A DNA stretch of 64,000 bases from an uncultured Opitutia bacterium (GTDB lineage Bacteria; Verrucomicrobiota; Verrucomicrobiia; Opitutales; UBA953). The stretch is taken from positions 124,001-188,000 of the forward strand of contig CAMFKE010000006.1 of assembly GCA_945957395.1 (NCBI GenBank), in the 5' to 3' direction. The position numbers and the translations under genes were made by a program. Below, piece by piece: positions 1 to 64,000 of this stretch; position 1 is the stretch's first letter, and every line of letters begins with the position of its first letter. Under the pieces are notes generated by a model that made no database searches, was not told the DNA's origin, and was given only the letters and a program-made list of their open reading frames with translations.

Positions 1-118
1 CGGACTGCGACTCCCTGAAGGCGTCGAAACCGGCGGGCGCCGGAGGCGGCTGGGGCAGTGGCGCGGCTTGAGCGGCGAGAGCGGCAAGGGCGGCCGCGGC
101 GAGGAGGTGGCTTTTCAT
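1..118 (-). CDS. Secreted protein, N-terminal fragment (cut by window edge)
   Basis: Only the first 39 codons are present; the gene runs off the left edge. It begins with a short basic start (MKSH) followed by an Ala/Leu-rich hydrophobic stretch and a likely signal-peptidase site after the AQAAP region, then a Pro-rich segment, so the product is probably exported. Nothing after the signal peptide is long enough to assign a family. It lies directly downstream of, and in the same direction as, the LacI/AraC-type regulator. In such regulators the neighbouring gene is often a target, but that is inference here. Confidence 0.6.
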   Translation of the reverse strand, partial: MKSHLLAAAALAALAAQAAPLPQPPPAPAGFDAFRESQS

Positions 119-171
119 GGGGAAGAGGTGTGGAAGATTAACCAAGTGTGACGCTCCGTACCCCGCGCAAA

Positions 172-192
172 ACGACGGAGTTCCTCTGTCGT
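172..192 (-). terminator. Short dyad, possible terminator or operator
   Basis: Two 9-base arms (172-180 and 184-192) pair at 8 of 9 positions around a 3-base loop. Read on the minus strand the hairpin is followed by TTTTG, so it could end transcription of the regulator gene located 70 bases upstream. The same dyad lies between the regulator and the next gene and could equally be an operator. The sequence alone does not decide. Confidence 0.4.
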
Positions 193-261
193 CCGTTTTT
201 GCCTTCTTTGACTCAGTCTTTCCCGTCCGAGCACCCCGACGATCCGACTGGCGCCGGAAGC

Positions 262-1389
262 TCAGTCCTTGCGCCGACGACGCTCCGCGAAGCATCCGGG
301 AGACACCCCGACGATCCGACGGAAGGCGTAGGTGAAGCCTCGCACGGAATCGAAGCCGACCTGCGCCGCCACATACTCGATTTTCTCCCCGGCCGCGAGA
401 CGCGCCCGGGCCTCCTCCATGCGCACTTCCAAAAAACGCTTCGCCACGCCGGCGCCGAGGTTCGCGAGGAAGGCCCTCTCCAGCGTCGCCTTGGAAACGC
501 CCAGGCGCCTCGCGAGCTCGGGCACGGAAGGCGGATCGCCCACGCTGCCGCGCATCATCTCCAACGCTCGCGCACACAACGGGTCGCCGCCCGTCTCCCC
601 CGCCGTGGATTCGCGCTCGATGACGACGCCCGGGGCGAACGGACGCACCGTGCCGGGCTCGGCCTTCCCCGAAATCATGTCCAGCAGCAGTTCGGCGGCG
701 GCGCACGACCAACCTCGGTAGTCGATGTCGATGGTGCTGATCGGAACCGGGGCCACGCGGCTCACCAGCTCCCGATTCGCGAAACCGAGGATATAGACAT
801 CCCCCGGCACCTTCAGATTGGCGCGCTCCGCGGCGTCCAGAGCGAGCCTGGCCCACTCGTCGGTGGAGCCGAAAACGGCGACCGGCCGCGGCATGGACAA
901 AAGACTCTCGGCCAGCCGCGACGCCGCGGCGGAATCCATGCCGCCGGTCAGGCAGCGCCCGACGGGCCTCGCGTCCGAGGACAACTCCGAACGAAACACC
1001 TCCCAGCGCGCGTCATGATTCCATCGCCGGCTCCCGGCGACGAACAGGAAGGAGGCCGCAGGCAAGCGCCGCAGTCGGGCGGCGGCGATCCGCGCGACCA
1101 TTTCGCAGTCGTCCGGGACGCGCCCCCAGTTTTTATTTTCCGGATACGCCAGGGAAAGCTCGACCACGGGGCCGGCAAAGGCGTCGGTGAAGCGGCGAAC
1201 GGGGTGCCCCGGATCGGGAAGTATCCCCACGATGCCGGCCACAGGCCGCTCGAAAAAGCTGTCGACGGTGTCGGCGTTGAGCAGCGCCGTGTCATAGCCA
1301 TGGCGCATCAGCAGACTCTGCGCCCCTTCGTGCAACGACTCGAGATACCAGTGAAACGCTAACAGTATCAGGGGGCGAGGATGACTCAT
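262..1389 (-). CDS. XylR-type transcriptional regulator (LacI-like sensor, AraC DNA-binding domain)
   Basis: A 375-residue regulator. Residues 1 to about 265 resemble the periplasmic-binding-protein/LacI sensor fold (for example VAVFGSTDEWA and a VPGDVYILGFAN segment, typical of sugar-sensing XylR/LacI proteins). The C-terminal 105 residues form an AraC-type double helix-turn-helix, with PSVPELARRLGVSKATLERA in the first helix pair and VGFDSVRGFTYAFRRIVGVSPGCF in the second. The start was put at MSHPRP because a longer reading would run into queA upstream. This architecture is common for carbohydrate control in Verrucomicrobiota and Planctomycetota; the effector and targets cannot be read from sequence. 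The partial secreted gene downstream is the nearest candidate target. Confidence 0.88.
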   Translation of the reverse strand: MSHPRPLILLAFHWYLESLHEGAQSLLMRHGYDTALLNADTVDSFFERPVAGIVGILPDPGHPVRRFTDAFAGPVVELSLAYPENKNWGRVPDDCEMVARIAAARLRRLPAASFLFVAGSRRWNHDARWEVFRSELSSDARPVGRCLTGGMDSAAASRLAESLLSMPRPVAVFGSTDEWARLALDAAERANLKVPGDVYILGFANRELVSRVAPVPISTIDIDYRGWSCAAAELLLDMISGKAEPGTVRPFAPGVVIERESTAGETGGDPLCARALEMMRGSVGDPPSVPELARRLGVSKATLERAFLANLGAGVAKRFLEVRMEEARARLAAGEKIEYVAAQVGFDSVRGFTYAFRRIVGVSPGCFAERRRRKD

Positions 1390-1477
1390 GGCGGCGAAAA
1401 CGCGCGAAGGGGCGATCACCCCGAAAACCTGCCTCCGTTCCGTCTTGTTCCAAGGAGATTCGCCCAAAGACGACGCG

Positions 1478-2566
1478 TCAGCGGATGAGCATGGCGTCGC
1501 CGTAGCTGTAGAACCTGTACCGCTCGCGCACCGCGAGCTCGTAGAGCGCCTTGAGCCGGGCGATGCCATCGGTCGAGCCGGGGGAGAGGAACGCAGAAAC
1601 CAGGCACATGAGCGTACTGCGCGGCAGGTGGAAATTCGTCAGCAGCATGTCGGCCCCGCAAAGGGCCTGAGGCGGATACACATAAAGGTTCGCGTCGTCG
1701 GCGTAGTCGCCGTGCGAATCGGGAGTCAGCGCGCCCCGGGCGTGCTTGCGGCAGAAGTCCTCGGCCGCGCGCAAGGCGGTCGTGCCCACGGCGAGTCGCG
1801 GCCCGGCGGAGCGGTCGAGCAGGGCGACGGCCGTGCGATGCGGGATCGTCCATCGCTCGGAGTGGATGGCATGGTCCTCCACACGCTCGGACTCGATGGG
1901 CTTGAAGGTCCCCAACCCCACGGCGAGCGTGAGGTCGAACGAGGCGTTGCCGCGCCGATCCAGCTCGGCCAGCACCTCCGGAGTGAAATGCAGTCCCGCC
2001 GTGGGGGCGGCGGCCGCCACGCGGCGGCTCTTGTCGGCGAAGACCGTACGGTAGCGCTCGTCGTCGAACGCCGAATAGTCGCGCCCGGCCTCGCGCGCCG
2101 CCACGATGTAGGGCGGCAACGGAAGATCCCCCACCCGCTCCGCCATCTCGGCCACATCGCGACCGCCCTCCACCTCGAAGCGCACAATGTATTCGCCCGA
2201 CAATGACGCGACGACGCGAGCGTGATACTCTCCTGGAATACCGAAGCCGGCGGCGTCCGAGGCCTTCCGTCCCGGCTTCAGCAGGCACCGCCACTCGTCG
2301 TGGGCGCCGGCCGGCCCCAACAGGAGACACTCGACCTTGCCCCCCGACGGACGGCGGCCGGGGATGCGAGCGCGACGGACATCCGCCACATTGCGGAAGA
2401 GACGGGTCCCCGACGGAAGCAACCCGGGCAGCTCGCGAAACACACGGTGCTCCACCGCCCCGGTCTCGCGGTCGACGACCATCAACCGCGAGGCGTCGCG
2501 GCGGTCCGCCGGCATCGACGCGATGCGGTCGCTCGGCAGGTCATAGTCGAAGAGGGCGGTGTCCAT
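1478..2566 (-). CDS. queA: S-adenosylmethionine:tRNA ribosyltransferase-isomerase QueA
   Basis: This 362-residue protein has the length and hallmarks of QueA, which transfers and isomerises the ribosyl part of SAM onto preQ1 in tRNA to give epoxyqueuosine, in the cytoplasm. Recognisable motifs are FDYDLPSDRIA near the start, DASRLMVVDR, the APTAGLHFTPEVL block, VGLGTFKPI and the C-terminal LLTNFHLPRSTLMCLVSAF. The start MDTALFDYDLP was chosen over one 16 codons upstream because the family begins with this segment. The gene is co-directional with the downstream regulator (88-base gap) and with the phosphatase-like gene upstream. No other queuosine gene is in the window. Confidence 0.96.
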   Translation of the reverse strand: MDTALFDYDLPSDRIASMPADRRDASRLMVVDRETGAVEHRVFRELPGLLPSGTRLFRNVADVRRARIPGRRPSGGKVECLLLGPAGAHDEWRCLLKPGRKASDAAGFGIPGEYHARVVASLSGEYIVRFEVEGGRDVAEMAERVGDLPLPPYIVAAREAGRDYSAFDDERYRTVFADKSRRVAAAAPTAGLHFTPEVLAELDRRGNASFDLTLAVGLGTFKPIESERVEDHAIHSERWTIPHRTAVALLDRSAGPRLAVGTTALRAAEDFCRKHARGALTPDSHGDYADDANLYVYPPQALCGADMLLTNFHLPRSTLMCLVSAFLSPGSTDGIARLKALYELAVRERYRFYSYGDAMLIR

Positions 2567-2626
2567 GCTGGCGGGAAAGACCGGGAAGAAAGACGGATAG
2601 GGTCGGAACGGCAAGCCGGGCCCCCG

Positions 2627-3427
2627 TTATCGCCCGTACAGCGAAAGCGCCCGCTCCAAATAGCCGGACGAGCCGCAGACAAACACAACCTTGGGTGGCG
2701 TCTCGTGGAAGCGCCGGAGCGGAAACGGCTGCTCGCCCAAGAACACGATCCGGCGTTGCGCCGCGGCCAGCAGCGCGCAGGCGGCGGCGACATCCCACAC
2801 CTTCGTGTTGTGGTCGGCCGAGCCGTCGAGAATACCCAGCGCGTTATAGGCGAGATTGAGCGCGCAACTGCCCGAGCAGCGAACCGGGTTGGTCGCCATA
2901 AACGCCGCGGCCACGGCGAAATGGGGCTCCTTCATGGGAAAATGGAAGGAGACGAGAGAATGGCTGTCGAAAGGCGCGTCGAGCGCCGGAACGGGCGCCG
3001 CGTCGCACCCTGAAAAGAGTCCGCGGCCGGGTCCGCCCTGAATGAGTTTTCCGGATGCGTTGTCATGAATAAACCCGTACGCGGGAACGCCGTCCTCCAG
3101 CAGCCCCAGAGAAATGGCGCAAAGCGGGTGGCCTCTCGCATAATTGTTCGTGCCGTCGATCGGGTCGAGAACCCAGCAGAAACGCGACTCCAGAGGTCGG
3201 TCGCCGCCCACGGGAAGATCCTCCTCGGATACGATATCGTCCTCAGGAAACGCCGCGCGCAGGGCGCCGACGATGTCGTGGGAGAGGCGCAGGTCGGCCT
3301 CGGTGACGCGTGTCTTGTCGGCTTTGAAGTCGCCCGGAAAACGGCCGAGGTTCTCCTCAAAATAGGCGACATGATCGCTGACAATCTTGCGGCCGAGGCG
3401 GATGCGGCGGTCGAGGGCGGTTTCCAT
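2627..3427 (-). CDS. Inositol monophosphatase family protein
   Basis: This 266-residue protein belongs to the Mg-dependent FIG/inositol monophosphatase superfamily. The metal-binding motif WVLDPIDGTNNYARG is intact, an acidic SEEDLP segment lies before it, and the C-terminal KVWDVAAACALL supplies the usual WD signature. Members hydrolyse inositol phosphates, histidinol phosphate, PAP or fructose bisphosphate; the exact substrate cannot be told from these motifs. The start METALDRR was preferred to a codon 16 residues upstream on spacing grounds. It sits 60 bases upstream of queA on the same strand. Confidence 0.88.
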   Translation of the reverse strand: METALDRRIRLGRKIVSDHVAYFEENLGRFPGDFKADKTRVTEADLRLSHDIVGALRAAFPEDDIVSEEDLPVGGDRPLESRFCWVLDPIDGTNNYARGHPLCAISLGLLEDGVPAYGFIHDNASGKLIQGGPGRGLFSGCDAAPVPALDAPFDSHSLVSFHFPMKEPHFAVAAAFMATNPVRCSGSCALNLAYNALGILDGSADHNTKVWDVAAACALLAAAQRRIVFLGEQPFPLRRFHETPPKVVFVCGSSGYLERALSLYGR

Positions 3428-3499
3428 GCGCACGCATCGAAGGAGGTTGGGGCCCGTTGGCCACGGAAAACACATGCCTGCGAACCGCGACGCCGCCGG

Positions 3500-4369
3500 T
3501 CAGACGGCCTTGCCGGCGCGCGCGTGGGCGAAGAGGAACTGCTGCGCCAGTCCTGAGTTGGCGCCGAAATGCAGACCGGCGAAATGCACGACCTGGGCGT
3601 CGGACCACCCGCCGAGACCGTAGCCGGCATCCATCATCTTGCGAATCCAGGTATCCACGGGAAAGGCGTCGAGCCGGCCCAGCCCGAAGAGCCTCACGCA
3701 GTCGGCGACCTTCGGCCCCACGCCGGGCAGGCTCATGAGCGCTTCGCGCGCGGCGCGAGGCGGCAGGGCCGCGACACGGCACTCGAACCCGGGGTCCGCC
3801 GCGAGACGCCCGGCGGCGGACCGCAGAAACGCGGCGCGGTAGCCGAGTTTGCAGGGCGCCAGCTCGGCGTCCGTGGCGCTCGCCAAACGGCCCCAGTCGG
3901 GCAGCGCGTGCAGGCCCGGGGCGAGCTCCTCGCCCAGATTGGAGGCGAGCGAGCCCACCATGGATTTGATCCTGGGAATATTGGCGTTAGCGCTGCAGAT
4001 GAACCCGATCAGTGTATCCGGAAAAGGCTGACGCAGGATGCGAAGCCCGGGAAACCCGGCCATCGCCCGGGCGAGGACCGGGTCGGATCGCCAGGGCAGG
4101 ACATCGGCTGCGACGAGCGGGTCGCCATTGCCATCCAGATAACGCCTGAGCTCGGAGTGAACCGAAGCGGAATCTGCGCCACGCAGGCAGGAGAACTCCG
4201 GAACGCCGGATGCGCCCGGGAAAATGCGGACGACGGTGCGCCCGAACACGCCCTGCCAGTAATCTTCCTGCCGGGCCCACCGGAAGGACTGCCCTCCGTC
4301 GAGGATTTCGGCGAGAACCGCGGGAGTCGCAGCGACGACGCCGTTCAGCGGCAGGCGCGGGCCGAACAT
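3500..4369 (-). CDS. OGG1-type 8-oxoguanine DNA glycosylase/AP lyase
   Basis: This 289-residue protein carries the OGG1 fold rather than that of MutM. An N-terminal GQSFRW segment matches the OGG_N region. It is followed by a helix-hairpin-helix/GPD block, SLPGVGPKVADCVRLFGLG then AFPVDTWIRKMM. The Lys of GPKVADC and the Asp of PVDTW correspond to the catalytic Lys/Asp pair of OGG1 enzymes, which remove 8-oxoguanine and nick the abasic site. OGG1 orthologues are widespread in eukaryotes and archaea and occur sporadically in bacteria. The start MFGPRLPLNG lies 14 bases after the preceding lipoprotein gene's stop, so the two are probably co-transcribed. Confidence 0.87.
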   Translation of the reverse strand: MFGPRLPLNGVVAATPAVLAEILDGGQSFRWARQEDYWQGVFGRTVVRIFPGASGVPEFSCLRGADSASVHSELRRYLDGNGDPLVAADVLPWRSDPVLARAMAGFPGLRILRQPFPDTLIGFICSANANIPRIKSMVGSLASNLGEELAPGLHALPDWGRLASATDAELAPCKLGYRAAFLRSAAGRLAADPGFECRVAALPPRAAREALMSLPGVGPKVADCVRLFGLGRLDAFPVDTWIRKMMDAGYGLGGWSDAQVVHFAGLHFGANSGLAQQFLFAHARAGKAV

Positions 4370-4383
4370 GGGAACCGGCCCGT

Positions 4384-4968
4384 TCACGGGCGATTGGAAC
4401 CGGCAGCGCCCTTGGGCGGAAGCGCCCAGAGGAAGCTTTGATCGGCGGCGAGAAGCGCGCCGGTCTTGGTGTCGCGCAGGGTGATTTTCCACGCGATCAC
4501 GGACGGGGCGGGCGCGGGCCAGTCGGCGCCGGTGACCCCGAGCCGGACCTCCTTGAACACATCGGATGCGGCGATGGGCGGCAGCACGAAAAGGTGCCGG
4601 CGCGGCTCCGGCTTGTCACCCGCCACGAATTCCACGACGGCCACGGCGCCCTCGGGAAGCTCGTCAAAAGGCGCCAGCGTAAGCAGGAAATACAGGCCGG
4701 CGCGGGTCTTGGAATCGGTGCGCAGGACGATGTCGCCGCCCTTGTTTTCCTCCCCCGAAAAATACTCGGAGATGCGCTTGAAATCGTTCCCTTGAATCAC
4801 CCGGTGGGTCACATACCGGAAGCCGACTCGCTTGCCGGCGGAGACGCTCTCGCCGGCGGATGCAGCTGAGGCGGTGTCCGGCGCGGAGTCCGAACAACCG
4901 GTCAGAAAAAGCGCGAGCCATGCCGCCAAGGCGGTCGGCAGGGTCACTGCGAGCGCGCGGGGCGGCAT
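4384..4968 (-). CDS. Hypothetical lipoprotein
   Basis: A 194-residue protein with a hydrophobic signal segment ending in a lipobox (LFLTGC), so a lipid-anchored envelope protein. The following linker is rich in Ala/Ser, and the remainder looks like a single compact beta-rich domain (for example RAGLYFLLTLAPFDELP and SVIAWKITLRDTKTGALLA). I do not recognise a family. The gene is followed within 14 bases by the OGG1-type glycosylase, suggesting one transcript, but a functional link is not evident. Confidence 0.78.
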   Translation of the reverse strand: MPPRALAVTLPTALAAWLALFLTGCSDSAPDTASAASAGESVSAGKRVGFRYVTHRVIQGNDFKRISEYFSGEENKGGDIVLRTDSKTRAGLYFLLTLAPFDELPEGAVAVVEFVAGDKPEPRRHLFVLPPIAASDVFKEVRLGVTGADWPAPAPSVIAWKITLRDTKTGALLAADQSFLWALPPKGAAGSNRP

Positions 4969-4986
4969 GGCTCGGTGCGAATCAGG

Positions 4987-5103
4987 TTACTTGCGCGCAG
5001 CCTTCTTGGCGGCGGCGATAGCCTTCTTCACTCGTTCCTTCTTGCGTTCGAGGTAGGCAAGACGGCGCTTCTTCTTTTCGACTTTGTTGGTTTGTTGGCC
5101 CAT
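4987..5103 (-). CDS. Small, very basic 38-residue protein
   Basis: The product starts MGQQTNKVEKKKRR and is dominated by Lys, Arg and Ala with a few Glu, predicted to be one charged helix; nearly half the residues are Lys or Arg. A longer in-frame reading exists, but its first 42 codons look non-coding, and the MGQQTNK start is clean. The size and charge recall ribosome-associated or nucleic-acid-binding small proteins. I believe similar short proteins occur in Opitutales, but I could not check this. It lies between the sigma factor gene and the lipoprotein gene, all on the minus strand. Confidence 0.62.
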   Translation of the reverse strand: MGQQTNKVEKKKRRLAYLERKKERVKKAIAAAKKAARK

Positions 5104-5225
5104 AGAGGGGCGCAATCTTACGACCGAAGCTCGCCGGGCAAGCCGAAAGAGCGCCTGAAACGCACCCCGGCGACGCGCGAAAACCGCTCGACGCAACGCA
5201 CGGAATCCGCCGGTCACCGCCGCCT

Positions 5226-6521
5226 TCAAGCCGCCTTCTTACGGCGATTGCGGCCGTTCGTCGCACCCTCGCGCGAAGCCGGAGGGGGTGCCGGAGCAGG
5301 CTTGGGCCGGCGCGGAGCCGGCTTCACGGCCGGAGCCGGTTTTTCCGCAACTTCCCCGCGCCCCCGAGTAGCCTTGACGGGCGCGGTGGCGCGCGGGGGC
5401 TCAGGCGTTGCGGGCGGAGAGGCCTGCGCAGGCGCGGGGTCGTCGAGCTTGACCGCCCGCGCGATGCGGGCGGCTCTCTCGGCGGCCTCGGCCTGCTTTT
5501 GCTTGAAGTAAGTCTGTATGGTCTCCACGCGGGCGGCCTCCCTGGCCTCCTCGCGCAGGTCGTCCGACGAACGCTGGCGCTCGCGCTCGGCCATGAGCCG
5601 GCGCAGCTTCATGATCGCCAGGTGCTGGAGCTGCCGCACGCGCTCCCTCGTCAGCTTGAATTTCTCGCCGACCTCCTCGAGCGTGAGTTCGGAGCCCCCC
5701 CCGATGCCGAAGCGCAGTCGCAGAATGTGGGCTTCGCGAGGATCGAGCCGGTCCAGCAAAAGGTTGATTTCCGAGGCGGCGTTTTTGTCGCGCAGGGCCT
5801 CGAAAGGATTCTCCTGCGACTCGTCGCCGATAAGGTCGCCGAAGGTGGCGTCGCCCTCCTCGCCGACCGGGGCGTCGAGCGAGGCGGCGCGGGTGGCCAC
5901 GGAGCGAAGATGGACGATTTTCCGGACGGGCAGATCCATCACGAGGGCGATCTCCTCGTTGGTGGGGTCGCGCCGCAACTCGTCATTGAGCTTGTTGATG
6001 ATGCGTCGCATGGCCGCGATGCGATCCACCATGTGCATGGGCAGCCGGATGGTCTTCCCGTGCGTGGCGAGGGCGCGCTTAAGCGCCTGACGGATCCACC
6101 AGGCGGCGTAGGTGGAAAGTTTGCCCCCCTTGTCGGGGTCGAAGCGCTCGACGGCCTTCACCAAGCCGATATTGCCCTCGGAGATGAGGTCGAGCAGCGG
6201 AAGTCCGAAATTTTCGTAGTCGCGGGCGATGCGCACGACGAGGCGCAGATTCGCCTTGATCATGGCCTCGCGCGCGGCGGCGTCGCCCTTGTGAATGCGG
6301 CGTGCCAGCGACACCTCCTGCTCAGGCGTGAGCAGCGGCGTCTTCCCGATCTCGTTCAGGTAATAGCGGAATGGGTTGCGCTCCGAGGGGAGCAACTCGT
6401 CCCACCCGGCGGCCTTATCGAAGCCTTCCCGCGGCTGAGCCCCGCGAGACTCCGACCCATCCTCATCCGGCTTGGAACGGGGATCGGAAGGCGGCGTGTA
6501 ATTGGGGCGCGATAGCGGCAT
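5226..6521 (-). CDS. RNA polymerase sigma-70 family factor (RpoD/SigA-like) with basic C-terminal tail
   Basis: This 431-residue factor shows sigma region 1.2 (NPFRYYLNEIGKTPLLTPEQ), region 2 (NLRLVVRIARDYENFGLPLLDLISEGNIGL, then STYAAWWIRQAL for -10 recognition), region 3 (KTIRLPMHMVDRI) and region 4 (LTLEEVGEKFKLTRERVRQL for -35 recognition). Region 1.1 is essentially absent; about 40 polar residues precede region 1.2. From roughly residue 313 there is a tail of about 119 residues, helical at first and then rich in Pro, Ala, Lys and Arg, which is not part of the standard fold. The start MPLSRPNY was chosen because upstream codons enter the trpE end region. It may be the housekeeping factor or a group 2 paralogue; the window cannot settle that. 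Confidence 0.93.
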   Translation of the reverse strand: MPLSRPNYTPPSDPRSKPDEDGSESRGAQPREGFDKAAGWDELLPSERNPFRYYLNEIGKTPLLTPEQEVSLARRIHKGDAAAREAMIKANLRLVVRIARDYENFGLPLLDLISEGNIGLVKAVERFDPDKGGKLSTYAAWWIRQALKRALATHGKTIRLPMHMVDRIAAMRRIINKLNDELRRDPTNEEIALVMDLPVRKIVHLRSVATRAASLDAPVGEEGDATFGDLIGDESQENPFEALRDKNAASEINLLLDRLDPREAHILRLRFGIGGGSELTLEEVGEKFKLTRERVRQLQHLAIMKLRRLMAERERQRSSDDLREEAREAARVETIQTYFKQKQAEAAERAARIARAVKLDDPAPAQASPPATPEPPRATAPVKATRGRGEVAEKPAPAVKPAPRRPKPAPAPPPASREGATNGRNRRKKAA

Positions 6522-6591
6522 GGGAATGGCCTTTCTCGGCCGGAAATGAGTTCCGGCCGGTGAAATCCCCAACCGCTTTCGCAGCCGGGGT

Positions 6592-8103
6592 TCACACCCG
6601 ATTTCGCCGCAAATGTTCCGCAATGGCAACGGCTTTGAGGGCGCCGCGCGCTTTGTTTACCGTTTCCATATATTCCGAGGCCGGGTCGGAGTCGGCGACG
6701 ATGCCGGCGCCGGCCTGCACATACGCCTTGTCGTCCTTCAGGAAGGCCGTGCGGATGGCGATGGCGCTGTTGTGGTTGCCGTTGAAGCCGAAGTAGCCAA
6801 GGGCGCCGCCGTAGACGCCGCGCCGGGTGCCCTCAAACTCCGAAATGATCTGCAGCGCGCGCACCTTGGGCGCGCCGGAGAGCGTGCCCGCGGGGAAGGT
6901 GGCGCGGACGAGGTCGAAGGCGTCCTTGTCGGGGGCGATGCGGCCCTCGACTTGCGACACGATGTGCATGACGTGCGAGTAGCGCTCGATGATCGCGTAA
7001 TCGGGCACCTTCACGGTGCCGGGGACGCACACGCGGCCGATGTCGTTGCGGGCGAGGTCGACGAGCATCAGGTGCTCGGCGCGCTCCTTGGTGTCGGCCA
7101 GAAGGTCCTTTTCCAAGGCGAGGTCCTCGGCCTCGTCCTGGCCGCGCGTGCGCGTTCCGGCGATGGGGCGGATCTCCACACGGTCGCCGGTCAGGCGCAC
7201 ATTCACCTCGGGCGACGCGCCCACGACGGAGAAGCCGAGGTCGGTCTCGAGGATGAACATGTACGGTGAGGGGTTCACGAAGCGCAGCACGCGGTAGAGG
7301 TCGAGCGGGTCGCCCGCATACGGGCGCTCGAAACGCTGCGAAAGGACGACCTGGAAGATGTCGCCGGACTTGATGAACTCCTTGGAGGCCGTGACGGCGG
7401 CCTCGAAATCCTTGCGCGCGAAATTACCCGTCGGCAGGTCGCCGGAACCCGCAGGGGCCGCCGGCACGGGGGCCGGGGCGAGGGTGCGCGGGGTGCTCAG
7501 GATGCCGAGCAACTCGTGCAACTCGGCGTTGGCCTTCTCCCAAACCTCTCCGGCGTCGGCGCCGGCGGGGATGTGGGCGTTGACGATGAGGCGCAGGAGC
7601 TGACGCGCGTGGTCGAAGGCGACCACGGTGTCCATGAGCATGAAATGCAGGATGGGGGCGCCGAGCTCGTCCCTGGCCGCCGGGGGCACGGTCGTCTCCA
7701 CGCGGTGGATATACTCGTAGCCGAGAAAGCCCACCATGCCGCCGGAGAACGGGGGCATGTCCGGCGTGAGGACCGGATGGAACGGCTTGAGCTGGGCCTT
7801 CACCAGTTCGAGGGGGTCGGCGGGCGTGTCCACCTGAAGGAGCTCGCCATGGCGCGTGGCGATGCGGGTGGTCTTCTCGTAGGCCGTGACCGTGAGACGC
7901 GGACGCGCACCGGCAAAGCTGTACCGGCCGATGTGTTCGCCGCCGGTGACCGACTCAAACAGGAAGGCGCCGCCGAGCGCGCGCAGCTTGGAAAACACCG
8001 ACACGGGCGTCTCGAAGTCCGCCATGAGGTCGGCGCAAACCGGCACCAGGTTGCCCTGTTTGGCGAGCGTGCGGAAAGTGTCCTTGTCGGGATAAACGGC
8101 CAT
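6592..8103 (-). CDS. trpE: Anthranilate synthase component I TrpE
   Basis: At 503 residues this is a full-length chorismate-utilising enzyme that, with a glutamine amidotransferase partner, makes anthranilate for tryptophan synthesis. Supporting motifs are FLFESVTGGE in the N-terminal feedback domain and, in the catalytic domain, IRPIAGTRTRGQDEAED, LMLVDLARNDIGRVC, YSHVMHIVSQVEG and FPAGTLSGAPKVRAL. The start MAVYPDKDTF fits the family. No trpG or other trp gene is adjacent, so the partner must be encoded elsewhere. A gap of 70 bases separates it from the downstream sigma factor gene. I see no attenuator-like leader in the 159 bases upstream. Confidence 0.95.
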   Translation of the reverse strand: MAVYPDKDTFRTLAKQGNLVPVCADLMADFETPVSVFSKLRALGGAFLFESVTGGEHIGRYSFAGARPRLTVTAYEKTTRIATRHGELLQVDTPADPLELVKAQLKPFHPVLTPDMPPFSGGMVGFLGYEYIHRVETTVPPAARDELGAPILHFMLMDTVVAFDHARQLLRLIVNAHIPAGADAGEVWEKANAELHELLGILSTPRTLAPAPVPAAPAGSGDLPTGNFARKDFEAAVTASKEFIKSGDIFQVVLSQRFERPYAGDPLDLYRVLRFVNPSPYMFILETDLGFSVVGASPEVNVRLTGDRVEIRPIAGTRTRGQDEAEDLALEKDLLADTKERAEHLMLVDLARNDIGRVCVPGTVKVPDYAIIERYSHVMHIVSQVEGRIAPDKDAFDLVRATFPAGTLSGAPKVRALQIISEFEGTRRGVYGGALGYFGFNGNHNSAIAIRTAFLKDDKAYVQAGAGIVADSDPASEYMETVNKARGALKAVAIAEHLRRNRV

Positions 8104-8262
8104 GGGAAAACGAGGAAAGAGAAGGCGTTGAACTAAGAAGTGAGCGCAACCCGGGGCGAGTGCAAAGCGTGGGCGTCGTCGAGTACGCCCCGCCAAGGCC
8201 GCCCGGACGGCGTCCCTTCCGTTTCACTTGCCCTGAGGCGAAGGCGGGGAACCCTGCGCGCC

Positions 8263-8634
8263 ATGCCGCAATCCGCCGACCTCGCCGATCTCCTGCTCCA
8301 AGCCGGAAGGCTCGGCCATTCGCCGGAGTCGCTGGCGGCAGTGGCTGACGCGCTCGACGCCCGGCTGGACGCCTGCTCCCGAAACAAAGTCGCCGAAATC
8401 GCGGAGGCGCTGGGGCGCGACCCGCACACGCTGCCCGGCGCCGTGCGGGATGCCGCCGACCCGCAGACGCGACTTCAGGCCGCGCGGCTGCTGGCCGCCA
8501 ACGAGGGCGGCTGCGCCTGCTCCGGAGAGGCGCCGCCCGAACCCACCTTCGAGCAGGAGGAGCAGGCGGCGGAGAGTCTGGCGCGGCGCGCGTTGGCGGC
8601 GCCGGAGTGGCTCGTGAACGCCGGGCTTCTTTGA
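8263..8634 (+). CDS. Hypothetical 123-residue protein
   Basis: An acidic, Ala/Leu-rich, mostly helical small protein without signal peptide or membrane segment. A Cys pair (GGCACSG) sits about two thirds along, and an acidic EQEEQAAESLARRAL helix follows. I do not recognise a family. Translation was started at MPQSADLADLL because upstream codons overlap the divergent trpE promoter region and look non-coding. It precedes the flavoprotein gene by 59 bases on the same strand, so the two may be co-transcribed. Function unknown. Confidence 0.6.
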   Translation: MPQSADLADLLLQAGRLGHSPESLAAVADALDARLDACSRNKVAEIAEALGRDPHTLPGAVRDAADPQTRLQAARLLAANEGGCACSGEAPPEPTFEQEEQAAESLARRALAAPEWLVNAGLL

Positions 8635-8693
8635 GCCGCGCGGCATCCTCGCTTGAGTCCGCCTCCGCCGGCGGCTTTCTCGCGCCCGTGAAC

Positions 8694-9866
8694 ATGACTT
8701 TCGACACGCTCGTGATAGGCGCCGGCGCCGCCGGTCTCATGGCCGCCATCGAGGCGGGCAAGCGCGGACGCCGCGTGGCCATCCTCGACCACGGGGAGTC
8801 GCCGGGGCGCAAGATTCTCGTCTCCGGAGGCGGGCGCTGCAACTTCACCAACCGCGGCGCCAAGCCCGAGAACTACCTTTCTCAAAACCCGCACTTCGTG
8901 CGCTCGCCGCTCGCGCGATACACGCCGGCCGACTTCATCGCCCTCGTGGAGAAGCACCGCATCCGCTACCACGAGAAGAAGCTCGGCCAGCTTTTCTGCG
9001 ACGAAGGCGCGCGCCGCATCCTCAAGATGCTGCTCGACGAATGCGCCGCGGCGAAAGTCCGCATCATCCACGCCTGCCGCATCACGGATGTCCTGCGCCC
9101 GGCCGAGGGCGGCTTCAAGCTCGCCACCAACCTTGGCGAGTTCACCTCGCAGACCCTCGTCATCGCCACCGGCGGCCTCTCGCTGCCCTCGCTGGGCGCC
9201 ACGGACTTCGGCACGCGCATCGCCGAACAGTTCGGGCTGCGGCTCACGCCGCGTCGCGCCGGGCTGGTGCCGTTCACCATGAGCGCGGAATGGAAGGCCC
9301 GGTGGTCGCCGCTGAGCGGCGTGAGCTTCGACTCCGAAGTCGTCTGCGGCCCTGCGCGCTTCCGCGAGAACGTGCTCATCACGCACCGCGGACTCAGCGG
9401 CCCGGCGATTCTGCAGGCCTCCTCTTACTGGCAGCCCGGCATGCCCATCCGGGTGAACATCATGCCGGGTCAATCCGCCAAGGACTGGCTCCTCGGCGAG
9501 TCGCGCTCCGCGCAATCGGGGCTGAACACCTTCGCCCAACGCTTCCCGCGCCGGTTCGCCGAAGCCTGGCTGGACCCCGTGCTCGGGGCCAAGCCTATGA
9601 AACAGTGGAACAGGCAGGACTTGGACAACACTGCGGCTGCGCTTTCCGGATGGGAGCTCACGCCCGCCGGCACCGAAGGCTACGCCACCGCGGAAGTCAC
9701 GCTGGGCGGCGTGGACACGCGCGACTTGTCGCAGAAAACCATGGAGGCGCGCGAAGTGCCCGGATTGTTCTTTGTCGGCGAGGTGGTGGACGTGACGGGC
9801 TGGCTGGGCGGGTATAATTTCCAGTGGGCGTGGGCCTCCGGCTTCTCGGCCGGTCAGGCGGCCTGA
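8694..9866 (+). CDS. HI0933/YhiN-family FAD-dependent oxidoreductase
   Basis: This 390-residue protein begins with an FAD-binding Rossmann motif (VIGAGAAGLMAAIEAGKRG), then RKILVSGGGRCNFTN, a signature of the HI0933-like flavoproteins. The C-terminal block GEVVDVTGWLGGYNFQWAWASG is also characteristic of that family. The start MTFDTLVIG places the dinucleotide-binding fold at the N terminus as expected. The substrate of this family is not well defined. The gene converges with the pseudopilin cassette on the other strand and is separated from it by a hairpin terminator. Confidence 0.9.
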   Translation: MTFDTLVIGAGAAGLMAAIEAGKRGRRVAILDHGESPGRKILVSGGGRCNFTNRGAKPENYLSQNPHFVRSPLARYTPADFIALVEKHRIRYHEKKLGQLFCDEGARRILKMLLDECAAAKVRIIHACRITDVLRPAEGGFKLATNLGEFTSQTLVIATGGLSLPSLGATDFGTRIAEQFGLRLTPRRAGLVPFTMSAEWKARWSPLSGVSFDSEVVCGPARFRENVLITHRGLSGPAILQASSYWQPGMPIRVNIMPGQSAKDWLLGESRSAQSGLNTFAQRFPRRFAEAWLDPVLGAKPMKQWNRQDLDNTAAALSGWELTPAGTEGYATAEVTLGGVDTRDLSQKTMEAREVPGLFFVGEVVDVTGWLGGYNFQWAWASGFSAGQAA

Positions 9867-9881
9867 GCATCCCCCGTCAGG

Positions 9882-9918
9882 AAAAAGAAGCGCCCGGCCC
9901 CTCGCAAGAGGCCGGGCG
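9882..9918 (-). terminator. Intrinsic terminator after the pseudopilin cassettes
   Basis: Eight-base arms at 9892-9899 and 9910-9917 pair perfectly around a 10-base loop, with one extra outer pair (9891/9918). On the minus strand the stem is followed by a T-rich run (complement of 9882-9890). It lies just downstream of the 501-residue protein gene and may also stop the converging flavoprotein transcript. Confidence 0.72.
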
Positions 9919-9945
9919 TCGCCGGGACCTTGAGGTCAAACCGGG

Positions 9946-11451
9946 TCAGAGCCCGTACTTGGCCATGTCGGCCTTGTTCTGCGGCTCGATCCAGAAGTCC
10001 ACCGGGTACTTGGCGTCGACCGTGGGCACGGCCGCCAGCGCCAGGTCGTAGTGGAAGAGGCCGCCGCCGTTGATGCTGATATTGAAGGCCTTCACCGAAC
10101 CGAAGAACACGCCGCTCGAACCGCCGCCGCCCATGACAAACGAGGCGAACGGCGCGTCGATGACCCCGCTGAAGGCGCCGTTGCCGGCGATTTTGATGTC
10201 CTGCAGGTCGTTCTTGTTGGTGTTGGTGCCATTGAGCGTGACCTGGGTGGTCATCGTGGACTCGGCCCCGCCGGCGCCGGAGTTCACAATGCCGTTGCCG
10301 GTGAGGGAGACATCGCCGGAGACGAACATCGTGAGGGAGGACACCTTCTTGCCGGTGCTGTTGTCGACGGTGATCTGCCCGTTGCCGCTGGTGGAGATGC
10401 TGTCGGCCACCAGCACGACGGGGCCCCGGACAATCAGACTGCCCTTGGTGAGCTTGAGATCCGTCACCTTGTAGTACTGGGGCGAAGTCGCCGTGAGCGA
10501 ACCGATCGTGATGTTGCCCGACTTGTCGGCCGCCGGAAGGGGCGATGCCGTGGAGGCGTTGTAATCGGCAGGCAACTTCGGCACCGTGAAGTCGGCGGAG
10601 AATCCGGTGCTGGTGCGGTCCGGGTCTACCCCGGCCTTGGGCGAGGTGACCGCCGGGTCATAAACGCCCACATACATGCCGGAAACCGCCTTGTCCAACG
10701 CGGCCTCGCTGCCGCCGCCGATGAGCACACTGCCGTAAATGATGCCGCCGGCATTGGCCGACAGCGGGTCGAATCCATCCTTGGCGATGGCTACGGTACC
10801 CACCGTGACTTTGTCGCTGATGTTCAGCGTGCCATCGGGCAGCTTAGCCCCGTACGGATACAGCACCAAGATGCCGGGGAAGCTGGAGCTGTAGCTGTCC
10901 ACCTTGCTTCCGTTGCCGATGAAAGTCAGCGTGTTCTGCGAGACCAGCCCCTGTCCCGTGCCGTTCACCTGCACGCGCTTGAGCGTCACCAGAATCTGAC
11001 GCGAGTAGGCCGAGGAACCGGAGGCGTCCTTACCCGACATGCCGGCGTCGGCCACGATGTAGGGCGACTTGTTCAGCTCCAGGGCGTCGGTGTTGTTCAG
11101 CGGCAGGTTCTGGATGGTGACACGCAGGCGGGACTTGCGGTTGTTGCCCAGATCCACCTCGCCGAAATCCTTGGAATAACCGGTCGCGCCGGTCTGCTTC
11201 CACCCGGCGGGCCAGGCGGCGCTGTTGAAGCCGCCCTCGCGATACTTGCCGAAGGCGTGCATCGCCTGGTCCACACCCCGCTCAAGAACCGTTTGCAACG
11301 CTTGGTAGGAATGATTGGCCTCGGTGACGCGTCGCACCGAAGTGGTGAGGGCGACGAGCGAGGCCCCGACGGCCGCAAGCATGAGCGCGACGATGAGCGT
11401 CATGGCGATGGCGGATCCGCGGCGCTTCCGGGGAGAGGGGGTGTTTCGCAT
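9946..11451 (-). CDS. PilX-like exported protein (last gene of second pseudopilin cassette)
   Basis: This 501-residue protein begins with basic residues (RKRRGSAIAMT) followed by one hydrophobic helix (LIVALMLAAVGASLVALTT), the pattern of PilX/GspK-like proteins co-encoded with pseudopilins. The rest is Gly/Ser/Thr/Asn-rich and beta-strand-like, with repeated short motifs such as NGQITVDNSTGK and GNGIVNSGAGG, suggesting an extended surface or periplasmic region. No catalytic motif is visible. It follows two prepilin-like genes and mirrors the 831-residue protein of the first cassette in position and N-terminal design. Verrucomicrobial genomes carry multi-gene cassettes of this kind (the Verru_Chthon families), but I could not verify membership. 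Confidence 0.75.
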   Translation of the reverse strand: MRNTPSPRKRRGSAIAMTLIVALMLAAVGASLVALTTSVRRVTEANHSYQALQTVLERGVDQAMHAFGKYREGGFNSAAWPAGWKQTGATGYSKDFGEVDLGNNRKSRLRVTIQNLPLNNTDALELNKSPYIVADAGMSGKDASGSSAYSRQILVTLKRVQVNGTGQGLVSQNTLTFIGNGSKVDSYSSSFPGILVLYPYGAKLPDGTLNISDKVTVGTVAIAKDGFDPLSANAGGIIYGSVLIGGGSEAALDKAVSGMYVGVYDPAVTSPKAGVDPDRTSTGFSADFTVPKLPADYNASTASPLPAADKSGNITIGSLTATSPQYYKVTDLKLTKGSLIVRGPVVLVADSISTSGNGQITVDNSTGKKVSSLTMFVSGDVSLTGNGIVNSGAGGAESTMTTQVTLNGTNTNKNDLQDIKIAGNGAFSGVIDAPFASFVMGGGGSSGVFFGSVKAFNISINGGGLFHYDLALAAVPTVDAKYPVDFWIEPQNKADMAKYGL

Positions 11452-11515
11452 GGCTTGTTCTCTTGGGGGTTGGGTAGGGTTGCCGAAAACCTTTCGGCGA
11501 AAGGGAGGTCGCCGA

Positions 11516-12137
11516 TCAGAGACGCGAACCGGGCTTGCTGCGCATGACCACGACGGCCGACACCAGGAAGTCGGTGTTCGCCAAACCGGCGAAGGAGCGC
11601 TGGAGCGTCCCGGAGAGCATCACTTTCTTCACCGAGGCGGTGGTCGGCGCTATATTGTCGTCGGTGTCGAAGTAGCCCAGGCGGAACGAGCGCACATTCT
11701 CCAGCATCACGGTGCAATTCCTGTCAGGCCCTGTGCCGGAGGCGCCCGCGGGGCTCTGGCGATACACCCCGGCCGTCTTTCCAGAAAAAATAGCGCACCG
11801 TGACCTCGGCGCCGGGGCTCGGAGGGTTTTTGGACCAATCCAGCACGGTCGGCACGACACTCACGGTGACCTCGTCCGAATTCATCAAGGCAACCTTGGA
11901 GGCCATGCGCATGTCCTTGTCGAATCGGGTGAGCACGCGCCGGCTGTACTCGTTCATGTCCGAGTAGTTGGTGACGGACACCCCCAGCTTGGCTTGGGCG
12001 ACCACGACGCTCAGCACCAGGGCGGCCATCACGACGAATATCGAGGAGGCGAGCAGCACCTCCACGAGCGTGAAGGCCCGGCGCCCCGCGACGGCGCGGT
12101 TACTGGCGGGCGATGAAGATGGAGTCATTGAGGCCAT
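11516..12137 (-). pseudogene. Prepilin-type (GspJ/PulJ-like) protein with an apparent frameshift
   Basis: The frame starts MASMTPSSS (or three codons later) and has a class III-type leader ending RRAFTLVEVLL followed by a hydrophobic helix, so it is a substrate for prepilin peptidase. It stays coding-like to about residue 125 (VTVRYFFWKDGR), then turns into Arg-rich non-coding-like sequence. A different frame immediately takes over with YRQSPAGASGTG and runs to the end at 11516 (SFAGLANTDFLVSAVVVM). The switch occurs in or next to a GGGG run near 11760-11775. Joined, the product would be about 206 residues, a normal size. It overlaps the preceding prepilin gene by about 30 bases. It could be a sequencing error, a real pseudogene or recoding. 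Confidence 0.7.
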
Positions 12138-12735
12138 TTTTGGAGACCGTGGAGGAGTAGGATCGCGAGTGGGTGGCCTTGCGCGAGTCCACCCAGGAGA
12201 CGGTGAGCACGATTTCGGCGGACTCCCCGGAGGCGTCGGGGATGAACCTGCGCGTGCAGGTGAAACCGTTGGCGTTGCGAAACTGAAGCGTCGTGGCGCC
12301 CAGCACATCCGTGGACAGGGCCGGCTGGGCGGAGCCCGGAGCCACATCCCCGCCCCGGTAATCGGCGAACGGGGTGAAGGTCGAGTAGCCGGCGGCGTTG
12401 TCGCAAAGGTACTTCACGCTGTGCTGGCCCTTGCCCGCAGCGTCGGCCGACCCGGACCAGCTGCGCAGGCGCATCGCCTCCATCTCGTGCGTAAGAATCT
12501 GCGACACCTGCGTGAAGGCGCGCGTCTGGTCCATGGTGCGAAGGCCGAACAGCAAGAGCGAGTAGGCGCCCAGGACGGCGATGGCGAAAATGAACATGGA
12601 CACCATCACCTCCACCAAGGTCATCGCCCGTCGCGGCCGGCGCACGCGGTTCAGGGCGCCCTGCGGAGCGGGAAAGGCGGCGGGGCTGCAGGCGCGAATG
12701 GGTCGACAATAGGAGTCTCGAAAGGCGAGGCGCAT
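12100..12735 (-). CDS. Prepilin-type N-terminal cleavage domain protein (first gene of second cassette)
   Basis: A 211-residue pseudopilin. After a basic N-terminal stretch the leader reads RRPRRAMTLVEVMVSM, followed by a hydrophobic helix (FIFAIAVLGAYSLLLFGL). The residue after the cleavage point is Met rather than the usual Phe, and Ala replaces Gly before it, both tolerated in minor pseudopilins. The globular part contains TLQFRNANGFTCTRRFIP and ends LNDSIFIARQ. The start MRLAFRDSY was chosen because sequence further upstream is C-rich and non-coding-like. The stop overlaps the start of the next prepilin gene, indicating coupled translation. Confidence 0.83.
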   Translation of the reverse strand: MRLAFRDSYCRPIRACSPAAFPAPQGALNRVRRPRRAMTLVEVMVSMFIFAIAVLGAYSLLLFGLRTMDQTRAFTQVSQILTHEMEAMRLRSWSGSADAAGKGQHSVKYLCDNAAGYSTFTPFADYRGGDVAPGSAQPALSTDVLGATTLQFRNANGFTCTRRFIPDASGESAEIVLTVSWVDSRKATHSRSYSSTVSKNGLNDSIFIARQ

Positions 12736-13044
12736 GGCGGCGGGAGAGGGGGGGGCGTCGGGGATAGTCCGTAAAAAAGACTTACCACCAAAGAGCCGGG
12801 TAACCAGCCCAGCCGAGACAAACCTGCAACACGAACGGCGCTTCACAAAAAAATAACAAACAAACCCTTCCTCGGGGAACCAGCAGCGCCCCAAAAGAAC
12901 CCCATGCACGAACAAAATAACCCTACGAAGAAGCAGACTCCTCTGGCATCAAACCCATAAACAGGCAAAAGACTTACACAAAAGCCCCCCCCCCTTCGCT
13001 TTCGACGCAAAGGAGGGGAGAGGGACAAAGAAACCCTAAAACAG
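12736..13044. other. 309-base intergenic spacer between the two pseudopilin cassettes
   Basis: The spacer is notably rich in A and C on the plus strand and poorer in G+C than the flanking housekeeping genes. It holds the terminator of the upstream cassette (12979-13018) and presumably a promoter for the downstream one, although I cannot point to convincing -35 and -10 boxes. No plausible short coding frame or RNA gene was seen in it. Confidence 0.6.
12979..13018 (-). terminator. Intrinsic terminator of the first pseudopilin cassette
   Basis: Read on the minus strand, arms complementary to 13007-13018 and 12988-12999 form a 12-base stem with two G-U pairs and a 7-base loop. After the stem there are a few more G/C bases and then TTTTG. 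It sits 27 bases past the stop of the 831-residue protein. Confidence 0.6.
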
Positions 13045-15540
13045 TCACTTATTCCCAACAACGCCTATCCATGCATCAACCGTATTGGGGCCTGACTTTA
13101 TCAACTCATACTCCTGCTTCGTTATCACAAACTGGCGCATTCTACGAAAACTTGATATCGTTGGAGAAGCCGGAGGCATTTTTCCGGCTTTAAGCAGGCT
13201 GGAATAACCCAAAGTTCTCGCGGGCGCGACATAGTAGTTATTAAAAGACCCTGCAGGCGCCTTAAAATAACGAGACTTATAGATACCAATAACGGAGCCA
13301 CGCATACGAAGAGTATCCGAGCTCGTACTGAAAGGCTGAAGATACGAGAGCAGCGTATGAATACCCTTGTTTGAATTATCATCATCGCCCACGATAAACG
13401 CGGCACTAAGCTCCATCACCCTGGCCCCCGGGGTAAGCCTGTTGCCGGGATCGCGCTGATATTGATAATGTCCATTTGTCCTCACACCGCTGCTCGTACC
13501 TGTACCATCCAGAGCGAAAGCAGAGGATGAATACCTTGGCCCCGTGAAAGGCCAGGCGTTATAAATTGAGGAGCTCATACCCGAAGGCTTAGTACTCGGA
13601 CGCGGAACATATAAATCCAAATCATAGCTGCTGTTAGAAAAATCTGAGCTGAGAACAACGTTCTTATCCGAAAACACTGCCGCGGGGATTTTTGAGGTGG
13701 AACCTGTCACCGTCGATTGATCGTCCTGAAGGGAGGTTGTCCCGGTGGCGAGATTTCCATCGGAATTAAGACTTCCGACGGTGTATGTGCCTGTGTTTGT
13801 CGCCAAAGTGAATCCAGGGTCGCCAACCAAGGAACCGGGCACGGTTGTCGCATTTTTTATGCGAACCCCCGTCAGACCTGATAAGTCATTGCTGGCGCTT
13901 CCATCCCAAGACTGGGCTGTACCTGTAATATTAAGGGAAGGCAAAGGAACCTTCAAGGCCGACTCGGGAGTCACAGCAACAGAAGGCTTCTTCGTTAGCG
14001 CATCGATATAATTCCCCGTGGCCTTATCCCTGACGGGCGCACTAAGCCTCTTCGAAGGATTCTGAACATCGACGTACATGACTCCATTCCAGCCCGTGGT
14101 ACCACTTGAACTCCAAACGCCTCCGTTCGCCAGAGGCACGGCCCCTGAGGCCAGCACAGAGTTAAGGGACCCCAAGTCCACATCGACCATGGCGACAGTG
14201 GCCTTCTGCTGCGAATCATATATGGCACCCCTGGCCAGATCCGTGTTTTTAGAGGGAGTCACATAATCCGTACCACCATCGTTATAACGCTCCACATAGG
14301 GTGTCTGAACAAACCCAGCAGCAACAGAAGGCGCCACATACTTCGAACCGTTTTGAGCCTTCCATGCGACCTTGTCTGATGCCGCCTTGTAGGACTCCGC
14401 TGCGGCTTGGCCCACAAAGACAGTAACAGCCCCTGACTCCTCAACATATGTGTATAGCTTAGCCTGATACGCGGTCTTTGCCATCTCTGCAATTCGCGCA
14501 TCAGCGTATTGCGCGTCCGTGGAATTCCGAAGCTCAGGATTCGGCGGATCAATTCGCCGATTATTGGAAATCTTGAATCTTTCTGGAATGCCTGAATTGG
14601 CAGAGTCATCAACATAATTCAGACCATCGAGCTCGACCATCGGCCCCCCGACAGCTCCGGTCTTCAGAAACCCTTTGGTGTCATTGAGCATGAAATTATT
14701 GAAAGACATGCCGTCGGAGCTCTCACGAAGCACGGAAGTTCCTGGCTTCAGAAGATCAACACGCCTGGGTGCCCCACCTGAAGTAAGAGTGCCGTCGGTG
14801 ATCATAAACCGGCCGGCATAGGTGCTTCCAGAGAAATCAAAATCACCGGGCGTAAACACAGTGCTATCCATGTAAACCGTACTGGAGTGATTTTTGCTTT
14901 CAAAATACACACCTATATTAGACTGAATTGGGCCATCCAAAACGATATTGGACCCAGGATTTGTCACCCTAAACTTGGATACATCAAAAAACGCGAGATA
15001 ATTGAACACACTGAACTGCCGGCGCTCGACAACCAGGCACGCATATTCCTCAATAAGCTTTGAGACGTCGGAAGGATCGCGAACCGCAGATTTGGAAGCA
15101 ATAAGAAGAAGATCCCGGTACACATTCTTATCCCTCAAGTCGTCATTGCGATTAACCGGTGCGTTGGGATTTATATAAAATCTTTTTGCCAATCCTGCGG
15201 AATCGACAATTCGAGTGAGTGGGGTCGCATACACCTCCTGAGCCCCCTCGACGACCAAAGAGCCATCTCGAGATTCCTGAGAAAAAATCGCCCCGGGCGC
15301 GACCACCAAACCTTCTGGAACAAGCCTGGGATTGGCCTGCGCCTGAGAGGCGGCATAGTTGAGCAAGACATCGGTCGATTTCTTCAACTCGGCAATCGCG
15401 TCATTCCTGCGCACCAACTTCATTTCAGAAGTCACCAGCGATAGCATCGTGGCGCACAATACGGACACGACCAGCAGGACCATAAGCACAACCAGCAGGG
15501 CATAACCTCTGCAAACTTTGATTTTCATATGTGTATTCAT
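13045..15540 (-). CDS. Large PilX/Verru_Chthon-A-like exported protein (last gene of first pseudopilin cassette)
   Basis: This 831-residue protein starts with a short basic region (MKIKVCRGYALLV) and one long hydrophobic helix (VLMVLLVVSVLCATML), then a charged helix, as in PilX/GspK-like proteins. The remaining 750 or so residues are Ser/Thr/Asn/Gly-rich with beta-strand-like segments and no recognisable enzyme motif. A Shine-Dalgarno-like AGGAG lies about 10 bases upstream of the ATG, unusual in this window, and only one base separates its start from the stop of the previous pseudopilin. G+C is visibly lower than in most of the window (47% and 57% on two 60-base lines counted). Size and position match proteins known as Verru_Chthon cassette protein A, but this is from memory. 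Confidence 0.72.
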   Translation of the reverse strand: MNTHMKIKVCRGYALLVVLMVLLVVSVLCATMLSLVTSEMKLVRRNDAIAELKKSTDVLLNYAASQAQANPRLVPEGLVVAPGAIFSQESRDGSLVVEGAQEVYATPLTRIVDSAGLAKRFYINPNAPVNRNDDLRDKNVYRDLLLIASKSAVRDPSDVSKLIEEYACLVVERRQFSVFNYLAFFDVSKFRVTNPGSNIVLDGPIQSNIGVYFESKNHSSTVYMDSTVFTPGDFDFSGSTYAGRFMITDGTLTSGGAPRRVDLLKPGTSVLRESSDGMSFNNFMLNDTKGFLKTGAVGGPMVELDGLNYVDDSANSGIPERFKISNNRRIDPPNPELRNSTDAQYADARIAEMAKTAYQAKLYTYVEESGAVTVFVGQAAAESYKAASDKVAWKAQNGSKYVAPSVAAGFVQTPYVERYNDGGTDYVTPSKNTDLARGAIYDSQQKATVAMVDVDLGSLNSVLASGAVPLANGGVWSSSGTTGWNGVMYVDVQNPSKRLSAPVRDKATGNYIDALTKKPSVAVTPESALKVPLPSLNITGTAQSWDGSASNDLSGLTGVRIKNATTVPGSLVGDPGFTLATNTGTYTVGSLNSDGNLATGTTSLQDDQSTVTGSTSKIPAAVFSDKNVVLSSDFSNSSYDLDLYVPRPSTKPSGMSSSIYNAWPFTGPRYSSSAFALDGTGTSSGVRTNGHYQYQRDPGNRLTPGARVMELSAAFIVGDDDNSNKGIHTLLSYLQPFSTSSDTLRMRGSVIGIYKSRYFKAPAGSFNNYYVAPARTLGYSSLLKAGKMPPASPTISSFRRMRQFVITKQEYELIKSGPNTVDAWIGVVGNK

Positions 15541-15541
15541 A

Positions 15542-16312
15542 TCAATTACTCCTAGGAACGATGGTTAAGTTAAATGCAGTTTGACTTTCGTACCCCAAAA
15601 CGGCACTCCCTGCCGATGAAGTAGAGCGCAAGACAAAACCGGACACCAGAAACGCAGGGGAATTGTTCGTTTTTGTCATATTATAGAACATGCTTCTTCC
15701 CGCCCCCATGGTGTCGTCAATCGCCCCCATTGAATAGTTTGCCAGAACAGGGCAGTTAAGTCTAAAAGACTCCGGAGGCAGGAGCGCCTCAATCGCAAAA
15801 TTTTCTCCTGAATTGGGGATTGGAACTTGCGCGGGATTACTTGCGGAGAAGGATTGCCCCCAATTGTGAACTTCGGAATCAAACCACCTCACGGGGGTTT
15901 TAACATCACCCGGATTCTCCCTGAAAAATCCCATAATCCTGGATACGCGCTGATAGTTTGGATCCTCCTTTATGCCCTTAAGGCTGAAAAATACAAACAC
16001 AACAAAATCGCCGGCGCCCCCAACCGGAACCTGATTCGACGACAGCTTTCTATCCGCGGCATTAAAACTCGGATAAATATAAAACCCATTCGACATACAC
16101 CCCTGATCCACCATCACTCGCTTCATCCTCCTGTATTCCTCGCTTACGGAGGTCTTGATGTCGGAAACGACATACAACCTTAGTACAGCCAGCAGGACAA
16201 GCAGGGACATTCCTGAGATAAGAACGGAGACCCCCAAGGAAATCTCCAGCTCCGCCAGAGTAAACGCCTTACGAATGCAATTAAAAGGCTTGAAATGAAA
16301 TACATTACTCAT
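15542..16312 (-). CDS. Prepilin-type N-terminal cleavage domain protein (middle gene of first cassette)
   Basis: This 256-residue pseudopilin has a 16-residue leader ending in RKA, followed by FTLAELEISLGVSVLISGMSL. The Glu at position 5 after the cleavage point, required for pilin assembly, is present. A long amphipathic helix follows (VSDIKTSVSEEYRRMKRVMV), as in GspJ-like minor pseudopilins. Its start codon overlaps the stop of the preceding pseudopilin (ATGA), showing tight coupling. It occupies the same place as the frameshifted GspJ-like gene of the second cassette. Base composition is low in G+C compared with the flanking genes. Confidence 0.82.
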   Translation of the reverse strand: MSNVFHFKPFNCIRKAFTLAELEISLGVSVLISGMSLLVLLAVLRLYVVSDIKTSVSEEYRRMKRVMVDQGCMSNGFYIYPSFNAADRKLSSNQVPVGGAGDFVVFVFFSLKGIKEDPNYQRVSRIMGFFRENPGDVKTPVRWFDSEVHNWGQSFSASNPAQVPIPNSGENFAIEALLPPESFRLNCPVLANYSMGAIDDTMGAGRSMFYNMTKTNNSPAFLVSGFVLRSTSSAGSAVLGYESQTAFNLTIVPRSN

Positions 16313-16857
16313 TGATAGAACCTCGGAATGAATGTTTTCACGACCCGAACCCTGTAGTCTGTAGAAGGATTGGCTCGGAATCGATAAAAGAGCTCCACGC
16401 TTACTCCATTGGCAAAGTTCGAATCGGCCACGGGGTTCATATGAACCTTAACCTCCATATCCATCGGATAACTCTCAGAGATCTTAAAGGAGGGTGACAG
16501 TCTTGAAGCTATCGCCACGCCATCAAGACGCGTATAGGAGGCGGAGTTTACAGGAACCTCTTGAGACACCTGCCCTCCAAGGTCACCGGAAACAGTCGGA
16601 GGCTCATAATGAACAAAAGAAAGTGTCTTCAGTCCCGATTTATCCGCAGCAGAGGGTGCCAAAACCGAGTCATAAGGCATTGATCGCACCTGTTCCATCA
16701 TGCCGTCTGCAATCTGCAGAGCGACATCATTGGCGACATTGCTAATGGAAGTCTTGTGCATGTATCCCGCCATACCCAGAACGCCCAGCAGGGAAAATCC
16801 GAATATGGCTGCCGCAACCATGACTTCGACCAAGGTGAATCCGATTCGAAGCTTCAT
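16309..16857 (-). CDS. Prepilin-type N-terminal cleavage domain protein (first gene of first cassette)
   Basis: A 182-residue GspI/PilV-like pseudopilin with a very short leader: MKLRIG then FTLVEVMVAAAIFGFSLLG, with the conserved Glu5. The start MKLRIGFTLVE gives the minimal leader expected; a longer in-frame reading adds 28 residues that look non-coding. The globular part shows VEVKVHMNPV-like beta segments (EVKVHMNPVADSN) and ends VVKTFIPRFYQ. It begins the low-G+C three-gene unit and overlaps the next gene by four bases. An 87-base gap follows the end of msrA upstream on the same strand, so this cassette could share its transcript or have its own promoter there. Confidence 0.82.
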   Translation of the reverse strand: MKLRIGFTLVEVMVAAAIFGFSLLGVLGMAGYMHKTSISNVANDVALQIADGMMEQVRSMPYDSVLAPSAADKSGLKTLSFVHYEPPTVSGDLGGQVSQEVPVNSASYTRLDGVAIASRLSPSFKISESYPMDMEVKVHMNPVADSNFANGVSVELFYRFRANPSTDYRVRVVKTFIPRFYQ

Positions 16858-16944
16858 GATGCAAACAATCGGGATACTCGTGGAGCCGCAAACCGCCCAT
16901 CCCTGCTGCCATTTTTTTACACAATCATCACGCCAAGCCAAAGA

Positions 16945-17580
16945 TTACCGCACCGCCTTGTCGGCGTGGTTCTTGAACAGCTTCTTGAGCTTGGGCGGGA
17001 TGGTGACCGCGCAATACGGCTGATTCGGGTTCTTTCGGAAATAATCCTGATGGTACTCCTCGGCGCGCCAGTAGGGATTCGAGGCGAGCGAGACGAGCTC
17101 CGTGACCACGGCGTCGGTGAACCGGCGCTGGGCCTTGGTCTTCCAGTCCTCGGCGGCGGCCTTCTGGCGCTCGTCGGCCCACAGGACGATGGAACGGTAT
17201 TGGGTACCCCGGTCGGCGCCCTGGGCGTTCAGCGTGGTCGGGTCGTGAATGTCGCCGAAAATCTCCAGGATCTGCGCATAGGAAATCTTCGCCGGGTCGA
17301 AGGTGACCTTCACCACCTCGGCGTGACCTGTGGTGCCGGTGCAGACCGACTTGTAATCGGGGTTTTGGGTGCGCCCCGCGGCGTAGCCGGACTCCACATC
17401 GGTGACGCCGACGACCTTTTCAAACACGGCCTCAACGCACCAGAAACAGCCGCCGCCCAGCACGGCCACCTCGCGTTTCGCCTCCGCCCCCGGCGAGGGC
17501 TCGGCGGCGCCGGCACCGGCGGGCAGCAGGGAGCAGGAAAACCAAAGCAGGGCGGACGGACGAAGCAGGGGGAAGCGCAT
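16945..17580 (-). CDS. msrA: Exported peptide-methionine (S)-S-oxide reductase MsrA
   Basis: This 211-residue protein carries a signal peptide (MRFPLLRP then a hydrophobic stretch ending near GAGAAEP) and a complete MsrA domain. The catalytic motif GGCFWCVEAVF places the active Cys at about residue 45. Other MsrA hallmarks are VESGYAAGRTQNPDYKSVCT, TGHAEVVKVTFDP, GDIHDPTTLNAQGADRGTQY and YHQDYFRKNPNQPYC near the end. It reduces methionine sulfoxide, here apparently outside the cytoplasm, repairing oxidised envelope proteins. The adjacent convergent SOUL-type lipoprotein and the pseudopilins downstream are also envelope proteins, but a direct link is inference. Confidence 0.94.
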   Translation of the reverse strand: MRFPLLRPSALLWFSCSLLPAGAGAAEPSPGAEAKREVAVLGGGCFWCVEAVFEKVVGVTDVESGYAAGRTQNPDYKSVCTGTTGHAEVVKVTFDPAKISYAQILEIFGDIHDPTTLNAQGADRGTQYRSIVLWADERQKAAAEDWKTKAQRRFTDAVVTELVSLASNPYWRAEEYHQDYFRKNPNQPYCAVTIPPKLKKLFKNHADKAVR

Positions 17581-17699
17581 GGCGACGGGATATTTCACCG
17601 CAAACAATGCGCGGACGACTCGAACCGGCAACCGCCACCTGCCCGGCGAACCGCCCGCACCGGATTGCGTCGCGCGGCCTTCTGCGCCACCCTGCCGCC

Positions 17700-18296
17700 A
17701 TGAGGAACCCCAACGCCCCCCTGAAAACCGTCCGCAAAACGCTCGCCCTCCTCGCGGCCCCCTGCGCGCTGGCCCTGTTCGCCTCGGGCTGCGTGGGCGT
17801 CGACAACGCCTACGCGCCCGGCGAGGCGGGCGTCTGCGAAATCAAACAACTCCCGGCCGCCCGGCTCATCGAGGCGCGCGAGGCCGGCCCGGCGAACGAA
17901 GAGGAGACGATGAACAAGACCTTCCGCCCCCTGTTCGGGTACATTCGCGACAACGAGATCCCGATGACCGCGCCGGTCGAGATGCGCCAGGGACGGGAGG
18001 CCGTCATGGCGTTTCACCTCGCCCCCGAGTCGGCGGCGGGAAAAGACCTGCGCGAAGGCGACCGGGTGAGCTTGCGCACGCTGCCCGAGCGCACCGTCGC
18101 CGCCCTCGCGGTAAACGGCGCGTACACGCCGGAGCGCCTGCGCGAGACCGAGGCCACCCTGCGCGTATGGCTGGCCTGGCACAAGGAATGGGAACCCGAG
18201 GGCGACGCCTACGCCGTGTATTGGGATCCGCCCTTCCTGCCGGGCTTCCTGAAGAAATCGGAAGTGCACATCCCCGTGAAACGCGCGAAACGCTGA
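17700..18296 (+). CDS. SOUL heme-binding family lipoprotein
   Basis: A 198-residue protein with a lipoprotein signal (ALFASGC as lipobox), followed by a SOUL/HBP-type domain. The motif NEIPMTAPVEMRQG is the signature of that family, and the C-terminal YAVYWDPPFLPGFLKKSEV matches its PPF.P...R.NEV-like ending. SOUL proteins bind heme or other tetrapyrroles; here it would be membrane-anchored outside the cytoplasm. The start MRNPNAPLK was chosen so that the signal segment is N-terminal. It diverges from msrA with a 119-base gap holding no other recognisable feature. Confidence 0.87.
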   Translation: MRNPNAPLKTVRKTLALLAAPCALALFASGCVGVDNAYAPGEAGVCEIKQLPAARLIEAREAGPANEEETMNKTFRPLFGYIRDNEIPMTAPVEMRQGREAVMAFHLAPESAAGKDLREGDRVSLRTLPERTVAALAVNGAYTPERLRETEATLRVWLAWHKEWEPEGDAYAVYWDPPFLPGFLKKSEVHIPVKRAKR

Positions 18297-18345
18297 CCGG
18301 CCCCGGCTCGCCCCGCCCGCCAAACCTGCGGACGGATCGGCCAAG

Positions 18346-18380
18346 AAAAAACACGCGGCGCATCGGGCGCCGCGTGTTTT
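18346..18380. terminator. Bidirectional intrinsic terminator
   Basis: A perfect 14-base stem (18348-18361 with 18367-18380) and 5-base loop. The stem begins with A residues on one side and ends with T residues on the other, so it works for both the SOUL lipoprotein gene on plus and the TonB receptor gene on minus. Confidence 0.88.
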
Positions 18381-18408
18381 GCATTTCCCGGCCTGAAGCC
18401 GGCCGCGC

Positions 18409-20520
18409 TCAGAAGCGCACCTCGACGCCCGCGTAGGCGGAGGGGCCGTCGGCCGGACGGAACACCGCCTGGTCGGCACCGCCGGCATCGGCGAGGGTGG
18501 CCAGGGTGGGCGAATAGCGCTCGTCGGTCAGGTTGCGTCCCTCGACGAACACGCGCGCGCCCTTTTTCCAGCGATAGCCGGTCTGCACGCCGAGAACCGC
18601 ATAGGCGGGCGCCTTGTAGGTGTTCGCGCTGTCGATGTAGGGGCTCGTGGCCAGTTCGACATTCGGGCCGACGTAGAAGCCGCACCGGTGCTCGAACATC
18701 AGCTCCACGCGGTGCCGGTAGCGGGAGGCGCCGGGCAGCCGGTTGTCCGCATACACGGCGTCGCGCTGGAAACGGTGGTCGGCGAAATTGCCCGTGTTGC
18801 GCAGCAGCAGGCGCGTGCGCGGCGCCCCGTCGCCGACGGAGCCGCCCTCGGGAAGCTCGCTTAGCAGTTCGAAGTCGAGGCCCATCTCGATGCCGCGATG
18901 CACGGTCTCATCCGCGTTGAGCGTGGTGAAATCGGTGGCCAGCGGGCCGGTGGAATAGGTCATGAACTCGCCCTTCACCAGCGAGTAGTACGGCACGACC
19001 TCCCAGCGCAGGCGACGGCGCTCGCCGCGCAGCCCGAGCTCGGCGGTCCAGGCCCGCTGAGCGTCGAGGTTGTCCGGCATCGCGGAACGGAGGGTCTTGA
19101 ACTGGGCGAAGGTGGGCGCCTCGTAGCTGCGGCTGAGGTTGGCGAAGAGCGCCGTGGTCCGGTCGAACTCGTGGCGCACGCCGACCTTGGGGTTGAAGCC
19201 CGCATACGCCTTGGAACGGTCCTCGGCCGCGCCGCGCCCGAAGGTGTAGTTGAGTTCGCGCGAAGTCCACACGCCCTGCGCCCCCACGGTCACGGCCTCG
19301 CGCCGCGTGACATAGTAGTCCTGCTCGCCGAAAAGCTCGACCGTGTCGGCATGCTGGAACGACGCCTCGCGCTTCGCACCCCGCACGGCGGTGCCGGGCA
19401 GCGGGCGAAACCGGTTGTCGTCCACCACGCCGGTGGAAAGGTTGAAACCGGCGGTCGAGGTGGCGCGCCGGCCGTCCCAATCCCCGTCGTGGCGGACGAC
19501 GCCGTGCAGCGACGCGATGTTGGTGACCTTGTCGGTCACCGGATCGCCGTGCTCGTCGAGGTCGCGGTAGTAGTATCCGGCGGAAAGCTCGGCGCGGGTG
19601 TATTCATTAAAGAACGACAAGGTGTCGGCGACGCGGCCGAGGCGATAGGCCCGGTAGGTCTTGTAAAGCTCGGCCGCGGGCGCGGCGGACTCCGGCGAAT
19701 TTTCCAGAACGGCGCGGGTCACGTCGCCCGGCGTCTGCGCGAAGAAATCGGTGAAGCCGGCGAACACGCGATTCTCCACGCCCTCCGCGAGCTTGGCGCC
19801 CGCGTTCACATTCACGCGATGCGCGTTCGAGGCGGAGTTCTCGCGAAAACCGTCGGCTTGCGCGTAGGAGTAGGCCCCGTAGCCGTCGAGCGCCCCCGAG
19901 GCCCCGCCGGCGGCGACGAAGCCCTTGGCGTAGCCGAACGACCCGCCCATGCCCACCAGCGTGAGACCGGGCGAGGTGCGCCCCGTGCGGGATATCAGGT
20001 TGATCGCGCCGCCGAGAGCGCCGGCGCCGTAGCGCAGGGCGTTGGCGCCACGCCAGACCTCGACGCCTTCGAGCGCCTGCGGGTCGATGAGCGACATCTC
20101 CATGAGCCCGTCGGCCTGGTTGAGCGGAACACCGTCCTGCAGCACGACGACGCCGCGACCGTTGCCGGTCTTGTCGCTCAGGCCGGATCCGCGGATGGAC
20201 ACCCGGGTGGTGTCGGGCGTGCCTCGCGTGTCCGCATCGACGCCCACCTGGCCGCGCAGCATGTCGGAGAACCCGGGCAGCGGCGCCCTCGCAAGGTCGG
20301 CGGCGGACACGACATTCACGCCGCCGTTGACCCGCGCGAGCCGCTCGCGGGACTCCGCCATGGGAGCCTCCTCCGGCTTGGGTTCGGCGACGGGCGCCGC
20401 CGCCGACACGACGACCGGCGGCAGAGTCGAGGGCTCGCCCGCGAGTGAAAACGCCGGGCCCAGGGAGGCGGCTGCCGCGAGAAGCGCGTGGCGGGAAAGG
20501 CTGAGCGAAAGGTGCCGCAT
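18409..20520 (-). CDS. TonB-dependent outer-membrane receptor (internal start within composite frame)
   Basis: Starting at the internal ATG at 20520 gives a 703-residue receptor with its own signal peptide (MRHLSLSLSRHALLAAA, cleaved near SLAGEP). A plug domain follows with FSDMLRGQVGVDADTRG, RVSIRGSGLSDK, VVVLQDGVPLNQADG and IDPQALEGVEVWRGANAL. The beta-barrel ends EGRNLTDERYSPTL and finally AGVEVRF with the terminal Phe expected for outer-membrane insertion. Length and domain order match siderophore/vitamin/oligosaccharide receptors; the ligand is not identifiable. Pairing with a secreted BNR/LamG protein hints at uptake of a glycan or protein breakdown product, as inference. A terminator follows the stop. 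Confidence 0.9.
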   Translation of the reverse strand: MRHLSLSLSRHALLAAAASLGPAFSLAGEPSTLPPVVVSAAAPVAEPKPEEAPMAESRERLARVNGGVNVVSAADLARAPLPGFSDMLRGQVGVDADTRGTPDTTRVSIRGSGLSDKTGNGRGVVVLQDGVPLNQADGLMEMSLIDPQALEGVEVWRGANALRYGAGALGGAINLISRTGRTSPGLTLVGMGGSFGYAKGFVAAGGASGALDGYGAYSYAQADGFRENSASNAHRVNVNAGAKLAEGVENRVFAGFTDFFAQTPGDVTRAVLENSPESAAPAAELYKTYRAYRLGRVADTLSFFNEYTRAELSAGYYYRDLDEHGDPVTDKVTNIASLHGVVRHDGDWDGRRATSTAGFNLSTGVVDDNRFRPLPGTAVRGAKREASFQHADTVELFGEQDYYVTRREAVTVGAQGVWTSRELNYTFGRGAAEDRSKAYAGFNPKVGVRHEFDRTTALFANLSRSYEAPTFAQFKTLRSAMPDNLDAQRAWTAELGLRGERRRLRWEVVPYYSLVKGEFMTYSTGPLATDFTTLNADETVHRGIEMGLDFELLSELPEGGSVGDGAPRTRLLLRNTGNFADHRFQRDAVYADNRLPGASRYRHRVELMFEHRCGFYVGPNVELATSPYIDSANTYKAPAYAVLGVQTGYRWKKGARVFVEGRNLTDERYSPTLATLADAGGADQAVFRPADGPSAYAGVEVRF

Positions 20521-23500
20521 GAACGAACGGGGGGATGCCGGGAGGGCGCGGCGCAAAGGCGGAACCAACGCACAATGCGGCGCGCGCCGCCACGACTCGG
20601 CGCCGAAAACGCCCCCGGCGGTTTCCTCACCGGAAGCGGGCGCGGGGCGGTCGGAGGGCACGGTCTCCACCGGATCGTCCACCGGGCGGCCGAGCACCTG
20701 CGCGTTCTGCGCGGCGTAGCGCTCGTCGAGCTCGGGATTGGGCACGCGTTCCAGGTCCATCAGCGACTGCAGCCTGCGCTTGCCGACGGCGCCCTTGAGG
20801 TCGGCGAGCGCCTCGCCGTTGCGGAAGGCCAGGGTCTTCACGGCCGCTCCGATGCGGTCGGTGGCCTTCTCGGAGGCGGCGGAGCCGACGGACATGGAGT
20901 GACCGAGCACCGGGTCCACATGCAGCACGGGGTCCGGCGAGCCGTCGAACTGGAAGTACGCGAGCAGCCCGCGCTCGGCCTTGGTGAGCGGTTTCGCGGC
21001 GAGCGACCGGACGCCGGCGGGCGGCACGGCGGCGGCCCACAGCGTGACCTCGTCGACCGTGCCGGTCCAGCCGCAGGAGCCGTCGGCGAGGCCGCCGAGG
21101 CTGAGCATGTCGCCGGGCGCGAAGTCGAAGGACTTGGCGCCGTAGTTGCGCGAGGCGGCCTCGGCGCCGTTGATGTAGACGGTGGCCTTGCCGGCGTCGA
21201 ACACGCACGCCAGGTGCGCCCACTTGCCGGGCTCCAGCCTGGCGCCCGTGTTGGCGCCCCAGCCGTCGCCGTTGACGCTCACGCGCACCGAGCCGTCGGC
21301 CTGGATGAACACGCGGGCGTGGCCCTTCTTGCCGTCCAGCGAGAGAGCGGCGCGCAGGCCGTCGCCCTTGGCGCGCTCGTCGGGCTTGACCCAGGCGGAG
21401 AGGGTGAGCGCGGGGCCGGAGGCGGGGGCGAGCAGCGTGGTGTGCAGGGCGCCGGGCTCCTTGAAGCAGAGGGCGTCGCCGGGCCCCTTGGAGAACCGGG
21501 CCCTCACGGTGCCCAGACGGGCGGTGGTGCGGGAGGACCAGGAAAGGGTCTTGCCGTCGGGCGTGAGGATGGAGAGCTGAGCGCCGTAGGTGCCGGGGTT
21601 GGCGTAGGCGACCTCGACATTCTCGCCCTCGGCGGTCGCGGGCGCGCCGCCGGGGAAGCTCCAGCGGAACTTGGAGCCGGCGGGAGCGGAGGAGACGTCG
21701 AAATACTTCACCTTGAACGGCCCGCGCTGGGCGTACTGCACGGGCGTGTCCACACGCACCGAGGTGAACGGCTTCGAGGGCTCGGCGAGCGTGCGCTCGA
21801 AGAAGCCCTTGTTGGACGCCACGCGCACGAGCCCCTGCGCCGGCGCCACCTTCACATACGAATTCATGTTCGTGCGCGGGAGGCCGTCGGAAAGGTTTTT
21901 CCAATCCTGCATGTCGGCGTTGAGGTAGGCCACGCGGGAGGCGGTGATGGCGTAGACGCCGGCGCGGGTGCCCGGCTGGCACTCCAGGTCGCGCACGGGT
22001 CCGTCGCCGCGGATGTCGTCGCCGTAGAGCGAGCCGGTCACATCGGTCCAGGTCTTGCCGTCGTCGACGGAGCGCAGCACGAAGCCCTTCTGCGAGCCGC
22101 GGTTGGCGGAGCCGGCGAGGTAGAGGGTCTTCGCGTCGGACTGGTCGGCGGCGACGAGGCGGATGCCGTAGGAGGTCTTGTTCCAGGGCGTCTCCTTGCC
22201 GTCGATGAGCACGGACTTGGGCGTGACCTCGGCCCATTCGCCGCCGAGGTAGCGGGTGAGCCAGGCGCGACCGCCCTCGGTGAGCAGGATGAAGCCCGGC
22301 ACGCAGTGAGCGGTCGTGCAGTCCACGATCATGCTGTTGAACCGGCGCAGCGAGCGCTCGTCGGACTTGTCGTTGAACACGACGAGGTCGCACTTGCCGC
22401 CCTCGCGGCGGCGGTATCCGTAAAGGGCATACGCGCGGGTGGCGTCGAAGGGCGTGGCCCAGCTCCAGAAGAGCTCGCCGGCGAAACCGTAGGAGCGGAT
22501 GGCGCCGGCCGGCTTGGGCTCGCCGGGCCTGGGGATGAACTTGGCCACGCGCCAGGGGCCGTACACGACATACTTGTCGGCCGGGTTCACATAGCACTGC
22601 GAGGCGTCGCCGCCGCCGATGTTGAGCCACTCGTCGCCCCAGTGTTCGGCGTGCTTCACATGCACCGGGCCGTGGTTGCAGGCCACGATCATGACGCCCG
22701 GGTCGCGCCAGGCGTGGTCGTAGCCCCAGGTCTCCACACCGGTGATGCCGCGGGAGATGAGGCGCATGTGCGCCATGCGGTCGTCGGAGAAGAGCAGCTG
22801 GCCGTCGTTGCCGAACCAGGCCTTCTCGCCGCGCACGATGGCCTGCTGGAAGTCGCCGTGCACGGCGTACTCGTCGGTGTTTCCGGGCGCCTGCATCTCG
22901 CTCTTCCCGCGCAGGCCGGGCAGGGTTTTCTGCTGCTGGGTGAAGTAGTACTGCCAGGTCTTGCCGCCGTCGAAGGTCATCCAGGGCGCGTAGGCGCCGG
23001 CGACCATGACATCCGGGTTGGTGTCGGAGGTGTCGAACCACATGTCCCACACGCCCTGGTGCAGGGAGCTTTCGGCCTTGAACCAATCGAGGGTGGAGCC
23101 GCCCACGAGGTTGGGCCGCTCGGGCGTGGGCAGCTGCACGTCGTGCTCGTCGCTCCAGATGTCCCGGAAGGTCTTGCCGGCGTCGTCGGAGATCCAAAGG
23201 CCCTTCACGCCGCGCAGCGGGTTGTCGTTCTTCTTGGCCTCCGCGTCGGTCAGGCGGTCGGCGACGATCTTGTCCCTGGTGCTCTTCTTGTCGTCGATGC
23301 GCAGGTGGTAGTTGGAGCCGAAGCCCATGACCACGACGCGGTCGGGCTTGGTGCGGCAGACGCCGAGGTAGAGGATGTTGACGAACTTGCCCTTGCGGCC
23401 GGCGTACTCGACGGGGAAGTTTTGGGTGATTTTCGTCCAGGTCTTGCCGCCGTCGTCGGAGCGGTGGAAATCGCTCCAGTCGCCGCCCATCCAGGGGTTG

Positions 23501-24156
23501 GGGTATTTGGAGCAGGTGGCGTAAAGGATGTCGGGGTTCTTGGGGTGCAGGCGCACGGAGTCCGCCGGCATGTCCGAGAGCCTGCGCCAGGTGGCGCCGG
23601 CATCGTCGGAGCGGAACAGTCCGGTGTCGGTCCCGAGGTACACCACGCGGCCGTCGCCGGAGCAATCGACGGTCACGCGGTGCGAGGTGTAACCGCCGGC
23701 AGGATACTCGGCGGAGCGGTCGATGGTCCGGTCGGCCAGCTTCTTCCAAGTGCGACCGCCGTCCTCGGACTTCATGACGCCGTGGGTGCCGGCGGCGTAG
23801 ACGACGGAGGGCTTGTCGTGGGCGAAGCGGATGGAGCGATGGGTGTTGAGGCCCTCCACATCCCAATCCACATTCTTCCAGGTCTTGCCGGCGTCCTCGG
23901 AGAGCCACAGGCCGCCGATCTGCGTCGAGGTCAGGATGCGGTCGTTGTCGGAAGGGTCCACGGAGACCCCGATGAAAACGCCCATGGCGCCGCCGTGCCC
24001 GTCCACCCATTTCGCGAAGCCCACATTGCGCCAGGGGGACTGCGACAAGGTCGGGATAAGGCCCGGAGGAGGATTCGCGACCGGGGCCGGGGCGGCGAGG
24101 GCGGCCCCCGCGAGGAAAAGCGGAGAAAGGATGACCGGAACGAAACGATGAAGCAT
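18409..24156 (-). CDS. 1915-codon composite frame: secreted BNR-repeat/LamG protein running into a TonB-dependent receptor
   Basis: The frame opens with a signal peptide (MLHRFVPVILSPLFLAGAALA). Many Asp-box BNR motifs follow, for example LWLSEDAGKTW, VMKSEDGGRTW, LFRSDDAGATW, FHRSDDGGKTW and VLRSVDDGKTW, predicting one or two beta-propellers as in sortilin-like proteins and GH74-type enzymes. A PKD-like segment and a LamG-type domain (ALTLSAWVKPDE, GKWAHLACVFD, DEVTLWAAAV) come next, to about residue 1110. After residue 1175 the sequence looks non-coding, and at residue 1213 a new signal peptide and a complete TonB receptor begin in the same frame. No stop codon separates them. Catalytic residues of GH74 could not be assigned. 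Normally these would be two genes; the fused frame may reflect a lost stop or a sequencing error. Confidence 0.75.
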   Translation of the reverse strand: MLHRFVPVILSPLFLAGAALAAPAPVANPPPGLIPTLSQSPWRNVGFAKWVDGHGGAMGVFIGVSVDPSDNDRILTSTQIGGLWLSEDAGKTWKNVDWDVEGLNTHRSIRFAHDKPSVVYAAGTHGVMKSEDGGRTWKKLADRTIDRSAEYPAGGYTSHRVTVDCSGDGRVVYLGTDTGLFRSDDAGATWRRLSDMPADSVRLHPKNPDILYATCSKYPNPWMGGDWSDFHRSDDGGKTWTKITQNFPVEYAGRKGKFVNILYLGVCRTKPDRVVVMGFGSNYHLRIDDKKSTRDKIVADRLTDAEAKKNDNPLRGVKGLWISDDAGKTFRDIWSDEHDVQLPTPERPNLVGGSTLDWFKAESSLHQGVWDMWFDTSDTNPDVMVAGAYAPWMTFDGGKTWQYYFTQQQKTLPGLRGKSEMQAPGNTDEYAVHGDFQQAIVRGEKAWFGNDGQLLFSDDRMAHMRLISRGITGVETWGYDHAWRDPGVMIVACNHGPVHVKHAEHWGDEWLNIGGGDASQCYVNPADKYVVYGPWRVAKFIPRPGEPKPAGAIRSYGFAGELFWSWATPFDATRAYALYGYRRREGGKCDLVVFNDKSDERSLRRFNSMIVDCTTAHCVPGFILLTEGGRAWLTRYLGGEWAEVTPKSVLIDGKETPWNKTSYGIRLVAADQSDAKTLYLAGSANRGSQKGFVLRSVDDGKTWTDVTGSLYGDDIRGDGPVRDLECQPGTRAGVYAITASRVAYLNADMQDWKNLSDGLPRTNMNSYVKVAPAQGLVRVASNKGFFERTLAEPSKPFTSVRVDTPVQYAQRGPFKVKYFDVSSAPAGSKFRWSFPGGAPATAEGENVEVAYANPGTYGAQLSILTPDGKTLSWSSRTTARLGTVRARFSKGPGDALCFKEPGALHTTLLAPASGPALTLSAWVKPDERAKGDGLRAALSLDGKKGHARVFIQADGSVRVSVNGDGWGANTGARLEPGKWAHLACVFDAGKATVYINGAEAASRNYGAKSFDFAPGDMLSLGGLADGSCGWTGTVDEVTLWAAAVPPAGVRSLAAKPLTKAERGLLAYFQFDGSPDPVLHVDPVLGHSMSVGSAASEKATDRIGAAVKTLAFRNGEALADLKGAVGKRRLQSLMDLERVPNPELDERYAAQNAQVLGRPVDDPVETVPSDRPAPASGEETAGGVFGAESWRRAPHCALVPPLRRALPASPRSFMRHLSLSLSRHALLAAAASLGPAFSLAGEPSTLPPVVVSAAAPVAEPKPEEAPMAESRERLARVNGGVNVVSAADLARAPLPGFSDMLRGQVGVDADTRGTPDTTRVSIRGSGLSDKTGNGRGVVVLQDGVPLNQADGLMEMSLIDPQALEGVEVWRGANALRYGAGALGGAINLISRTGRTSPGLTLVGMGGSFGYAKGFVAAGGASGALDGYGAYSYAQADGFRENSASNAHRVNVNAGAKLAEGVENRVFAGFTDFFAQTPGDVTRAVLENSPESAAPAAELYKTYRAYRLGRVADTLSFFNEYTRAELSAGYYYRDLDEHGDPVTDKVTNIASLHGVVRHDGDWDGRRATSTAGFNLSTGVVDDNRFRPLPGTAVRGAKREASFQHADTVELFGEQDYYVTRREAVTVGAQGVWTSRELNYTFGRGAAEDRSKAYAGFNPKVGVRHEFDRTTALFANLSRSYEAPTFAQFKTLRSAMPDNLDAQRAWTAELGLRGERRRLRWEVVPYYSLVKGEFMTYSTGPLATDFTTLNADETVHRGIEMGLDFELLSELPEGGSVGDGAPRTRLLLRNTGNFADHRFQRDAVYADNRLPGASRYRHRVELMFEHRCGFYVGPNVELATSPYIDSANTYKAPAYAVLGVQTGYRWKKGARVFVEGRNLTDERYSPTLATLADAGGADQAVFRPADGPSAYAGVEVRF

Positions 24157-24334
24157 GGGGAGGGGCGAGGACGATCAGCGGGGAGCCGGGGGTAATGGCC
24201 GAAAAACAGAGACTCGGAGCCAAGGTTCCACCCTTGCGCAACGATGTCCCGCGCGGGCGCCTTTTTCTCGCGCCGGCATGAAAAAGCTGGCCCGAACCGG
24301 CCCCGGCTACAGCTTCCGGCGCACTTAAAGCGCA

Positions 24335-26158
24335 ATGGACAAGAAAAACACCGCCATCGGCGTCGGCCTCATCGCCGCCGCGCTCGGCCTGCTCCTATAC
24401 AACGGCAGCCAGCAACCCAAGGTCGCCCCCCGCCCGACCCCCGCACCGTCCGCCGTCGTCGGCACGCCGGCCACCCCGACCACGCCCACGCCCGCGCCCG
24501 CCGCGGCACCGAGCACGCCCGCCACGCCGCGCGCCCCCGAGAAGCTCGTGACGCTGGAGAACGACACGCTGCGCGTCACGCTCACCACGCACGGCGGCGC
24601 CATCCGCTCCGTGGCGCTCAAGAAGCACGCGTCGGCCCTGGACAAGAAGCCGCAGGAATCCCCGGTGGTCTTCAACGAGAAGGGTCCCTCCCCCGCCCTC
24701 GCCCTCTCCTTCCCCGACCCCGTGACCGGCAAGCCCGTCGCCTGGGACGCCTCCTTCGCGATCAAGGAGCAGTCGGCCACGCGCGTGGTGTTCGAAGCCG
24801 CCCGCGCCGACGGCCTCGTGGTCACGCGCGAGTTCGCCTTCGCGCCCGACAAGGGCGACAAGAAGGCCGACCCGCACCGCATCGCGCACAAGACGAGCTT
24901 CACGCGCACCGGCGGCGCCGCCGCTCCGGTCGTGTCGGGCTTGAACCTCGGCACGCTCCTGCCGGTCGTGAGCGACCCCGCCAACCAGTTCCTCAACGTC
25001 TCGCTGTATGACGGCGACAACTACGAGATTGTCGGCGTCGACAAGTTCAAGGACAGCTCGGGCTTCCTCGGCTTCGGCGCGCACAAGGCGCTGCCGGACC
25101 TCGCGCTGCCGCGCACCGAGAAGCCCCTGCGCTGGGTGGCCTCGTCGAACCAGTTCTTCGCCGGCATCGCCACCTTCGACGCCCCCACGCGCGAGCTGTC
25201 CACCGGCCTGTTCGCGCACCCGGTGGTCATCGGCAAGGAGGCCGACGGTCATGACAAGCTCACGCTGACCGCCGAAGCCGGCATCAACCTGGGCAACCTC
25301 GCCCCCGGCGAGACCAAGGCCGTGGCGCTCGACTACTTCGTGGGCCCCAAGGAGTACACGCGCCTCTCCGAGCTCGGCGACGGGCAGGACCGCGTCGTGC
25401 AGTTCACGAAGCTCTTCGGCTTCATGTCCATCAACTGGCTGTGCAAGCTGCTGATGGCCTCGCTCAACGGCCTGCACTGGATCACCTCCTCCTTCGGCGG
25501 CGAGTGGGCCTGGGGACTGGCCATCGTGTCGCTCACCGGCCTCATCAAGGGCCTCACCTGGCCGCTCACCGGCATGCAAATGAAGGCGGCCGAAAACATG
25601 AAGAAGCTTCAGAAGCCCATGGAGGCCCTGAAGGAGAAGTACAAAGACAACCCGCAGAAGATGCAGCAGGAGACCATGAAGCTGTATGCGGAGCACAAGG
25701 TGAACCCGTTCGCCGGATGCCTCCCCATCCTCATTCAGATTCCCATCTTCTTCGGCCTGTACGTCGCCTTCCAGACCTGCGCCGAACTTCGCCATCAGCC
25801 CTTCCTGTGGTTCCCCGACCTTTCGGTCGCCGATACCATCCACGGACTGCCGCCGTACATCCACATCATGCCGGTCCTCATGGGCGTCACCATGCTCGTG
25901 AACATGCGCATGACCCCGATGACCAATGTGGATCCCAACCAGAAGACCCTGTTCTATGTGATGATGGGCCTCTTCCCGGTCATGTGCTACACCTCGCCCG
26001 CCGGCCTCACCACCTACTGGACGGTGAACAACCTGCTCACCCTCCTGCAGACCTGGCTGAACAAGCGCAAGCAGGCCGCGCTCGCCGCCGCCTCGGCGCC
26101 CGGCACCGTCGAGATCATCCCGCCCGCCAAGTCCAAGCCGGGCAAGGCGAAGAAGTAG
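24335..26158 (+). CDS. yidC: Membrane protein insertase YidC
   Basis: A 607-residue YidC of the Gram-negative type. It has an N-terminal membrane anchor (IGVGLIAAALGLLLYNG), a Pro/Ala-rich linker, a large periplasmic domain (about residues 70-350) and the C-terminal five-helix Oxa1 core, including KLFGFMSINWLCKLLMA, VNPFAGCLPILIQIPIFFGLYV and SPAGLTTYWTVNNLLTLLQTW. It inserts inner-membrane proteins alone or with SecYEG. The segment LIKGLTWPLTGMQ has Lys where E. coli YidC has the conserved groove Arg (R366). The usual rnpA/rpmH neighbours are absent. A strong terminator follows. It is divergent from the BNR-protein gene across 178 bases. Confidence 0.97.
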   Translation: MDKKNTAIGVGLIAAALGLLLYNGSQQPKVAPRPTPAPSAVVGTPATPTTPTPAPAAAPSTPATPRAPEKLVTLENDTLRVTLTTHGGAIRSVALKKHASALDKKPQESPVVFNEKGPSPALALSFPDPVTGKPVAWDASFAIKEQSATRVVFEAARADGLVVTREFAFAPDKGDKKADPHRIAHKTSFTRTGGAAAPVVSGLNLGTLLPVVSDPANQFLNVSLYDGDNYEIVGVDKFKDSSGFLGFGAHKALPDLALPRTEKPLRWVASSNQFFAGIATFDAPTRELSTGLFAHPVVIGKEADGHDKLTLTAEAGINLGNLAPGETKAVALDYFVGPKEYTRLSELGDGQDRVVQFTKLFGFMSINWLCKLLMASLNGLHWITSSFGGEWAWGLAIVSLTGLIKGLTWPLTGMQMKAAENMKKLQKPMEALKEKYKDNPQKMQQETMKLYAEHKVNPFAGCLPILIQIPIFFGLYVAFQTCAELRHQPFLWFPDLSVADTIHGLPPYIHIMPVLMGVTMLVNMRMTPMTNVDPNQKTLFYVMMGLFPVMCYTSPAGLTTYWTVNNLLTLLQTWLNKRKQAALAAASAPGTVEIIPPAKSKPGKAKK

Positions 26159-26183
26159 CCCGACAAGCCCTCTCGCGCCTCCC

Positions 26184-26220
26184 AAGCACCCGCGCCCTCA
26201 TCGGCGCGGGTGCTTCGTTT
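26184..26220 (+). terminator. Intrinsic terminator of yidC
   Basis: A perfect 13-base stem (26184-26196 with 26203-26215), 6-base loop, then CGTTTT. It lies 25 bases after the yidC stop. Confidence 0.9.
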
Positions 26221-26357
26221 TCCGGAGGCTCGCCGCCTGGCGCGCAAACAGTCACGAGGATGATTCCCGGGCGTTTCTGAAGCGCGCCGGCGGTTCGCTG
26301 CAACTTTCACACCGGGTCCGCGAAATCGCCACACACGCGGAGTTGAATGGAAATCCC

Positions 26358-28121
26358 ATGCGACACCCACACCGACCCGCCCTGCCCTTCCTTCTCTTGG
26401 CCGCCGCCCTCGGCGCACCCGGCGCGCTGCATGCCGGCATCAGCTTCGTCAGCGGCGTCTCGCTGCCCAACGGCGGCGAGATTGTCTCGTTCGACAAAGT
26501 CTCCGGCACGCTGCTTTCGACCAATTCCGCGACCGGAACGCACCTCATCCAGTCGTATGCGCTCGCCGCCTCCGGCACCCTCGCCGCCACGGGCTCAGTC
26601 GACCTCAACGGCGTCTTCGGCGGCGCCGCCAACATCGCCAGTGTGACCTCCGTGTTCAACGATGCGCGAGGCTTCGGCATCGCCACGATCGTGCCCACCT
26701 CCGCCACGCTTTCCGACTTCGGCCGCGTGGCCTTCTTCGACCGCACCTCCGGCGCCATCCTGAGCACGGTGGATGTGGGCTACCACCCCGACTCCGTGAC
26801 GCTTACCCCCGACGGAAACCGCGTGCTCATCGCCAACGAGGGCGAATACGGCTCGACGAGCAGCTCCACGCCCGAGGCCTTCAACCGCCCCGGCTCGGTC
26901 AGCGTAATCAACCTCTCCGGCGTCACCGCCGGCAATTACGCCACCTCGCTCGCCGCGCTGAACGCCTCCCACGTTTCGACCATCGACTTCTCCGCCGGCA
27001 ACCTGGCCTCGGGCGTCACCCTCGCCGGCACGCGTAACAACCGGCTGGATACGCTCACGGTGAAAACACCCGACGCCGCCGACATCGAGCCGGAGTACAT
27101 CGTGGCCACCAACACCACGGCCTATGTCACGCTCCAGGAAAACAACGCCGTCGCCACGCTCGACCTGACCTCCGGCAAGTACACCGCCGTCAACGCCCTC
27201 GGCAGCATCACGCAGACCATCGACGCCTCCGACCGCGACGGCGCCGGCAACACCGCCTCCGCCGCGCGCAACGACACCGTGGCCGGACTGCCCATGCCGG
27301 ACACCGTCGTGCGCTTCGAGCGCGCGGGCGCGACCTACCTGGCCACGGCCAACGAGGGCGACGCCCGTCCCGACGACAAGGACATCTTCCGGGCCGCCGC
27401 CCAGAACACCGTCACCAACGGCTCGACCGCCCCGGATATCCACGCCTCCCTGGACCCCCTCGTGAACAACACCGGCATCGGACGCCTGAACATTCTCAAG
27501 GATGTGGGCGACACCAATGGCGACGGCGTCATCGACACGCCCACCATGATGGGCACGCGCAGCGCCTCGATTTGGAAGGTGAACCCGGACGGCACGCTGA
27601 CGCTGGTCTTCGACACCGGCGCCATGATCGAGCAATATGTGCTCACCAACGACCCGGCGTCGCACAACATCAACAGCGGCAGCCTCGCCAACTTCGACAC
27701 GCGATCCGACGACAAGGGCCCCGAACCGGAGGCCCTCGCCTTCGGCAAGATCGGCGAACGCGAGTACCTCTTTGTCGGCGCCGAACGCCAGAACGGCATC
27801 TTCCAGTTCGACATCACCGACCTCAACAACGTCTTCATCGAAGGCTACTTCAACCCGGTCACATCGTCGCTGGACAGCGGAGGCGCCTTCATCTCCCCGG
27901 AATCCATCACCTTCCTCGCCGCAGCCGACAATCCCACCGGGCAGGACCTGCTCGTCGTGGGCTTCGAAGGCACGGGCGGCAACGGCTCCGTAGGCGTTTT
28001 CTCCGTGAGCGCGAGCGCCGTGCCGGAGCCCTCCACCTACGGGATTATAGGCGCGGTGGGCGCCCTAGCCCTAGCCCGCCTGCGCCGCAGAAACGCCGCG
28101 CGCGCGAAGTCGGCGCGCTGA
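26358..28121 (+). CDS. Choice-of-anchor I-type secreted protein with PEP-CTERM signal
   Basis: This 587-residue protein has a signal peptide (MRHPHRPALPFLLLAAALG, cleaved near LHAG) and a C-terminal PEP-CTERM sorting signal: VPEPSTYG, a hydrophobic helix and the basic tail RLRRRN. The middle resembles the choice-of-anchor I family, a beta-propeller-like region with TLTPDGNRVLIANEGEYG, FERAGATYLATANEGDAR and DKGPEPEALAFGKIGEREYLFV. Such proteins are exported, processed by an exosortase and released or attached at the surface; no exosortase is in this window. A TTG-initiated reading five codons earlier is possible but the ATG gives a normal signal peptide. The protein may bind metals or polymer, but function is unknown. 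Confidence 0.87.
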   Translation: MRHPHRPALPFLLLAAALGAPGALHAGISFVSGVSLPNGGEIVSFDKVSGTLLSTNSATGTHLIQSYALAASGTLAATGSVDLNGVFGGAANIASVTSVFNDARGFGIATIVPTSATLSDFGRVAFFDRTSGAILSTVDVGYHPDSVTLTPDGNRVLIANEGEYGSTSSSTPEAFNRPGSVSVINLSGVTAGNYATSLAALNASHVSTIDFSAGNLASGVTLAGTRNNRLDTLTVKTPDAADIEPEYIVATNTTAYVTLQENNAVATLDLTSGKYTAVNALGSITQTIDASDRDGAGNTASAARNDTVAGLPMPDTVVRFERAGATYLATANEGDARPDDKDIFRAAAQNTVTNGSTAPDIHASLDPLVNNTGIGRLNILKDVGDTNGDGVIDTPTMMGTRSASIWKVNPDGTLTLVFDTGAMIEQYVLTNDPASHNINSGSLANFDTRSDDKGPEPEALAFGKIGEREYLFVGAERQNGIFQFDITDLNNVFIEGYFNPVTSSLDSGGAFISPESITFLAAADNPTGQDLLVVGFEGTGGNGSVGVFSVSASAVPEPSTYGIIGAVGALALARLRRRNAARAKSAR

Positions 28122-28162
28122 GCCGCGCGAAGCGAACCCTTGGCTGACCGACAAAGCCCCAT

Positions 28163-28199
28163 GGCGGGGCCTCAACACAGCGGTCGAGGAGGCCCCGCC
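28163..28199 (+). terminator. GC-rich hairpin between convergent genes
   Basis: Perfect 11-base arms at 28163-28173 and 28189-28199 with a 15-base loop. No T-run follows on plus, so termination would rely on the stem. It sits between the stops of the PEP-CTERM gene and the serine protease gene. Confidence 0.5.
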
Positions 28200-28204
28200 C
28201 CCCC

Positions 28205-29347
28205 TCACTTCGCGACGGAAAGCCGGGGCGTAGCCACGCGCGCCACGATCTCCTCGTTGTGAGACTTGATGTTCGTCTCCATCTTCTGCCCGAAGACCTT
28301 CCAGCGGGCGGAACTCTCGCCCACATTGGCCTCTGCGTCCGAAAGGAACGGGTATGCCGTGCGCTCGAAGTGGATGAGGGCGTTGGTGTCGGCCTCCATG
28401 CGTGACCGGAGAAACTGCAGGAAATTCGTGGCCTCGTTGCGTCTGGCCAGAGGCGCCTTGAGTTTGGAGAGGCGGGCTTCGCAGCTATTGAACCGCGACA
28501 GGATCTCCGGGTCGGCCGTCCAGTCCGGACGGTTGTAGTAGAAGGCGGCCACGGCGATCATGCGCTTTTGCTTCTCCATCAGGAAAGCGCACTGCTGCTG
28601 CCAGAGCTTGAAATCGATCGGGTACCAGCTCTTCACCGTGTCGAAACGGAAGCCGAAATAACGGATGGCCTTCTTGATCTGCGTGTCGGGATTGGACGCA
28701 GAATCCGCCACGCACTCGCCGGCGGAGTCCACCTTGCGCGCGTAAGCCATCACCGCGACCACCCTGCCATTCTTCTCGCCGACGATCGGACTGCCGCTGT
28801 TGCCCTGATAGATCGGCGCGGTGTGTTCGATGATGCGAGGGCCCAGGCCCGCCACCTTGCCCTGAGTCTGAAGCAGGGTGGAGGCCCCAAGACTGTTGCC
28901 GGGAATCAGCACGGAATCATTCACCAACACCCCCTCCGGCACATTCATCTCAATGTCAAAAACCGCCGTTTCGGGAACGGGGTTCTTCACCTCGATGATC
29001 GCGATGTCATGGTCGGCGGCGCCGTAGATCTTGCCCGTTTTCAGCTGAAGCCCGGACTGGTTCATCGCCGAGATTTCCTTGGCACCGAAGAGCACATGCA
29101 AGTTCGTCACTAGGAAGGTCTTGCCCTGCATTCTGCCAAGAAATCCTGTGCCCGAGCCGACCCCCGTCTTGATCACAAACACACCCTCCTTTTTCTCCTT
29201 GGGCAATCGGTCCACATACTTGCTCTCCTCGACGGATTTGGGCTCGGAGCCCTCCGGCGAAGCGGGCGTAGAGGAGGACTCGTCGGCCCGGCCATGGAGC
29301 GAGGAAATCAAGCCGGCGGCAAAAAGGACGATAAACGAAACTCGCAT
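28205..29347 (-). CDS. Secreted trypsin-like serine protease with helical C-terminal domain
   Basis: A 380-residue protein with a signal peptide (VSFIVLFAAGLISSLHGRA). The trypsin-like domain shows the catalytic triad: His84 in FLVTNLHVL, Asp114 in AADHDIAIIEV and Ser184 in IYQGNSGSPIVG. The C-terminal 170 residues carry no PDZ domain; they are charged and helical (LWQQQCAFLMEKQKRMIAVA, SARWKVFGQKMETNIKSHNE), unlike DegP. It probably cleaves envelope or extracellular proteins. About 200 bases upstream of the start hold no recognisable gene. Confidence 0.85.
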   Translation of the reverse strand: MRVSFIVLFAAGLISSLHGRADESSSTPASPEGSEPKSVEESKYVDRLPKEKKEGVFVIKTGVGSGTGFLGRMQGKTFLVTNLHVLFGAKEISAMNQSGLQLKTGKIYGAADHDIAIIEVKNPVPETAVFDIEMNVPEGVLVNDSVLIPGNSLGASTLLQTQGKVAGLGPRIIEHTAPIYQGNSGSPIVGEKNGRVVAVMAYARKVDSAGECVADSASNPDTQIKKAIRYFGFRFDTVKSWYPIDFKLWQQQCAFLMEKQKRMIAVAAFYYNRPDWTADPEILSRFNSCEARLSKLKAPLARRNEATNFLQFLRSRMEADTNALIHFERTAYPFLSDAEANVGESSARWKVFGQKMETNIKSHNEEIVARVATPRLSVAK

Positions 29348-29548
29348 ATGGGCGCCACCGTGCAGACGCCCCCGCTGGGCGACAACCCCATTTCCTCAAA
29401 CTCACGGGTGACGACGACACGCCCGACACACGAAAGACAGCTGCGCAGCCGCCCGTGAAGCAGACGAAGGAGGCGCACAAGACGAGAGACTGTTTCATAC
29501 TGCCAAGGCAAGCCACCGCGCGTGCCAAACCCGCGACGACCATGACGC

Positions 29549-29584
29549 AAAAAAGCCTCCCGCGTTTCGGCGGGAGGCTTTTTG
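29549..29584 (-). terminator. Intrinsic terminator after gltBD
   Basis: A perfect 13-base stem (29551-29563 with 29570-29582) and 6-base loop. On the minus strand it ends in TTTTTTGC, 44 bases after the gltD stop. The T-run on plus also makes it bidirectional. Confidence 0.88.
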
Positions 29585-29625
29585 TTTCAGGCGGAACGAC
29601 CGGCGGGCGGCCGCTCATCCCTGAT

Positions 29626-31104
29626 TTAGGGCAGGCGGGTTTCGCCCATGAGGAAGCGGTCGCACTCGCGCGCGGCGCCGCGGCCTTCGTTGATGGCCCA
29701 CACGATGAGGCTCTGTCCGCGGCGGCAGTCGCCGGCGGCGAAGACGCCGGGGATGCTGGTGAGGAACTTGCCGTGTTCGGCGGCGATGTTGCTGCGCGGG
29801 TCGCGCTGCACGCGGAACTCGTCGAGGAGCGCCTGCTCGGGGCCGGTGAAGCCCATGGCGATGAGCACGAGGTCGGCGGGGATCACCTTCTCGGTGCCGG
29901 GCACGGGCTGGGGACCGAAGCGGCCCTGCGCGTCCTTCTCCCACTTGACCTGCACGGTGTGCACGGCCTTCACCGCGCCGGAGGCGTCGGACTCGATTTT
30001 GGCGGTGGTGGTGAGGTAGACGCGGGGGTCTTCGCCCTGCACGGCGGCGGCCTCTTCCTGGCCGTAGTCGACCTTGAGGACCTTGGGCCACTCGGGCCAG
30101 GGGTTGTTCGGCTGGCGGGTCAGGGGCGGCTTGCCCATGATTTCCAGCTGGATGACATGCTTGCAGCCATGGCGCAGCGAGGTGGCCACGCAGTCGGTGC
30201 CGGTGTCGCCGCCGCCGATGACGACGACGTTCTTGCCCTTGGCGGAGATGGGGGCCTCGGCGCCGTCGAGGAGGGCCTTGGTGTTGGAACCGAGGAACTC
30301 CATGGCGAAGTGCACGCCCTTGGATTCGCGGCCGGGCACGGCGAGGTCGCGCGGCTTGGTGGCGCCGGTGGCGAGCACGACGGCGTCGAAGTCGGCGAGG
30401 AGGCGGGCGGCCGGGAGGGTCTTGCCCACCTCGGTGTTGCACACGAACTTCACGCCTTCCTGCTCCAGCAGCTTGATGCGGCGCAGCACGACCTCGTTCT
30501 TGTCGAGCTTCATGTTCGGGATGCCGTACATGAGCAGGCCTCCCGGACGGTCGGCGCGCTCATAGACGGTGACGGTGTGGCCGGCCTTGTTGAGCTGCGC
30601 GGCGGCGGCGAGGCCGGCGGGGCCGGAGCCCACGACGGCGACGCGGCGGCCGGTGCGGCGGGAGGGCGGCTCGGCGACGACCCAGCCTTCGGCCCAGCCG
30701 CGGTCGATGATGGAGACCTCGTTGTTCTTGATGGTGACGGCGGGCGCGTTGATGGAGCAAACGCAGGAGCCTTCGCACGGGGCGGGGCAGACGCGGCCGG
30801 TGAACTCGGGGAAGTTGTTCGTCTTGTGGAGGCGCTCGAGCGCGTCACGCCAGAGACCCTTGTAGACGAGGTCGTTCCACTCGGGGATGAGGTTGTTGAC
30901 CGGGCAGCCGCTGGTCATGCCGGCGACGATGTTGCCGGTATGGCAGAAGGGGACGCCGCAGTTCATGCAGCGGGCGCCCTGCTTGCGCAGTTCGGCCTCG
31001 CTCATGTGGAGGTGGAATTCCTTCCAGTCCTTGATGCGCTCGAGCGCGGGGCGGTCGGCGGGGAGCTGGCGGTTGTATTCGAGGAAACCGGTGGGTTTGC
31101 CCAT
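29626..31104 (-). CDS. gltD: Glutamate synthase (NADPH) small subunit GltD
   Basis: This 492-residue flavoprotein transfers electrons from NADPH through FAD and iron-sulfur clusters to the large subunit GltB for conversion of glutamine and 2-oxoglutarate to glutamate. The N-terminal Cys clusters are [12 protein letters not shown] and GCPVNN, followed by CPAPCEGSC. The FAD motif is [19 protein letters not shown] and the NADPH motif [17 protein letters not shown]. It lies downstream of gltB on the same strand, but 125 bases apart, and that gap contains a repeat element. The ATG is preceded by a pyrimidine-rich tract instead of a Shine-Dalgarno motif. Confidence 0.96.
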
Positions 31105-31110
31105 GGGAGG

Positions 31111-31216
31111 AAGAAGGTTGAAGGGGGAAGATTGAAGGGAGGAAGGGGTGTGGTTCCGGTGGTTCCGTTCTCGGTTTTCGGTGAAGTCACCGAATCAGGG
31201 AAAACCGAACCACCGA
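31111..31216. repeat. Heptad-periodic element in the gltB-gltD gap
   Basis: From 31111 the plus strand reads as successive 7-base units AAGAAGG, TTGAAGG, GGGAAGA, TTGAAGG, GAGGAAG. A second block at 31168-31216 (TTCTCGG, TTTTCGG and then ACCGAAT, CAGGGAA, AACCGAA, CCACCGA) forms an imperfect hairpin with GGTTTTC/GAAAACC outer arms and CGGTG/CACCG inner arms. The second block resembles the element at 40875-40930. Confidence 0.65.
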
Positions 31217-31229
31217 ATCACTTGTCCGA

Positions 31230-34200
31230 TTACTTGGCGCCCTTGGTGTTGGCTTCGAAGGCCGCGATGAGGGCGTCGTCGCCGGAGAGGCCTTCGTCGG
31301 TGGCCTTCTTGATGGCGGCGAGCATGCGCTTGTAGTCCTTGGGCATGACCTTGACGAACTTGGGCAGCATCTTCTCCCACTGCGCGATCACGCGGAAGGC
31401 GTTCTCGCTGCGGGTGAGCTCGGCCTGGCGCTTGATGAGGCCCAGCACCTCCTCGCGCTCCTTGGCGTCCTCGAGGGGCTCGAGCGCGACGGTCTCGGCG
31501 TTCACGCGGGTGGCGAAGGTGCCGTCCTCGTCGAGGACGTAGGCGACGCCGCCGGACATGCCGGCCGCGAAGTTGCGTCCGGTGGGGCCGAGGATGACGA
31601 CGCAGCCGCCGGTCATGTATTCGCAGCCGTGGTCGCCCACGGAGTCGGTGACGGCGGTGGCGCCGGAGTTGCGCACCGCGAAGCGTTCGCCGGCCATGCC
31701 GGAGATGAACAGTTCGCCGGAGGTGGCGCCGAAGAGGGCCACGTTGCCGATGATGATGTTCTCGGCGGGCTTGAAGGCGGAGCCGGCGGGCGGGTAGATG
31801 ACGATGCGTCCGCCGGAGAGGCCCTTGCCGACGTAGTCGTTGGCGTCGCCTTCGATCTCCAGCGTCATGCCCTTGGGCGTGAAGGCGCCGAAGCTCTGGC
31901 CGGCGTTGCCCTTGAACTTGAGGCGCACGGTGTCCTCGGGGAGGCCCTGCGGGTGCTTCTTGGCGATGTCGGAGCCGACGACGGTGCCGACCACGCGGTT
32001 GATGTTGGTGATGGGCAGCTCGGCGCGCACCTTCTCGCCGCGCTCGATGGCGGGCTTGCAGATGTCGAGGAGCTTGGTGACGTCGAGGGAGCGGTCGATG
32101 CCGTGGTCCTGTTCGAGGGTCTGGTAGGTGCCGACCTCCTCGTCCACCAGGGGCTGGTAGAGCAGGCGGGAGAAGTCGATGCCCTTGGCCTTCCAGTGGC
32201 TGTGCGCGGCGCGGGACTCGAGCAGGTCGGTGCGACCGACCATGTCGTCGAGCTTGCGGAAGCCGAGCTCGGCCATGACTTCGCGAAGCTCGGTGGCCAC
32301 GAAGACCATGAAGTTCACGACGTTGTCGGCGGCGCCGATGAAGCGCTTGCGCAGCTCGGGGTCCTGGGTGGCGACGCCGACCGGGCAGGTGTTGAGGTGG
32401 CACACGCGCATCATGATGCAGCCCATGGCCACGAGCGGAGCGGTGGCGAAGCCGAACTCCTCGGCGCCCAGCAGCGTGGCGATGGCGACATCGCGGCCGG
32501 TGCGCAGCTGGCCGTCGGTCTCGACGCGGATGCGGCTGCGCAGGTTGTTGAGCACCAGGGTCTGGTGGGTCTCGGCGAGGCCGAGTTCCCACGGGATGCC
32601 GGCGTGCTTGATGGAGGACAGGGGCGAGGCGCCCGTGCCGCCGTCATAACCGGAGATGAGCACGACGTCGGCGTGAGCCTTGGCCACGCCTGCGGCGATG
32701 GTGCCGACGCCGACCTCGGACACCAGCTTGACGCTGATGCGCGCGTTGCGGTTGGCGTTCTTGAGGTCGTGGATGAGCTCCGCGAGGTCCTCGATGGAGT
32801 AGATGTCGTGGTGCGGGGGCGGGGAGATGAGGCCGACGCCGGGGGTGGAGTGACGGGTCTTGGCGACCCACGGGTACACCTTGCCGCCGGGGAGTTCGCC
32901 GCCTTCGCCGGGCTTGGCGCCCTGGGCCATCTTGATCTGGATTTCGACGGCGTTGACGAGGTAGTTGATGGTGACGCCGAAGCGGCCGGAGGCGACCTGC
33001 TTGATGGCGGAGCACTTGGAGTCGCCGCGCTCGTTGGTCCAGGTGAAGCGTGCGGGGTCTTCGCCGCCTTCGCCGGTGTTGGACTTGGCGCCGAGGCGGT
33101 TCATGGCGATGGCCATGCACTCGTGGGCTTCCTGGCTGATGGAGCCGTAGGACATGGCGCCCGTCTTGAAGCGCTTCACGAGGGATTCGACCGACTCGAC
33201 CTCGTCGAGGGGCACGGGCTTGTTGACATGGCGGAAGCCGAGCAGGCCGCGCAGGGTGCAGAGGTTCTTCTCCTGATGGTTGATCAGGTTGGAGAAGTGG
33301 CGGAACTCGTTGTAGTCGCCGGTACGGCACGCCTTCTGGAGGGCGTGGATGGTGTCCGGGTTGAACAGGTGGTACTCGCCGTCCTTGCGCCACTTGTAGT
33401 CGCCGCCGGAGTCGAGCGCGGGCTCGTCGTTGCCGTGGCCGGAGAAGGCCGCGCGGTGGCGGATGAGGGTTTCCTCGGCGATGAGGGACAGGCCGATGCC
33501 TTCGAGGCGGGTGGGCGTGCCGGCGAAGAACTCGTCGACCACGCGCTGGTTGATGCCGATGGCCTCGAAGATCTGGGCGCCGCTGTAGCTCTGGATGGTG
33601 GAGATGCCCATCTTGGCCATCGTCTTGACCACGCCCTTCACGACGGCCTTCTCGAAGTTCTTCACCGCCTTCTGGTAGGAGATGTCGGGCAGGGTGCCCT
33701 TGCCGATCATGTCGGCGATGGTCTCGAAGGCCAGGTAGGGGTTGATGGCCACGCAGCCGTAGCCCACGAGGAGCGCGACATGGTGCACGTCGCGCGGCTC
33801 GCCGGATTCCAGCACGAGGCCCACGCGCATGCGGGTGCCCTGGCGGATCAGGTGGTGGTGCAGGCCGGCCACGGCCAGCAGCGACGGGATGCCGGCGTTG
33901 TCATGGTCCACGCCGCGGTCGCTGAGCACGAGGATGTTGGCGCCGCGGTCGATCGCGCGGTCGGCGCTGGCGAAGAGCGCGTCGAGAGCGTCGCGCAGGC
34001 CCTTGGCGCCGGCGGAGGCCTTGAAGAGCGTGGGGAGGGTGACGGAGGCGAAGCCGGGGAGCTTGGCGTGGCGGAGGCGCTCCAGCTGCTCGTTGGTGAG
34101 CACGGGGCCGTGCAGGCGGATGGCGCGGCAGCTTTCGGGCTGGGGGTCGAGCAGGTTGCCCTCGGGCCCGATGGTGACTTCGGAGGAGGTGATGACCTCT

Positions 34201-35804
34201 TCGCGAATGGAGTCGATGGGCGGGTTGGTGACCTGGGCGAAGAGCTGCTTGAAGTAGTTGAAGAGCAGCTGGGGCTTCTCGGAAAGGATGGCCAGGGGGG
34301 CGTCGTTGCCCATGGCGCCGATCGGCTGCACGCCGGTCTTGGCCATCGGGCCGATGATGACCTCGAGGTCCTCGTAGGTGTAACCGAAGGCCTTCTGGCG
34401 CACGGTCAGCGAGGTGTGGTCGACGGCGGGCGCGGCCTTGGGCTCGGCGAGCTTGTCGAGGTCCACCTGGAACTGCTCCACCCACTTGGCGTAGGGGTGC
34501 GCTCCGGCGACGGTGGCCTTCACTTCTTCGTCGGAGACGAGGCGGCCCTGCTCGGTGTCGATGAGGAACATGCGGCCGGGCTGCAGGCGGCCCTTGCTCA
34601 CAACATTCGCGGGCTCCACGGGGAGCACGCCGGCTTCGGAGGCGAGGATGACGCGGTCGTCGGCGGTGATGTAGTAGCGGGCGGGGCGCAGGCCGTTGCG
34701 GTCGAGGCAGGCGCCGATGCGCACGCCGTCGGTGAAGGCGAGGGCGGCGGGGCCGTCCCAGGCTTCCATGAGGGCGGCGTGGTACTGGTAGAAGGCGCGG
34801 CGCTGCTCGTCCATGGACTCATGGTTTTCCCAGGGTTCGGGAACCATCATCATCATGGTGTGGGGCAGGCTGCGGCCGCCGAGCACGAGGAACTCCAGGC
34901 AGTTGTCGAACATCTGCGAGTCGGAGCCGTTCTCGTTGATGATCGGGTAGGTCTTCTCGAGGTCCGGGCCGAAGAGCTCGCTCTGGCACAGGGGCTGGCG
35001 GGCGCGCATCCAGTTCACATTGCCGCGCAGCGTGTTGATTTCGCCGTTGTGGGCGAGGTAGCGGTACGGGTGGGCGCGCTCCCAGCTGGGGAAGGTGTTG
35101 GTGCTGAAGCGGGAGTGCACGAGCGCGATGGCGGTCTCGAAGTCCTCGTCGCGAAGGTCGGGGTAGACGATGTCGACCTGCTCGGGCATGAGCATGCCCT
35201 TGTACACGATGGTGCGGTGCGAGAGGCTGGCCACATACCAGTTGTGGTCGAGCGAGCCCTTGCGGATCTCGTTGTGCGCACGCTTGCGGATCATGTACAG
35301 CTTGCGCTCGAACTCGGCGGCGTCCTTGCACTCCGGGCTGCGGGCGATGAACACCTGGCGCACGAAGGGCATGCTGGCGCGGGCGGAGACGCCCAGGGGG
35401 CCGGGGTTGGTGGGCACGTCGCGCCAGCCGATCACCTTCTGGCCTTCGCCGGCGGCGATCTGCTCGAACACGCGGCGGCTCGCCTCGCGCTCACCGAGGT
35501 CGGTGGAGCAGAAGATCATGCCCACGCCGTAATGGCCGGGCTCGGGCAGGTGGAAGCGGCGCTTGGCCGCCACCTTGCGCAGGAACTTGTCCGGCATCTG
35601 CATGAGGATGCCCGCGCCGTCGCCCGTGTTCACCTCGCAGCAAGCGCCGCGGTGGTCCAGGTTGCGCAGAACGGTCAACGCCTGGCTCACGATGTCATGG
35701 GACTTTCGGCCCTTGATATTGGCTACGAAACCGACGCCGCACGCGTCGTGTTCGAACTGCGGGTCGTAGAGGCCTTGGCGAGCAGGAGTTCCTTGGTGCT
35801 TCAT
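31230..35804 (-). CDS. gltB: Glutamate synthase large subunit GltB
   Basis: At 1524 residues this is a full-length GltB. The N-terminal glutaminase domain has its nucleophile in [20 protein letters not shown], preceded by a short propeptide of about 21 residues. The FMN-binding synthase domain includes [20 protein letters not shown], and the 3Fe-4S cluster lies in [20 protein letters not shown]. The C-terminal GXGXG helix domain contains FIGNVALFG-like repeats ([17 protein letters not shown]). It hydrolyses glutamine, channels ammonia and makes glutamate. The start [12 protein letters not shown] is the last sensible one before the Cys. The 291 bases upstream, shared with divergent yebC, include a C/G-rich palindrome near 35900 and no other gene. 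Confidence 0.97.
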
Positions 35805-36095
35805 GGGAAAGTGGAGGTGGAAAGGGAAGAAAACCGCGGGCGCAAGCACGCCCTTGGTCCTAGTAAAAATTTTGTGCTACCGGGCCCATTGAAGAAGCCC
35901 CCCCCGGGGGGCAACCGAAAAAAGGAGGAAGGGTGGCACAGACTCGTCACAATCGGGCATGGCGCCCCAATCACCCCCGGACGGAGGCCCCGGCGCCGCG
36001 AGCAACCGGCCCCCGGCCCGCCGCGCCGCTCAATTCAAACTTGTCCCGAAGGCGCCTTCACGCTTTCACCAGCCCAGCTTAAAAACCTTTTCCCC

Positions 36096-36842
36096 ATGTC
36101 CGGACATAGCAAGTGGCACACCACCAAACGGCATAAGGCGGTCATCGACGCCAAGCGCGGCAAGATCTTCTCCGTCATCGCCAAGGAACTCACCCTCGCG
36201 GCCAAATCCGGCGGCGGCAACCCGGAGTCCAACGCGCGCCTGCGCACCTGGCTCCTGAAGGCCCGCGCCTCCAACATGCCCACCGACAACATCGACCGCG
36301 CCGTGAAGAAGGGCACCGGCGAGCTCCCCGGCGTGTCCTACGAGGAAATCGTTTACGAAGGCTACGCCCCCGGCGGCGTCGGCATCATCGTCGAGTGCAC
36401 CACCGACAACAAGACCCGCACGGTCGCCGAAGTGCGCTCCACCTTCACCAAGAACGGCGGTTCCATGGCCTCCGCCGGCGCCGTCGCCCACGCCTTCCAA
36501 CGCAAGGGCCAGTTCATCATCTCCGGCGACGCCATCTCCGAGGACAAACTGATGGAGATCGCCCTCGACGCCGGCGCCGAGGATGTCGTCAACCATGGCG
36601 ACCACTTCGAAGTGCTCACGAGCCTGCGCGACTACGACGCCGTGGCCAAGGCCCTCGACGACAAGGGCATCAAGCCCGACTCCTCCGAAATGGCCTACCT
36701 GCCCACCCCCGGCACCGCCGTGCCCGTGGACGACACCGCCACCGCTCAGAAGATCCTGGCCCTCATCGAGGCCCTCGACAACCTGGACGACACCAAGGCC
36801 GTCCACGGCAATCACGAGTTCGGCGACGCCGTCCAGCTCTGA
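36096..36842 (+). CDS. YebC/PmpR-family protein
   Basis: A 248-residue protein opening with MSGHSKWHTTKRHKAVIDAK, the family's invariant start, and containing NMPTDNIDRAVKKGTGE, YEGYAPGGVGIIVECTTDN, RTVAEVRSTFTKNGGSMA and GAVAHAFQRKG. YebC-type proteins were first described as DNA-binding regulators, and more recent work ties members of the family to translation through difficult, for example proline-rich, sequences. Cytoplasmic. The gene is alone on plus strand, followed by a bidirectional terminator shared with tyrA. Confidence 0.95.
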   Translation: MSGHSKWHTTKRHKAVIDAKRGKIFSVIAKELTLAAKSGGGNPESNARLRTWLLKARASNMPTDNIDRAVKKGTGELPGVSYEEIVYEGYAPGGVGIIVECTTDNKTRTVAEVRSTFTKNGGSMASAGAVAHAFQRKGQFIISGDAISEDKLMEIALDAGAEDVVNHGDHFEVLTSLRDYDAVAKALDDKGIKPDSSEMAYLPTPGTAVPVDDTATAQKILALIEALDNLDDTKAVHGNHEFGDAVQL

Positions 36843-36863
36843 CGCGGACCGGCATCGGTCCTG

Positions 36864-36924
36864 AAAAGGCCGCCGTTCCTCGCCCCCCGTCCTCGGACGA
36901 AGCGAGGCCGGCGGCCTTTCCGTT
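36864..36924. terminator. Bidirectional terminator between yebC and tyrA
   Basis: Eleven-base arms (36865-36875 with 36909-36919) pair perfectly, and the 33-base loop can itself fold (TCCTCG with CGAGG). The outer ends are A-rich on the left and T-rich on the right (CGTTTT), so both convergent transcripts can use it. Confidence 0.75.
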
Positions 36925-36961
36925 TTCGCACGGGACAGGCCCCTCGCGGGGAAAAGCGAAA

Positions 36962-37813
36962 TCAGGCGGGGAAGCCGTCGCGCCAAGCCTTGCCCCGCTC
37001 CAGCATCTCACACAGCCGGGTAGAGTCGTTGGACTCCAAGGCCTCGCGCAGCGCGACCAGCTCGCGCTCAAAGGCGCCGATGGCGCGCACGACCTCATGG
37101 CGGTTCTCCATCAGGATGGCCCGCCAGATCTCCACATCGCCCCCGGCCACGCGCGTGGTGTCGCGCAGCCCGCCGCCGGCGCACTCGCGCCAGGAGTCGG
37201 GATGATTCGCCAGCGTGCAGGCCAGCGCCGCCGCCGCCGCATGCGGCAGGTGGCTCACATGCGCCACGATCTCGTCGTGGTCGTCCGGACTGGCCGTGAC
37301 GGGCCGCGCGCCCAGGGCGGCCCAAAACTCGCCGACGCGCAGGGCGGCGTCCTCGTCGGTGCGTCCGGCCATGGGCGTGATGAAACAGGCCCGCCCTTCA
37401 AAAAGCTCGGCGCGCGCGGCGCCGGGGCCGTTCTTCTCGGAACCGGCCATGGGGTGCGCCCCCACATAAAAGGCGTACGCGGGCATCGCCGCATGCGCGA
37501 TGCGCGCGGCGTGCCCCTTCGTGCTGCCGGCATCCGTCACCAGCGCCCCATGCTTCAGGTGCGCGGAGATGCGCCCGGCCAGTTCGCCCACGGTGTCCGC
37601 CGGCGTGGCGATCACCACCAGGTCGGCCTCCCGCACCGCCTCGGCCAGGGCCTGCGGCGCTTCGTGCGCCCAGCCGTTCTCAAGACAGTGGCCGCTTGCG
37701 TCGGCGCGGATATCCCAGGCCACGAGCCGTCGGGCGAGCCCGCGCGCTTTCGCGGCGCGCAAAATGGAGGCGCCGATAAGGCCGGTGCCAAGGACGGCGA
37801 GGGTGTCGAACAC
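36962..37813 (-). CDS. tyrA: Prephenate/arogenate dehydrogenase TyrA
   Basis: A 283-residue enzyme of tyrosine synthesis that oxidatively decarboxylates prephenate or arogenate. The N-terminal dinucleotide motif is LAVLGTGLIGASILRAAKARG. Downstream are DLVVIATPADTV, VTDAGSTKG, the catalytic-region GAHPMAGSEKNGPGAA and the substrate-site HVSHLPHAAAAALA. Translation starts at GTG (37813-37811). There is no fused chorismate mutase or ACT domain. NAD versus NADP preference was not judged. It diverges from the FGE-like gene across a 92-base region with nested inverted repeats. Confidence 0.93.
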   Translation of the reverse strand: MFDTLAVLGTGLIGASILRAAKARGLARRLVAWDIRADASGHCLENGWAHEAPQALAEAVREADLVVIATPADTVGELAGRISAHLKHGALVTDAGSTKGHAARIAHAAMPAYAFYVGAHPMAGSEKNGPGAARAELFEGRACFITPMAGRTDEDAALRVGEFWAALGARPVTASPDDHDEIVAHVSHLPHAAAAALACTLANHPDSWRECAGGGLRDTTRVAGGDVEIWRAILMENRHEVVRAIGAFERELVALREALESNDSTRLCEMLERGKAWRDGFPA

Positions 37814-37822
37814 GGGAAATCC

Positions 37823-37879
37823 GGGGTTGCCTGAGGTTTTCCCGGGGTCATGTTACCACTGCCGTTTTTCGGCAACCCC
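37823..37879. repeat. Inverted repeat in the tyrA/FGE-like divergent region
   Basis: Perfect 9-base arms at 37823-37831 and 37871-37879 lie 39 bases apart. A second pair of arms, GGGAAA with TTTTCCC, overlaps the left arm. The whole lies between two divergent starts and could be regulatory, or one or both arms could act as an upstream terminator. Confidence 0.45.
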
Positions 37880-37905
37880 AAACCGCCCGAGCCCCCTCTC
37901 CTTCC

Positions 37906-39651
37906 GTGCAAGCCGCCACGCCACGCCCAGCCCGTCCCGGCTCCGCAAAACAGGTCGTCTTCATCACCCTGGCCTGCGCCTGTGTGCTGGGCACCTTCTA
38001 CGCCCTCAGCCAACTCGGCCCCGACTCCTACTCCGTCGGCTCGCGCCGCCCGCCCGTTTCCCGCGAACAGGAGGAGAAACTGCGCACAGCCGCCGAATCC
38101 GCCGAGGAGCGCTGGATCGCCCTCAAACGCCTGCGAGCCTCCACCAAGACGGCCTTCACCGACGAGGACCTGCGCGTCATCGGCGAAGCCGCGGTGGCCC
38201 GCATGCAGTATGAAAACGCCGTGGAGGTGCCGGCGCAAACCTACCCGGCCCTGCGCAAGGAGCTCCACGACCGATCCGGCGAACGCCTCCGCGCCGAAAG
38301 CGTGCGCCTCGAAAACCTCGCCGTCGCCGAGGCCCGCGCAGGACGCCATCCCGCCGCCGAAGCCCTCTTCAAACAGGCCGGCGAAGTCGAGAACCGCCTC
38401 GTCTCCGACTTCCCCGAATCCTCCTTCAAGAACATGCAGCGCATGGTGTACCTCGACAGCCAGATGCGCCTCATGCAGGCCAAGCCTCTCTGGGAGCGCT
38501 GCCAGTCCGCCGAGAAGGACGCTGACACCGCCTACGCAAAAGGCGCCCTGCCCCAAGCCATCGCCGCCATGGAAGCCGCCCGCGAGGCCAGCTATCGCCT
38601 CGAACGCTCCTTCCGCGGACTCACCCCCGCCGACAGTTTCCACACGCGCAACCTGGAGCGCCGGCTCTCCACGCTCAAATCCATCACGCTGCGCGACCGC
38701 GCCCTCGCCACCCTCTCTCGCGCCGACAAAGCCGTGGCCGACCGCGCCTTCGACGACCTGCCCACCCTTCGCAAGGAAGTCGAGGACACCGTTCGCGAGC
38801 TCGCCGAGAAGTATCCCGACAGCGAACACGCCGCCCCCGCGGCCCTCGCCGACCTCGTGCGCCGCGCCCAGAACGCCGCCTCCGCCCCCGACGCCGAAAG
38901 CGTTGAACGCGAACTGCTTGCGCTGGATACGGCCATCCGCAAGGGCGACCCCGCGTCGCACGCCATGATTGAGAGCCTCGGCCGCTCAGTGCAGCGCGTG
39001 CGCAGCCTCTATCCGGAGTCCGACCGCATCGGACAGGAAACGGGCGAACGAGTCGAATTCCTCTTCCGCCACCGCACCGAAGTCGCGCTGCTGAGCGCCT
39101 CCGTCGACGCCGCGCTGCGCCCCATTCCCGGCCGCCCCGGCCTGCGCATCCTGCAAACCGAGACCCCTCAGCGGCTCTACTCGCTCGTGATGGGCGACAA
39201 CCCCTCCGCCGACCAAGGCGACCTGCGTCCGGTCGAATCCCTCACCCGCGCCGAAGCCCTCCTCTTCTGCAAGCGCCTCGGCTGGCTCATCGCCCGCCCG
39301 GTGCGCCTGCCCGACGAGGGCGAATTCCGCGCGCTCGTGGGAACACCCGCCGCGAGCACCCTGGCCACCCTCGCCCGATCCATCGACAACTCAAACGGCA
39401 TCCCGGCGCCCGTGCCCGCCGCCAAGCCCGACGCCGCCGACCTCGCCGACCTCCTGGGCAATGTCGCCGAATGGCTCGCACCGGCCCCGGGCGCCAAGCC
39501 CGCCGAAGCGCTCGTCGCCGGCGGCAGCGCCGAATCCACCCTTGTCGAGCTCGCCCGCGTTCCCCTGACCAGGAGAGCGTCTTCGGAGCGCAGCCGCTTT
39601 GTCGGCTTCCGCTTCATCGTCGAACAACCGACCGCACCCACCGCCCGATGA
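37906..39651 (+). CDS. Membrane-anchored protein with FGE/SUMF1-like C-terminal domain
   Basis: A 581-residue protein starting with GTG. Residues about 16-38 form one membrane segment (VVFITLACACVLGTFYAL), with the rest outside the cytoplasm. Residues 45-390 are charged and helical, TPR-like in feel but without clear repeats. The C-terminal 150 residues match the sulfatase-modifying-factor fold: DLRPVESLTRAEALLFCKRLG, RPVRLPDEGEFRALVG, DLLGNVAEWLAP, AGGSAEST and FVGFRFIVE. I cannot locate the Cys pair of active formylglycine-generating enzymes, so it may be a non-catalytic binding relative. It overlaps the next small gene by four bases and starts a probable three-gene operon. Confidence 0.75.
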   Translation: MQAATPRPARPGSAKQVVFITLACACVLGTFYALSQLGPDSYSVGSRRPPVSREQEEKLRTAAESAEERWIALKRLRASTKTAFTDEDLRVIGEAAVARMQYENAVEVPAQTYPALRKELHDRSGERLRAESVRLENLAVAEARAGRHPAAEALFKQAGEVENRLVSDFPESSFKNMQRMVYLDSQMRLMQAKPLWERCQSAEKDADTAYAKGALPQAIAAMEAAREASYRLERSFRGLTPADSFHTRNLERRLSTLKSITLRDRALATLSRADKAVADRAFDDLPTLRKEVEDTVRELAEKYPDSEHAAPAALADLVRRAQNAASAPDAESVERELLALDTAIRKGDPASHAMIESLGRSVQRVRSLYPESDRIGQETGERVEFLFRHRTEVALLSASVDAALRPIPGRPGLRILQTETPQRLYSLVMGDNPSADQGDLRPVESLTRAEALLFCKRLGWLIARPVRLPDEGEFRALVGTPAASTLATLARSIDNSNGIPAPVPAAKPDAADLADLLGNVAEWLAPAPGAKPAEALVAGGSAESTLVELARVPLTRRASSERSRFVGFRFIVEQPTAPTAR

Positions 39652-39803
39652 GCAAGAACGCCCCGGATCACCTCGCGCAACGCGAACCCACCCCCGATGA
39701 ACGCCGCAAGGCCGACCGCGCCCTCATCATCCTGTACATCGCCATGGCCGTGCTCACCGCGCTACCCCTGCTCGCCCTCTGGTGGATGAGCCGCTCGCGC
39801 TGA
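39648..39803 (+). CDS. Small single-pass membrane protein (51 residues)
   Basis: Starts at an ATG that overlaps the previous stop (ATGA). A polar, acidic and basic N-terminal half (EPTPDERRKADRAL) is followed by one hydrophobic helix (IILYIAMAVLTALPLLALWWM) and a short SRSR tail. No family recognised. The overlap with the FGE-like gene and the 28-base gap to the PIN/TRAM gene argue that it is translated and belongs to that operon. Confidence 0.68.
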   Translation: MSKNAPDHLAQREPTPDERRKADRALIILYIAMAVLTALPLLALWWMSRSR

Positions 39804-39831
39804 GACCCGCCCCAACGCCATCCCCAGCGCC

Positions 39832-40860
39832 ATGCTCCTAAAATCCCCGATCCGCGCCGTGCGCGCCGCCTTCCTCGCGCTGTGCCTTGGCGGCGGCGCC
39901 CTGGTCAATTATGCCGACGGCGGCGGCGACCTCGCGCGCCACCTGAGCATGGCGGCCATCCTCGGACTGCTGCTCATCCTCGTGGACATGCTGCTCAAGG
40001 GCTTCTCCCTGCGCAGCCTCACCGGGCTCACCCTCGGCCTGGCCGTCGGCGCCCTCATCTCCTACTTCGTCTCGGTGTCCCCGCTCATGGACGAGCGCGT
40101 GTACGGCGAAGGCACCTCCGATATCAAATCCAAGATCTTCGCCGCGCGCATCATCCTCTTCCTCGCCTCCACCTACCTGGCGACCGTCATCACCCTGCGC
40201 AGCCGCGACGAATTCAATCTCGTCATCCCCTACATCCGCTTCAACGCCCTCGACACCCCGCCCAACCTCGTGGTGCTCGACACCTCGTCGCTCATCGACG
40301 GGCGCATCGTCGGCCTCGCCGACTCCGGCTTTGTCACCGCCGGCCTCGTCCTCCCCCGCTTCATCATCGAGGAACTCCAGACCGTCGCCGACTCCAACGA
40401 ACCCACCCGGCGCGCCCGCGGCCGCCGAGGTCTGGCCAACCTCAACGCGCTCAAGGAAGTCAAGAATGTCGACCTGCGCATCCACGAGTCCGGCATGGGC
40501 CCGCAGGGCACCGTGGACGACCGCCTCATCGCGCTGGCCCTCTCGCTCAAGGCCGCACTGCTCACCACCGACTACAACCTCGCCCAGATCGCCCGCTTCC
40601 ACGGCGTGAAGTGGCTCAACCTCAACGCCCTCGCCAAGAGCATGAAGTTCGAAGTCACCCCGGGTGATGTCGTCGAAGTGGAGCTCGCTCGCGAAGGTCG
40701 CGAACCCGGCCAGGCCGTCGGCCACCTGCCGGACGGCTCCATGGTCGTCGTGCTCGACGGTGCGCCGCACCTGGGCAAGACCATCGCCGCCGAGGTCACC
40801 AACATCACGCCCACCAACGCCGGGCGCATGATCTTCGCCAAGGTCCGCGCCCTCGTCTGA
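39832..40860 (+). CDS. PIN/TRAM-domain membrane protein (YacL-like)
   Basis: A 342-residue protein with three or four N-terminal membrane segments (for example MAAILGLLLILVDMLLKG and ARIILFLASTYLATVITL). A PIN nuclease-like domain follows, with the acidic residues in VVLDTSSLIDGRI, FIIEELQTVADS, TVDDRLIALALSL and LLTTDYNLAQIA. A C-terminal TRAM-like RNA-binding segment comes last (GDVVEVELAREGREPGQAVGHLPDGS). This is the architecture of B. subtilis YacL. The acidic residues expected for a metal-dependent ribonuclease are present; targets are unknown. A terminator follows. Confidence 0.9.
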   Translation: MLLKSPIRAVRAAFLALCLGGGALVNYADGGGDLARHLSMAAILGLLLILVDMLLKGFSLRSLTGLTLGLAVGALISYFVSVSPLMDERVYGEGTSDIKSKIFAARIILFLASTYLATVITLRSRDEFNLVIPYIRFNALDTPPNLVVLDTSSLIDGRIVGLADSGFVTAGLVLPRFIIEELQTVADSNEPTRRARGRRGLANLNALKEVKNVDLRIHESGMGPQGTVDDRLIALALSLKAALLTTDYNLAQIARFHGVKWLNLNALAKSMKFEVTPGDVVEVELAREGREPGQAVGHLPDGSMVVVLDGAPHLGKTIAAEVTNITPTNAGRMIFAKVRALV

Positions 40861-40874
40861 AACACGGTGTCGGC

Positions 40875-40930
40875 GGGTCGGTTTTCGGCATTCAATGCCG
40901 CCACCGAATCACGGAAAACAGAATCACCGA
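40875..40930. repeat. Heptad-periodic element downstream of the YacL-like gene
   Basis: The element contains GGTTTTCGG, a CGGCATT/AATGCCG inner stem, then CACCGAA, TCACGGA, AAACAGA and ATCACCGA. Outer GTTTTC and GAAAAC arms pair. It shares GGTTTTCGG and CACCGAATCA with the block at 31168-31216. Confidence 0.62.
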
Positions 40931-40947
40931 GCAACACCACCGACTTG

Positions 40948-40974
40948 CCCCGCCCTCACCCGGCGGGGTTTTTC
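40948..40974 (+). terminator. Intrinsic terminator of the FGE-like/YacL operon
   Basis: Seven-base GC arms (40948-40954 with 40962-40968), a 7-base loop and then TTTTTC. It ends the three-gene plus-strand unit. Confidence 0.85.
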
Positions 40975-41000
40975 ATTTGCCCTCCCCTTGCACTGGTCCT

Positions 41001-41028
41001 GAAACCTCAAACCTCAAACCTGAAACCT
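41001..41028. repeat. Four heptads directly before agmatine deiminase
   Basis: Four tandem 7-base units, GAAACCT, CAAACCT, CAAACCT, GAAACCT, end six bases before the ATG at 41034. They occupy the place of a ribosome-binding site, and no Shine-Dalgarno motif is present. Confidence 0.75.
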
Positions 41029-41033
41029 CACTC

Positions 41034-42062
41034 ATGACCTCCCCCCGCGACCTTGGCTTCCGCATGCCCGCCGAATGGGAACCCCAGGAGGCCGTCTGGC
41101 TCTCCTGGCCCTCCAACGAATCCCTCTGGCCCGGCCACTACCACCTTATCCCCGCCAAGTTCGCCGAGTTCGCCGCCGCCATCTCGCGCTTCGAGAAGGT
41201 CCGCATCAATGTGCGCGCCGCCGCGCAGCCCGAGGTGCGCCGCCTCCTCAACGAGGCCAAGGCCGACCTCTCCGTCATCGAACTCTACGACCACCCCACT
41301 GACGACGTCTGGTGCCGCGACCACGGCCCGCTATTCGTGAAGAACGACGCCACCGGCGAGGTCGCCCTCACCGACTGGCAGTTCCACGGCTGGGGCGGCA
41401 AGTTCGAGGCCTCCCTCGACAACCAAGTGCCCGGCCGCATCGCCAAGACCCTCGGCATGCGCCAGTTCGCATACCCCTTCGAACTCGAAGGCGGCGGCAT
41501 CGAGGTCACCGGCGACGGCCTACTGCTCACCACCGAGTGCGTGCAGAACAACCCCAACCGCGCCACCGGCCGCGACGACGCCGCCTTCCACAAGGCCATC
41601 GCCGACGGCCTCGCCGTGGACGAGATCCTCTGGATCGAGCACGGCCTCGAGGACGACGACACCGACGGGCACATCGACAACCTCGCGCGCTTCATCCGCA
41701 AGGACGCCATCATGGCCGTGGTCGAGGAGGACAAGTCGTCCCCCAACCACAAGGGCATCCAAGCCAACCTCGAGAAGCTGCGCGCGCTGCGCACGAAGTC
41801 GGGCCGCAAGTTCGACATCATCGAACTGCCCCTGCCCAAGAAGTTCTCGCTCGCCGGGCGCGACCTGCCCCCGAGCTACGCCAACTTCCTCATCATCAAC
41901 GACGCCGTGCTCGTCCCGGTGTATGGACAGGACGGAGACAAGCGCGCCCTGGGCATCATCGCCGAGCAGTTCCCCGGCCGCAAGGTCGTCGGCATCGACT
42001 GCCGCGTCATCCTCATCGAGGGCGGCGCGCTCCACTGCCTCTCCCAGCAGCAGCCCAAATAA
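41034..42062 (+). CDS. aguA: Agmatine deiminase
   Basis: This 342-residue member of the peptidylarginine-deiminase-like family converts agmatine to N-carbamoylputrescine on the way to putrescine. Conserved blocks are MPAEWEPQEAVWLSWP, DDVWCRDHGPLFV, ELEGGGIEVTGDGLLLTTEC, DDTDGHIDNLARFI and the nucleophile motif GGALHCLSQQQP with the catalytic Cys near the C terminus. The start MTSPRDLGF was chosen because the family begins shortly before MPAEWEP; upstream codons are made of a heptad repeat. No N-carbamoylputrescine amidohydrolase is adjacent. The gene converges with aroB across an inverted heptad element. Confidence 0.93.
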   Translation: MTSPRDLGFRMPAEWEPQEAVWLSWPSNESLWPGHYHLIPAKFAEFAAAISRFEKVRINVRAAAQPEVRRLLNEAKADLSVIELYDHPTDDVWCRDHGPLFVKNDATGEVALTDWQFHGWGGKFEASLDNQVPGRIAKTLGMRQFAYPFELEGGGIEVTGDGLLLTTECVQNNPNRATGRDDAAFHKAIADGLAVDEILWIEHGLEDDDTDGHIDNLARFIRKDAIMAVVEEDKSSPNHKGIQANLEKLRALRTKSGRKFDIIELPLPKKFSLAGRDLPPSYANFLIINDAVLVPVYGQDGDKRALGIIAEQFPGRKVVGIDCRVILIEGGALHCLSQQQPK

Positions 42063-42201
42063 AGGCAAAAGGCGAAAGGCAGAAGGCAGAAGTGGCCGCG
42101 TTTCACGCGGCGCGTGCGCGACCTCCGTCAAAAGCGGTCAACACGCGGGCCGGCCAAAGGTCGGCCCCACTTCTGCATTCTGCCTTTTGCCTTCTGACTT
42201 G
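42061..42201. repeat. Paired inverted heptad element between aguA and aroB
   Basis: The left arm 42061-42095 is made of heptads AAAGGCA, AAAGGCG, AAAGGCA, GAAGGCA, GAAGTGG. The right arm 42167-42201 is its imperfect reverse complement: CCACTTC, TGCATTC, TGCCTTT, TGCCTTC, TGACTTG. The 71-base centre is GC-rich with further small palindromes (for example CCGCGTTTCACGCGG). The element fills the entire gap between the convergent genes. Confidence 0.82.
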
Positions 42202-42222
42202 CGCGCTTTCGCGCCGCAGGCG

Positions 42223-43323
42223 CTAAAGCGCGCCGAACTCGCGCCAGAGCTTCATCACCAGCTCCTCGCTCACGCCGTCGCGCGTGGCGGCCTCGCCGAT
42301 GCGGTTGAGCACCACGAAGCGCAGCGTGCCCGCGCGCACCTTCTTGTCCTTGCGCATCGCGTCCATCAGAGCGCCCAGCGGCAGCGCCTTGTTCAGCCGC
42401 ACAGGCAGCTTGTTCACGCGGCAAAGTTTCTCCGTGGCCGCCACGACGTCGGCGCCCACGAGGCCCAGTTCCTGCGAGAGGCGCGCGGCCATCACGCAGC
42501 CGATGGCGACGGCCTCGCCGTGCAGGTACTCGCCGTAGCCGGCGACATTCTCGATGGCGTGGCCGAAGGTGTGGCCGAGGTTGAGCAGCGCGCGCCCGCC
42601 CTCCTTCTTCGTCTCGAACTCGTCGTCGCGCACCACCTCCGCCTTGATCTCGCAGCAGCGGCGGATCACCCCCGGCAGCGCCGAATGGTCGTAAGCGAGC
42701 GCCCCGAGCGACTCCAGCTTCTCAAAGAGCGCCTTGTCGGCGAGCAGGCCGTACTTGATCACCTCCGCCATGCCGGCGGCGAACTCGCGCTCCGGCAGCG
42801 TGCGCAGCAGCGCGGTGTCCGCGTACACGCCCTTGGGCTGGTGGAACGCGCCCACCAGGTTCTTGCCGGCCTTCAGGTTGATGCCCGTCTTGCCGCCCAC
42901 CGAGCTGTCCACCATCGACAGCAGCGTCGTGGGGATCTGGATGAAATCGACGCCGCGCATGTACGAGGCCGCGAGGAACCCGGCCAGGTCGCCCACCACG
43001 CCGCCGCCGAACGCCACGACCACCGCGCCGCGGTCGCACTTGGCCTCAGCCAGCGCCTCCCACAGCCGCTCCAGTTCCGCCGGCGACTTCGCCTTCTCGC
43101 CATCCACCGTCGTCACGCACACCAGCGCGCCGTCCGCCTTCAGCGTCTCCAGGAATTCCGGATACAGCCGGGCGAGTTCGGGGCAGGTGACCACAGCCAC
43201 CTTGCGACGCGCCGCCATGAGCAGCGCGAGGTCGCCCGCGATGCGCGCGAGCTGGCCGGGGCCGATGAGGATGTCGTAGGCGCGGGCGCCCAGGGCAACG
43301 GGGACGATTTCCATGGGCCGCAT
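42223..43323 (-). CDS. aroB: 3-dehydroquinate synthase AroB
   Basis: A 366-residue enzyme that cyclises DAHP to 3-dehydroquinate in the shikimate pathway, using NAD and a divalent metal. Diagnostic motifs are VVAFGGGVVGDLAGFLAASY, RGVDFIQIPTTLLSMVDSSV, GGKTGINL, AAGMAEVIKYGLLAD, LNLGHTFGHAIENV and YLHGEAVAIGCVMAA with the metal-binding Glu and His residues. The start could be MRPMEIVPV or three residues later. It stands alone on the minus strand; trpE and tyrA of the same aromatic pathway are elsewhere in the window. Confidence 0.96.
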   Translation of the reverse strand: MRPMEIVPVALGARAYDILIGPGQLARIAGDLALLMAARRKVAVVTCPELARLYPEFLETLKADGALVCVTTVDGEKAKSPAELERLWEALAEAKCDRGAVVVAFGGGVVGDLAGFLAASYMRGVDFIQIPTTLLSMVDSSVGGKTGINLKAGKNLVGAFHQPKGVYADTALLRTLPEREFAAGMAEVIKYGLLADKALFEKLESLGALAYDHSALPGVIRRCCEIKAEVVRDDEFETKKEGGRALLNLGHTFGHAIENVAGYGEYLHGEAVAIGCVMAARLSQELGLVGADVVAATEKLCRVNKLPVRLNKALPLGALMDAMRKDKKVRAGTLRFVVLNRIGEAATRDGVSEELVMKLWREFGAL

Positions 43324-43489
43324 GGCAACGCCTCCGCCGCCTCGCGTAAAGCGCGAAGCCATCCGCGCGCCGCCGCGATGAATCCCCGACCGCGCCGCCC
43401 GCTTCCCTCCGGACCGGGCGTCCTTGAGAACTTTTTCAAAATTGCGCTTGCCTTCCGCCGGTCCGCTTTCAACTTCGGCGACCTCCCTT

Positions 43490-43566
43490 GGGGGATTAGC
43501 TCAGTTGGTTAGAGCGTCTGCATGACACGCAGAAGGTCACAGATTCGAGTTCTGTATCTCCCACCA
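43490..43566 (+). tRNA. tRNA-Val (anticodon GAC)
   Basis: A complete cloverleaf. Acceptor arm 43490-43496 pairs with 43556-43562 (one G-U), the D-arm is GCTC/GAGC, the anticodon arm is TCTGC/GCAGA with 7-base loop ATGACAC giving anticodon GAC, and the T-arm ACAGA/TCTGT surrounds loop TTCGAGT. The 3' CCA is encoded. It is followed within four bases by a terminator. Confidence 0.96.
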
Positions 43567-43569
43567 TTT

Positions 43570-43597
43570 AGACCCGCTCGAAAGAGCGGGTCTTTTT
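43570..43597 (+). terminator. Intrinsic terminator of tRNA-Val
   Basis: A 10-base stem (43570-43579 with 43584-43593) closed by a GAAA tetraloop, followed by a T-run (TTTTT). Confidence 0.93.
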
Positions 43598-43668
43598 GCG
43601 TTCCGCCCGGGGGTGAATTTTTCTGGAACCGTCCCGGCGGCGCTGTTGTCCTTCCCCGTCTTCACGCC

Positions 43669-44775
43669 ATGCCCCGACTCCATCTCCCCGCCGCAGTCCC
43701 CTTCCTGCTCCTGGCCGCCCTACCGGCTGTCGCCGAAGAACCCGCCGCCCCCGCTCCGGCCGCCCCCGCCGCGGCGACCGAGCCCGCCCCGGCCCAGCCG
43801 GCCGGAACCTCTGAAAAGACGGATGACATTTCGGCGGCCGAGGTGAGCACGCTGCTGCGCCAGCTCAAGCAGATGCGCCAGAGCCTGGACAGCGAGGAGC
43901 GCAAAACCATCCTGGCCGCCCTCACCGCCCTCAACAGCGCCACCTCCGGCACCACCGGAGCCATGACGCTGTGGGTGGAGTCCGTGCGCGTCGTCGATTT
44001 CGACCGTCAGAACAAGAAGCAGACCGAGTTCGAGGAATGGCGCAAAAAGAACGACGAGCGCATGCACGACGCCGCCTTCTGCACCGGCCTGCTTTTCCAG
44101 TGCAAGTACCTCAAACTTTGCCTGGAGGCCGACACCCCTGAAAAGCAGGCCCGCGCCCTCCCGGCCATCCACGCCCTCATGACCGAGGCCGTGGCCGCGA
44201 TGCCCAAGATGCTTCAATACTCGGGCATGCTGCGCGACGACGCCTTCTCCTCCACCATCGCCAAGCGCCTTGGCATCGAAAAACTCGCCCCGGAAGGCTG
44301 GCCTCGCGCCCTTCTGCGCCCCGAGGAACACTACGGTCGCGCCATCGCCGCAGCCCGCAAGGGCGACGCCGCCGCGGTCACGGCCCTGTGGGACGCCCGC
44401 ATCAACCTCGAACGCTCCATCGCCAAGGCCAACGACGAGAACGGCAAGCTGCGCCGCCGCAAGGAGGCCAAGACCCAGTTCGGCAACCGCAAGGACACCC
44501 GCGACGCCGCCGAGGCCGAGCTCGTCGACACCAAGAACGCCGTCGCCTTTGAAAAGGATCAGCTGCCCAAGCTGCAGTGGGCGATGGGCGAAGACCTGTA
44601 CAAAGCAGGCCTGCGCCGTCGCGGACTCGAAACCATGTTCGGCGTGATCCATCGCAACCCCCGCCACGCCAGCGTGTCGGAGTGGGTCGACCGCATCACC
44701 GCCATCGCCGAGGAGCTCTCCGGCGAAGGCAAACCCGCCGAGGCCCCCGCGGGCGAGGCGCAGAAGAAGTCCTGA
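43669..44775 (+). CDS. Periplasmic helical protein of unknown function
   Basis: A 368-residue protein with a signal peptide (MPRLHLPAAVPFLLLAALPAVA, cleaved before EEPAAP), then an Ala/Pro-rich linker of about 35 residues and a long, charged, helical region (for example SAAEVSTLLRQLKQMRQSLD and AEAELVDTKNAVAFEKDQLP). Two Cys lie close together in FCTGLLFQCKYLKLC. The C terminus has a tetratricopeptide-like feel (YKAGLRRRGLETMFGVIHRNP) and ends in another Ala/Pro tail. No family recognised. The start lies 72 bases past the tRNA-Val terminator. Confidence 0.72.
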   Translation: MPRLHLPAAVPFLLLAALPAVAEEPAAPAPAAPAAATEPAPAQPAGTSEKTDDISAAEVSTLLRQLKQMRQSLDSEERKTILAALTALNSATSGTTGAMTLWVESVRVVDFDRQNKKQTEFEEWRKKNDERMHDAAFCTGLLFQCKYLKLCLEADTPEKQARALPAIHALMTEAVAAMPKMLQYSGMLRDDAFSSTIAKRLGIEKLAPEGWPRALLRPEEHYGRAIAAARKGDAAAVTALWDARINLERSIAKANDENGKLRRRKEAKTQFGNRKDTRDAAEAELVDTKNAVAFEKDQLPKLQWAMGEDLYKAGLRRRGLETMFGVIHRNPRHASVSEWVDRITAIAEELSGEGKPAEAPAGEAQKKS

Positions 44776-44799
44776 TTCCTACCGGCCCTCCCTCATCTC

Positions 44800-44836
44800 A
44801 AGACGCGGCGCGCCACCCGGCGCCCGCGTCTTTTCT
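44800..44836 (+). terminator. Probable intrinsic terminator
   Basis: Eight-base arms (44800-44807 with 44825-44832), a GC-rich loop that can fold further, then T residues (TTTTCTT). It lies 24 bases after the stop of the periplasmic protein gene. Confidence 0.7.
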
Positions 44837-44976
44837 TGTCCCCGGGCCGCAAGGGCGGCGAAAAGGCGGCGGCTTATAAATACGGACCAAGGCCACTCAA
44901 CAAGGAACCGTGGCAATTTTCTGAAAAAATGAGTTAATCCGTAGAGACCCGGGCACTTTTGGATAAGCTTTGGGTC

Positions 44977-47900
44977 ATGTGGCCCGCGATTAATTCAGAA
45001 TTTTCGTTCCTTTCGCCGCACTTCCTCAAGGCCTGCGAATCCCTCTTCAACCCGCGCACGGGCCTTGCCGGCCTGGCGGCATCGGCGGCGGCCCTTTGCT
45101 GCCCCTGCGCGCAGGCGGAATTCAACATCAGCCTTAACTTCTCGGCGACCACCACGACCGAACAGAAGGCCGTTTTCACCGCCGCCGCCAACTACTGGAT
45201 GTCCGAAATCTCCGGCTACAAGGCAGGCATCACACTATCGGGAATAACCATCAACGCCGATGTGACGGCCATCGACGGCGCGGGGGGGATTCTTGGCCAG
45301 GCCGGGCCCGATGGGTTCGCCCTGCAGCAAGGCACCTTCTACGCGACCTCCGGCATCATGCAGTTCGACTCGGCCGATGTGAATTCGCTGATTTCCGCCG
45401 GCACTTTCGACGAGGTGATTCGCCATGAGATAGGCCATATCCTTGGCATCGGAACGCTGTGGGAGGACAACAACCTGTATGTCGCAGGCACGGGAAAATA
45501 CACGGGCTCCGGCGCCCTCGCCGGGTGGCGCTACGAGTTCGGCCTGCCGGGCGACCTCTTTGTACCCGTTGAACTCGGAGGCGGCCCTGGCACGCGCAAC
45601 GGCCACTGGAACGAATCCGACGGCGGCTGGGACACCGGCATAGCCAGCAGAATCACAGGCAGGGACCTTTCGGAGGAACTCATGACCGGCTGGGCGGGAG
45701 CCGACATGTTCACCGGACTCATCACCCTGGGCTCGCTCAAAGACCTTGGGTATACGCTGGCCGTCCCGACCGACGCCCAAGGCAACTACCTCCTGGAGTC
45801 AGGGCCTATCATCGGAGACCTCACGGGCGCACGCAGCCTGCAAAAGGTATCGACCGGCACGGTCATCCTGCTCGGCGACAACACCTTCTCCGGCGGGGCC
45901 ATTCTCGAGGCGGGCAGGGTTGTGACCCAAAACTCGCATGCGCTGGGAACCGGGCAGGTGATCATCCGGGGCGCGATCCTCGATGTTGCTGACTGCAACT
46001 TGATCGGCCTTTCAAAACTCACGCTCGAATCCGGACTCATCACCGGAACCACCGGCTCCCTGACGGCCTCGGCCTACGAACTGCAATCCGGCACCCTTTC
46101 CGCCCAACTGACAGGCTCCGCCGCCGTGACCAAAACCACAAACGGCACGGTGTCCGTGACGGCGGCACAGTCCTACACCGGCGGCACCGTCATCGAGGCG
46201 GGCAGACTGCTCGCCGGCCACGCGCGAGCCCTGTCCACTGGACCTGTCACCATCAACGGCGGCACGCTTGATGTGGATACGACCGCAGTGACGGGAGCGG
46301 GAACCGTAACGCTCAACACCGGCCTCATCACCGGCAGCGGAGGCTCTCTTTCTGCCGCAGCCTTCGATCTGCGCGCCGGAACCGTGACCGCATCGCTGGC
46401 CGGTTCGGGAGCCCTTACGAAAACCACCGCAGGAACAGTCACACTCTCGGGAAACAACAGCTTCTCCGGAGGGCTTTCGGTGGAGGCAGGCCTTCTTGTG
46501 GCGACCGCCAAGGGTTCTCTGGGCGCAGGCAATGTCGTCATCACCGGCGGCGGCATAACCGTCACGCATACCGACGCCGCGGAGCGCGCCACCCTTCTTG
46601 TCAACGGCGGTGCGATTAGCTTCAGCACCCTGACCGAGGCCCGGGTGGGCGCCATCGTTGGCGACGCAGCACTCGCCCTGTCCAATGACTCGGGACAGGC
46701 CCTCACCCTCACCGTCGGCACCAACGGCGCATCAACCTCCTACGCCGGGGTGCTTTCCGGATCCGGTTCGCTCACCAAGGACGGCGCGGGCACCTTCACG
46801 CTCGCTGGCGCGAACACATACACCGGCGGCACTTCCGTGGCGGGAGGCAAACTCGTGCTCGCCAACGCGAACGCACTCGGCGCCGGCCCCCTGGCCATAC
46901 GGGGCGGAACGCTCGATCTGAACGCCTTGGACATCGCCAGCCCGACGACTGTGACAATCGAATCCGGCACGATCATCGGCGCTGCCGGAGGCTCGCTTTC
47001 CGCTCCCGGCTTCGCGCTGAAGGGGGGCAATGTGGCCGTCGAACTCACCGGGACGGGAGCGCTCACCAAGACCGGCACGGGCATCGCGACGCTCGCCGCC
47101 GCAAACACCTACACCGGAGGCACCACCGTGGCCGAAGGCACGCTTCGGATAGTCGCCGCCACCGCGCTCTCCTCCGGAACCGTGTCGATTGCCGGAGGCA
47201 CCTTGGATGTGGCAGGCACCTCCGTCACCGCCCCCGGCGGAGTGACCCTCTACTCCGGTTCGATTATCGGCACAACCGGCTCTCTCAGCGCCGCATCCTT
47301 CGAACTTCAGTCCGGCATCGTCTCCGCCACGATCACCGGACCGGCCGGCTTGGAAAAGACCACCATCGGCACCGTCACGCTGGCCGCCGCGAACTCGTTC
47401 AAGGGCGATGTGAACATCCGTGCCGGCACGCTGGCCATCACCCACGCCGCCGCACTCGGTGGCGGACGGAACCTCGTGAGCCCGGGCGCCACGCTTCAGG
47501 TGGGCGACAACACGGCGCTCCCCGCGGAGTGGGCCGGAACACCCATCGCCAACGAGGGCACGGTGGACCTGCGACTCTCCTCCGACACGACCGTGACGCG
47601 CACCATCACCGGCGCCGGAAACCTTGTGCAAAATGGCACCGGCACCGTCCTGCTCGCCAACCCGACCTACACGGGATCCACCACCGTGAACGCCGGCACT
47701 CTCGTCATCCCGACCTCCGTCATCCCCTCCGGTCCGCTCGCCGCCCGCTCGGAAGGCACGCTGGAATTCCGCTCCGACGCAGCGCTCGTCGACTTTTCCC
47801 GCGCCGTGTCCGGCGACGGCACGGTCGCCTTCTCCGGCACCGGCACGACTCGCCTGATCGGGGCGTACAGCCACTCCGGCCGATTGCTCGTCAAGTCGGG

Positions 47901-49446
47901 CGCCTCGGTCAGCCTGGGCGCCTCCTCCGCCGACAGCGTGACGGTCGCCAGCCGCCTATTGAGCATCGAGAAAGGCGCACGCCTATCGGGCTCCGGCGCC
48001 ATCGCAGGTTCGATGTACAACGCCGGCACACTGGCACCCGGCTTCTCGCCCGGCACCATCACCCTCGGCGGCGACTTCATCAACACCGGCACGCTCGAGA
48101 TGCAGGTGGCCGCAGACGGAACACACGACGAAATCCGCTACGCAGGACAGGCCTTCCTCGGCGGCGCGCTCGTCGTCTCCTACATCAACGGCGCCCCGGC
48201 AAAGGGCACGACATTCAGCTTCTTCACCGACACCAACACCTCCGACGGCAAACCCTCCGTCATAGGCGGCCTGGCGTCACTCTCCCTTCCCTCCGGCGGC
48301 GGCGTCTTTTACGCCACTGCCTCAGGACTGAGCTTCATCTCGGGCGGCACGCTCTTGGACATACCGGGTGTTTCCATAATCGGGAGGAACCGCCTTGCCG
48401 ACTTTGCCAGGGCGCTGGGCGAAGCCGCCTCCGCCAGCCCCTCCCTCGCCTCTACGCTTTCGGCGATCTCCACGCCGACATCGCTGATCGGAAACCTCGT
48501 TTTCAACGCCTCTCCGCTCGGCCTCGCCGCCGCCACCGCACTCCCTGTCGCCCAGGCCTCTGCCGACGCCGAACTGCTCGGCCGACACCTGAACGCGCGT
48601 CGCTTCGAGCGCCCCTATGGCCCTCTCTCGGAGCCCTCCCCGTATGCGTACGGCAAGGGCATGATTTCGACCGCCGACACCTCTTCGGACGGCATCGCCT
48701 TTGATTATCGCAGCTTCGGCGGGGTCGTCGGCATGGACATCGACCATGACAAACAACTCATGCTGGGCGTGCAAATCGCCTATGACAACGCCACCGCCGA
48801 CTTCCACCAAGGCGGGGGCAAGCTGGACCAGAACCACGCCCGCGTCACCGTCTACGCCTCTCACCTCTTCAACGGACGATACTTCGTCGATGTAGGCGCA
48901 TTCGGCGGCGGCTCGCTCTACGACTCCTCGCGCAACACCATCCTGGGCAAAAACACCGGGAACACCACCGGCTGGGAGGCGGGAGGCCTGATCAACTCCG
49001 GCTTCGTGCTTGTGATGAGCAATGGTCTCACACTCACCCCCCGCGCCGGGCTCACCTTCACCCACGCCGCCGTCTCCGGCTTCACCGAATCCGGCAACGC
49101 CCTCGCGCTCGACATCGGCGACTACGAGCAAAACTCCCTCGCCTCACGCGTGGGCTGCACAATCAACTATTCGACAAAGCTGGGCGATCACGCCGTGCGC
49201 TTCTCCCTCGGCGCCGAATGGGTGCACGAGTGGCTCGACACCGACACCACCATCGGAGGCCGCATCTCCGGGGCCGGCTTCACCACCAAGGCGGCGGCCA
49301 CACCCGCCGACCGCTTGGAAGTGGGCCCCGAGATCGACTTCGCCATCGACGATGCCATGTCCATCACGGCCTCCTACAAGTTCGACTACGCCTTCGGCGA
49401 CACCATCGGACACCGCTTCGACATCGGCTTCCGCCTGCGCCTGTGA
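44977..49446 (+). CDS. Autotransporter with metzincin-like passenger and beta-strand repeats
   Basis: A 1489-residue autotransporter. After an unusually long signal region (cleavage likely at CAQAEFN, near residue 47) comes a putative protease domain with VIRHEIGHILGIGTLW (His150-Glu-x-x-His154-x-x-Gly), the zinc site of metzincin or NF038122-like proteases; NGHWNESDGGWD and GLITLGSLKDLGY fit such domains. Residues about 270-1080 hold seven or eight autotransporter-associated beta-strand repeats of 90-100 residues, each opening like GTVTLSGNNSFSGG and carrying a GGTLDV-type strand. From about residue 1220 the C-terminal barrel begins (YAYGKGMISTADTS) and ends GFRLRL. A TTG start six codons earlier is possible. 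The passenger would be displayed or released at the cell surface. Confidence 0.88.
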   Translation: MWPAINSEFSFLSPHFLKACESLFNPRTGLAGLAASAAALCCPCAQAEFNISLNFSATTTTEQKAVFTAAANYWMSEISGYKAGITLSGITINADVTAIDGAGGILGQAGPDGFALQQGTFYATSGIMQFDSADVNSLISAGTFDEVIRHEIGHILGIGTLWEDNNLYVAGTGKYTGSGALAGWRYEFGLPGDLFVPVELGGGPGTRNGHWNESDGGWDTGIASRITGRDLSEELMTGWAGADMFTGLITLGSLKDLGYTLAVPTDAQGNYLLESGPIIGDLTGARSLQKVSTGTVILLGDNTFSGGAILEAGRVVTQNSHALGTGQVIIRGAILDVADCNLIGLSKLTLESGLITGTTGSLTASAYELQSGTLSAQLTGSAAVTKTTNGTVSVTAAQSYTGGTVIEAGRLLAGHARALSTGPVTINGGTLDVDTTAVTGAGTVTLNTGLITGSGGSLSAAAFDLRAGTVTASLAGSGALTKTTAGTVTLSGNNSFSGGLSVEAGLLVATAKGSLGAGNVVITGGGITVTHTDAAERATLLVNGGAISFSTLTEARVGAIVGDAALALSNDSGQALTLTVGTNGASTSYAGVLSGSGSLTKDGAGTFTLAGANTYTGGTSVAGGKLVLANANALGAGPLAIRGGTLDLNALDIASPTTVTIESGTIIGAAGGSLSAPGFALKGGNVAVELTGTGALTKTGTGIATLAAANTYTGGTTVAEGTLRIVAATALSSGTVSIAGGTLDVAGTSVTAPGGVTLYSGSIIGTTGSLSAASFELQSGIVSATITGPAGLEKTTIGTVTLAAANSFKGDVNIRAGTLAITHAAALGGGRNLVSPGATLQVGDNTALPAEWAGTPIANEGTVDLRLSSDTTVTRTITGAGNLVQNGTGTVLLANPTYTGSTTVNAGTLVIPTSVIPSGPLAARSEGTLEFRSDAALVDFSRAVSGDGTVAFSGTGTTRLIGAYSHSGRLLVKSGASVSLGASSADSVTVASRLLSIEKGARLSGSGAIAGSMYNAGTLAPGFSPGTITLGGDFINTGTLEMQVAADGTHDEIRYAGQAFLGGALVVSYINGAPAKGTTFSFFTDTNTSDGKPSVIGGLASLSLPSGGGVFYATASGLSFISGGTLLDIPGVSIIGRNRLADFARALGEAASASPSLASTLSAISTPTSLIGNLVFNASPLGLAAATALPVAQASADAELLGRHLNARRFERPYGPLSEPSPYAYGKGMISTADTSSDGIAFDYRSFGGVVGMDIDHDKQLMLGVQIAYDNATADFHQGGGKLDQNHARVTVYASHLFNGRYFVDVGAFGGGSLYDSSRNTILGKNTGNTTGWEAGGLINSGFVLVMSNGLTLTPRAGLTFTHAAVSGFTESGNALALDIGDYEQNSLASRVGCTINYSTKLGDHAVRFSLGAEWVHEWLDTDTTIGGRISGAGFTTKAAATPADRLEVGPEIDFAIDDAMSITASYKFDYAFGDTIGHRFDIGFRLRL

Positions 49447-49602
49447 CACGCCACACCCCGCGCGCCAGCCCACCTCGTCGCCTTACCCGGCGCAAACGAC
49501 ACTCATGAATGCGGACGACCGGTTGCCGCCGCACCCTTTAGCCCCATTCTTTCTTGGTATTGAGCGACGGCGGTGCTTCCCTCCACCTCCCCTCCGCAGA
49601 CC

Positions 49603-50211
49603 ATGATTCCCAACAAGGCACACCTGCGCCGCGGCGTCCTCGTCCACCGGGACGCCCTCCCGGCCGATGCTGTCGAGAAAATCGGCGAAGCGCTGGCAGC
49701 CCGACTCTGGGCGATGCCCTTGTGGAGGCAGGCCAGGCTGCCCGCCATGTATTGCTCCGTACGCGGGGAAATCTCCACTCGGCGCATCCTGGAGGAGCTA
49801 TTCCGAGAGGGACGCGCCGTGGCCCTGCCCCGCATCGAGGGCTGCGAACTGCGACTTCATCGCGTGACCGACCTGGCCCAGCTCGCTCCGGGCCGATTCG
49901 GCATCACCGAGCCCCTCGCCAACACGCCCCCAGTGGCGGAATCCGAGCCCGACCTCATCCTCGTGCCCGGAGTCGCGTTTGACCGGCGCGGACACCGCGT
50001 CGGCTACGGCAAAGGCTTTTACGACCGCCTCCTTTGCCACACGAACTCTCCCGTCATCGCCCTGGCCTACGGCTTTCAAATCGTTCACCACGTGCCCGAA
50101 GAGCCGCATGACCGGCGCATGGACTACATCCTCACCCCCAACGAACTCATCGTCTGCGGGCAGGAATCGGAACCTGCGCCGACGCCCCCAAAGCACGGTC
50201 ACCACACATAA
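49603..50211 (+). CDS. 5-formyltetrahydrofolate cyclo-ligase
   Basis: A 202-residue 5-FCL/MTHFS protein, which converts 5-formyl-THF to 5,10-methenyl-THF using ATP, in the cytoplasm. Typical motifs are KAHLRRGVLVHRDALP, FGITEP, and the nucleotide-binding PDLILVPGVAFDRRGHRVGYGKGFYDRLL. The start MIPNKAHLRR matches the family. It lies after the autotransporter with a 156-base gap and before a bidirectional hairpin. No ssrS-like RNA is recognisable upstream. Confidence 0.92.
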   Translation: MIPNKAHLRRGVLVHRDALPADAVEKIGEALAARLWAMPLWRQARLPAMYCSVRGEISTRRILEELFREGRAVALPRIEGCELRLHRVTDLAQLAPGRFGITEPLANTPPVAESEPDLILVPGVAFDRRGHRVGYGKGFYDRLLCHTNSPVIALAYGFQIVHHVPEEPHDRRMDYILTPNELIVCGQESEPAPTPPKHGHHT

Positions 50212-50247
50212 AAAACCGCCTCTACCGGATTGGCCGGAGGCGGCTTT
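50211..50247. terminator. Bidirectional hairpin between convergent genes
   Basis: Seven-base arms (50216-50222 with 50237-50243), with A residues before and CTTT after; the loop contains CCGG/CCGG. It separates the 5-FCL gene and the GYF_2 protein gene. Confidence 0.7.
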
Positions 50248-50264
50248 GCGAGGAAATCGTCGAA

Positions 50265-51089
50265 TCAGGGCTGAGAGGGCGCAACTCTGCCGGTATCGGT
50301 AGAAAACTCGATCTCCTGTTCCGGTCCGCCCTGGTCGCGAATCACGGGAAGCGAACTCAGTCCCCGCCTGTACTGCTCGTGGCGCAGCGAGAATTTCCCC
50401 GTCTGGCGAAGCACCACCTTGCCGTCCGCCACGCCGAGCCGCCCAAAATCTCTCCCGTCGATCACCAGCGTCACACCGTTGGAGCTTGTCGGGACATAGG
50501 GGCGAATTTCGTCCAGCGTCGCGGTCTCCTTGGATTTCTCCGCCATCACCTGATTGGCGGCGGAAGAGATCATGCGCGCCTCGTTGATCAAAGTCTTTTC
50601 CAAGGCGTTGTTGCGCACCTTCGTGAAGGCGGGAATCGCCAGAGCCGCCAACAGGCCGATCAGGATAATGAGCGCAACCGAGATGACGGAGAACAGCGTG
50701 CTCCACTTCGCCACCTTGCGCGCCGAGGCCGCGCCGGAGGTGTCTCCGGCGGCCTCTTTGGAATTGGCCTGCACCGCGTAGACGATGGCGAGGATGCCCA
50801 CTGGCCAGCAGCAAAACACCGTCGAGAGAATGGCCGGCACAAGCCAGTTGAACGGCTTCTCGCCCTCCGGCGCCTTGGGCGGCGCGAACGCGGCACTCGC
50901 CGGCGGCAGCGCGGGCGCCTCGCCCGTGTCCTCAGCCAGCCGTTGCGCGAGCGGCACCCAGGCGGGCGTACCGGGCCGCCAGGTCAGATTCTCAGGCGCG
51001 AAGGTTCCGTCCTCCAATTTGGCCCGGACCTCTTCGAGGGTGAAGGGCCCATGATGTTTGCCGTCCTTATGTACCGTATAGCTATGCAT
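50265..51089 (-). CDS. GYF_2 / CD225 / pilin-like membrane protein
   Basis: A 274-residue protein combining three segments. Residues 1-48 are a GYF_2-type domain (KHHGPFTLEEVRAKLEDG, WRPGTPAWVPL). Residues 80-145 are a CD225/dispanin-like pair of hydrophobic helices (NWLVPAILSTVFCCWPVGIL, then AKWSTLFSVISVALIIL) with the conserved CCWP and a polar loop between. Residues 143-200 read like the N-terminal helix of a pseudopilin without leader (LLAALAIPAFTKVRNNALEK). A globular beta-rich C terminus (TLVIDGRDFGRLGVADGKVV) follows. The start MHSYTVHKDGK puts GYF_2 at the terminus. Role unknown; the pilin-like stretch recalls minor pseudopilins and TadE-like proteins but lacks a prepilin peptidase site. 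Confidence 0.8.
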   Translation of the reverse strand: MHSYTVHKDGKHHGPFTLEEVRAKLEDGTFAPENLTWRPGTPAWVPLAQRLAEDTGEAPALPPASAAFAPPKAPEGEKPFNWLVPAILSTVFCCWPVGILAIVYAVQANSKEAAGDTSGAASARKVAKWSTLFSVISVALIILIGLLAALAIPAFTKVRNNALEKTLINEARMISSAANQVMAEKSKETATLDEIRPYVPTSSNGVTLVIDGRDFGRLGVADGKVVLRQTGKFSLRHEQYRRGLSSLPVIRDQGGPEQEIEFSTDTGRVAPSQP

Positions 51090-51261
51090 GACGGCGGCGG
51101 AGGTTTCGCCACCTCGCAGCTGCGTCAAACCGGAAGGCTCCGATTCCTCAGCCCCGCCTCATGAAGGCCAGTCTACCGAGTGCGACCAATAAAGGTGAAC
51201 TTATTTTCACCAAATCGGCACGCCAACTTGCGAATCAGGAAGGAGCCCGTTTGCTGCGCGC

Positions 51262-54200
51262 ATGGAATTCATCCGGCTGCGCGGCGTGCGCCAGAACAAC
51301 CTGAAGGGCTTCGACCTGGACATCCCGGTCGGCCGGCTCGTCGTCGTGACCGGCCTGTCCGGCGCGGGCAAGTCGTCGCTGGTGTTCGACACGCTGCACG
51401 CCGAGGGCCAGCGCCGCTATGTGGAGACCTTCTCCCCGTATGTGCGGCAGTTCCTCGACCTGCTCCCGCCGCCGCGACTGGACGCCGCCGAGAACATCCG
51501 CCCGTCCGTGGCCGTGCGCCAGACCAACGGCGTGAAGACCACCCGGTCCACCGTCGGCACGCTCACCGAGCTGTGCGACCTCCTCAAGACCTGGTTCGCG
51601 CACCGCGCCGTCCTGCACGACCCCGCCACCGGCGAGCCGCTCCACCGGCTCCACGCCGACGCCATCGTGGCCGACATCCTGGCGAAACGCGCCGGCGCCA
51701 CGGTGCTCGTCGCGTTCGCCATCGCGCGCCCGGAGTCGCTCGCCTGGTCGGCCGTGCTCGCGCCCTTCGCGGAGCGCGGCTACGCGCGCGCCGTGGCCGA
51801 CGGCCGGGTGCGCCGGATTGAGGAAATCCCCGCCGGCGCCGGCGAGGTGCTGGTCATCCAGGATCGCCTCAAGGCCGACGATTCCGAGCGCGGGCGCCTG
51901 CGCGAGGCGGTCTCTGCCGCCTTGCACACCGGGCTCGGCCGCATCCGCCTTCTGGATACCGACGGCGCGCCGCTCGCCGTGTACGCCGAGGGGCTCGTGT
52001 CGCCCGTGACGGGCGAGCGCTACCGCGAGGCCACGCCGGCGATGTTCTCGTTCAACAGCCCGCTGGGCGCCTGCCCCGCCTGCAAGGGCTTCGGGCGCGT
52101 CATCGGGCTCGACTGGAAAAAAATCATCCCGGACGCCTCCGTCACGCTCGCCGACAGCGCGATCGCGCCGTTCCGCGGCGGCGTCTACGGGGAGTCGCAG
52201 AAGGATCTGATGAAGGCGTGCCGCAAGCACGGCGTGCCCACCGATGTGGCGTGGTCGCGGCTCGGCGAGGCCCACCGGCGCTTCGTCATCGAGGGCGAGC
52301 CCGGCTACGGCGACGACGGTCGCGAGTGGCCCGCCGCCTGGTACGGCGTGAAGCGCTTCTTCACCTGGCTGGAATCCAACGCGTACAAGATGCACGTGCG
52401 CGTGATGCTGTCGCGCTACCGCGACTACCACGAGTGCGAGAGTTGCCGGGGCGCGCGCCTCAAGCCCGACTCGCTTCTGTGGAAGTGGCGCGGACGCACC
52501 CTGCCCGAACTTTACACCCTGCCGACCTCGGAGCTGCGCGCGCTCCTCGCCTCCGAGCCGCCCGCCGCGCACTCGCGCCACCCGGCCGACCAGGCTCTCG
52601 CTCAGGCGCTCGCCCGGCTCGGCTACCTCGACGAGGTCGGCCTCGGCTTCCTCGCCGCCGACCGCCTCTCGAAAACCCTCTCCGGCGGCGAGATGCAGCG
52701 CGTCGGGCTCACCGCGTGCCTGGGCGCGTCGCTCGCCGACACCCTGTTCGTGCTCGACGAGCCCAGCGTGGGACTGCACCCGCGCGACCTCGCCAAGCTC
52801 ATCGCCGTGCTGCGCAAGCTCGCCGACCTCGGCAACACCGTGGTGGTCGTGGAGCACGACGAGTCCGTCATGCGCGCGGCCGACTGGCTGATCGAGATCG
52901 GCCCGCGCCCCGGCAAACACGGCGGCGAGGTGGTGTTCTCCGGCCCGCCGGAGGCATTGCGGATGGCGGACTGCGGAACGCGGATTGGCGAGCGGGCCTC
53001 CGGCAAAAGGAAGACTCCGGTTGTCGCGAGCGACGCTGCCCAATCCGCAATCCGCAATCCGCAATCCACGCCCCCCCCCTCGTCGGTCATTCACTCCGAA
53101 CATCCGTCCATCACCGCCGAATGGCTCTCCGGGCGCCGCACCATCCCCGCGCCCGCCACGCGCCGGCCGGTCGACAAGAAGACGCCGTGCGCGCGCATCG
53201 CCGGCGCCACGCTCAACAACCTCAAGGACCTTTCGCTGAACCTGCCGCTCGGCCGCTTCGTCGCTCTCTGCGGCGTGTCCGGCTCCGGCAAGTCCTCCCT
53301 GCTCCACGGCGTCCTCGCTCCCGCCGGAGCGCGGGCGTCTTCGCCCGCCGCCGGCATTCCGGCGTCCTCGCCGGACACTGACGCCGACGATGCCGAACTC
53401 GCATCCGGCGACATCGCCGCCGGCACCGTCACCTTCGATGCGTCGCCGTCCGAAGTGGTGCTGGTGGACCAATCGCCCGTCACGCGCACGCCGCGCTCCA
53501 ACACCGCGTTGTACGCGGGCGTGTGGGACGGCATCCGCGAGAAGCTCGCGTCCACGCCCGAAGCCGAGGCGGCCGGGCTCACCGCGTCACATTTCTCGTT
53601 CAACGCCGGCGACGGGCGCTGCCCGCACTGCAAGGGTGCCGGGTGGGAGCTCGTCGAGATGCAGTTTTTGGCCGATGTGCATGTGCCGTGTCCCGTGTGC
53701 GAAGGCCGCCGCTTCAGCGAAAGCATCCTCACGCACACCTGGCGCGGCCGCTCCGTCGCCGACCTGCTCGACGCCACGGTGGCCGAAGCGCGTGAGATTT
53801 TCTTCGATACGCCGTCCGTGGCCGGGCCGCTCGCCGCGCTTGAGTCGGTCGGTCTCGGCTACCTCACGCTCGGTCAGCCGCTCAACACCCTTTCCGGCGG
53901 CGAGGCGCAGCGCCTCAAGCTGGTGCGCCACCTCGGGTCCTCCGGGCAGAAGTCCGGCGCGCTCCTGCTGCTGGACGAGCCCACGACAGGCCTGCACCGC
54001 GAGGATGTGGCGAAACTGCTCGGCGTGCTCCACCGCCTGGTGGACGCCGGCAACGGCCTCGTGGTGGTCGAGCACAACCTCGACATCCTCAAGTGCGCCG
54101 ACTGGCTCGTGGAACTCGGCCCCGAGGGCGGCCCCGCCGGCGGCGCCATCGTCGCGCAGGGCGCGCCAGAGCAGGTCGCGAAGGCGAAAACGGTGACCGC

Positions 54201-57099
54201 GCCGTTCCTGGCCGAAGCGCTGGGCTTCAGCGAAGCGGCAACGGGGCAAGGGCACAAAGGAACAAAGGGCGCTACGGTTCACCTTCCACTTTCCACCTCA
54301 CACCTTCCACCTGCGGAATCGCCGACGGTGATTTCGGTGCGTGGGGCGCGCGAGCACAACCTGAAGAACATCTCGCTCGATATCCGGCGGCGCGAGCTGA
54401 CCGTGCTCACCGGCGTGTCCGGCTCGGGCAAGTCGTCGCTGGCGTTCGACATCATCTTCGCCGAGGGCCAGCGCCGCTTCCTCGAGTGCCTGTCGGCGTA
54501 CGCGCGGCAGTTCGTGGAGCAGATGCCCAAGCCGGAGATCGATTCCATCACCGGCTTGCCGCCCACCGTGGCCGTGGAACAGCGCGAGTCGCGCGGTTCG
54601 AACAAGAGCACCGTCGCCACGGTCACCGAGGCCGCGCAGTACCTGCGTCTGCTTTACGCCAAGATCGGCGTGCCGCATGCGCCGAAGTCCGGCCGCCCGC
54701 TCGTCACCGGCACGCTCGACATGGCGCTCGAACGCATGACACGCGCCGTGGCCGCCGCGAAGGGCGAGGTGCTGCTGCTCGCGCCGCTGGTGCGCGCGCG
54801 CAAGGGCCACCACCGTCCGCTCGCCGACGCCATGGCCAAGCGCGGCTTCGCCCGTCTGCGCTGCGACGGCGACCTGCTCGCCTGCGAGGGCTTCTCCGGG
54901 CTCGACCGTTACCGCGAACACGATGTCGAAGTCGTGCTGGGCGCATGGAAGTCCGGCGAGTTCACGCCCGAAGGTCCGGCGCAGGCGCCCCGCGCCGCGT
55001 TGGAACTCGCGCTCACGCTAGGTTCCGGCGCCGCGCTCCTGGCGACCGCCAAGGGCAAAAACCTGGAGCACCTTTCCACGCGCCGCGTGGACCCCGACAC
55101 CGGCGAGGCGTTCCCCGACCTCGACCCGAAACACTTCTCTTGGAACTCGCCCAAGGGCTGGTGCCCCGCCTGCCGCGGTCACGGCAAGGTGGTCGAGCGC
55201 TTCGCCGGCGAGGAGGCCGAGTCCATTTTGGAAAACGCCATCGGCGACCGCGTGGGCGACCGCGTGTGCCCGGCCTGCGAAGGCCGCCGGCTCAACCCCG
55301 TGGCGTGCGCCGTGAAGCTGTATCCGCAAAAGGGCGACGCGGTGTCGCTGCCCGACCTTTTGGCGAAGCAGCCCGGCGATGTCTCCGGTTTCCTGGGGAA
55401 CCTCTCCCTCGACGAGCGCGCGCGGCCGATCGCCGCGCCCGTGCTGCCCGAGATTCTCGCGCGCCTGTCGTTTCTGGAGAATGTCGGGCTGGGCTACCTC
55501 GCGCTCGACCGCGCCGCCGACACGCTCTCGGGCGGCGAGGCGCGCCGCATCCGGCTCGCCGCGCAGCTGGGCTCAAACCTGGCCGGCGCCCTCTATGTGC
55601 TGGATGAACCCAGCATCGGCCTGCACAGCCGCGACAATCTGCGCCTCATCGAGTCGCTGCGCGCCCTGCGCGACCGCGGCAACACCGTGCTCGTGGTCGA
55701 ACACGACGAGGACACCCTGCGCGCCGCCGACCGGCTCGTGGACCTCGGCCCGGGCGCCGGCATCCACGGCGGAGAAATCATCGCCCAAGGCACGCCCGCC
55801 GAAGTGGCGAAGACCGCCGGCTCCATCACCGCGCTGCACCTGCGCGAGCCGATGCACCACCCGCTGCGCGGCGATCGCCGCGAGGTATTGCGGAATGCCG
55901 ATTGCGGAACGCGGATTGGCAAGCGGGCCTCCGGCAAAGCGAAGACTTCGGCGCGCGCGGGCGACGCCACCCAAGCCGCAATCGCCAATTCGCAATCCGC
56001 GATGCCGTCTCCCGGCTGGCTGACGCTGAAGGGCGCGCGGCTGCGAAACCTGAAGGGCTTCGACCTGCACCTGCCGCTCGGGCGTCTCACGGTGGTCGGC
56101 GGCGTGTCGGGCGCGGGCAAATCCACGCTCATCTCCGACCTGCTCGCGCCGGTCGTCACGCGCGCGGTGACCGAGGGGCTGCCGAAGCTCACGGGCGCGC
56201 AGGCCGCGAAATCCGGGCTCGTTTGCGACTCCGACGGCAAGGCCGTGTTCGACACGCTCACCGGCGTGGACGCGCTGAAGCAGGTGGTGGTCGTGGATCA
56301 GGCGCCCATCGGCAAGACGCCCCGCAGCACGCCCGCCACCTACCTGGGCGCGTTCGACCTCATCCGTGAACTACTCGCCACGACGAACGAGTCGAAGCTG
56401 CGCGGCCACACCGCGGGCTTCTTCTCCTTCAACACCTCCGGCGGCCGTTGCGAAACCTGCTCCGGCGCCGGCCGCGTGAAGCTGGAGATGAACTTCCTGC
56501 CCGACACCTTCGTGTGCTGCGACGACTGCGGCGGCACCCGCTACGGCCCGGCCGTGCGCGACATCCGCTGGAACGGCAAGAATGCGGCCGAGATGCTGGC
56601 GATGTCGTTCGAGGAGGCCGAGAAGTTCTTCGCGGCGCACGCGCGACTGCGCGCGCTGTGCGAGCTCATGGTGAAGACCGGTCTGGGCTACCTCACGCTC
56701 GGCCAGAGCAGCCCGACGCTCTCCGGCGGCGAGGCGCAGCGACTCAAGCTCGCCACGGAACTTGCGAAGGGACTTCCCGGATACGCCGAGCGCATGGGTC
56801 GCGTCTCAACCAAGAAGAACCTCTACCTGCTGGAGGAGCCCACCGTCGGCCTGCACCAGGCGGACTGCGAAAAACTCATCCGGCTGCTGCACGCGCTGGT
56901 CGACCAGGGGCACACGGTGGTCGTCGTGGAGCACCACCTCGATGTGCTGGCCGAGGCGGATTACCTCGTGGAGATCGGCCCCGACGGCGGCGACGACGGC
57001 GGCGAACTGCTGCACGCCGGCACGCCCGAGGCCTTGCTGGCCGTGAAACGCAGCCCGACCGCCCCGTTCCTGCGCGCCCTGCGCGGCATGGGCGCATAG
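51262..57099 (+). CDS. uvrA: Double-length excinuclease UvrA with four ABC ATPase cassettes
   Basis: At 1945 residues this is twice the usual UvrA (about 940). It recognises DNA damage with UvrB and loads it for excision. Four Walker A motifs (GLSGAGKSS at about 31, GVSGSGKSS at 671 and 1051, GVSGAGKST at 1614) and four LSGGE signatures (about 476, 877, 1420, 1819) mark two complete UvrA units in tandem. Walker B reads LDEPSVGLH, LDEPTTGLH, LDEPSIGLH, but LEEPTVGLH in cassette 4. Zinc-finger pairs include CPACKGFG, CPHCKGAGWE with CPVCEGRRF, CPACRGHGK with CPACEGRRL, and CETCSGAGR with CDDCGGTRY. Double UvrA is known from Chlamydiae and relatives. All three cassette junctions contain heptad-repeat insertions read in frame. 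Confidence 0.95.
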   Translation: MEFIRLRGVRQNNLKGFDLDIPVGRLVVVTGLSGAGKSSLVFDTLHAEGQRRYVETFSPYVRQFLDLLPPPRLDAAENIRPSVAVRQTNGVKTTRSTVGTLTELCDLLKTWFAHRAVLHDPATGEPLHRLHADAIVADILAKRAGATVLVAFAIARPESLAWSAVLAPFAERGYARAVADGRVRRIEEIPAGAGEVLVIQDRLKADDSERGRLREAVSAALHTGLGRIRLLDTDGAPLAVYAEGLVSPVTGERYREATPAMFSFNSPLGACPACKGFGRVIGLDWKKIIPDASVTLADSAIAPFRGGVYGESQKDLMKACRKHGVPTDVAWSRLGEAHRRFVIEGEPGYGDDGREWPAAWYGVKRFFTWLESNAYKMHVRVMLSRYRDYHECESCRGARLKPDSLLWKWRGRTLPELYTLPTSELRALLASEPPAAHSRHPADQALAQALARLGYLDEVGLGFLAADRLSKTLSGGEMQRVGLTACLGASLADTLFVLDEPSVGLHPRDLAKLIAVLRKLADLGNTVVVVEHDESVMRAADWLIEIGPRPGKHGGEVVFSGPPEALRMADCGTRIGERASGKRKTPVVASDAAQSAIRNPQSTPPPSSVIHSEHPSITAEWLSGRRTIPAPATRRPVDKKTPCARIAGATLNNLKDLSLNLPLGRFVALCGVSGSGKSSLLHGVLAPAGARASSPAAGIPASSPDTDADDAELASGDIAAGTVTFDASPSEVVLVDQSPVTRTPRSNTALYAGVWDGIREKLASTPEAEAAGLTASHFSFNAGDGRCPHCKGAGWELVEMQFLADVHVPCPVCEGRRFSESILTHTWRGRSVADLLDATVAEAREIFFDTPSVAGPLAALESVGLGYLTLGQPLNTLSGGEAQRLKLVRHLGSSGQKSGALLLLDEPTTGLHREDVAKLLGVLHRLVDAGNGLVVVEHNLDILKCADWLVELGPEGGPAGGAIVAQGAPEQVAKAKTVTAPFLAEALGFSEAATGQGHKGTKGATVHLPLSTSHLPPAESPTVISVRGAREHNLKNISLDIRRRELTVLTGVSGSGKSSLAFDIIFAEGQRRFLECLSAYARQFVEQMPKPEIDSITGLPPTVAVEQRESRGSNKSTVATVTEAAQYLRLLYAKIGVPHAPKSGRPLVTGTLDMALERMTRAVAAAKGEVLLLAPLVRARKGHHRPLADAMAKRGFARLRCDGDLLACEGFSGLDRYREHDVEVVLGAWKSGEFTPEGPAQAPRAALELALTLGSGAALLATAKGKNLEHLSTRRVDPDTGEAFPDLDPKHFSWNSPKGWCPACRGHGKVVERFAGEEAESILENAIGDRVGDRVCPACEGRRLNPVACAVKLYPQKGDAVSLPDLLAKQPGDVSGFLGNLSLDERARPIAAPVLPEILARLSFLENVGLGYLALDRAADTLSGGEARRIRLAAQLGSNLAGALYVLDEPSIGLHSRDNLRLIESLRALRDRGNTVLVVEHDEDTLRAADRLVDLGPGAGIHGGEIIAQGTPAEVAKTAGSITALHLREPMHHPLRGDRREVLRNADCGTRIGKRASGKAKTSARAGDATQAAIANSQSAMPSPGWLTLKGARLRNLKGFDLHLPLGRLTVVGGVSGAGKSTLISDLLAPVVTRAVTEGLPKLTGAQAAKSGLVCDSDGKAVFDTLTGVDALKQVVVVDQAPIGKTPRSTPATYLGAFDLIRELLATTNESKLRGHTAGFFSFNTSGGRCETCSGAGRVKLEMNFLPDTFVCCDDCGGTRYGPAVRDIRWNGKNAAEMLAMSFEEAEKFFAAHARLRALCELMVKTGLGYLTLGQSSPTLSGGEAQRLKLATELAKGLPGYAERMGRVSTKKNLYLLEEPTVGLHQADCEKLIRLLHALVDQGHTVVVVEHHLDVLAEADYLVEIGPDGGDDGGELLHAGTPEALLAVKRSPTAPFLRALRGMGA
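52956..53067. repeat. Paired heptad element inside uvrA, copy 1 (cassette 1/2 junction)
   Basis: Left arm ATTGCGG, ATGGCGG, ACTGCGG, AACGCGG, ATTGGCG (52956-52990); right arm CCAATCC, then GCAATCC three times (53040-53067), its imperfect reverse complement. The centre contains CGGGCCTCCGGCAAA, also present in copy 2. It encodes LRMADCGTRIGERASGK and following residues (about 565-602). Confidence 0.88.
54243..54312. repeat. Heptad element inside uvrA (cassette 2/3 junction)
   Basis: Left part GGGGCAA, GGGCACA, AAGGAAC, AAAGGGC (54243-54270); right part TTCACCT, TCCACTT, TCCACCT, CACACCT, TCCACCT (54278-54312). One part is purine-rich and the other pyrimidine-rich, so they can partly pair. It encodes GQGHKGTKG and HLPLSTSHLPP, low-complexity residues that do not look like UvrA. 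Confidence 0.75.
55887..56005. repeat. Paired heptad element inside uvrA, copy 2 (cassette 3/4 junction)
   Basis: Left arm ATTGCGG, AATGCCG, ATTGCGG, AACGCGG, ATTGGCA (55887-55921); right arm CCAAGCC, GCAATCG, CCAATTC, GCAATCC, GCGATGC (55971-56005). From GCGGAACGCGGATTGGC through CGGGCCTCCGGCAAA it is nearly identical to copy 1. It is in the same reading phase and encodes LRNADCGTRIGKRASGK. Confidence 0.88.
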
Positions 57100-57173
57100 G
57101 GATCTTTGCCGCCGAACAAGTCGCCGCAGCGAGCGTCTTTGGACGCGGCGGGGCTTGTCTCGTCGGACGGCAC

Positions 57174-57830
57174 TCAGAACTTCGCGAAGGCGCCGATGCG
57201 GATCATGTGAACGCCCTGAGCGCTCCAGACCTCACCGCGCCCGCGCACACTGAAGTCGGCGCCATCGATGCGACGGAAAGAATAGCCGAAATCCACGCCC
57301 CAGTTGCGATCAATCGAGGCCAGCACGCCGGCGTCGCCGCCCCACGAGAAGAGGGTTTCCGTGTCCGTGTGTCTGTCGTAGTTGGGGCCGCCCCAGCAGT
57401 CGCAGCCGATCTGCTCGGATTCATAGACCTGCGCGACCATGCCGCCCACACGCGGGCCGACATAGGCGGAAACGCCGTGTCCGGGCAGCCTCACATGCAG
57501 CGTGTAGCCCACGGTCATCGGATAGAGCGCCGTGCCGCGCCCGTAACGCTCGCCCCACTCGTCGCGCTCGCCGGTCTCCTGGTTGACGAAGCCGAATTGG
57601 ACGCGCACATCGTGCGCGAACCATTCCCCGGAGGGGACCATCACCCCGGCATCCAGCAACAGCGCGGCGAGGTCGCGATTCGTCCGCTCCAACCGCACGT
57701 ATGCGGGCTGCGCCTCCACAAAGAATCCCGGCTTCGCGAAAAGGCCTCCGGAAGTGCCGGCGGCTTCGTCGGCGAACGCGTCGAGGGCGAGGCCGGCGAC
57801 GGCGAGGGTCGTGAGAAAAATGATTCGCAT
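57174..57830 (-). CDS. Outer-membrane beta-barrel-like protein
   Basis: A 218-residue protein with a signal peptide (MRIIFLTTLAVAGLALDAFA) followed by alternating polar/hydrophobic strands such as GFFVEAQPAYVRLER, YPMTVGYTLHVRL, VSAYVGPRVGGMVA and GVDFGYSFRRIDG. It ends IGAFAKF with terminal Phe, as in outer-membrane barrels of 8-10 strands. A Cys pair in QIGCDCWGG is unusual. No specific family assigned. It converges with uvrA (74-base gap) and diverges from the M42 peptidase gene (148-base gap, no recognisable feature). Confidence 0.78.
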   Translation of the reverse strand: MRIIFLTTLAVAGLALDAFADEAAGTSGGLFAKPGFFVEAQPAYVRLERTNRDLAALLLDAGVMVPSGEWFAHDVRVQFGFVNQETGERDEWGERYGRGTALYPMTVGYTLHVRLPGHGVSAYVGPRVGGMVAQVYESEQIGCDCWGGPNYDRHTDTETLFSWGGDAGVLASIDRNWGVDFGYSFRRIDGADFSVRGRGEVWSAQGVHMIRIGAFAKF

Positions 57831-57978
57831 GAAAAATGGGGTGAAGGCGCGGGTTATCGATGGGCGCGACGGGGCGTCAAATGCGTTTGTGAGGCAGGCC
57901 CCCTGCTGGGGCGGAGGGGTGATTCCGCACCGGACAGGCGCGCGGGAATCGCCTGTAAAGGGACCGACCAAAACACCC

Positions 57979-59052
57979 ATGCGCGAAGAATCCATCCGCC
58001 TCCTGAACGCGTTCACGCAGGCCCACGGCGCCCCCGGCGCCGAGGGTGCGGTGCGCAAACTGTTCCTGCGTGAGCTCGCGCACCTGCCCGTCAACGCCGA
58101 CCGCGTGGGCAACATCTACTTCGACGCCGCCGGCGAGGCGTCCGGCCCGCGCGTCATGCTCACGGCCCATATGGACGAGGTGGGCTTCATGGTGCAGGAC
58201 ATCACGGCCGACGGTTTCCTCAAGTTCCTGCCGCTGGGCGGTTGGTGCGAAAACACGCTGCTGGCCCAGCGCGTGCGCGTGCTCACCCGCTCGGGCCGCG
58301 AGCTTCCCGGCGTCATCACGAGCCTGCCCCCGCACTTCACGGGCGGCGACGCGAAGACCTCGCCGGCCATCGACAAGCTCTACATCGACCTCGGCGCCGA
58401 GTCGCGCGAGCAGGTGCGCGCCTGGGGCGTCTCGCTCGGCGACACCATCGTGCCCGAAGGCCCGTTCGCGCCCACCGCTCACCCCGACCGATTCCTCGCC
58501 AAGGCCTTCGACAACCGTTCCGGTTGCGCGGCGCTTGCGCAGACGCTGCGCCTGATGAAGCCGGGCCGCCCGTGCCGCGTGCTCGGCGTGGCCACCGTGC
58601 AGGAGGAGATGGGCTGCCGCGGCGCGCAAACCGCCGCCGCAATCGCCGCGCCCGATGTGGCGCTGGTGCTGGAAGGCCCGCCGGCCGACGACACCCCGGG
58701 CTTCTCTCGCGCCGAGTCCCAGGGCCGACTGGGCGGCGGCGTTCAGATCCGCCTCTACGACCCGACCGCCATCATGAACCGCGAACTCGCCGAGTTCGCG
58801 CGCGCCACGGCCGAACGCCACGGCATCCCTCACCAGCTCACCGTGCGCCGCTCCGGCGGCACCGACGCGAAGTCCATCCACCTCGCCGGCGCCGGCGTGC
58901 CGACCATCGTGCTGGGCGTGCCCGCCCGCTACATCCACACGCACGCCGCGCTCACCGATGTGCGCGACTTCGCCGCCTGCGTGAACCTCTCGCTCGCCCT
59001 GCTCGACTCGCTCGACGCCGGCACCGTTGCCGGTTTCACGCGCCACCTCTGA
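57979..59052 (+). CDS. M42-family metallopeptidase (glutamyl aminopeptidase/endoglucanase M-like)
   Basis: A 357-residue cytoplasmic aminopeptidase of the TET/FrvX group. Metal ligands and catalytic residues are visible in order: His64 in LTAHMDEVGFMVQ, Asp in LAKAFDNRSGCAAL, the Glu pair in ATVQEEMGCRGAQT, Asp/Glu near ALVLEGPPADDTP, and the C-terminal His in ARYIHTHAAL. Members form large tetrahedral dodecamers that trim peptides. The start MREESIRLLN gives the usual N terminus. The next plus-strand gene begins eight bases after the stop. Confidence 0.92.
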   Translation: MREESIRLLNAFTQAHGAPGAEGAVRKLFLRELAHLPVNADRVGNIYFDAAGEASGPRVMLTAHMDEVGFMVQDITADGFLKFLPLGGWCENTLLAQRVRVLTRSGRELPGVITSLPPHFTGGDAKTSPAIDKLYIDLGAESREQVRAWGVSLGDTIVPEGPFAPTAHPDRFLAKAFDNRSGCAALAQTLRLMKPGRPCRVLGVATVQEEMGCRGAQTAAAIAAPDVALVLEGPPADDTPGFSRAESQGRLGGGVQIRLYDPTAIMNRELAEFARATAERHGIPHQLTVRRSGGTDAKSIHLAGAGVPTIVLGVPARYIHTHAALTDVRDFAACVNLSLALLDSLDAGTVAGFTRHL

Positions 59053-59060
59053 GCGCGCGA

Positions 59061-59819
59061 ATGCGCCTTGCCCGAAGAACACGAACCCCCAAGGTCCGCG
59101 GCGTGATACTGGTGCTCATCCCCAGCCGCCATGAGGCGGCGGACTTCATCCGGCGACTCGACGGCGCCACCTCGGCCAAGCCCGACGGTGAGACGCGCGT
59201 GACGCAGGGGCGTCTGCACGGCCGGACCGTCGCGGTGGCCGAGGTCGGCATGGGCGCCGCCGTGGCGTCGCGTCGCACGCAATCGGTGCTGACGGCGCTG
59301 CCGCCCCCCTCGGTCGTGTGGCTCGCCGGTTACGGGGGCGCACTCGACCCGACGCTTCGCCGCGGGCAGATCGCGGTGTGGGAGCGCACCCCGGGCTCGC
59401 TCCCCACGGCGGCCTCGCTGCCGGAACACCGGCGTCTTCAATATTTGCATACGGCCGCCGAGGTCGTGGCCACGCCGCGGCACAAGGAGCAACTGTATCG
59501 CTCCACGGGCTGCGCGATCGTGGAGATGGAGGCCGAGGCGGTGTTCGCCGTCACCGACTTCCGGAAGCTTCCGGCCGCCGCGGTGCGCGCGGTGAGCGAC
59601 ACCGCGGACGAACCGCTCCCCGCCGAGCTTCTAGCCTGCGGCTATGACATGCGCCGCGGGCGCGAGACGCCGCTGCGCATGGTGTGGCGGCTGCTCACCC
59701 ACCCCTCCGACATCGGGCGCCTTCGCGCCTTCCTTTCTGGACTTCCGCCCGTGCGCCGCGCCCTGGCCGACTTCCTTGAGGAGGCGGTCCGCTGCCACGC
59801 CGGATCCGGACGCGCGTAG
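59061..59819 (+). CDS. Phosphorylase/nucleosidase-superfamily protein
   Basis: A 252-residue protein resembling the PNP/UDP phosphorylase and MTA/SAH nucleosidase superfamily. VILVLIPSRHEAADF opens the fold, TVAVAEVGMGAAVASRRTQ is the phosphate/ribose-side loop, and AIVEMEAEAVFAV followed by VRAVSDTADEPLP is the superfamily signature with the ribose-binding Met-Glu. The particular substrate is uncertain; HpnG-type and futalosine hydrolase-like relatives share these motifs. It follows the M42 gene within eight bases and is probably co-transcribed. A GTG at 59103 is an alternative start. Confidence 0.78.
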   Translation: MRLARRTRTPKVRGVILVLIPSRHEAADFIRRLDGATSAKPDGETRVTQGRLHGRTVAVAEVGMGAAVASRRTQSVLTALPPPSVVWLAGYGGALDPTLRRGQIAVWERTPGSLPTAASLPEHRRLQYLHTAAEVVATPRHKEQLYRSTGCAIVEMEAEAVFAVTDFRKLPAAAVRAVSDTADEPLPAELLACGYDMRRGRETPLRMVWRLLTHPSDIGRLRAFLSGLPPVRRALADFLEEAVRCHAGSGRA

Positions 59820-59833
59820 CCGCCCCTGAGTTC

Positions 59834-60100
59834 TTACAACCCGAGACGGCGGAGAACCTCGGCCTCGTCGAGCCCGTCCACCGACACGCGCTTGTCACGA
59901 GAGGTCTCCCCGGAGTGGAGCGACACCGAGCGCCCGGTCAGCCCCAGCGTCTCGGCGAGAAACTCCAGCAATTCGGCGTTGGCCCGCCCCCCCTCCGGCA
60001 CGGCCTTGAGTTTCACCTTCACGGCGTCACCGAGCCTTCCGGCGACCGCGGTCTTCGAGGCGTTGGGCACGGCCCGGATGCGAAGGATACAGGAACTCAC
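59834..60100 (-). CDS. DUF167/YggU-family protein
   Basis: An 88-residue protein starting at GTG (60100). It has the complete DUF167 pattern: CILRIRAVPNASKTAVAG, VKVKLKAVPEGGRANAELLE, FLAETLGLTGRSVSLHSGET and SRDKRVSVDGLD. The function of the family is unknown. A longer reading upstream would extend into the divergent MFS promoter region and contains unrelated residues. It converges with the phosphorylase-like gene, 14 bases away. Confidence 0.88.
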   Translation of the reverse strand: MSSCILRIRAVPNASKTAVAGRLGDAVKVKLKAVPEGGRANAELLEFLAETLGLTGRSVSLHSGETSRDKRVSVDGLDEAEVLRRLGL

Positions 60101-60238
60101 GGCAGAAAAGGTTGCCGTCAGGTTGCACCGGAGAACGGGTGCGACAATCCCGAAGGCGCCCCGGGCCGGCCGTGAATTCCCGCCGGATTCCGGTTTCGCG
60201 TGTTGGCGACGGGCCGACACCGGGCTTCATCCCGCTCC

Positions 60239-61561
60239 ATGACGACCGTAGCCGACGCCGCGCCCGCGCAAAAATCGCGCCGAACCCTGGGACTCGTGTT
60301 CTTCACGGTCTTCATGGATTTCGTGGGGTTCAGCCTACTCTTCCCCATCTATCCGAAGCTCCTCGACCACTACTTCGCCTCCGAACCGCAGGGCTCGCTT
60401 GTCCACGGGCTCCTCGAGATCGCACGCGGCGTCGTGGGCCAGGGCAACGAGGTCGCCGTGACCGCGCTTTTCGGCGGACTTCTCGGCGCGCTCTTCTCCC
60501 TCCTCCAATTCGCGTTCGCCCCCCTGTGGGGCAACCTCTCCGACCGCATCGGCCGCAGACCGGTGTTGCTCGTCACGCTCACGGGCACGGCGCTGGCCTA
60601 CGCGCTGTGGTTCGTGGCCGGCGCCTTCTGGGTGCTCGTGCTCTCCCGCATGCTCGCCGGCATCATGGCGGGCAACATCTCCGTCGCACAGGCGGCGGCC
60701 GCCGACGCCACCGAGGGCCGCGACCGCTCCAAGGCCATGGCGCTCGTGGGCATGGGCATCGCAGCAGGCGTGCTGTGCGGGCCCGCGCTGGGCGCCCTGG
60801 CCTCGCACCTCGACCTGTCCGCCGGACGCGCGCACGACGGCGCCGCCTTCGCGATCAACCCGTTCTCCGCCGCCGCCGCGCTCTCCTTCTCGCTGGCGGC
60901 GCTCAACGCGTTCGTGGCCTGGCGCAGTTTCCCGGAAACGCTCACCCCGGAACACCGCGCATCAAAGACCCCGCGCGGGTCGGTGTTCAGCCTTCACCGC
61001 ATCGCCTCCCCGGACATCCGGCGCGCCACGCTGATCAACCTGTGCTTCTTCTCCGCTTTCGCCGGCATGGAAAGCACGATCACCTTCGTTGCGTTGGAGC
61101 TTTTCAATTACACGCCCACGCAGAACACGCTGATGTTCACCTTCATCGCGGTCAGCATGGGTCTGGTTCAGGGCGGCATCGTGCGGCGCAGCGGTCACCG
61201 CATCGGGGAGAAACGCATGGTTCTCGCCGGGCTCTCCGCGGGTCTCGCCGGCTCACTCACGGTGGCCTTCTCGCACAACCAGCCGGCCTTCTATCTCGGA
61301 CTGTTCCTCTTCTCTCTGGCTGTGGGCCTCACCCAGCCCTCGCTCGCAGCGCTCGTCTCCAGACACTCCGACGAGCGTTCCCAAGGTTTCCACGCCGGCG
61401 TGTTCCGCTCCGCGGGAGCACTCGCGCGGGCCATAGGCCCGCTCGCCGCAGCCGTCATCTACTTCCGCAGCGGCGGCCACGCCGGGGTCTACCTGGCCTG
61501 CGCCCTGGCCACGCTGATACCGCTGGCTATGGCAGTACGGCTGAGACAGCCCCAAGGCTGA
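60239..61561 (+). CDS. Major facilitator superfamily transporter
   Basis: A 440-residue inner-membrane transporter with twelve predicted helices. The MFS motif A appears between helices 2 and 3 as PLWGNLSDRIGRRPVLLVT, and VFFTVFMDFVGFSLLFPIYP in helix 1 is typical of TetA/DHA1-like drug transporters. VLVLSRMLAGIMAGNISVAQ contains the motif B region. An extra cytoplasmic loop of about 35 residues (ASKTPRGSVFSLHRIAS) joins the two halves. The substrate is unknown; tetracycline-efflux relatives are closest by motif. The start MTTVADAAP avoids the divergent DUF167 gene. It converges with the protoporphyrinogen oxidase gene. Confidence 0.88.
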   Translation: MTTVADAAPAQKSRRTLGLVFFTVFMDFVGFSLLFPIYPKLLDHYFASEPQGSLVHGLLEIARGVVGQGNEVAVTALFGGLLGALFSLLQFAFAPLWGNLSDRIGRRPVLLVTLTGTALAYALWFVAGAFWVLVLSRMLAGIMAGNISVAQAAAADATEGRDRSKAMALVGMGIAAGVLCGPALGALASHLDLSAGRAHDGAAFAINPFSAAAALSFSLAALNAFVAWRSFPETLTPEHRASKTPRGSVFSLHRIASPDIRRATLINLCFFSAFAGMESTITFVALELFNYTPTQNTLMFTFIAVSMGLVQGGIVRRSGHRIGEKRMVLAGLSAGLAGSLTVAFSHNQPAFYLGLFLFSLAVGLTQPSLAALVSRHSDERSQGFHAGVFRSAGALARAIGPLAAAVIYFRSGGHAGVYLACALATLIPLAMAVRLRQPQG

Positions 61562-61591
61562 CCTCCTGAGGGAACAAAACGGCGCCGGACG

Positions 61592-62944
61592 CTAGGCGAT
61601 CGAACGCGCCAGCGCGGCCGCATTGTCCAGCGTGGCGCCGATGGCCACGCCGCCGCGGAAATTCCCGCAAAAATGCAGCCCGGGCATCGTCGATTCCGCT
61701 GCGGACATCTTCGCGAGAAAGTCGCCGTGACGCAGGTCGTACTGCGGAATGGCCCGCGACCACCGGGCGACATTCACAAACTCCGGAGCTCCCCGAGCCC
61801 CCATCAAAGACTCGCACTCCTCCCGCGCCAATCGCACCAGCTCGTCGGCGTCCAGGGCGCCCAATTCCGGCTGCCTCGCGCCGCCGATAAAGGCGGCCAG
61901 TGTGACAGCCCCGTCCGGGGCCCGTCCGGGGAGTATGCTCGACGGGAAAAGCACCCCGAGCGCGCTCCGTCGCTCGGCACCGGGAGAAAGCACGCCAAAG
62001 CCGTCCAGCGGGTGTGAGACCTTTTCGCGTGAGTAACCGAGCGTGACCACGCCCACGGGCGGGCTCGGCACGGCGGCGGCCGCCGCCCCCAGCTCGTCGA
62101 GGCCGGCAGGCAACGGCAATTGCGACCAACGGGAAGGGGGTGCGGCGACCACCACATGAGTCGCCTCCGCAACCCGCTCCGGCCCGCCCTGCTCACGCCA
62201 CACCACGCGCCAGCCGACGGGCGTGCGCTCCAGCGAAACCACAGTGGCGTTCAGACGCAGGGAGTCACCGAGCATCGAGGCGAGCGCCGCCGGCAGTTCG
62301 GCCATGCCCGTCGGGAATCCGGCGATACGCGCCTTGCCGCGCACCTTGCGCTCATCCCGTGTGGCCAGCGCGCCGATCACCAGCGACCCGTATTCGCGAT
62401 CGAAACGGTGCAACATCGGCATCGCATGCCGCACGGACAGCTTCTCGGGATCCCCCGCATAGATACCCCCCACGACCGCGTCGACCAGCCGTGTGAGCGC
62501 CTCCCCGCCCAGACGACGACGCACAAACTGCGCCACAGTCTCCTCCTCGTCCTCGGAAGCCCGACACACGAAAGGCTCGACCGCGAAACGCAGCTTCCCC
62601 GTGAGACTGAGCAACGGGGACCGGGCCGCCTCCAGCGGCGAAGCGGGCGCTGCTACCGGGCGTCCGCCGCAGGTGACATAGCGCTTTTTCGCCGCCGGAT
62701 TCGCGTCCACAAGCCGACGGTCCAGCCCGGTGATTCGAAGCGACTCGGGAACCGAATCGCCGAAAAGACGAAAGCTGTGCGGCCCGGTCTCGGCGAGAAA
62801 CCCGTCCCGCCGAACCGACCCCATCATGCCGCCCGCCCTCCCTCCGGACTCCAGGCAGACGACGGGCAGCCCCTTCTGTAAAAGAGATGCGGATACGGAG
62901 AGTCCGGCGGGGCCGGCGCCGATGACGACTGCGTGTAGTTTCAT
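61592..62944 (-). CDS. Protoporphyrinogen/coproporphyrinogen oxidase
   Basis: A 450-residue FAD enzyme of heme synthesis (HemY/HemG2 type) oxidising protoporphyrinogen IX or coproporphyrinogen III. Evidence is the N-terminal FAD motif HAVVIGAGPAGLSVSASL, the GGRAGGMMGSVRRDGFLAE segment, the conserved AETGPHSFR, the DAVVGGIYAGDPEKLSV block and the C-terminal LHFCGNFRGGVAIGATLDNA that closes the FAD site. The start MKLHAVVIG was chosen to give the normal N terminus. No other heme genes are near. Confidence 0.92.
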   Translation of the reverse strand: MKLHAVVIGAGPAGLSVSASLLQKGLPVVCLESGGRAGGMMGSVRRDGFLAETGPHSFRLFGDSVPESLRITGLDRRLVDANPAAKKRYVTCGGRPVAAPASPLEAARSPLLSLTGKLRFAVEPFVCRASEDEEETVAQFVRRRLGGEALTRLVDAVVGGIYAGDPEKLSVRHAMPMLHRFDREYGSLVIGALATRDERKVRGKARIAGFPTGMAELPAALASMLGDSLRLNATVVSLERTPVGWRVVWREQGGPERVAEATHVVVAAPPSRWSQLPLPAGLDELGAAAAAVPSPPVGVVTLGYSREKVSHPLDGFGVLSPGAERRSALGVLFPSSILPGRAPDGAVTLAAFIGGARQPELGALDADELVRLAREECESLMGARGAPEFVNVARWSRAIPQYDLRHGDFLAKMSAAESTMPGLHFCGNFRGGVAIGATLDNAAALARSIA

Positions 62945-63063
62945 GATTCCGGAAGGGTTTTGAACCGGTTTGGACACGGGGCGTTTACCGCCGTTTGATA
63001 CGCGAAGGCTGGCCAAAGTCCGGGCACCGGGTTTTCTTTTCTCCCTCATAACCGATTACCCCC

Positions 63064-64000
63064 ATGAAAATTGGCAACCTCTCTCTGGCCCTTGTATCCC
63101 TGACCCTCCCCCTGGCGAGCTCCGCCGACGAGATTCGCCTTAAGGACGGCGGCGTCATCAAGGGCAAGATTGTCGACCTCGAGGCCGGCGTCTTCACCGT
63201 TCAGACTGCGGCCGTGGCGGACCCGATCAAAATCAAGCAATCCGAAGTCACCGCCTTCTCCACCGACGAGGAAATCTTCATCGCCACCGTCGGAAAAACA
63301 GAGGCCAAGGGCAAAGTCTCCCCCGCTCAGGACGGCGTGACCATCGGCACACCCGACGGCGTCGTGGCCTCCAAGGTCGACAACCTCAAGGACGCTTGGC
63401 GCCCCGGCGCAAAATCCCCGGCCGACAAGGCGGCCGACAAGCTTATCCGCCATTGGGAATACACCGCCGACATCTCGGTCATCGGCAAGACCGGCAACCG
63501 CGAATCCATCGGCGCTTCCTCGGGCCTTCAGGCGCTCAACAAGGGACCGGACGACGAACTGAAGTTCTACGCCAAGCACAACTATTCCAAAACCAAGAAC
63601 GACCTCGGCTGGGTGAAGGCCGCCGACGACCTGCACGCCGGCGTCGAGTACACCTCTTACTTCGCGCGGCCGTTCTTCTGGTATGTCCGCTCCGACAACG
63701 GCTTCGACAAGGTCCGCCAGATCAACTTCTTCTCCACCGACGCCGTCGGCCTTGGCGACCTCCTCATCGACAACGACCACCAGAAGCTTTCGGTCCGCGC
63801 CGGTCTCGCCTACCGATTCGAAGCCTACAAGAACAACCTCCAGGAAGACACCTCGTCCCCCGGTCTTGACCTCGGCCTCCACCACGACTGCCAGTTCAAG
63901 TACTTCAAAATGGTGAACGACCTTTCCTGCACCCCGGCCTTCGACGACTTCTCGAATGTCATCGTGCTGCACGACTCCTACATCGAAATGCCGCTGGCCA
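63064..64000 (+). CDS. DUF481-family outer-membrane protein (cut by window edge)
   Basis: The first 312 codons are present and no stop is reached. A signal peptide (MKIGNLSLALVSLTLPLASS) precedes a small strand-rich domain, DEIRLKDGGVIKGKIVDLEAG, that is common at the start of DUF481/YdiY-type proteins. The following region (WEYTADISVIGKTGNRES, KFYAKHNYSKTKNDLG, QKLSVRAGLAYRFEAY) shows the regular alternating strands of a beta-barrel. The family is an outer-membrane protein of uncertain function. The C-terminal barrel end lies outside the window. Confidence 0.85.
   Translation, partial: MKIGNLSLALVSLTLPLASSADEIRLKDGGVIKGKIVDLEAGVFTVQTAAVADPIKIKQSEVTAFSTDEEIFIATVGKTEAKGKVSPAQDGVTIGTPDGVVASKVDNLKDAWRPGAKSPADKAADKLIRHWEYTADISVIGKTGNRESIGASSGLQALNKGPDDELKFYAKHNYSKTKNDLGWVKAADDLHAGVEYTSYFARPFFWYVRSDNGFDKVRQINFFSTDAVGLGDLLIDNDHQKLSVRAGLAYRFEAYKNNLQEDTSSPGLDLGLHHDCQFKYFKMVNDLSCTPAFDDFSNVIVLHDSYIEMPLA

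Follow-up and report, generated by a model that had tools for sequence, protein, structure and literature searches.

Two dissimilar three-gene pilin cassettes in an Opitutales genome as candidate type IV pilus tip complexes

Our results suggest that each of two neighboring three-gene cassettes in this genome encodes a GspI–GspJ–GspK-like tip complex with a large β-solenoid, which would serve the housekeeping type IV pilus; we consider this model reasonably probable. It draws on several observations: the gene order and its conservation, the absence of Glu5 from the large proteins, the family assignments, the fold predicted for the large protein of cassette I (K1), and the location of the assembly machinery elsewhere in the genome. 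In this model, the products of each cassette would together form a full tip-initiation complex for a type IV filament: the GspI/PilV-like and GspJ-like pilins and a giant GspK-like pilin, either K1 or its cassette II counterpart, K2. The giant pilin would consist of a pilin stalk carrying a large β-rich (solenoid) domain, as in ComZ. Prepilin peptidase would cleave all three products; because the giant pilin lacks Glu5, it would be the first and outermost subunit, and the I-like and J-like pilins would seat it on the growing fiber. The ATPases, platform protein, and secretins encoded on other contigs would push the fiber through the secretin, displaying the solenoid at the tip. Cassettes I and II would then represent two tip types, K1 (ComZ/HpsA-like) and K2 (DUF7305), produced from separate transcription units. 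We infer the position at the tip, the use by a type IV pilus rather than by type II secretion, and a function in binding DNA, polysaccharide, or surfaces.

The two trios comprise six genes, all on the minus strand of the 64,000-nt window (the whole stretch of DNA analyzed), with the order and coordinates given in a preliminary description of the sequence. The succession of a GspI/PilV-like gene, a GspJ-like gene, and a large GspK/PilX-like gene is supported. Cassette I opens with a 182-aa GspI/PilV-like prepilin (16309–16857; RIG^FTLVE, Glu5 present) that scores 30.1 bits with PilV, 25.6 bits with gspI, and 26.2 bits with N_methyl. An ATGA overlap at 16312 joins it to the gene for a 256-aa GspJ-like prepilin (15542–16312; RKA^FTLAE, Glu5 present). 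On its own, this second protein has no match in the profile libraries; it can be aligned with 19 J genes that relatives carry ahead of K1, and 5 of the 20 aligned rows match HpsC. A one-base gap (15542/15540) separates gene 2 from the gene for K1, a giant pilin of 831 aa (13045–15540; CRG^YALLV, without Glu5), which is preceded by an AGGAG Shine–Dalgarno motif on the same strand (15553–15549). The compact overlaps and ribosome-binding motif noted earlier for this cassette were thus seen directly. In cassette II, a 211-aa PilV/GspI-like prepilin (12100–12735; RRA^MTLVE; PilV 35.9 bits, N_methyl 32.2 bits) is followed by a GspJ-like gene and by K2, a giant pilin of 501 aa (9946–11451; RRG^SAIAM, without Glu5) with DUF7305 at residues 312–474. 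Each cassette has its own terminator-like hairpin at the 3′ end, also on the minus strand, with 15 pairs (9 G–C) and a C/G10 run for cassette I (12985–13021) and 12 pairs (10 G–C) for cassette II (9891–9918), so the cassettes are probably transcribed separately.

In cassette II, the GspJ-like gene, previously read as unbroken with a product of ~206 aa, is interrupted in this assembly. Its 5′ part (11724–12128, minus strand; RRA^FTLVE) has a frame break at about 11757–11773 and stops at 11724, and the remainder lies in a different frame of the same strand (11516–11763), where it matches the end of the paralogue on another contig (C4) at 39% over 85 aa. An independent coding-frame scan also found the break, at 11773. 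The scan was lax and returned this break among about 50 switches, which are mostly ordinary gene junctions, so that it gives no assembly error rate by itself. In the C4 paralogue, the J gene, at about 142.2 kb, lacks an in-frame start codon and lies beside a C8 run. Both defects could be read as signs of decay, with cassette I a foreign insertion, cassette II a set of pseudogenes, and neither functional. However, the remaining five reading frames are uninterrupted over 182–831 codons, with normal overlaps and terminators, and both J breaks fall at or near single-base runs, which are common sites of assembly error; we regard a decaying remnant as very unlikely.

The two cassettes were originally taken for tandem copies of one ancestral cassette. 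We found instead that they are of different types, each closer to its own, separate paralogue on contig C4 than to its neighbor, and that they have only the N-terminal helix in common, which led us to reject tandem duplication of a single cassette. Profile–profile comparison of type I with type II gave an alignment confined to the N-terminal 65–72 columns. Judged by sequence, the corresponding large genes, K1 and K2, appear to belong to unrelated families beyond this generic pilin helix.

The difference in base composition between the cassettes, also described previously, is real. The cassette I genes have a GC content of ~50% (0.475–0.505) and a GC3 of about 0.53, compared with ~64% (0.63–0.66) and 0.85–0.88 for those of cassette II. 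Relative to 3-kb windows from the 293 kb of the genome that were read, a non-random sample with a mean GC of 0.661 and an SD of 0.039, cassette I lies ~4 SD below the mean. In relatives, the mean GC difference between K genes and their flanks is only −0.009 (SD 0.023). GC content is not a marker of cassette type: each type has one GC-rich and one GC-poor copy in the genome, the second copy of type I, low in GC here, being GC-rich and that of type II GC-poor. The proposal that one cassette came from outside is supported to the extent that cassette I has a foreign-looking composition, and a relative with lower GC is its probable source, whereas the associated idea that both derive from one recently duplicated ancestor is not supported. 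A K1 tree did not place the donor of cassette I because the branches leading to this K1 and to its paralogue are very long and join each other.

The strongest clue to the nature of the giant pilins comes from the AlphaFold2 model of K1 (pLDDT 77.9, pTM 0.80), which has a helix at residues 13–69 followed by a β-rich body. Its best PDB match is ComZ from Thermus thermophilus (6qvi; Foldseek E = 7.3e-5, probability 0.99), with a Z of 13.6 over 368 residues for this pair and 4.5 for the next row. The overall rmsd is large (10.6 Å) and the TM-scores are low (0.23–0.36), indicating that the domains of the two proteins are differently placed or that their placement is ill-predicted. K1 is predicted to fold like ComZ, as a pilin stalk with an inserted β-solenoid, with the domain placement uncertain. 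ComZ is a GspK-like, DNA-binding pilin with an inserted β-solenoid, whose closest relative is FfIBP, and with Gly at position 5; it is bound by the GspI-like PilA2, its gene adjoins pilA1–pilA2–pilA3, and its position at the tip has been argued from structure (PMC6561018). The present cassettes resemble ComZ and PilA1–PilA2–PilA3 in having a giant GspK-like pilin without Glu5 and adjoining GspI-like pilins, and K1 does so in its predicted large β-solenoid, but K1 is longer (831 vs ~554 aa), two prepilins adjoin it rather than three, and sequence searches gave no link between K1 and ComZ. Nor did PDB sequence searches with the K1, K2, I, and J profiles find any specific relative past the pilin helices. 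Modular pilins such as PilB of Streptococcus sanguinis and CofB likewise have a pilin stalk that bears a bulky module, for which a tip location has been proposed (PMC8179133), although their modules are different and the cassettes studied here nearly always include two partner prepilins. Homology to RntA/RntB was also considered, and the corresponding paper offered no link.

At the sequence level, relatives of the cassette I proteins point to the HpsA–HpsD system of filamentous cyanobacteria (PMC6495340, PMC4284469). HpsA was matched by 9 of 10 K1 relatives (best 2.4e-18) and GspK by 3 of 10; PilX_N was matched by two K1 relatives, HpsC by J relatives, and HpsB by one I relative. These matches raise the alternative that the trios serve pilus-linked polysaccharide export, as has been supposed for hpsA–D and hormogonium polysaccharide in Nostoc. 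However, the window K1 itself had no HpsA match in the profile search, and the scores are far under the NCBI cut-off of 400 bits for HpsA (NF038301, a model of 1503 positions), at 59 bits for a relative and 24.5 bits for the paralogue in the same genome. The hps locus also adds glycosyltransferases, and no glycosyltransferase gene lies in or between the trios. HpsA, which has been called a hypothetical membrane protein, is itself of unproven role (PMC6495340). A function in polysaccharide export seems quite improbable to us.

For K2, the family assignment is clear: PF23981 (DUF7305) scores 50.3 bits, over the gathering cut-off of 27, and was found in 13 of 13 K2 members, four of which have an ice-binding-like adhesive domain. 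The K2 model, built from a six-row alignment, is poor (pLDDT 50, pTM 0.41). Foldseek with this weak model returned nothing at E 0.001; VIA-align returned β-solenoids at Z 9–11 and the pilin FimA at Z 6.3, with residues 283–487 resembling β-solenoids that include the ice-binding FfIBP (Z 9.3). We tentatively suggest that DUF7305 of K2 may be a β-solenoid like those of ice-binding proteins.

The window contains no gene for a secretion ATPase, a secretin, or a prepilin peptidase; all were located on other contigs, as the preliminary description had anticipated. The genome contains two type II secretion clusters, and it could be argued that the trios are minor pseudopilins of these systems, capping the pseudopilus, with the large protein picking the secreted substrate. 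Like the GspI–GspJ–GspK tip trimer, the cassettes combine I–J–K order and prepilin signals with a K that lacks Glu5, as expected for type II minor pseudopilins, and they give GspI- and GspK-like scores. However, the type II models all fall under their cut-offs (gspI 25.6/44.35, gspJ 14.4/64.85, GspK 14.2/130), the K proteins are giants of 501–913 aa with β-rich bodies in place of the GspK α-domain, and no Gsp machinery cluster lies beside the cassettes. Moreover, both type II secretion clusters already have their own adjacent prepilin genes, so that the pilus is left as the candidate user of the cassettes. We therefore consider a role in type II secretion unlikely and favor the type IV pilus tip.

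A likeness to Verru_Chthon (NCBIfam TIGR02596, TIGR02598–02600), a prepilin cassette of Verrucomicrobiota that likewise includes a large protein, had been proposed as well but did not hold. Verru_Chthon has four proteins rather than three, and similarity is limited to the N-terminal helix region. With the protein A model (TIGR02600; cut-off 332.3), K1 reaches 16.6 bits over model positions 1–59 only, and K2 has no match; the best scores for B (TIGR02598; cut-off 51.4) and C (TIGR02599; cut-off 256.5) are 21.9 bits, from cassette II gene 1, and 11.4 bits, respectively. Protein D (TIGR02596) had no match among the proteins scanned, each cassette having two prepilin ORFs only.

Single-sequence searches within the same family gave no K1 or K2 relatives in 78 genomes; order-wide profile searches for K1 and K2 relatives were positive in 52 and 58 of 273 genomes, respectively. 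Of 75 K1 genes for which sufficient upstream sequence was available, 70 have at least two prepilin ORFs directly upstream, and K1 N-termini read K/R-G^S-A-L, with Glu5 absent. Type I is an order-wide family. A type II cassette lies downstream of type I on the same strand in four loci, including this window, so the tandem arrangement recurs, and it is also found in other Opitutales families.

Minor pilins are believed to adapt a single pilus machine to different tasks by altering what it carries at its tip, and to our knowledge few natural sets of alternative tips have been described. Under our model, tip cassettes of at least two unlike types, each a compact set of three genes, would be maintained across an entire order, with genomes often having two or more. 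A broader and rather unlikely extension is that the Opitutales possess exchangeable pilus tips, in which compact I–J–K cassettes, with no fewer than two types (K1 and K2) among them, duplicate, move between genomes, form tandems, and are perhaps switched by homopolymers, and that ComZ, HpsA, and K1 constitute one superfamily of solenoid tip pilins. If so, HpsA, a cyanobacterial motility protein of unknown function, would gain a structure and a place. With K1 linked by prediction to the DNA receptor ComZ, and its relatives to HpsA, a common solenoid-tip class becomes testable by structure determination, pull-down, and DNA-binding assays, for which Cerasicoccus, Coraliomargarita, and Pelagicoccus provide culturable hosts. 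The proposed switching would operate by slippage of homopolymer runs in or before the small pilin genes. G/C runs of at least 8 are rare in the 293 kb of the genome that were read, and a G8/C8 homopolymer lies just 5′ of cassette II gene 1 (12748–12755).

The window does contain two cassettes of probable tip pilins, different in type and both on the minus strand. In cassette I, a GspI/PilV-like gene (I; 16857-16309, 182 aa) is followed by a GspJ-like gene (J; 16312-15542, 256 aa), whose start forms an ATGA overlap with the preceding stop, and by the large-pilin gene K1 (15540-13045, 831 aa), which begins one base past the J stop and is preceded by an AGGAG motif (15553-15549). Cassette II consists of I (12735-12100, 211 aa), a J gene with a broken frame (12128 to about 11516) and K2 (11451-9946, 501 aa). 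Because a good terminator-like hairpin lies after each trio (13021-12985 and 9918-9891, minus strand), the two are probably separate transcription units. Upstream of them lies an MsrA-like gene and downstream one for a flavoprotein-like oxidoreductase, both named from their translations and unremarkable. Elsewhere in the window, a single 1915-aa open frame (18409-24156, minus strand) joins a sialidase-like repeat protein and a TonB-dependent-receptor-like protein with no stop between them, and is probably two genes, with either loss of the stop or misassembly behind the fusion.

All six genes encode a prepilin peptidase site. Glu5 is present in I and J of cassette I (RIG^FTLVE and RKA^FTLAE) and of cassette II (RRA^MTLVE and RRA^FTLVE). 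In K1 (CRG^YALLV) and K2 (RRG^SAIAM), the site is followed by a hydrophobic helix lacking Glu5, as in GspK, PilX and ComZ (PMC6561018). In family libraries, the I genes of cassettes I and II match PilV (30.1 and 35.9 bits, respectively), cassette II J matches the type IV pilin motif, and K2 matches DUF7305 (50.3 bits; cut-off 27); against the GspI, GspJ and GspK models, all cassette scores fall under the curated cut-offs. The cassettes are new to annotation, yet a variant of a recognized kind.

The preliminary description took both cassettes for probable descendants of one ancestral cassette, a view that our comparisons do not bear out. The genome (2.79 Mb, 14 contigs) carries one further copy of each type, both on contig C4 and about 24 kb apart: a type II trio spanning 140005-142871 and one of type I spanning 166176-170367. 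K2 is 33% identical to its C4 paralogue over 551 columns (E 6e-51) and K1 to its own 26% over 545 (E 2e-19), and type II I matches its counterpart at 41% over 198; the K2 tree places the C4 paralogue as sister to the window gene, with support of 100/100. Type I compared with type II gave no score outside the N-terminal stretch, and in profile-profile comparisons of the two families only the N-terminal 66 (K), 65 (J) and 72 (I) columns align, with none further. Similarity thus follows type and not the neighboring pair, which rules out the window cassettes as duplicates; with likeness limited to the N-terminus, any shared cassette ancestry is at most of the age that the pilin superfamily can reveal.

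Cassette I has a GC of 0.475-0.505 (GC3 about 0.53) and the C4 type II copy 0.46-0.54 (GC3 0.54-0.59); values for cassette II are 0.63-0.66 (GC3 0.85-0.88) and for the C4 type I copy 0.60-0.63 (GC3 about 0.8), in a genome whose sampled GC is 0.661 (SD 0.039). Since K genes of relatives barely depart from their flanks (mean difference -0.009, SD 0.023, extreme -0.077; 69 genes), cassette I and the C4 type II copy look foreign in composition, and one of the two window cassettes was probably acquired. Each type has a GC-rich and a GC-poor copy, so composition is no marker of type. In the K1 tree, two very long branches meet and the donor of cassette I is not placed. Another GC-poor island, a 1302-aa ORF with GC 0.52 (C4 305229-309137), adjoins a type II secretion cluster.

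Across 273 genomes of the order, two-row profiles detected 52 with K1 and 58 with K2, none of them in other genera of the window's family. At the level of the phylum, a ten-row K1 profile, one row of which is the window sequence, picked out 56 of 388 genomes, mostly within the order. Scanning named genomes yielded 77 loci, including ones in Cerasicoccus, Coraliomargarita, Pelagicoccus, Opitutus, Cephaloticoccus and Rariglobus. At least two prepilin genes lie directly 5' of K1 in 70 of the 75 cases with enough upstream DNA, the remainder being mostly second tandem copies or incomplete genes. Where downstream DNA extended for 5 kb or more (56 K1 genes), K2 follows within 5 kb on the same strand in four (the window, L107, L108 and L131) and precedes K1 on the same strand in none; at L115 the two are divergent. 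These I-then-II loci span three families, which indicates a recurrent arrangement and not a sign of duplication. Cassette multiplication is common, with K1-K1 tandems in five loci of other Opitutales (L111, L113, L130, L133 and L162). Here, with a foreign-looking cassette I beside a native-looking cassette II, the tandem was possibly re-formed within this genome.

An AlphaFold2 model of K1 (pLDDT 77.9, pTM 0.80; 69 sequences) has a helix at residues 13-69 and a beta-rich body. Among PDB structures, ComZ of Thermus thermophilus matches it best (Foldseek E 7.3e-5, probability 0.99), with a Z of 13.6 over 368 residues against 4.5 for the next match. The overall rmsd of 10.6 Å and TM-scores of 0.23-0.36 caution that K1 and ComZ may differ in how their two domains are arranged, or that the model may arrange them badly. 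ComZ itself belongs to the GspK-like pilins, carries Gly at position 5 and has a beta-solenoid built into its sheet; it binds DNA and the GspI-like PilA2, its gene adjoins pilA1-pilA2-pilA3, and a pilus-tip position has been argued for it (PMC6561018). K2 yielded a weak model (pLDDT 50), yet its DUF7305 region resembles beta-solenoids, among them the ice-binding FfIBP (Z 9.3), which the ComZ authors also named as the closest relative of the ComZ solenoid (PMC6561018). HpsA was matched by nine of ten rows of K1 relatives (best 2.4e-18) and HpsC by five of 20 rows of J relatives; both come from cyanobacterial hormogonia and are related to pseudopilins (PMC6495340, PMC4284469).

Each trio most likely makes a tip complex, with K outermost and J and I beneath, on a filament that would be assembled by a housekeeping machine. 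The genome encodes ATPases on contigs C1, C4, C5, C9 and C10, secretins on C3, C4, C5 and C10, one prepilin peptidase on C1, and ComEC on C3. The pilus machine on C9 is a likelier user of the cassettes than the type II secretion-like clusters on C10 and C4, since each of these possesses its own prepilin set. Candidate tip ligands would be DNA, as for ComZ, a polysaccharide or a surface. The data show which genes are present, their order and conservation, the missing Glu5 and the K1 model, from which the tip position, the machine and the ligand are inferred. On C2, four prepilin genes of chromosomal GC (314575-317921) have no large K gene directly after them, and three ORFs of 1247-1389 aa (373583-379113), with N-termini that give weak matches to the Verru_Chthon A helix, are possibly further giant pilins.

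In neither type II cassette is J in frame, and each defect lies at or close to a single-base run. In cassette II, the frame bearing the prepilin signal stops at 11724 and the remainder, homologous to the end of the C4 paralogue, lies in another frame; an independent coding-frame scan places the break at 11773. The C4 gene (about 142.2 kb; L013 13649-14260) lacks an in-frame start codon; the sole nearby ATG is in another frame, immediately ahead of a C8 run. Homopolymer assembly errors are the simplest account of both defects, which may alternatively reflect pseudogenes or phase variation; we left both genes unrepaired and compared the two pieces of the broken gene separately. G/C runs of at least 8 are rare in the 293 kb read, and three lie in or beside cassettes (window 12748-12755 and 12985-12994; L013 14215-14222).
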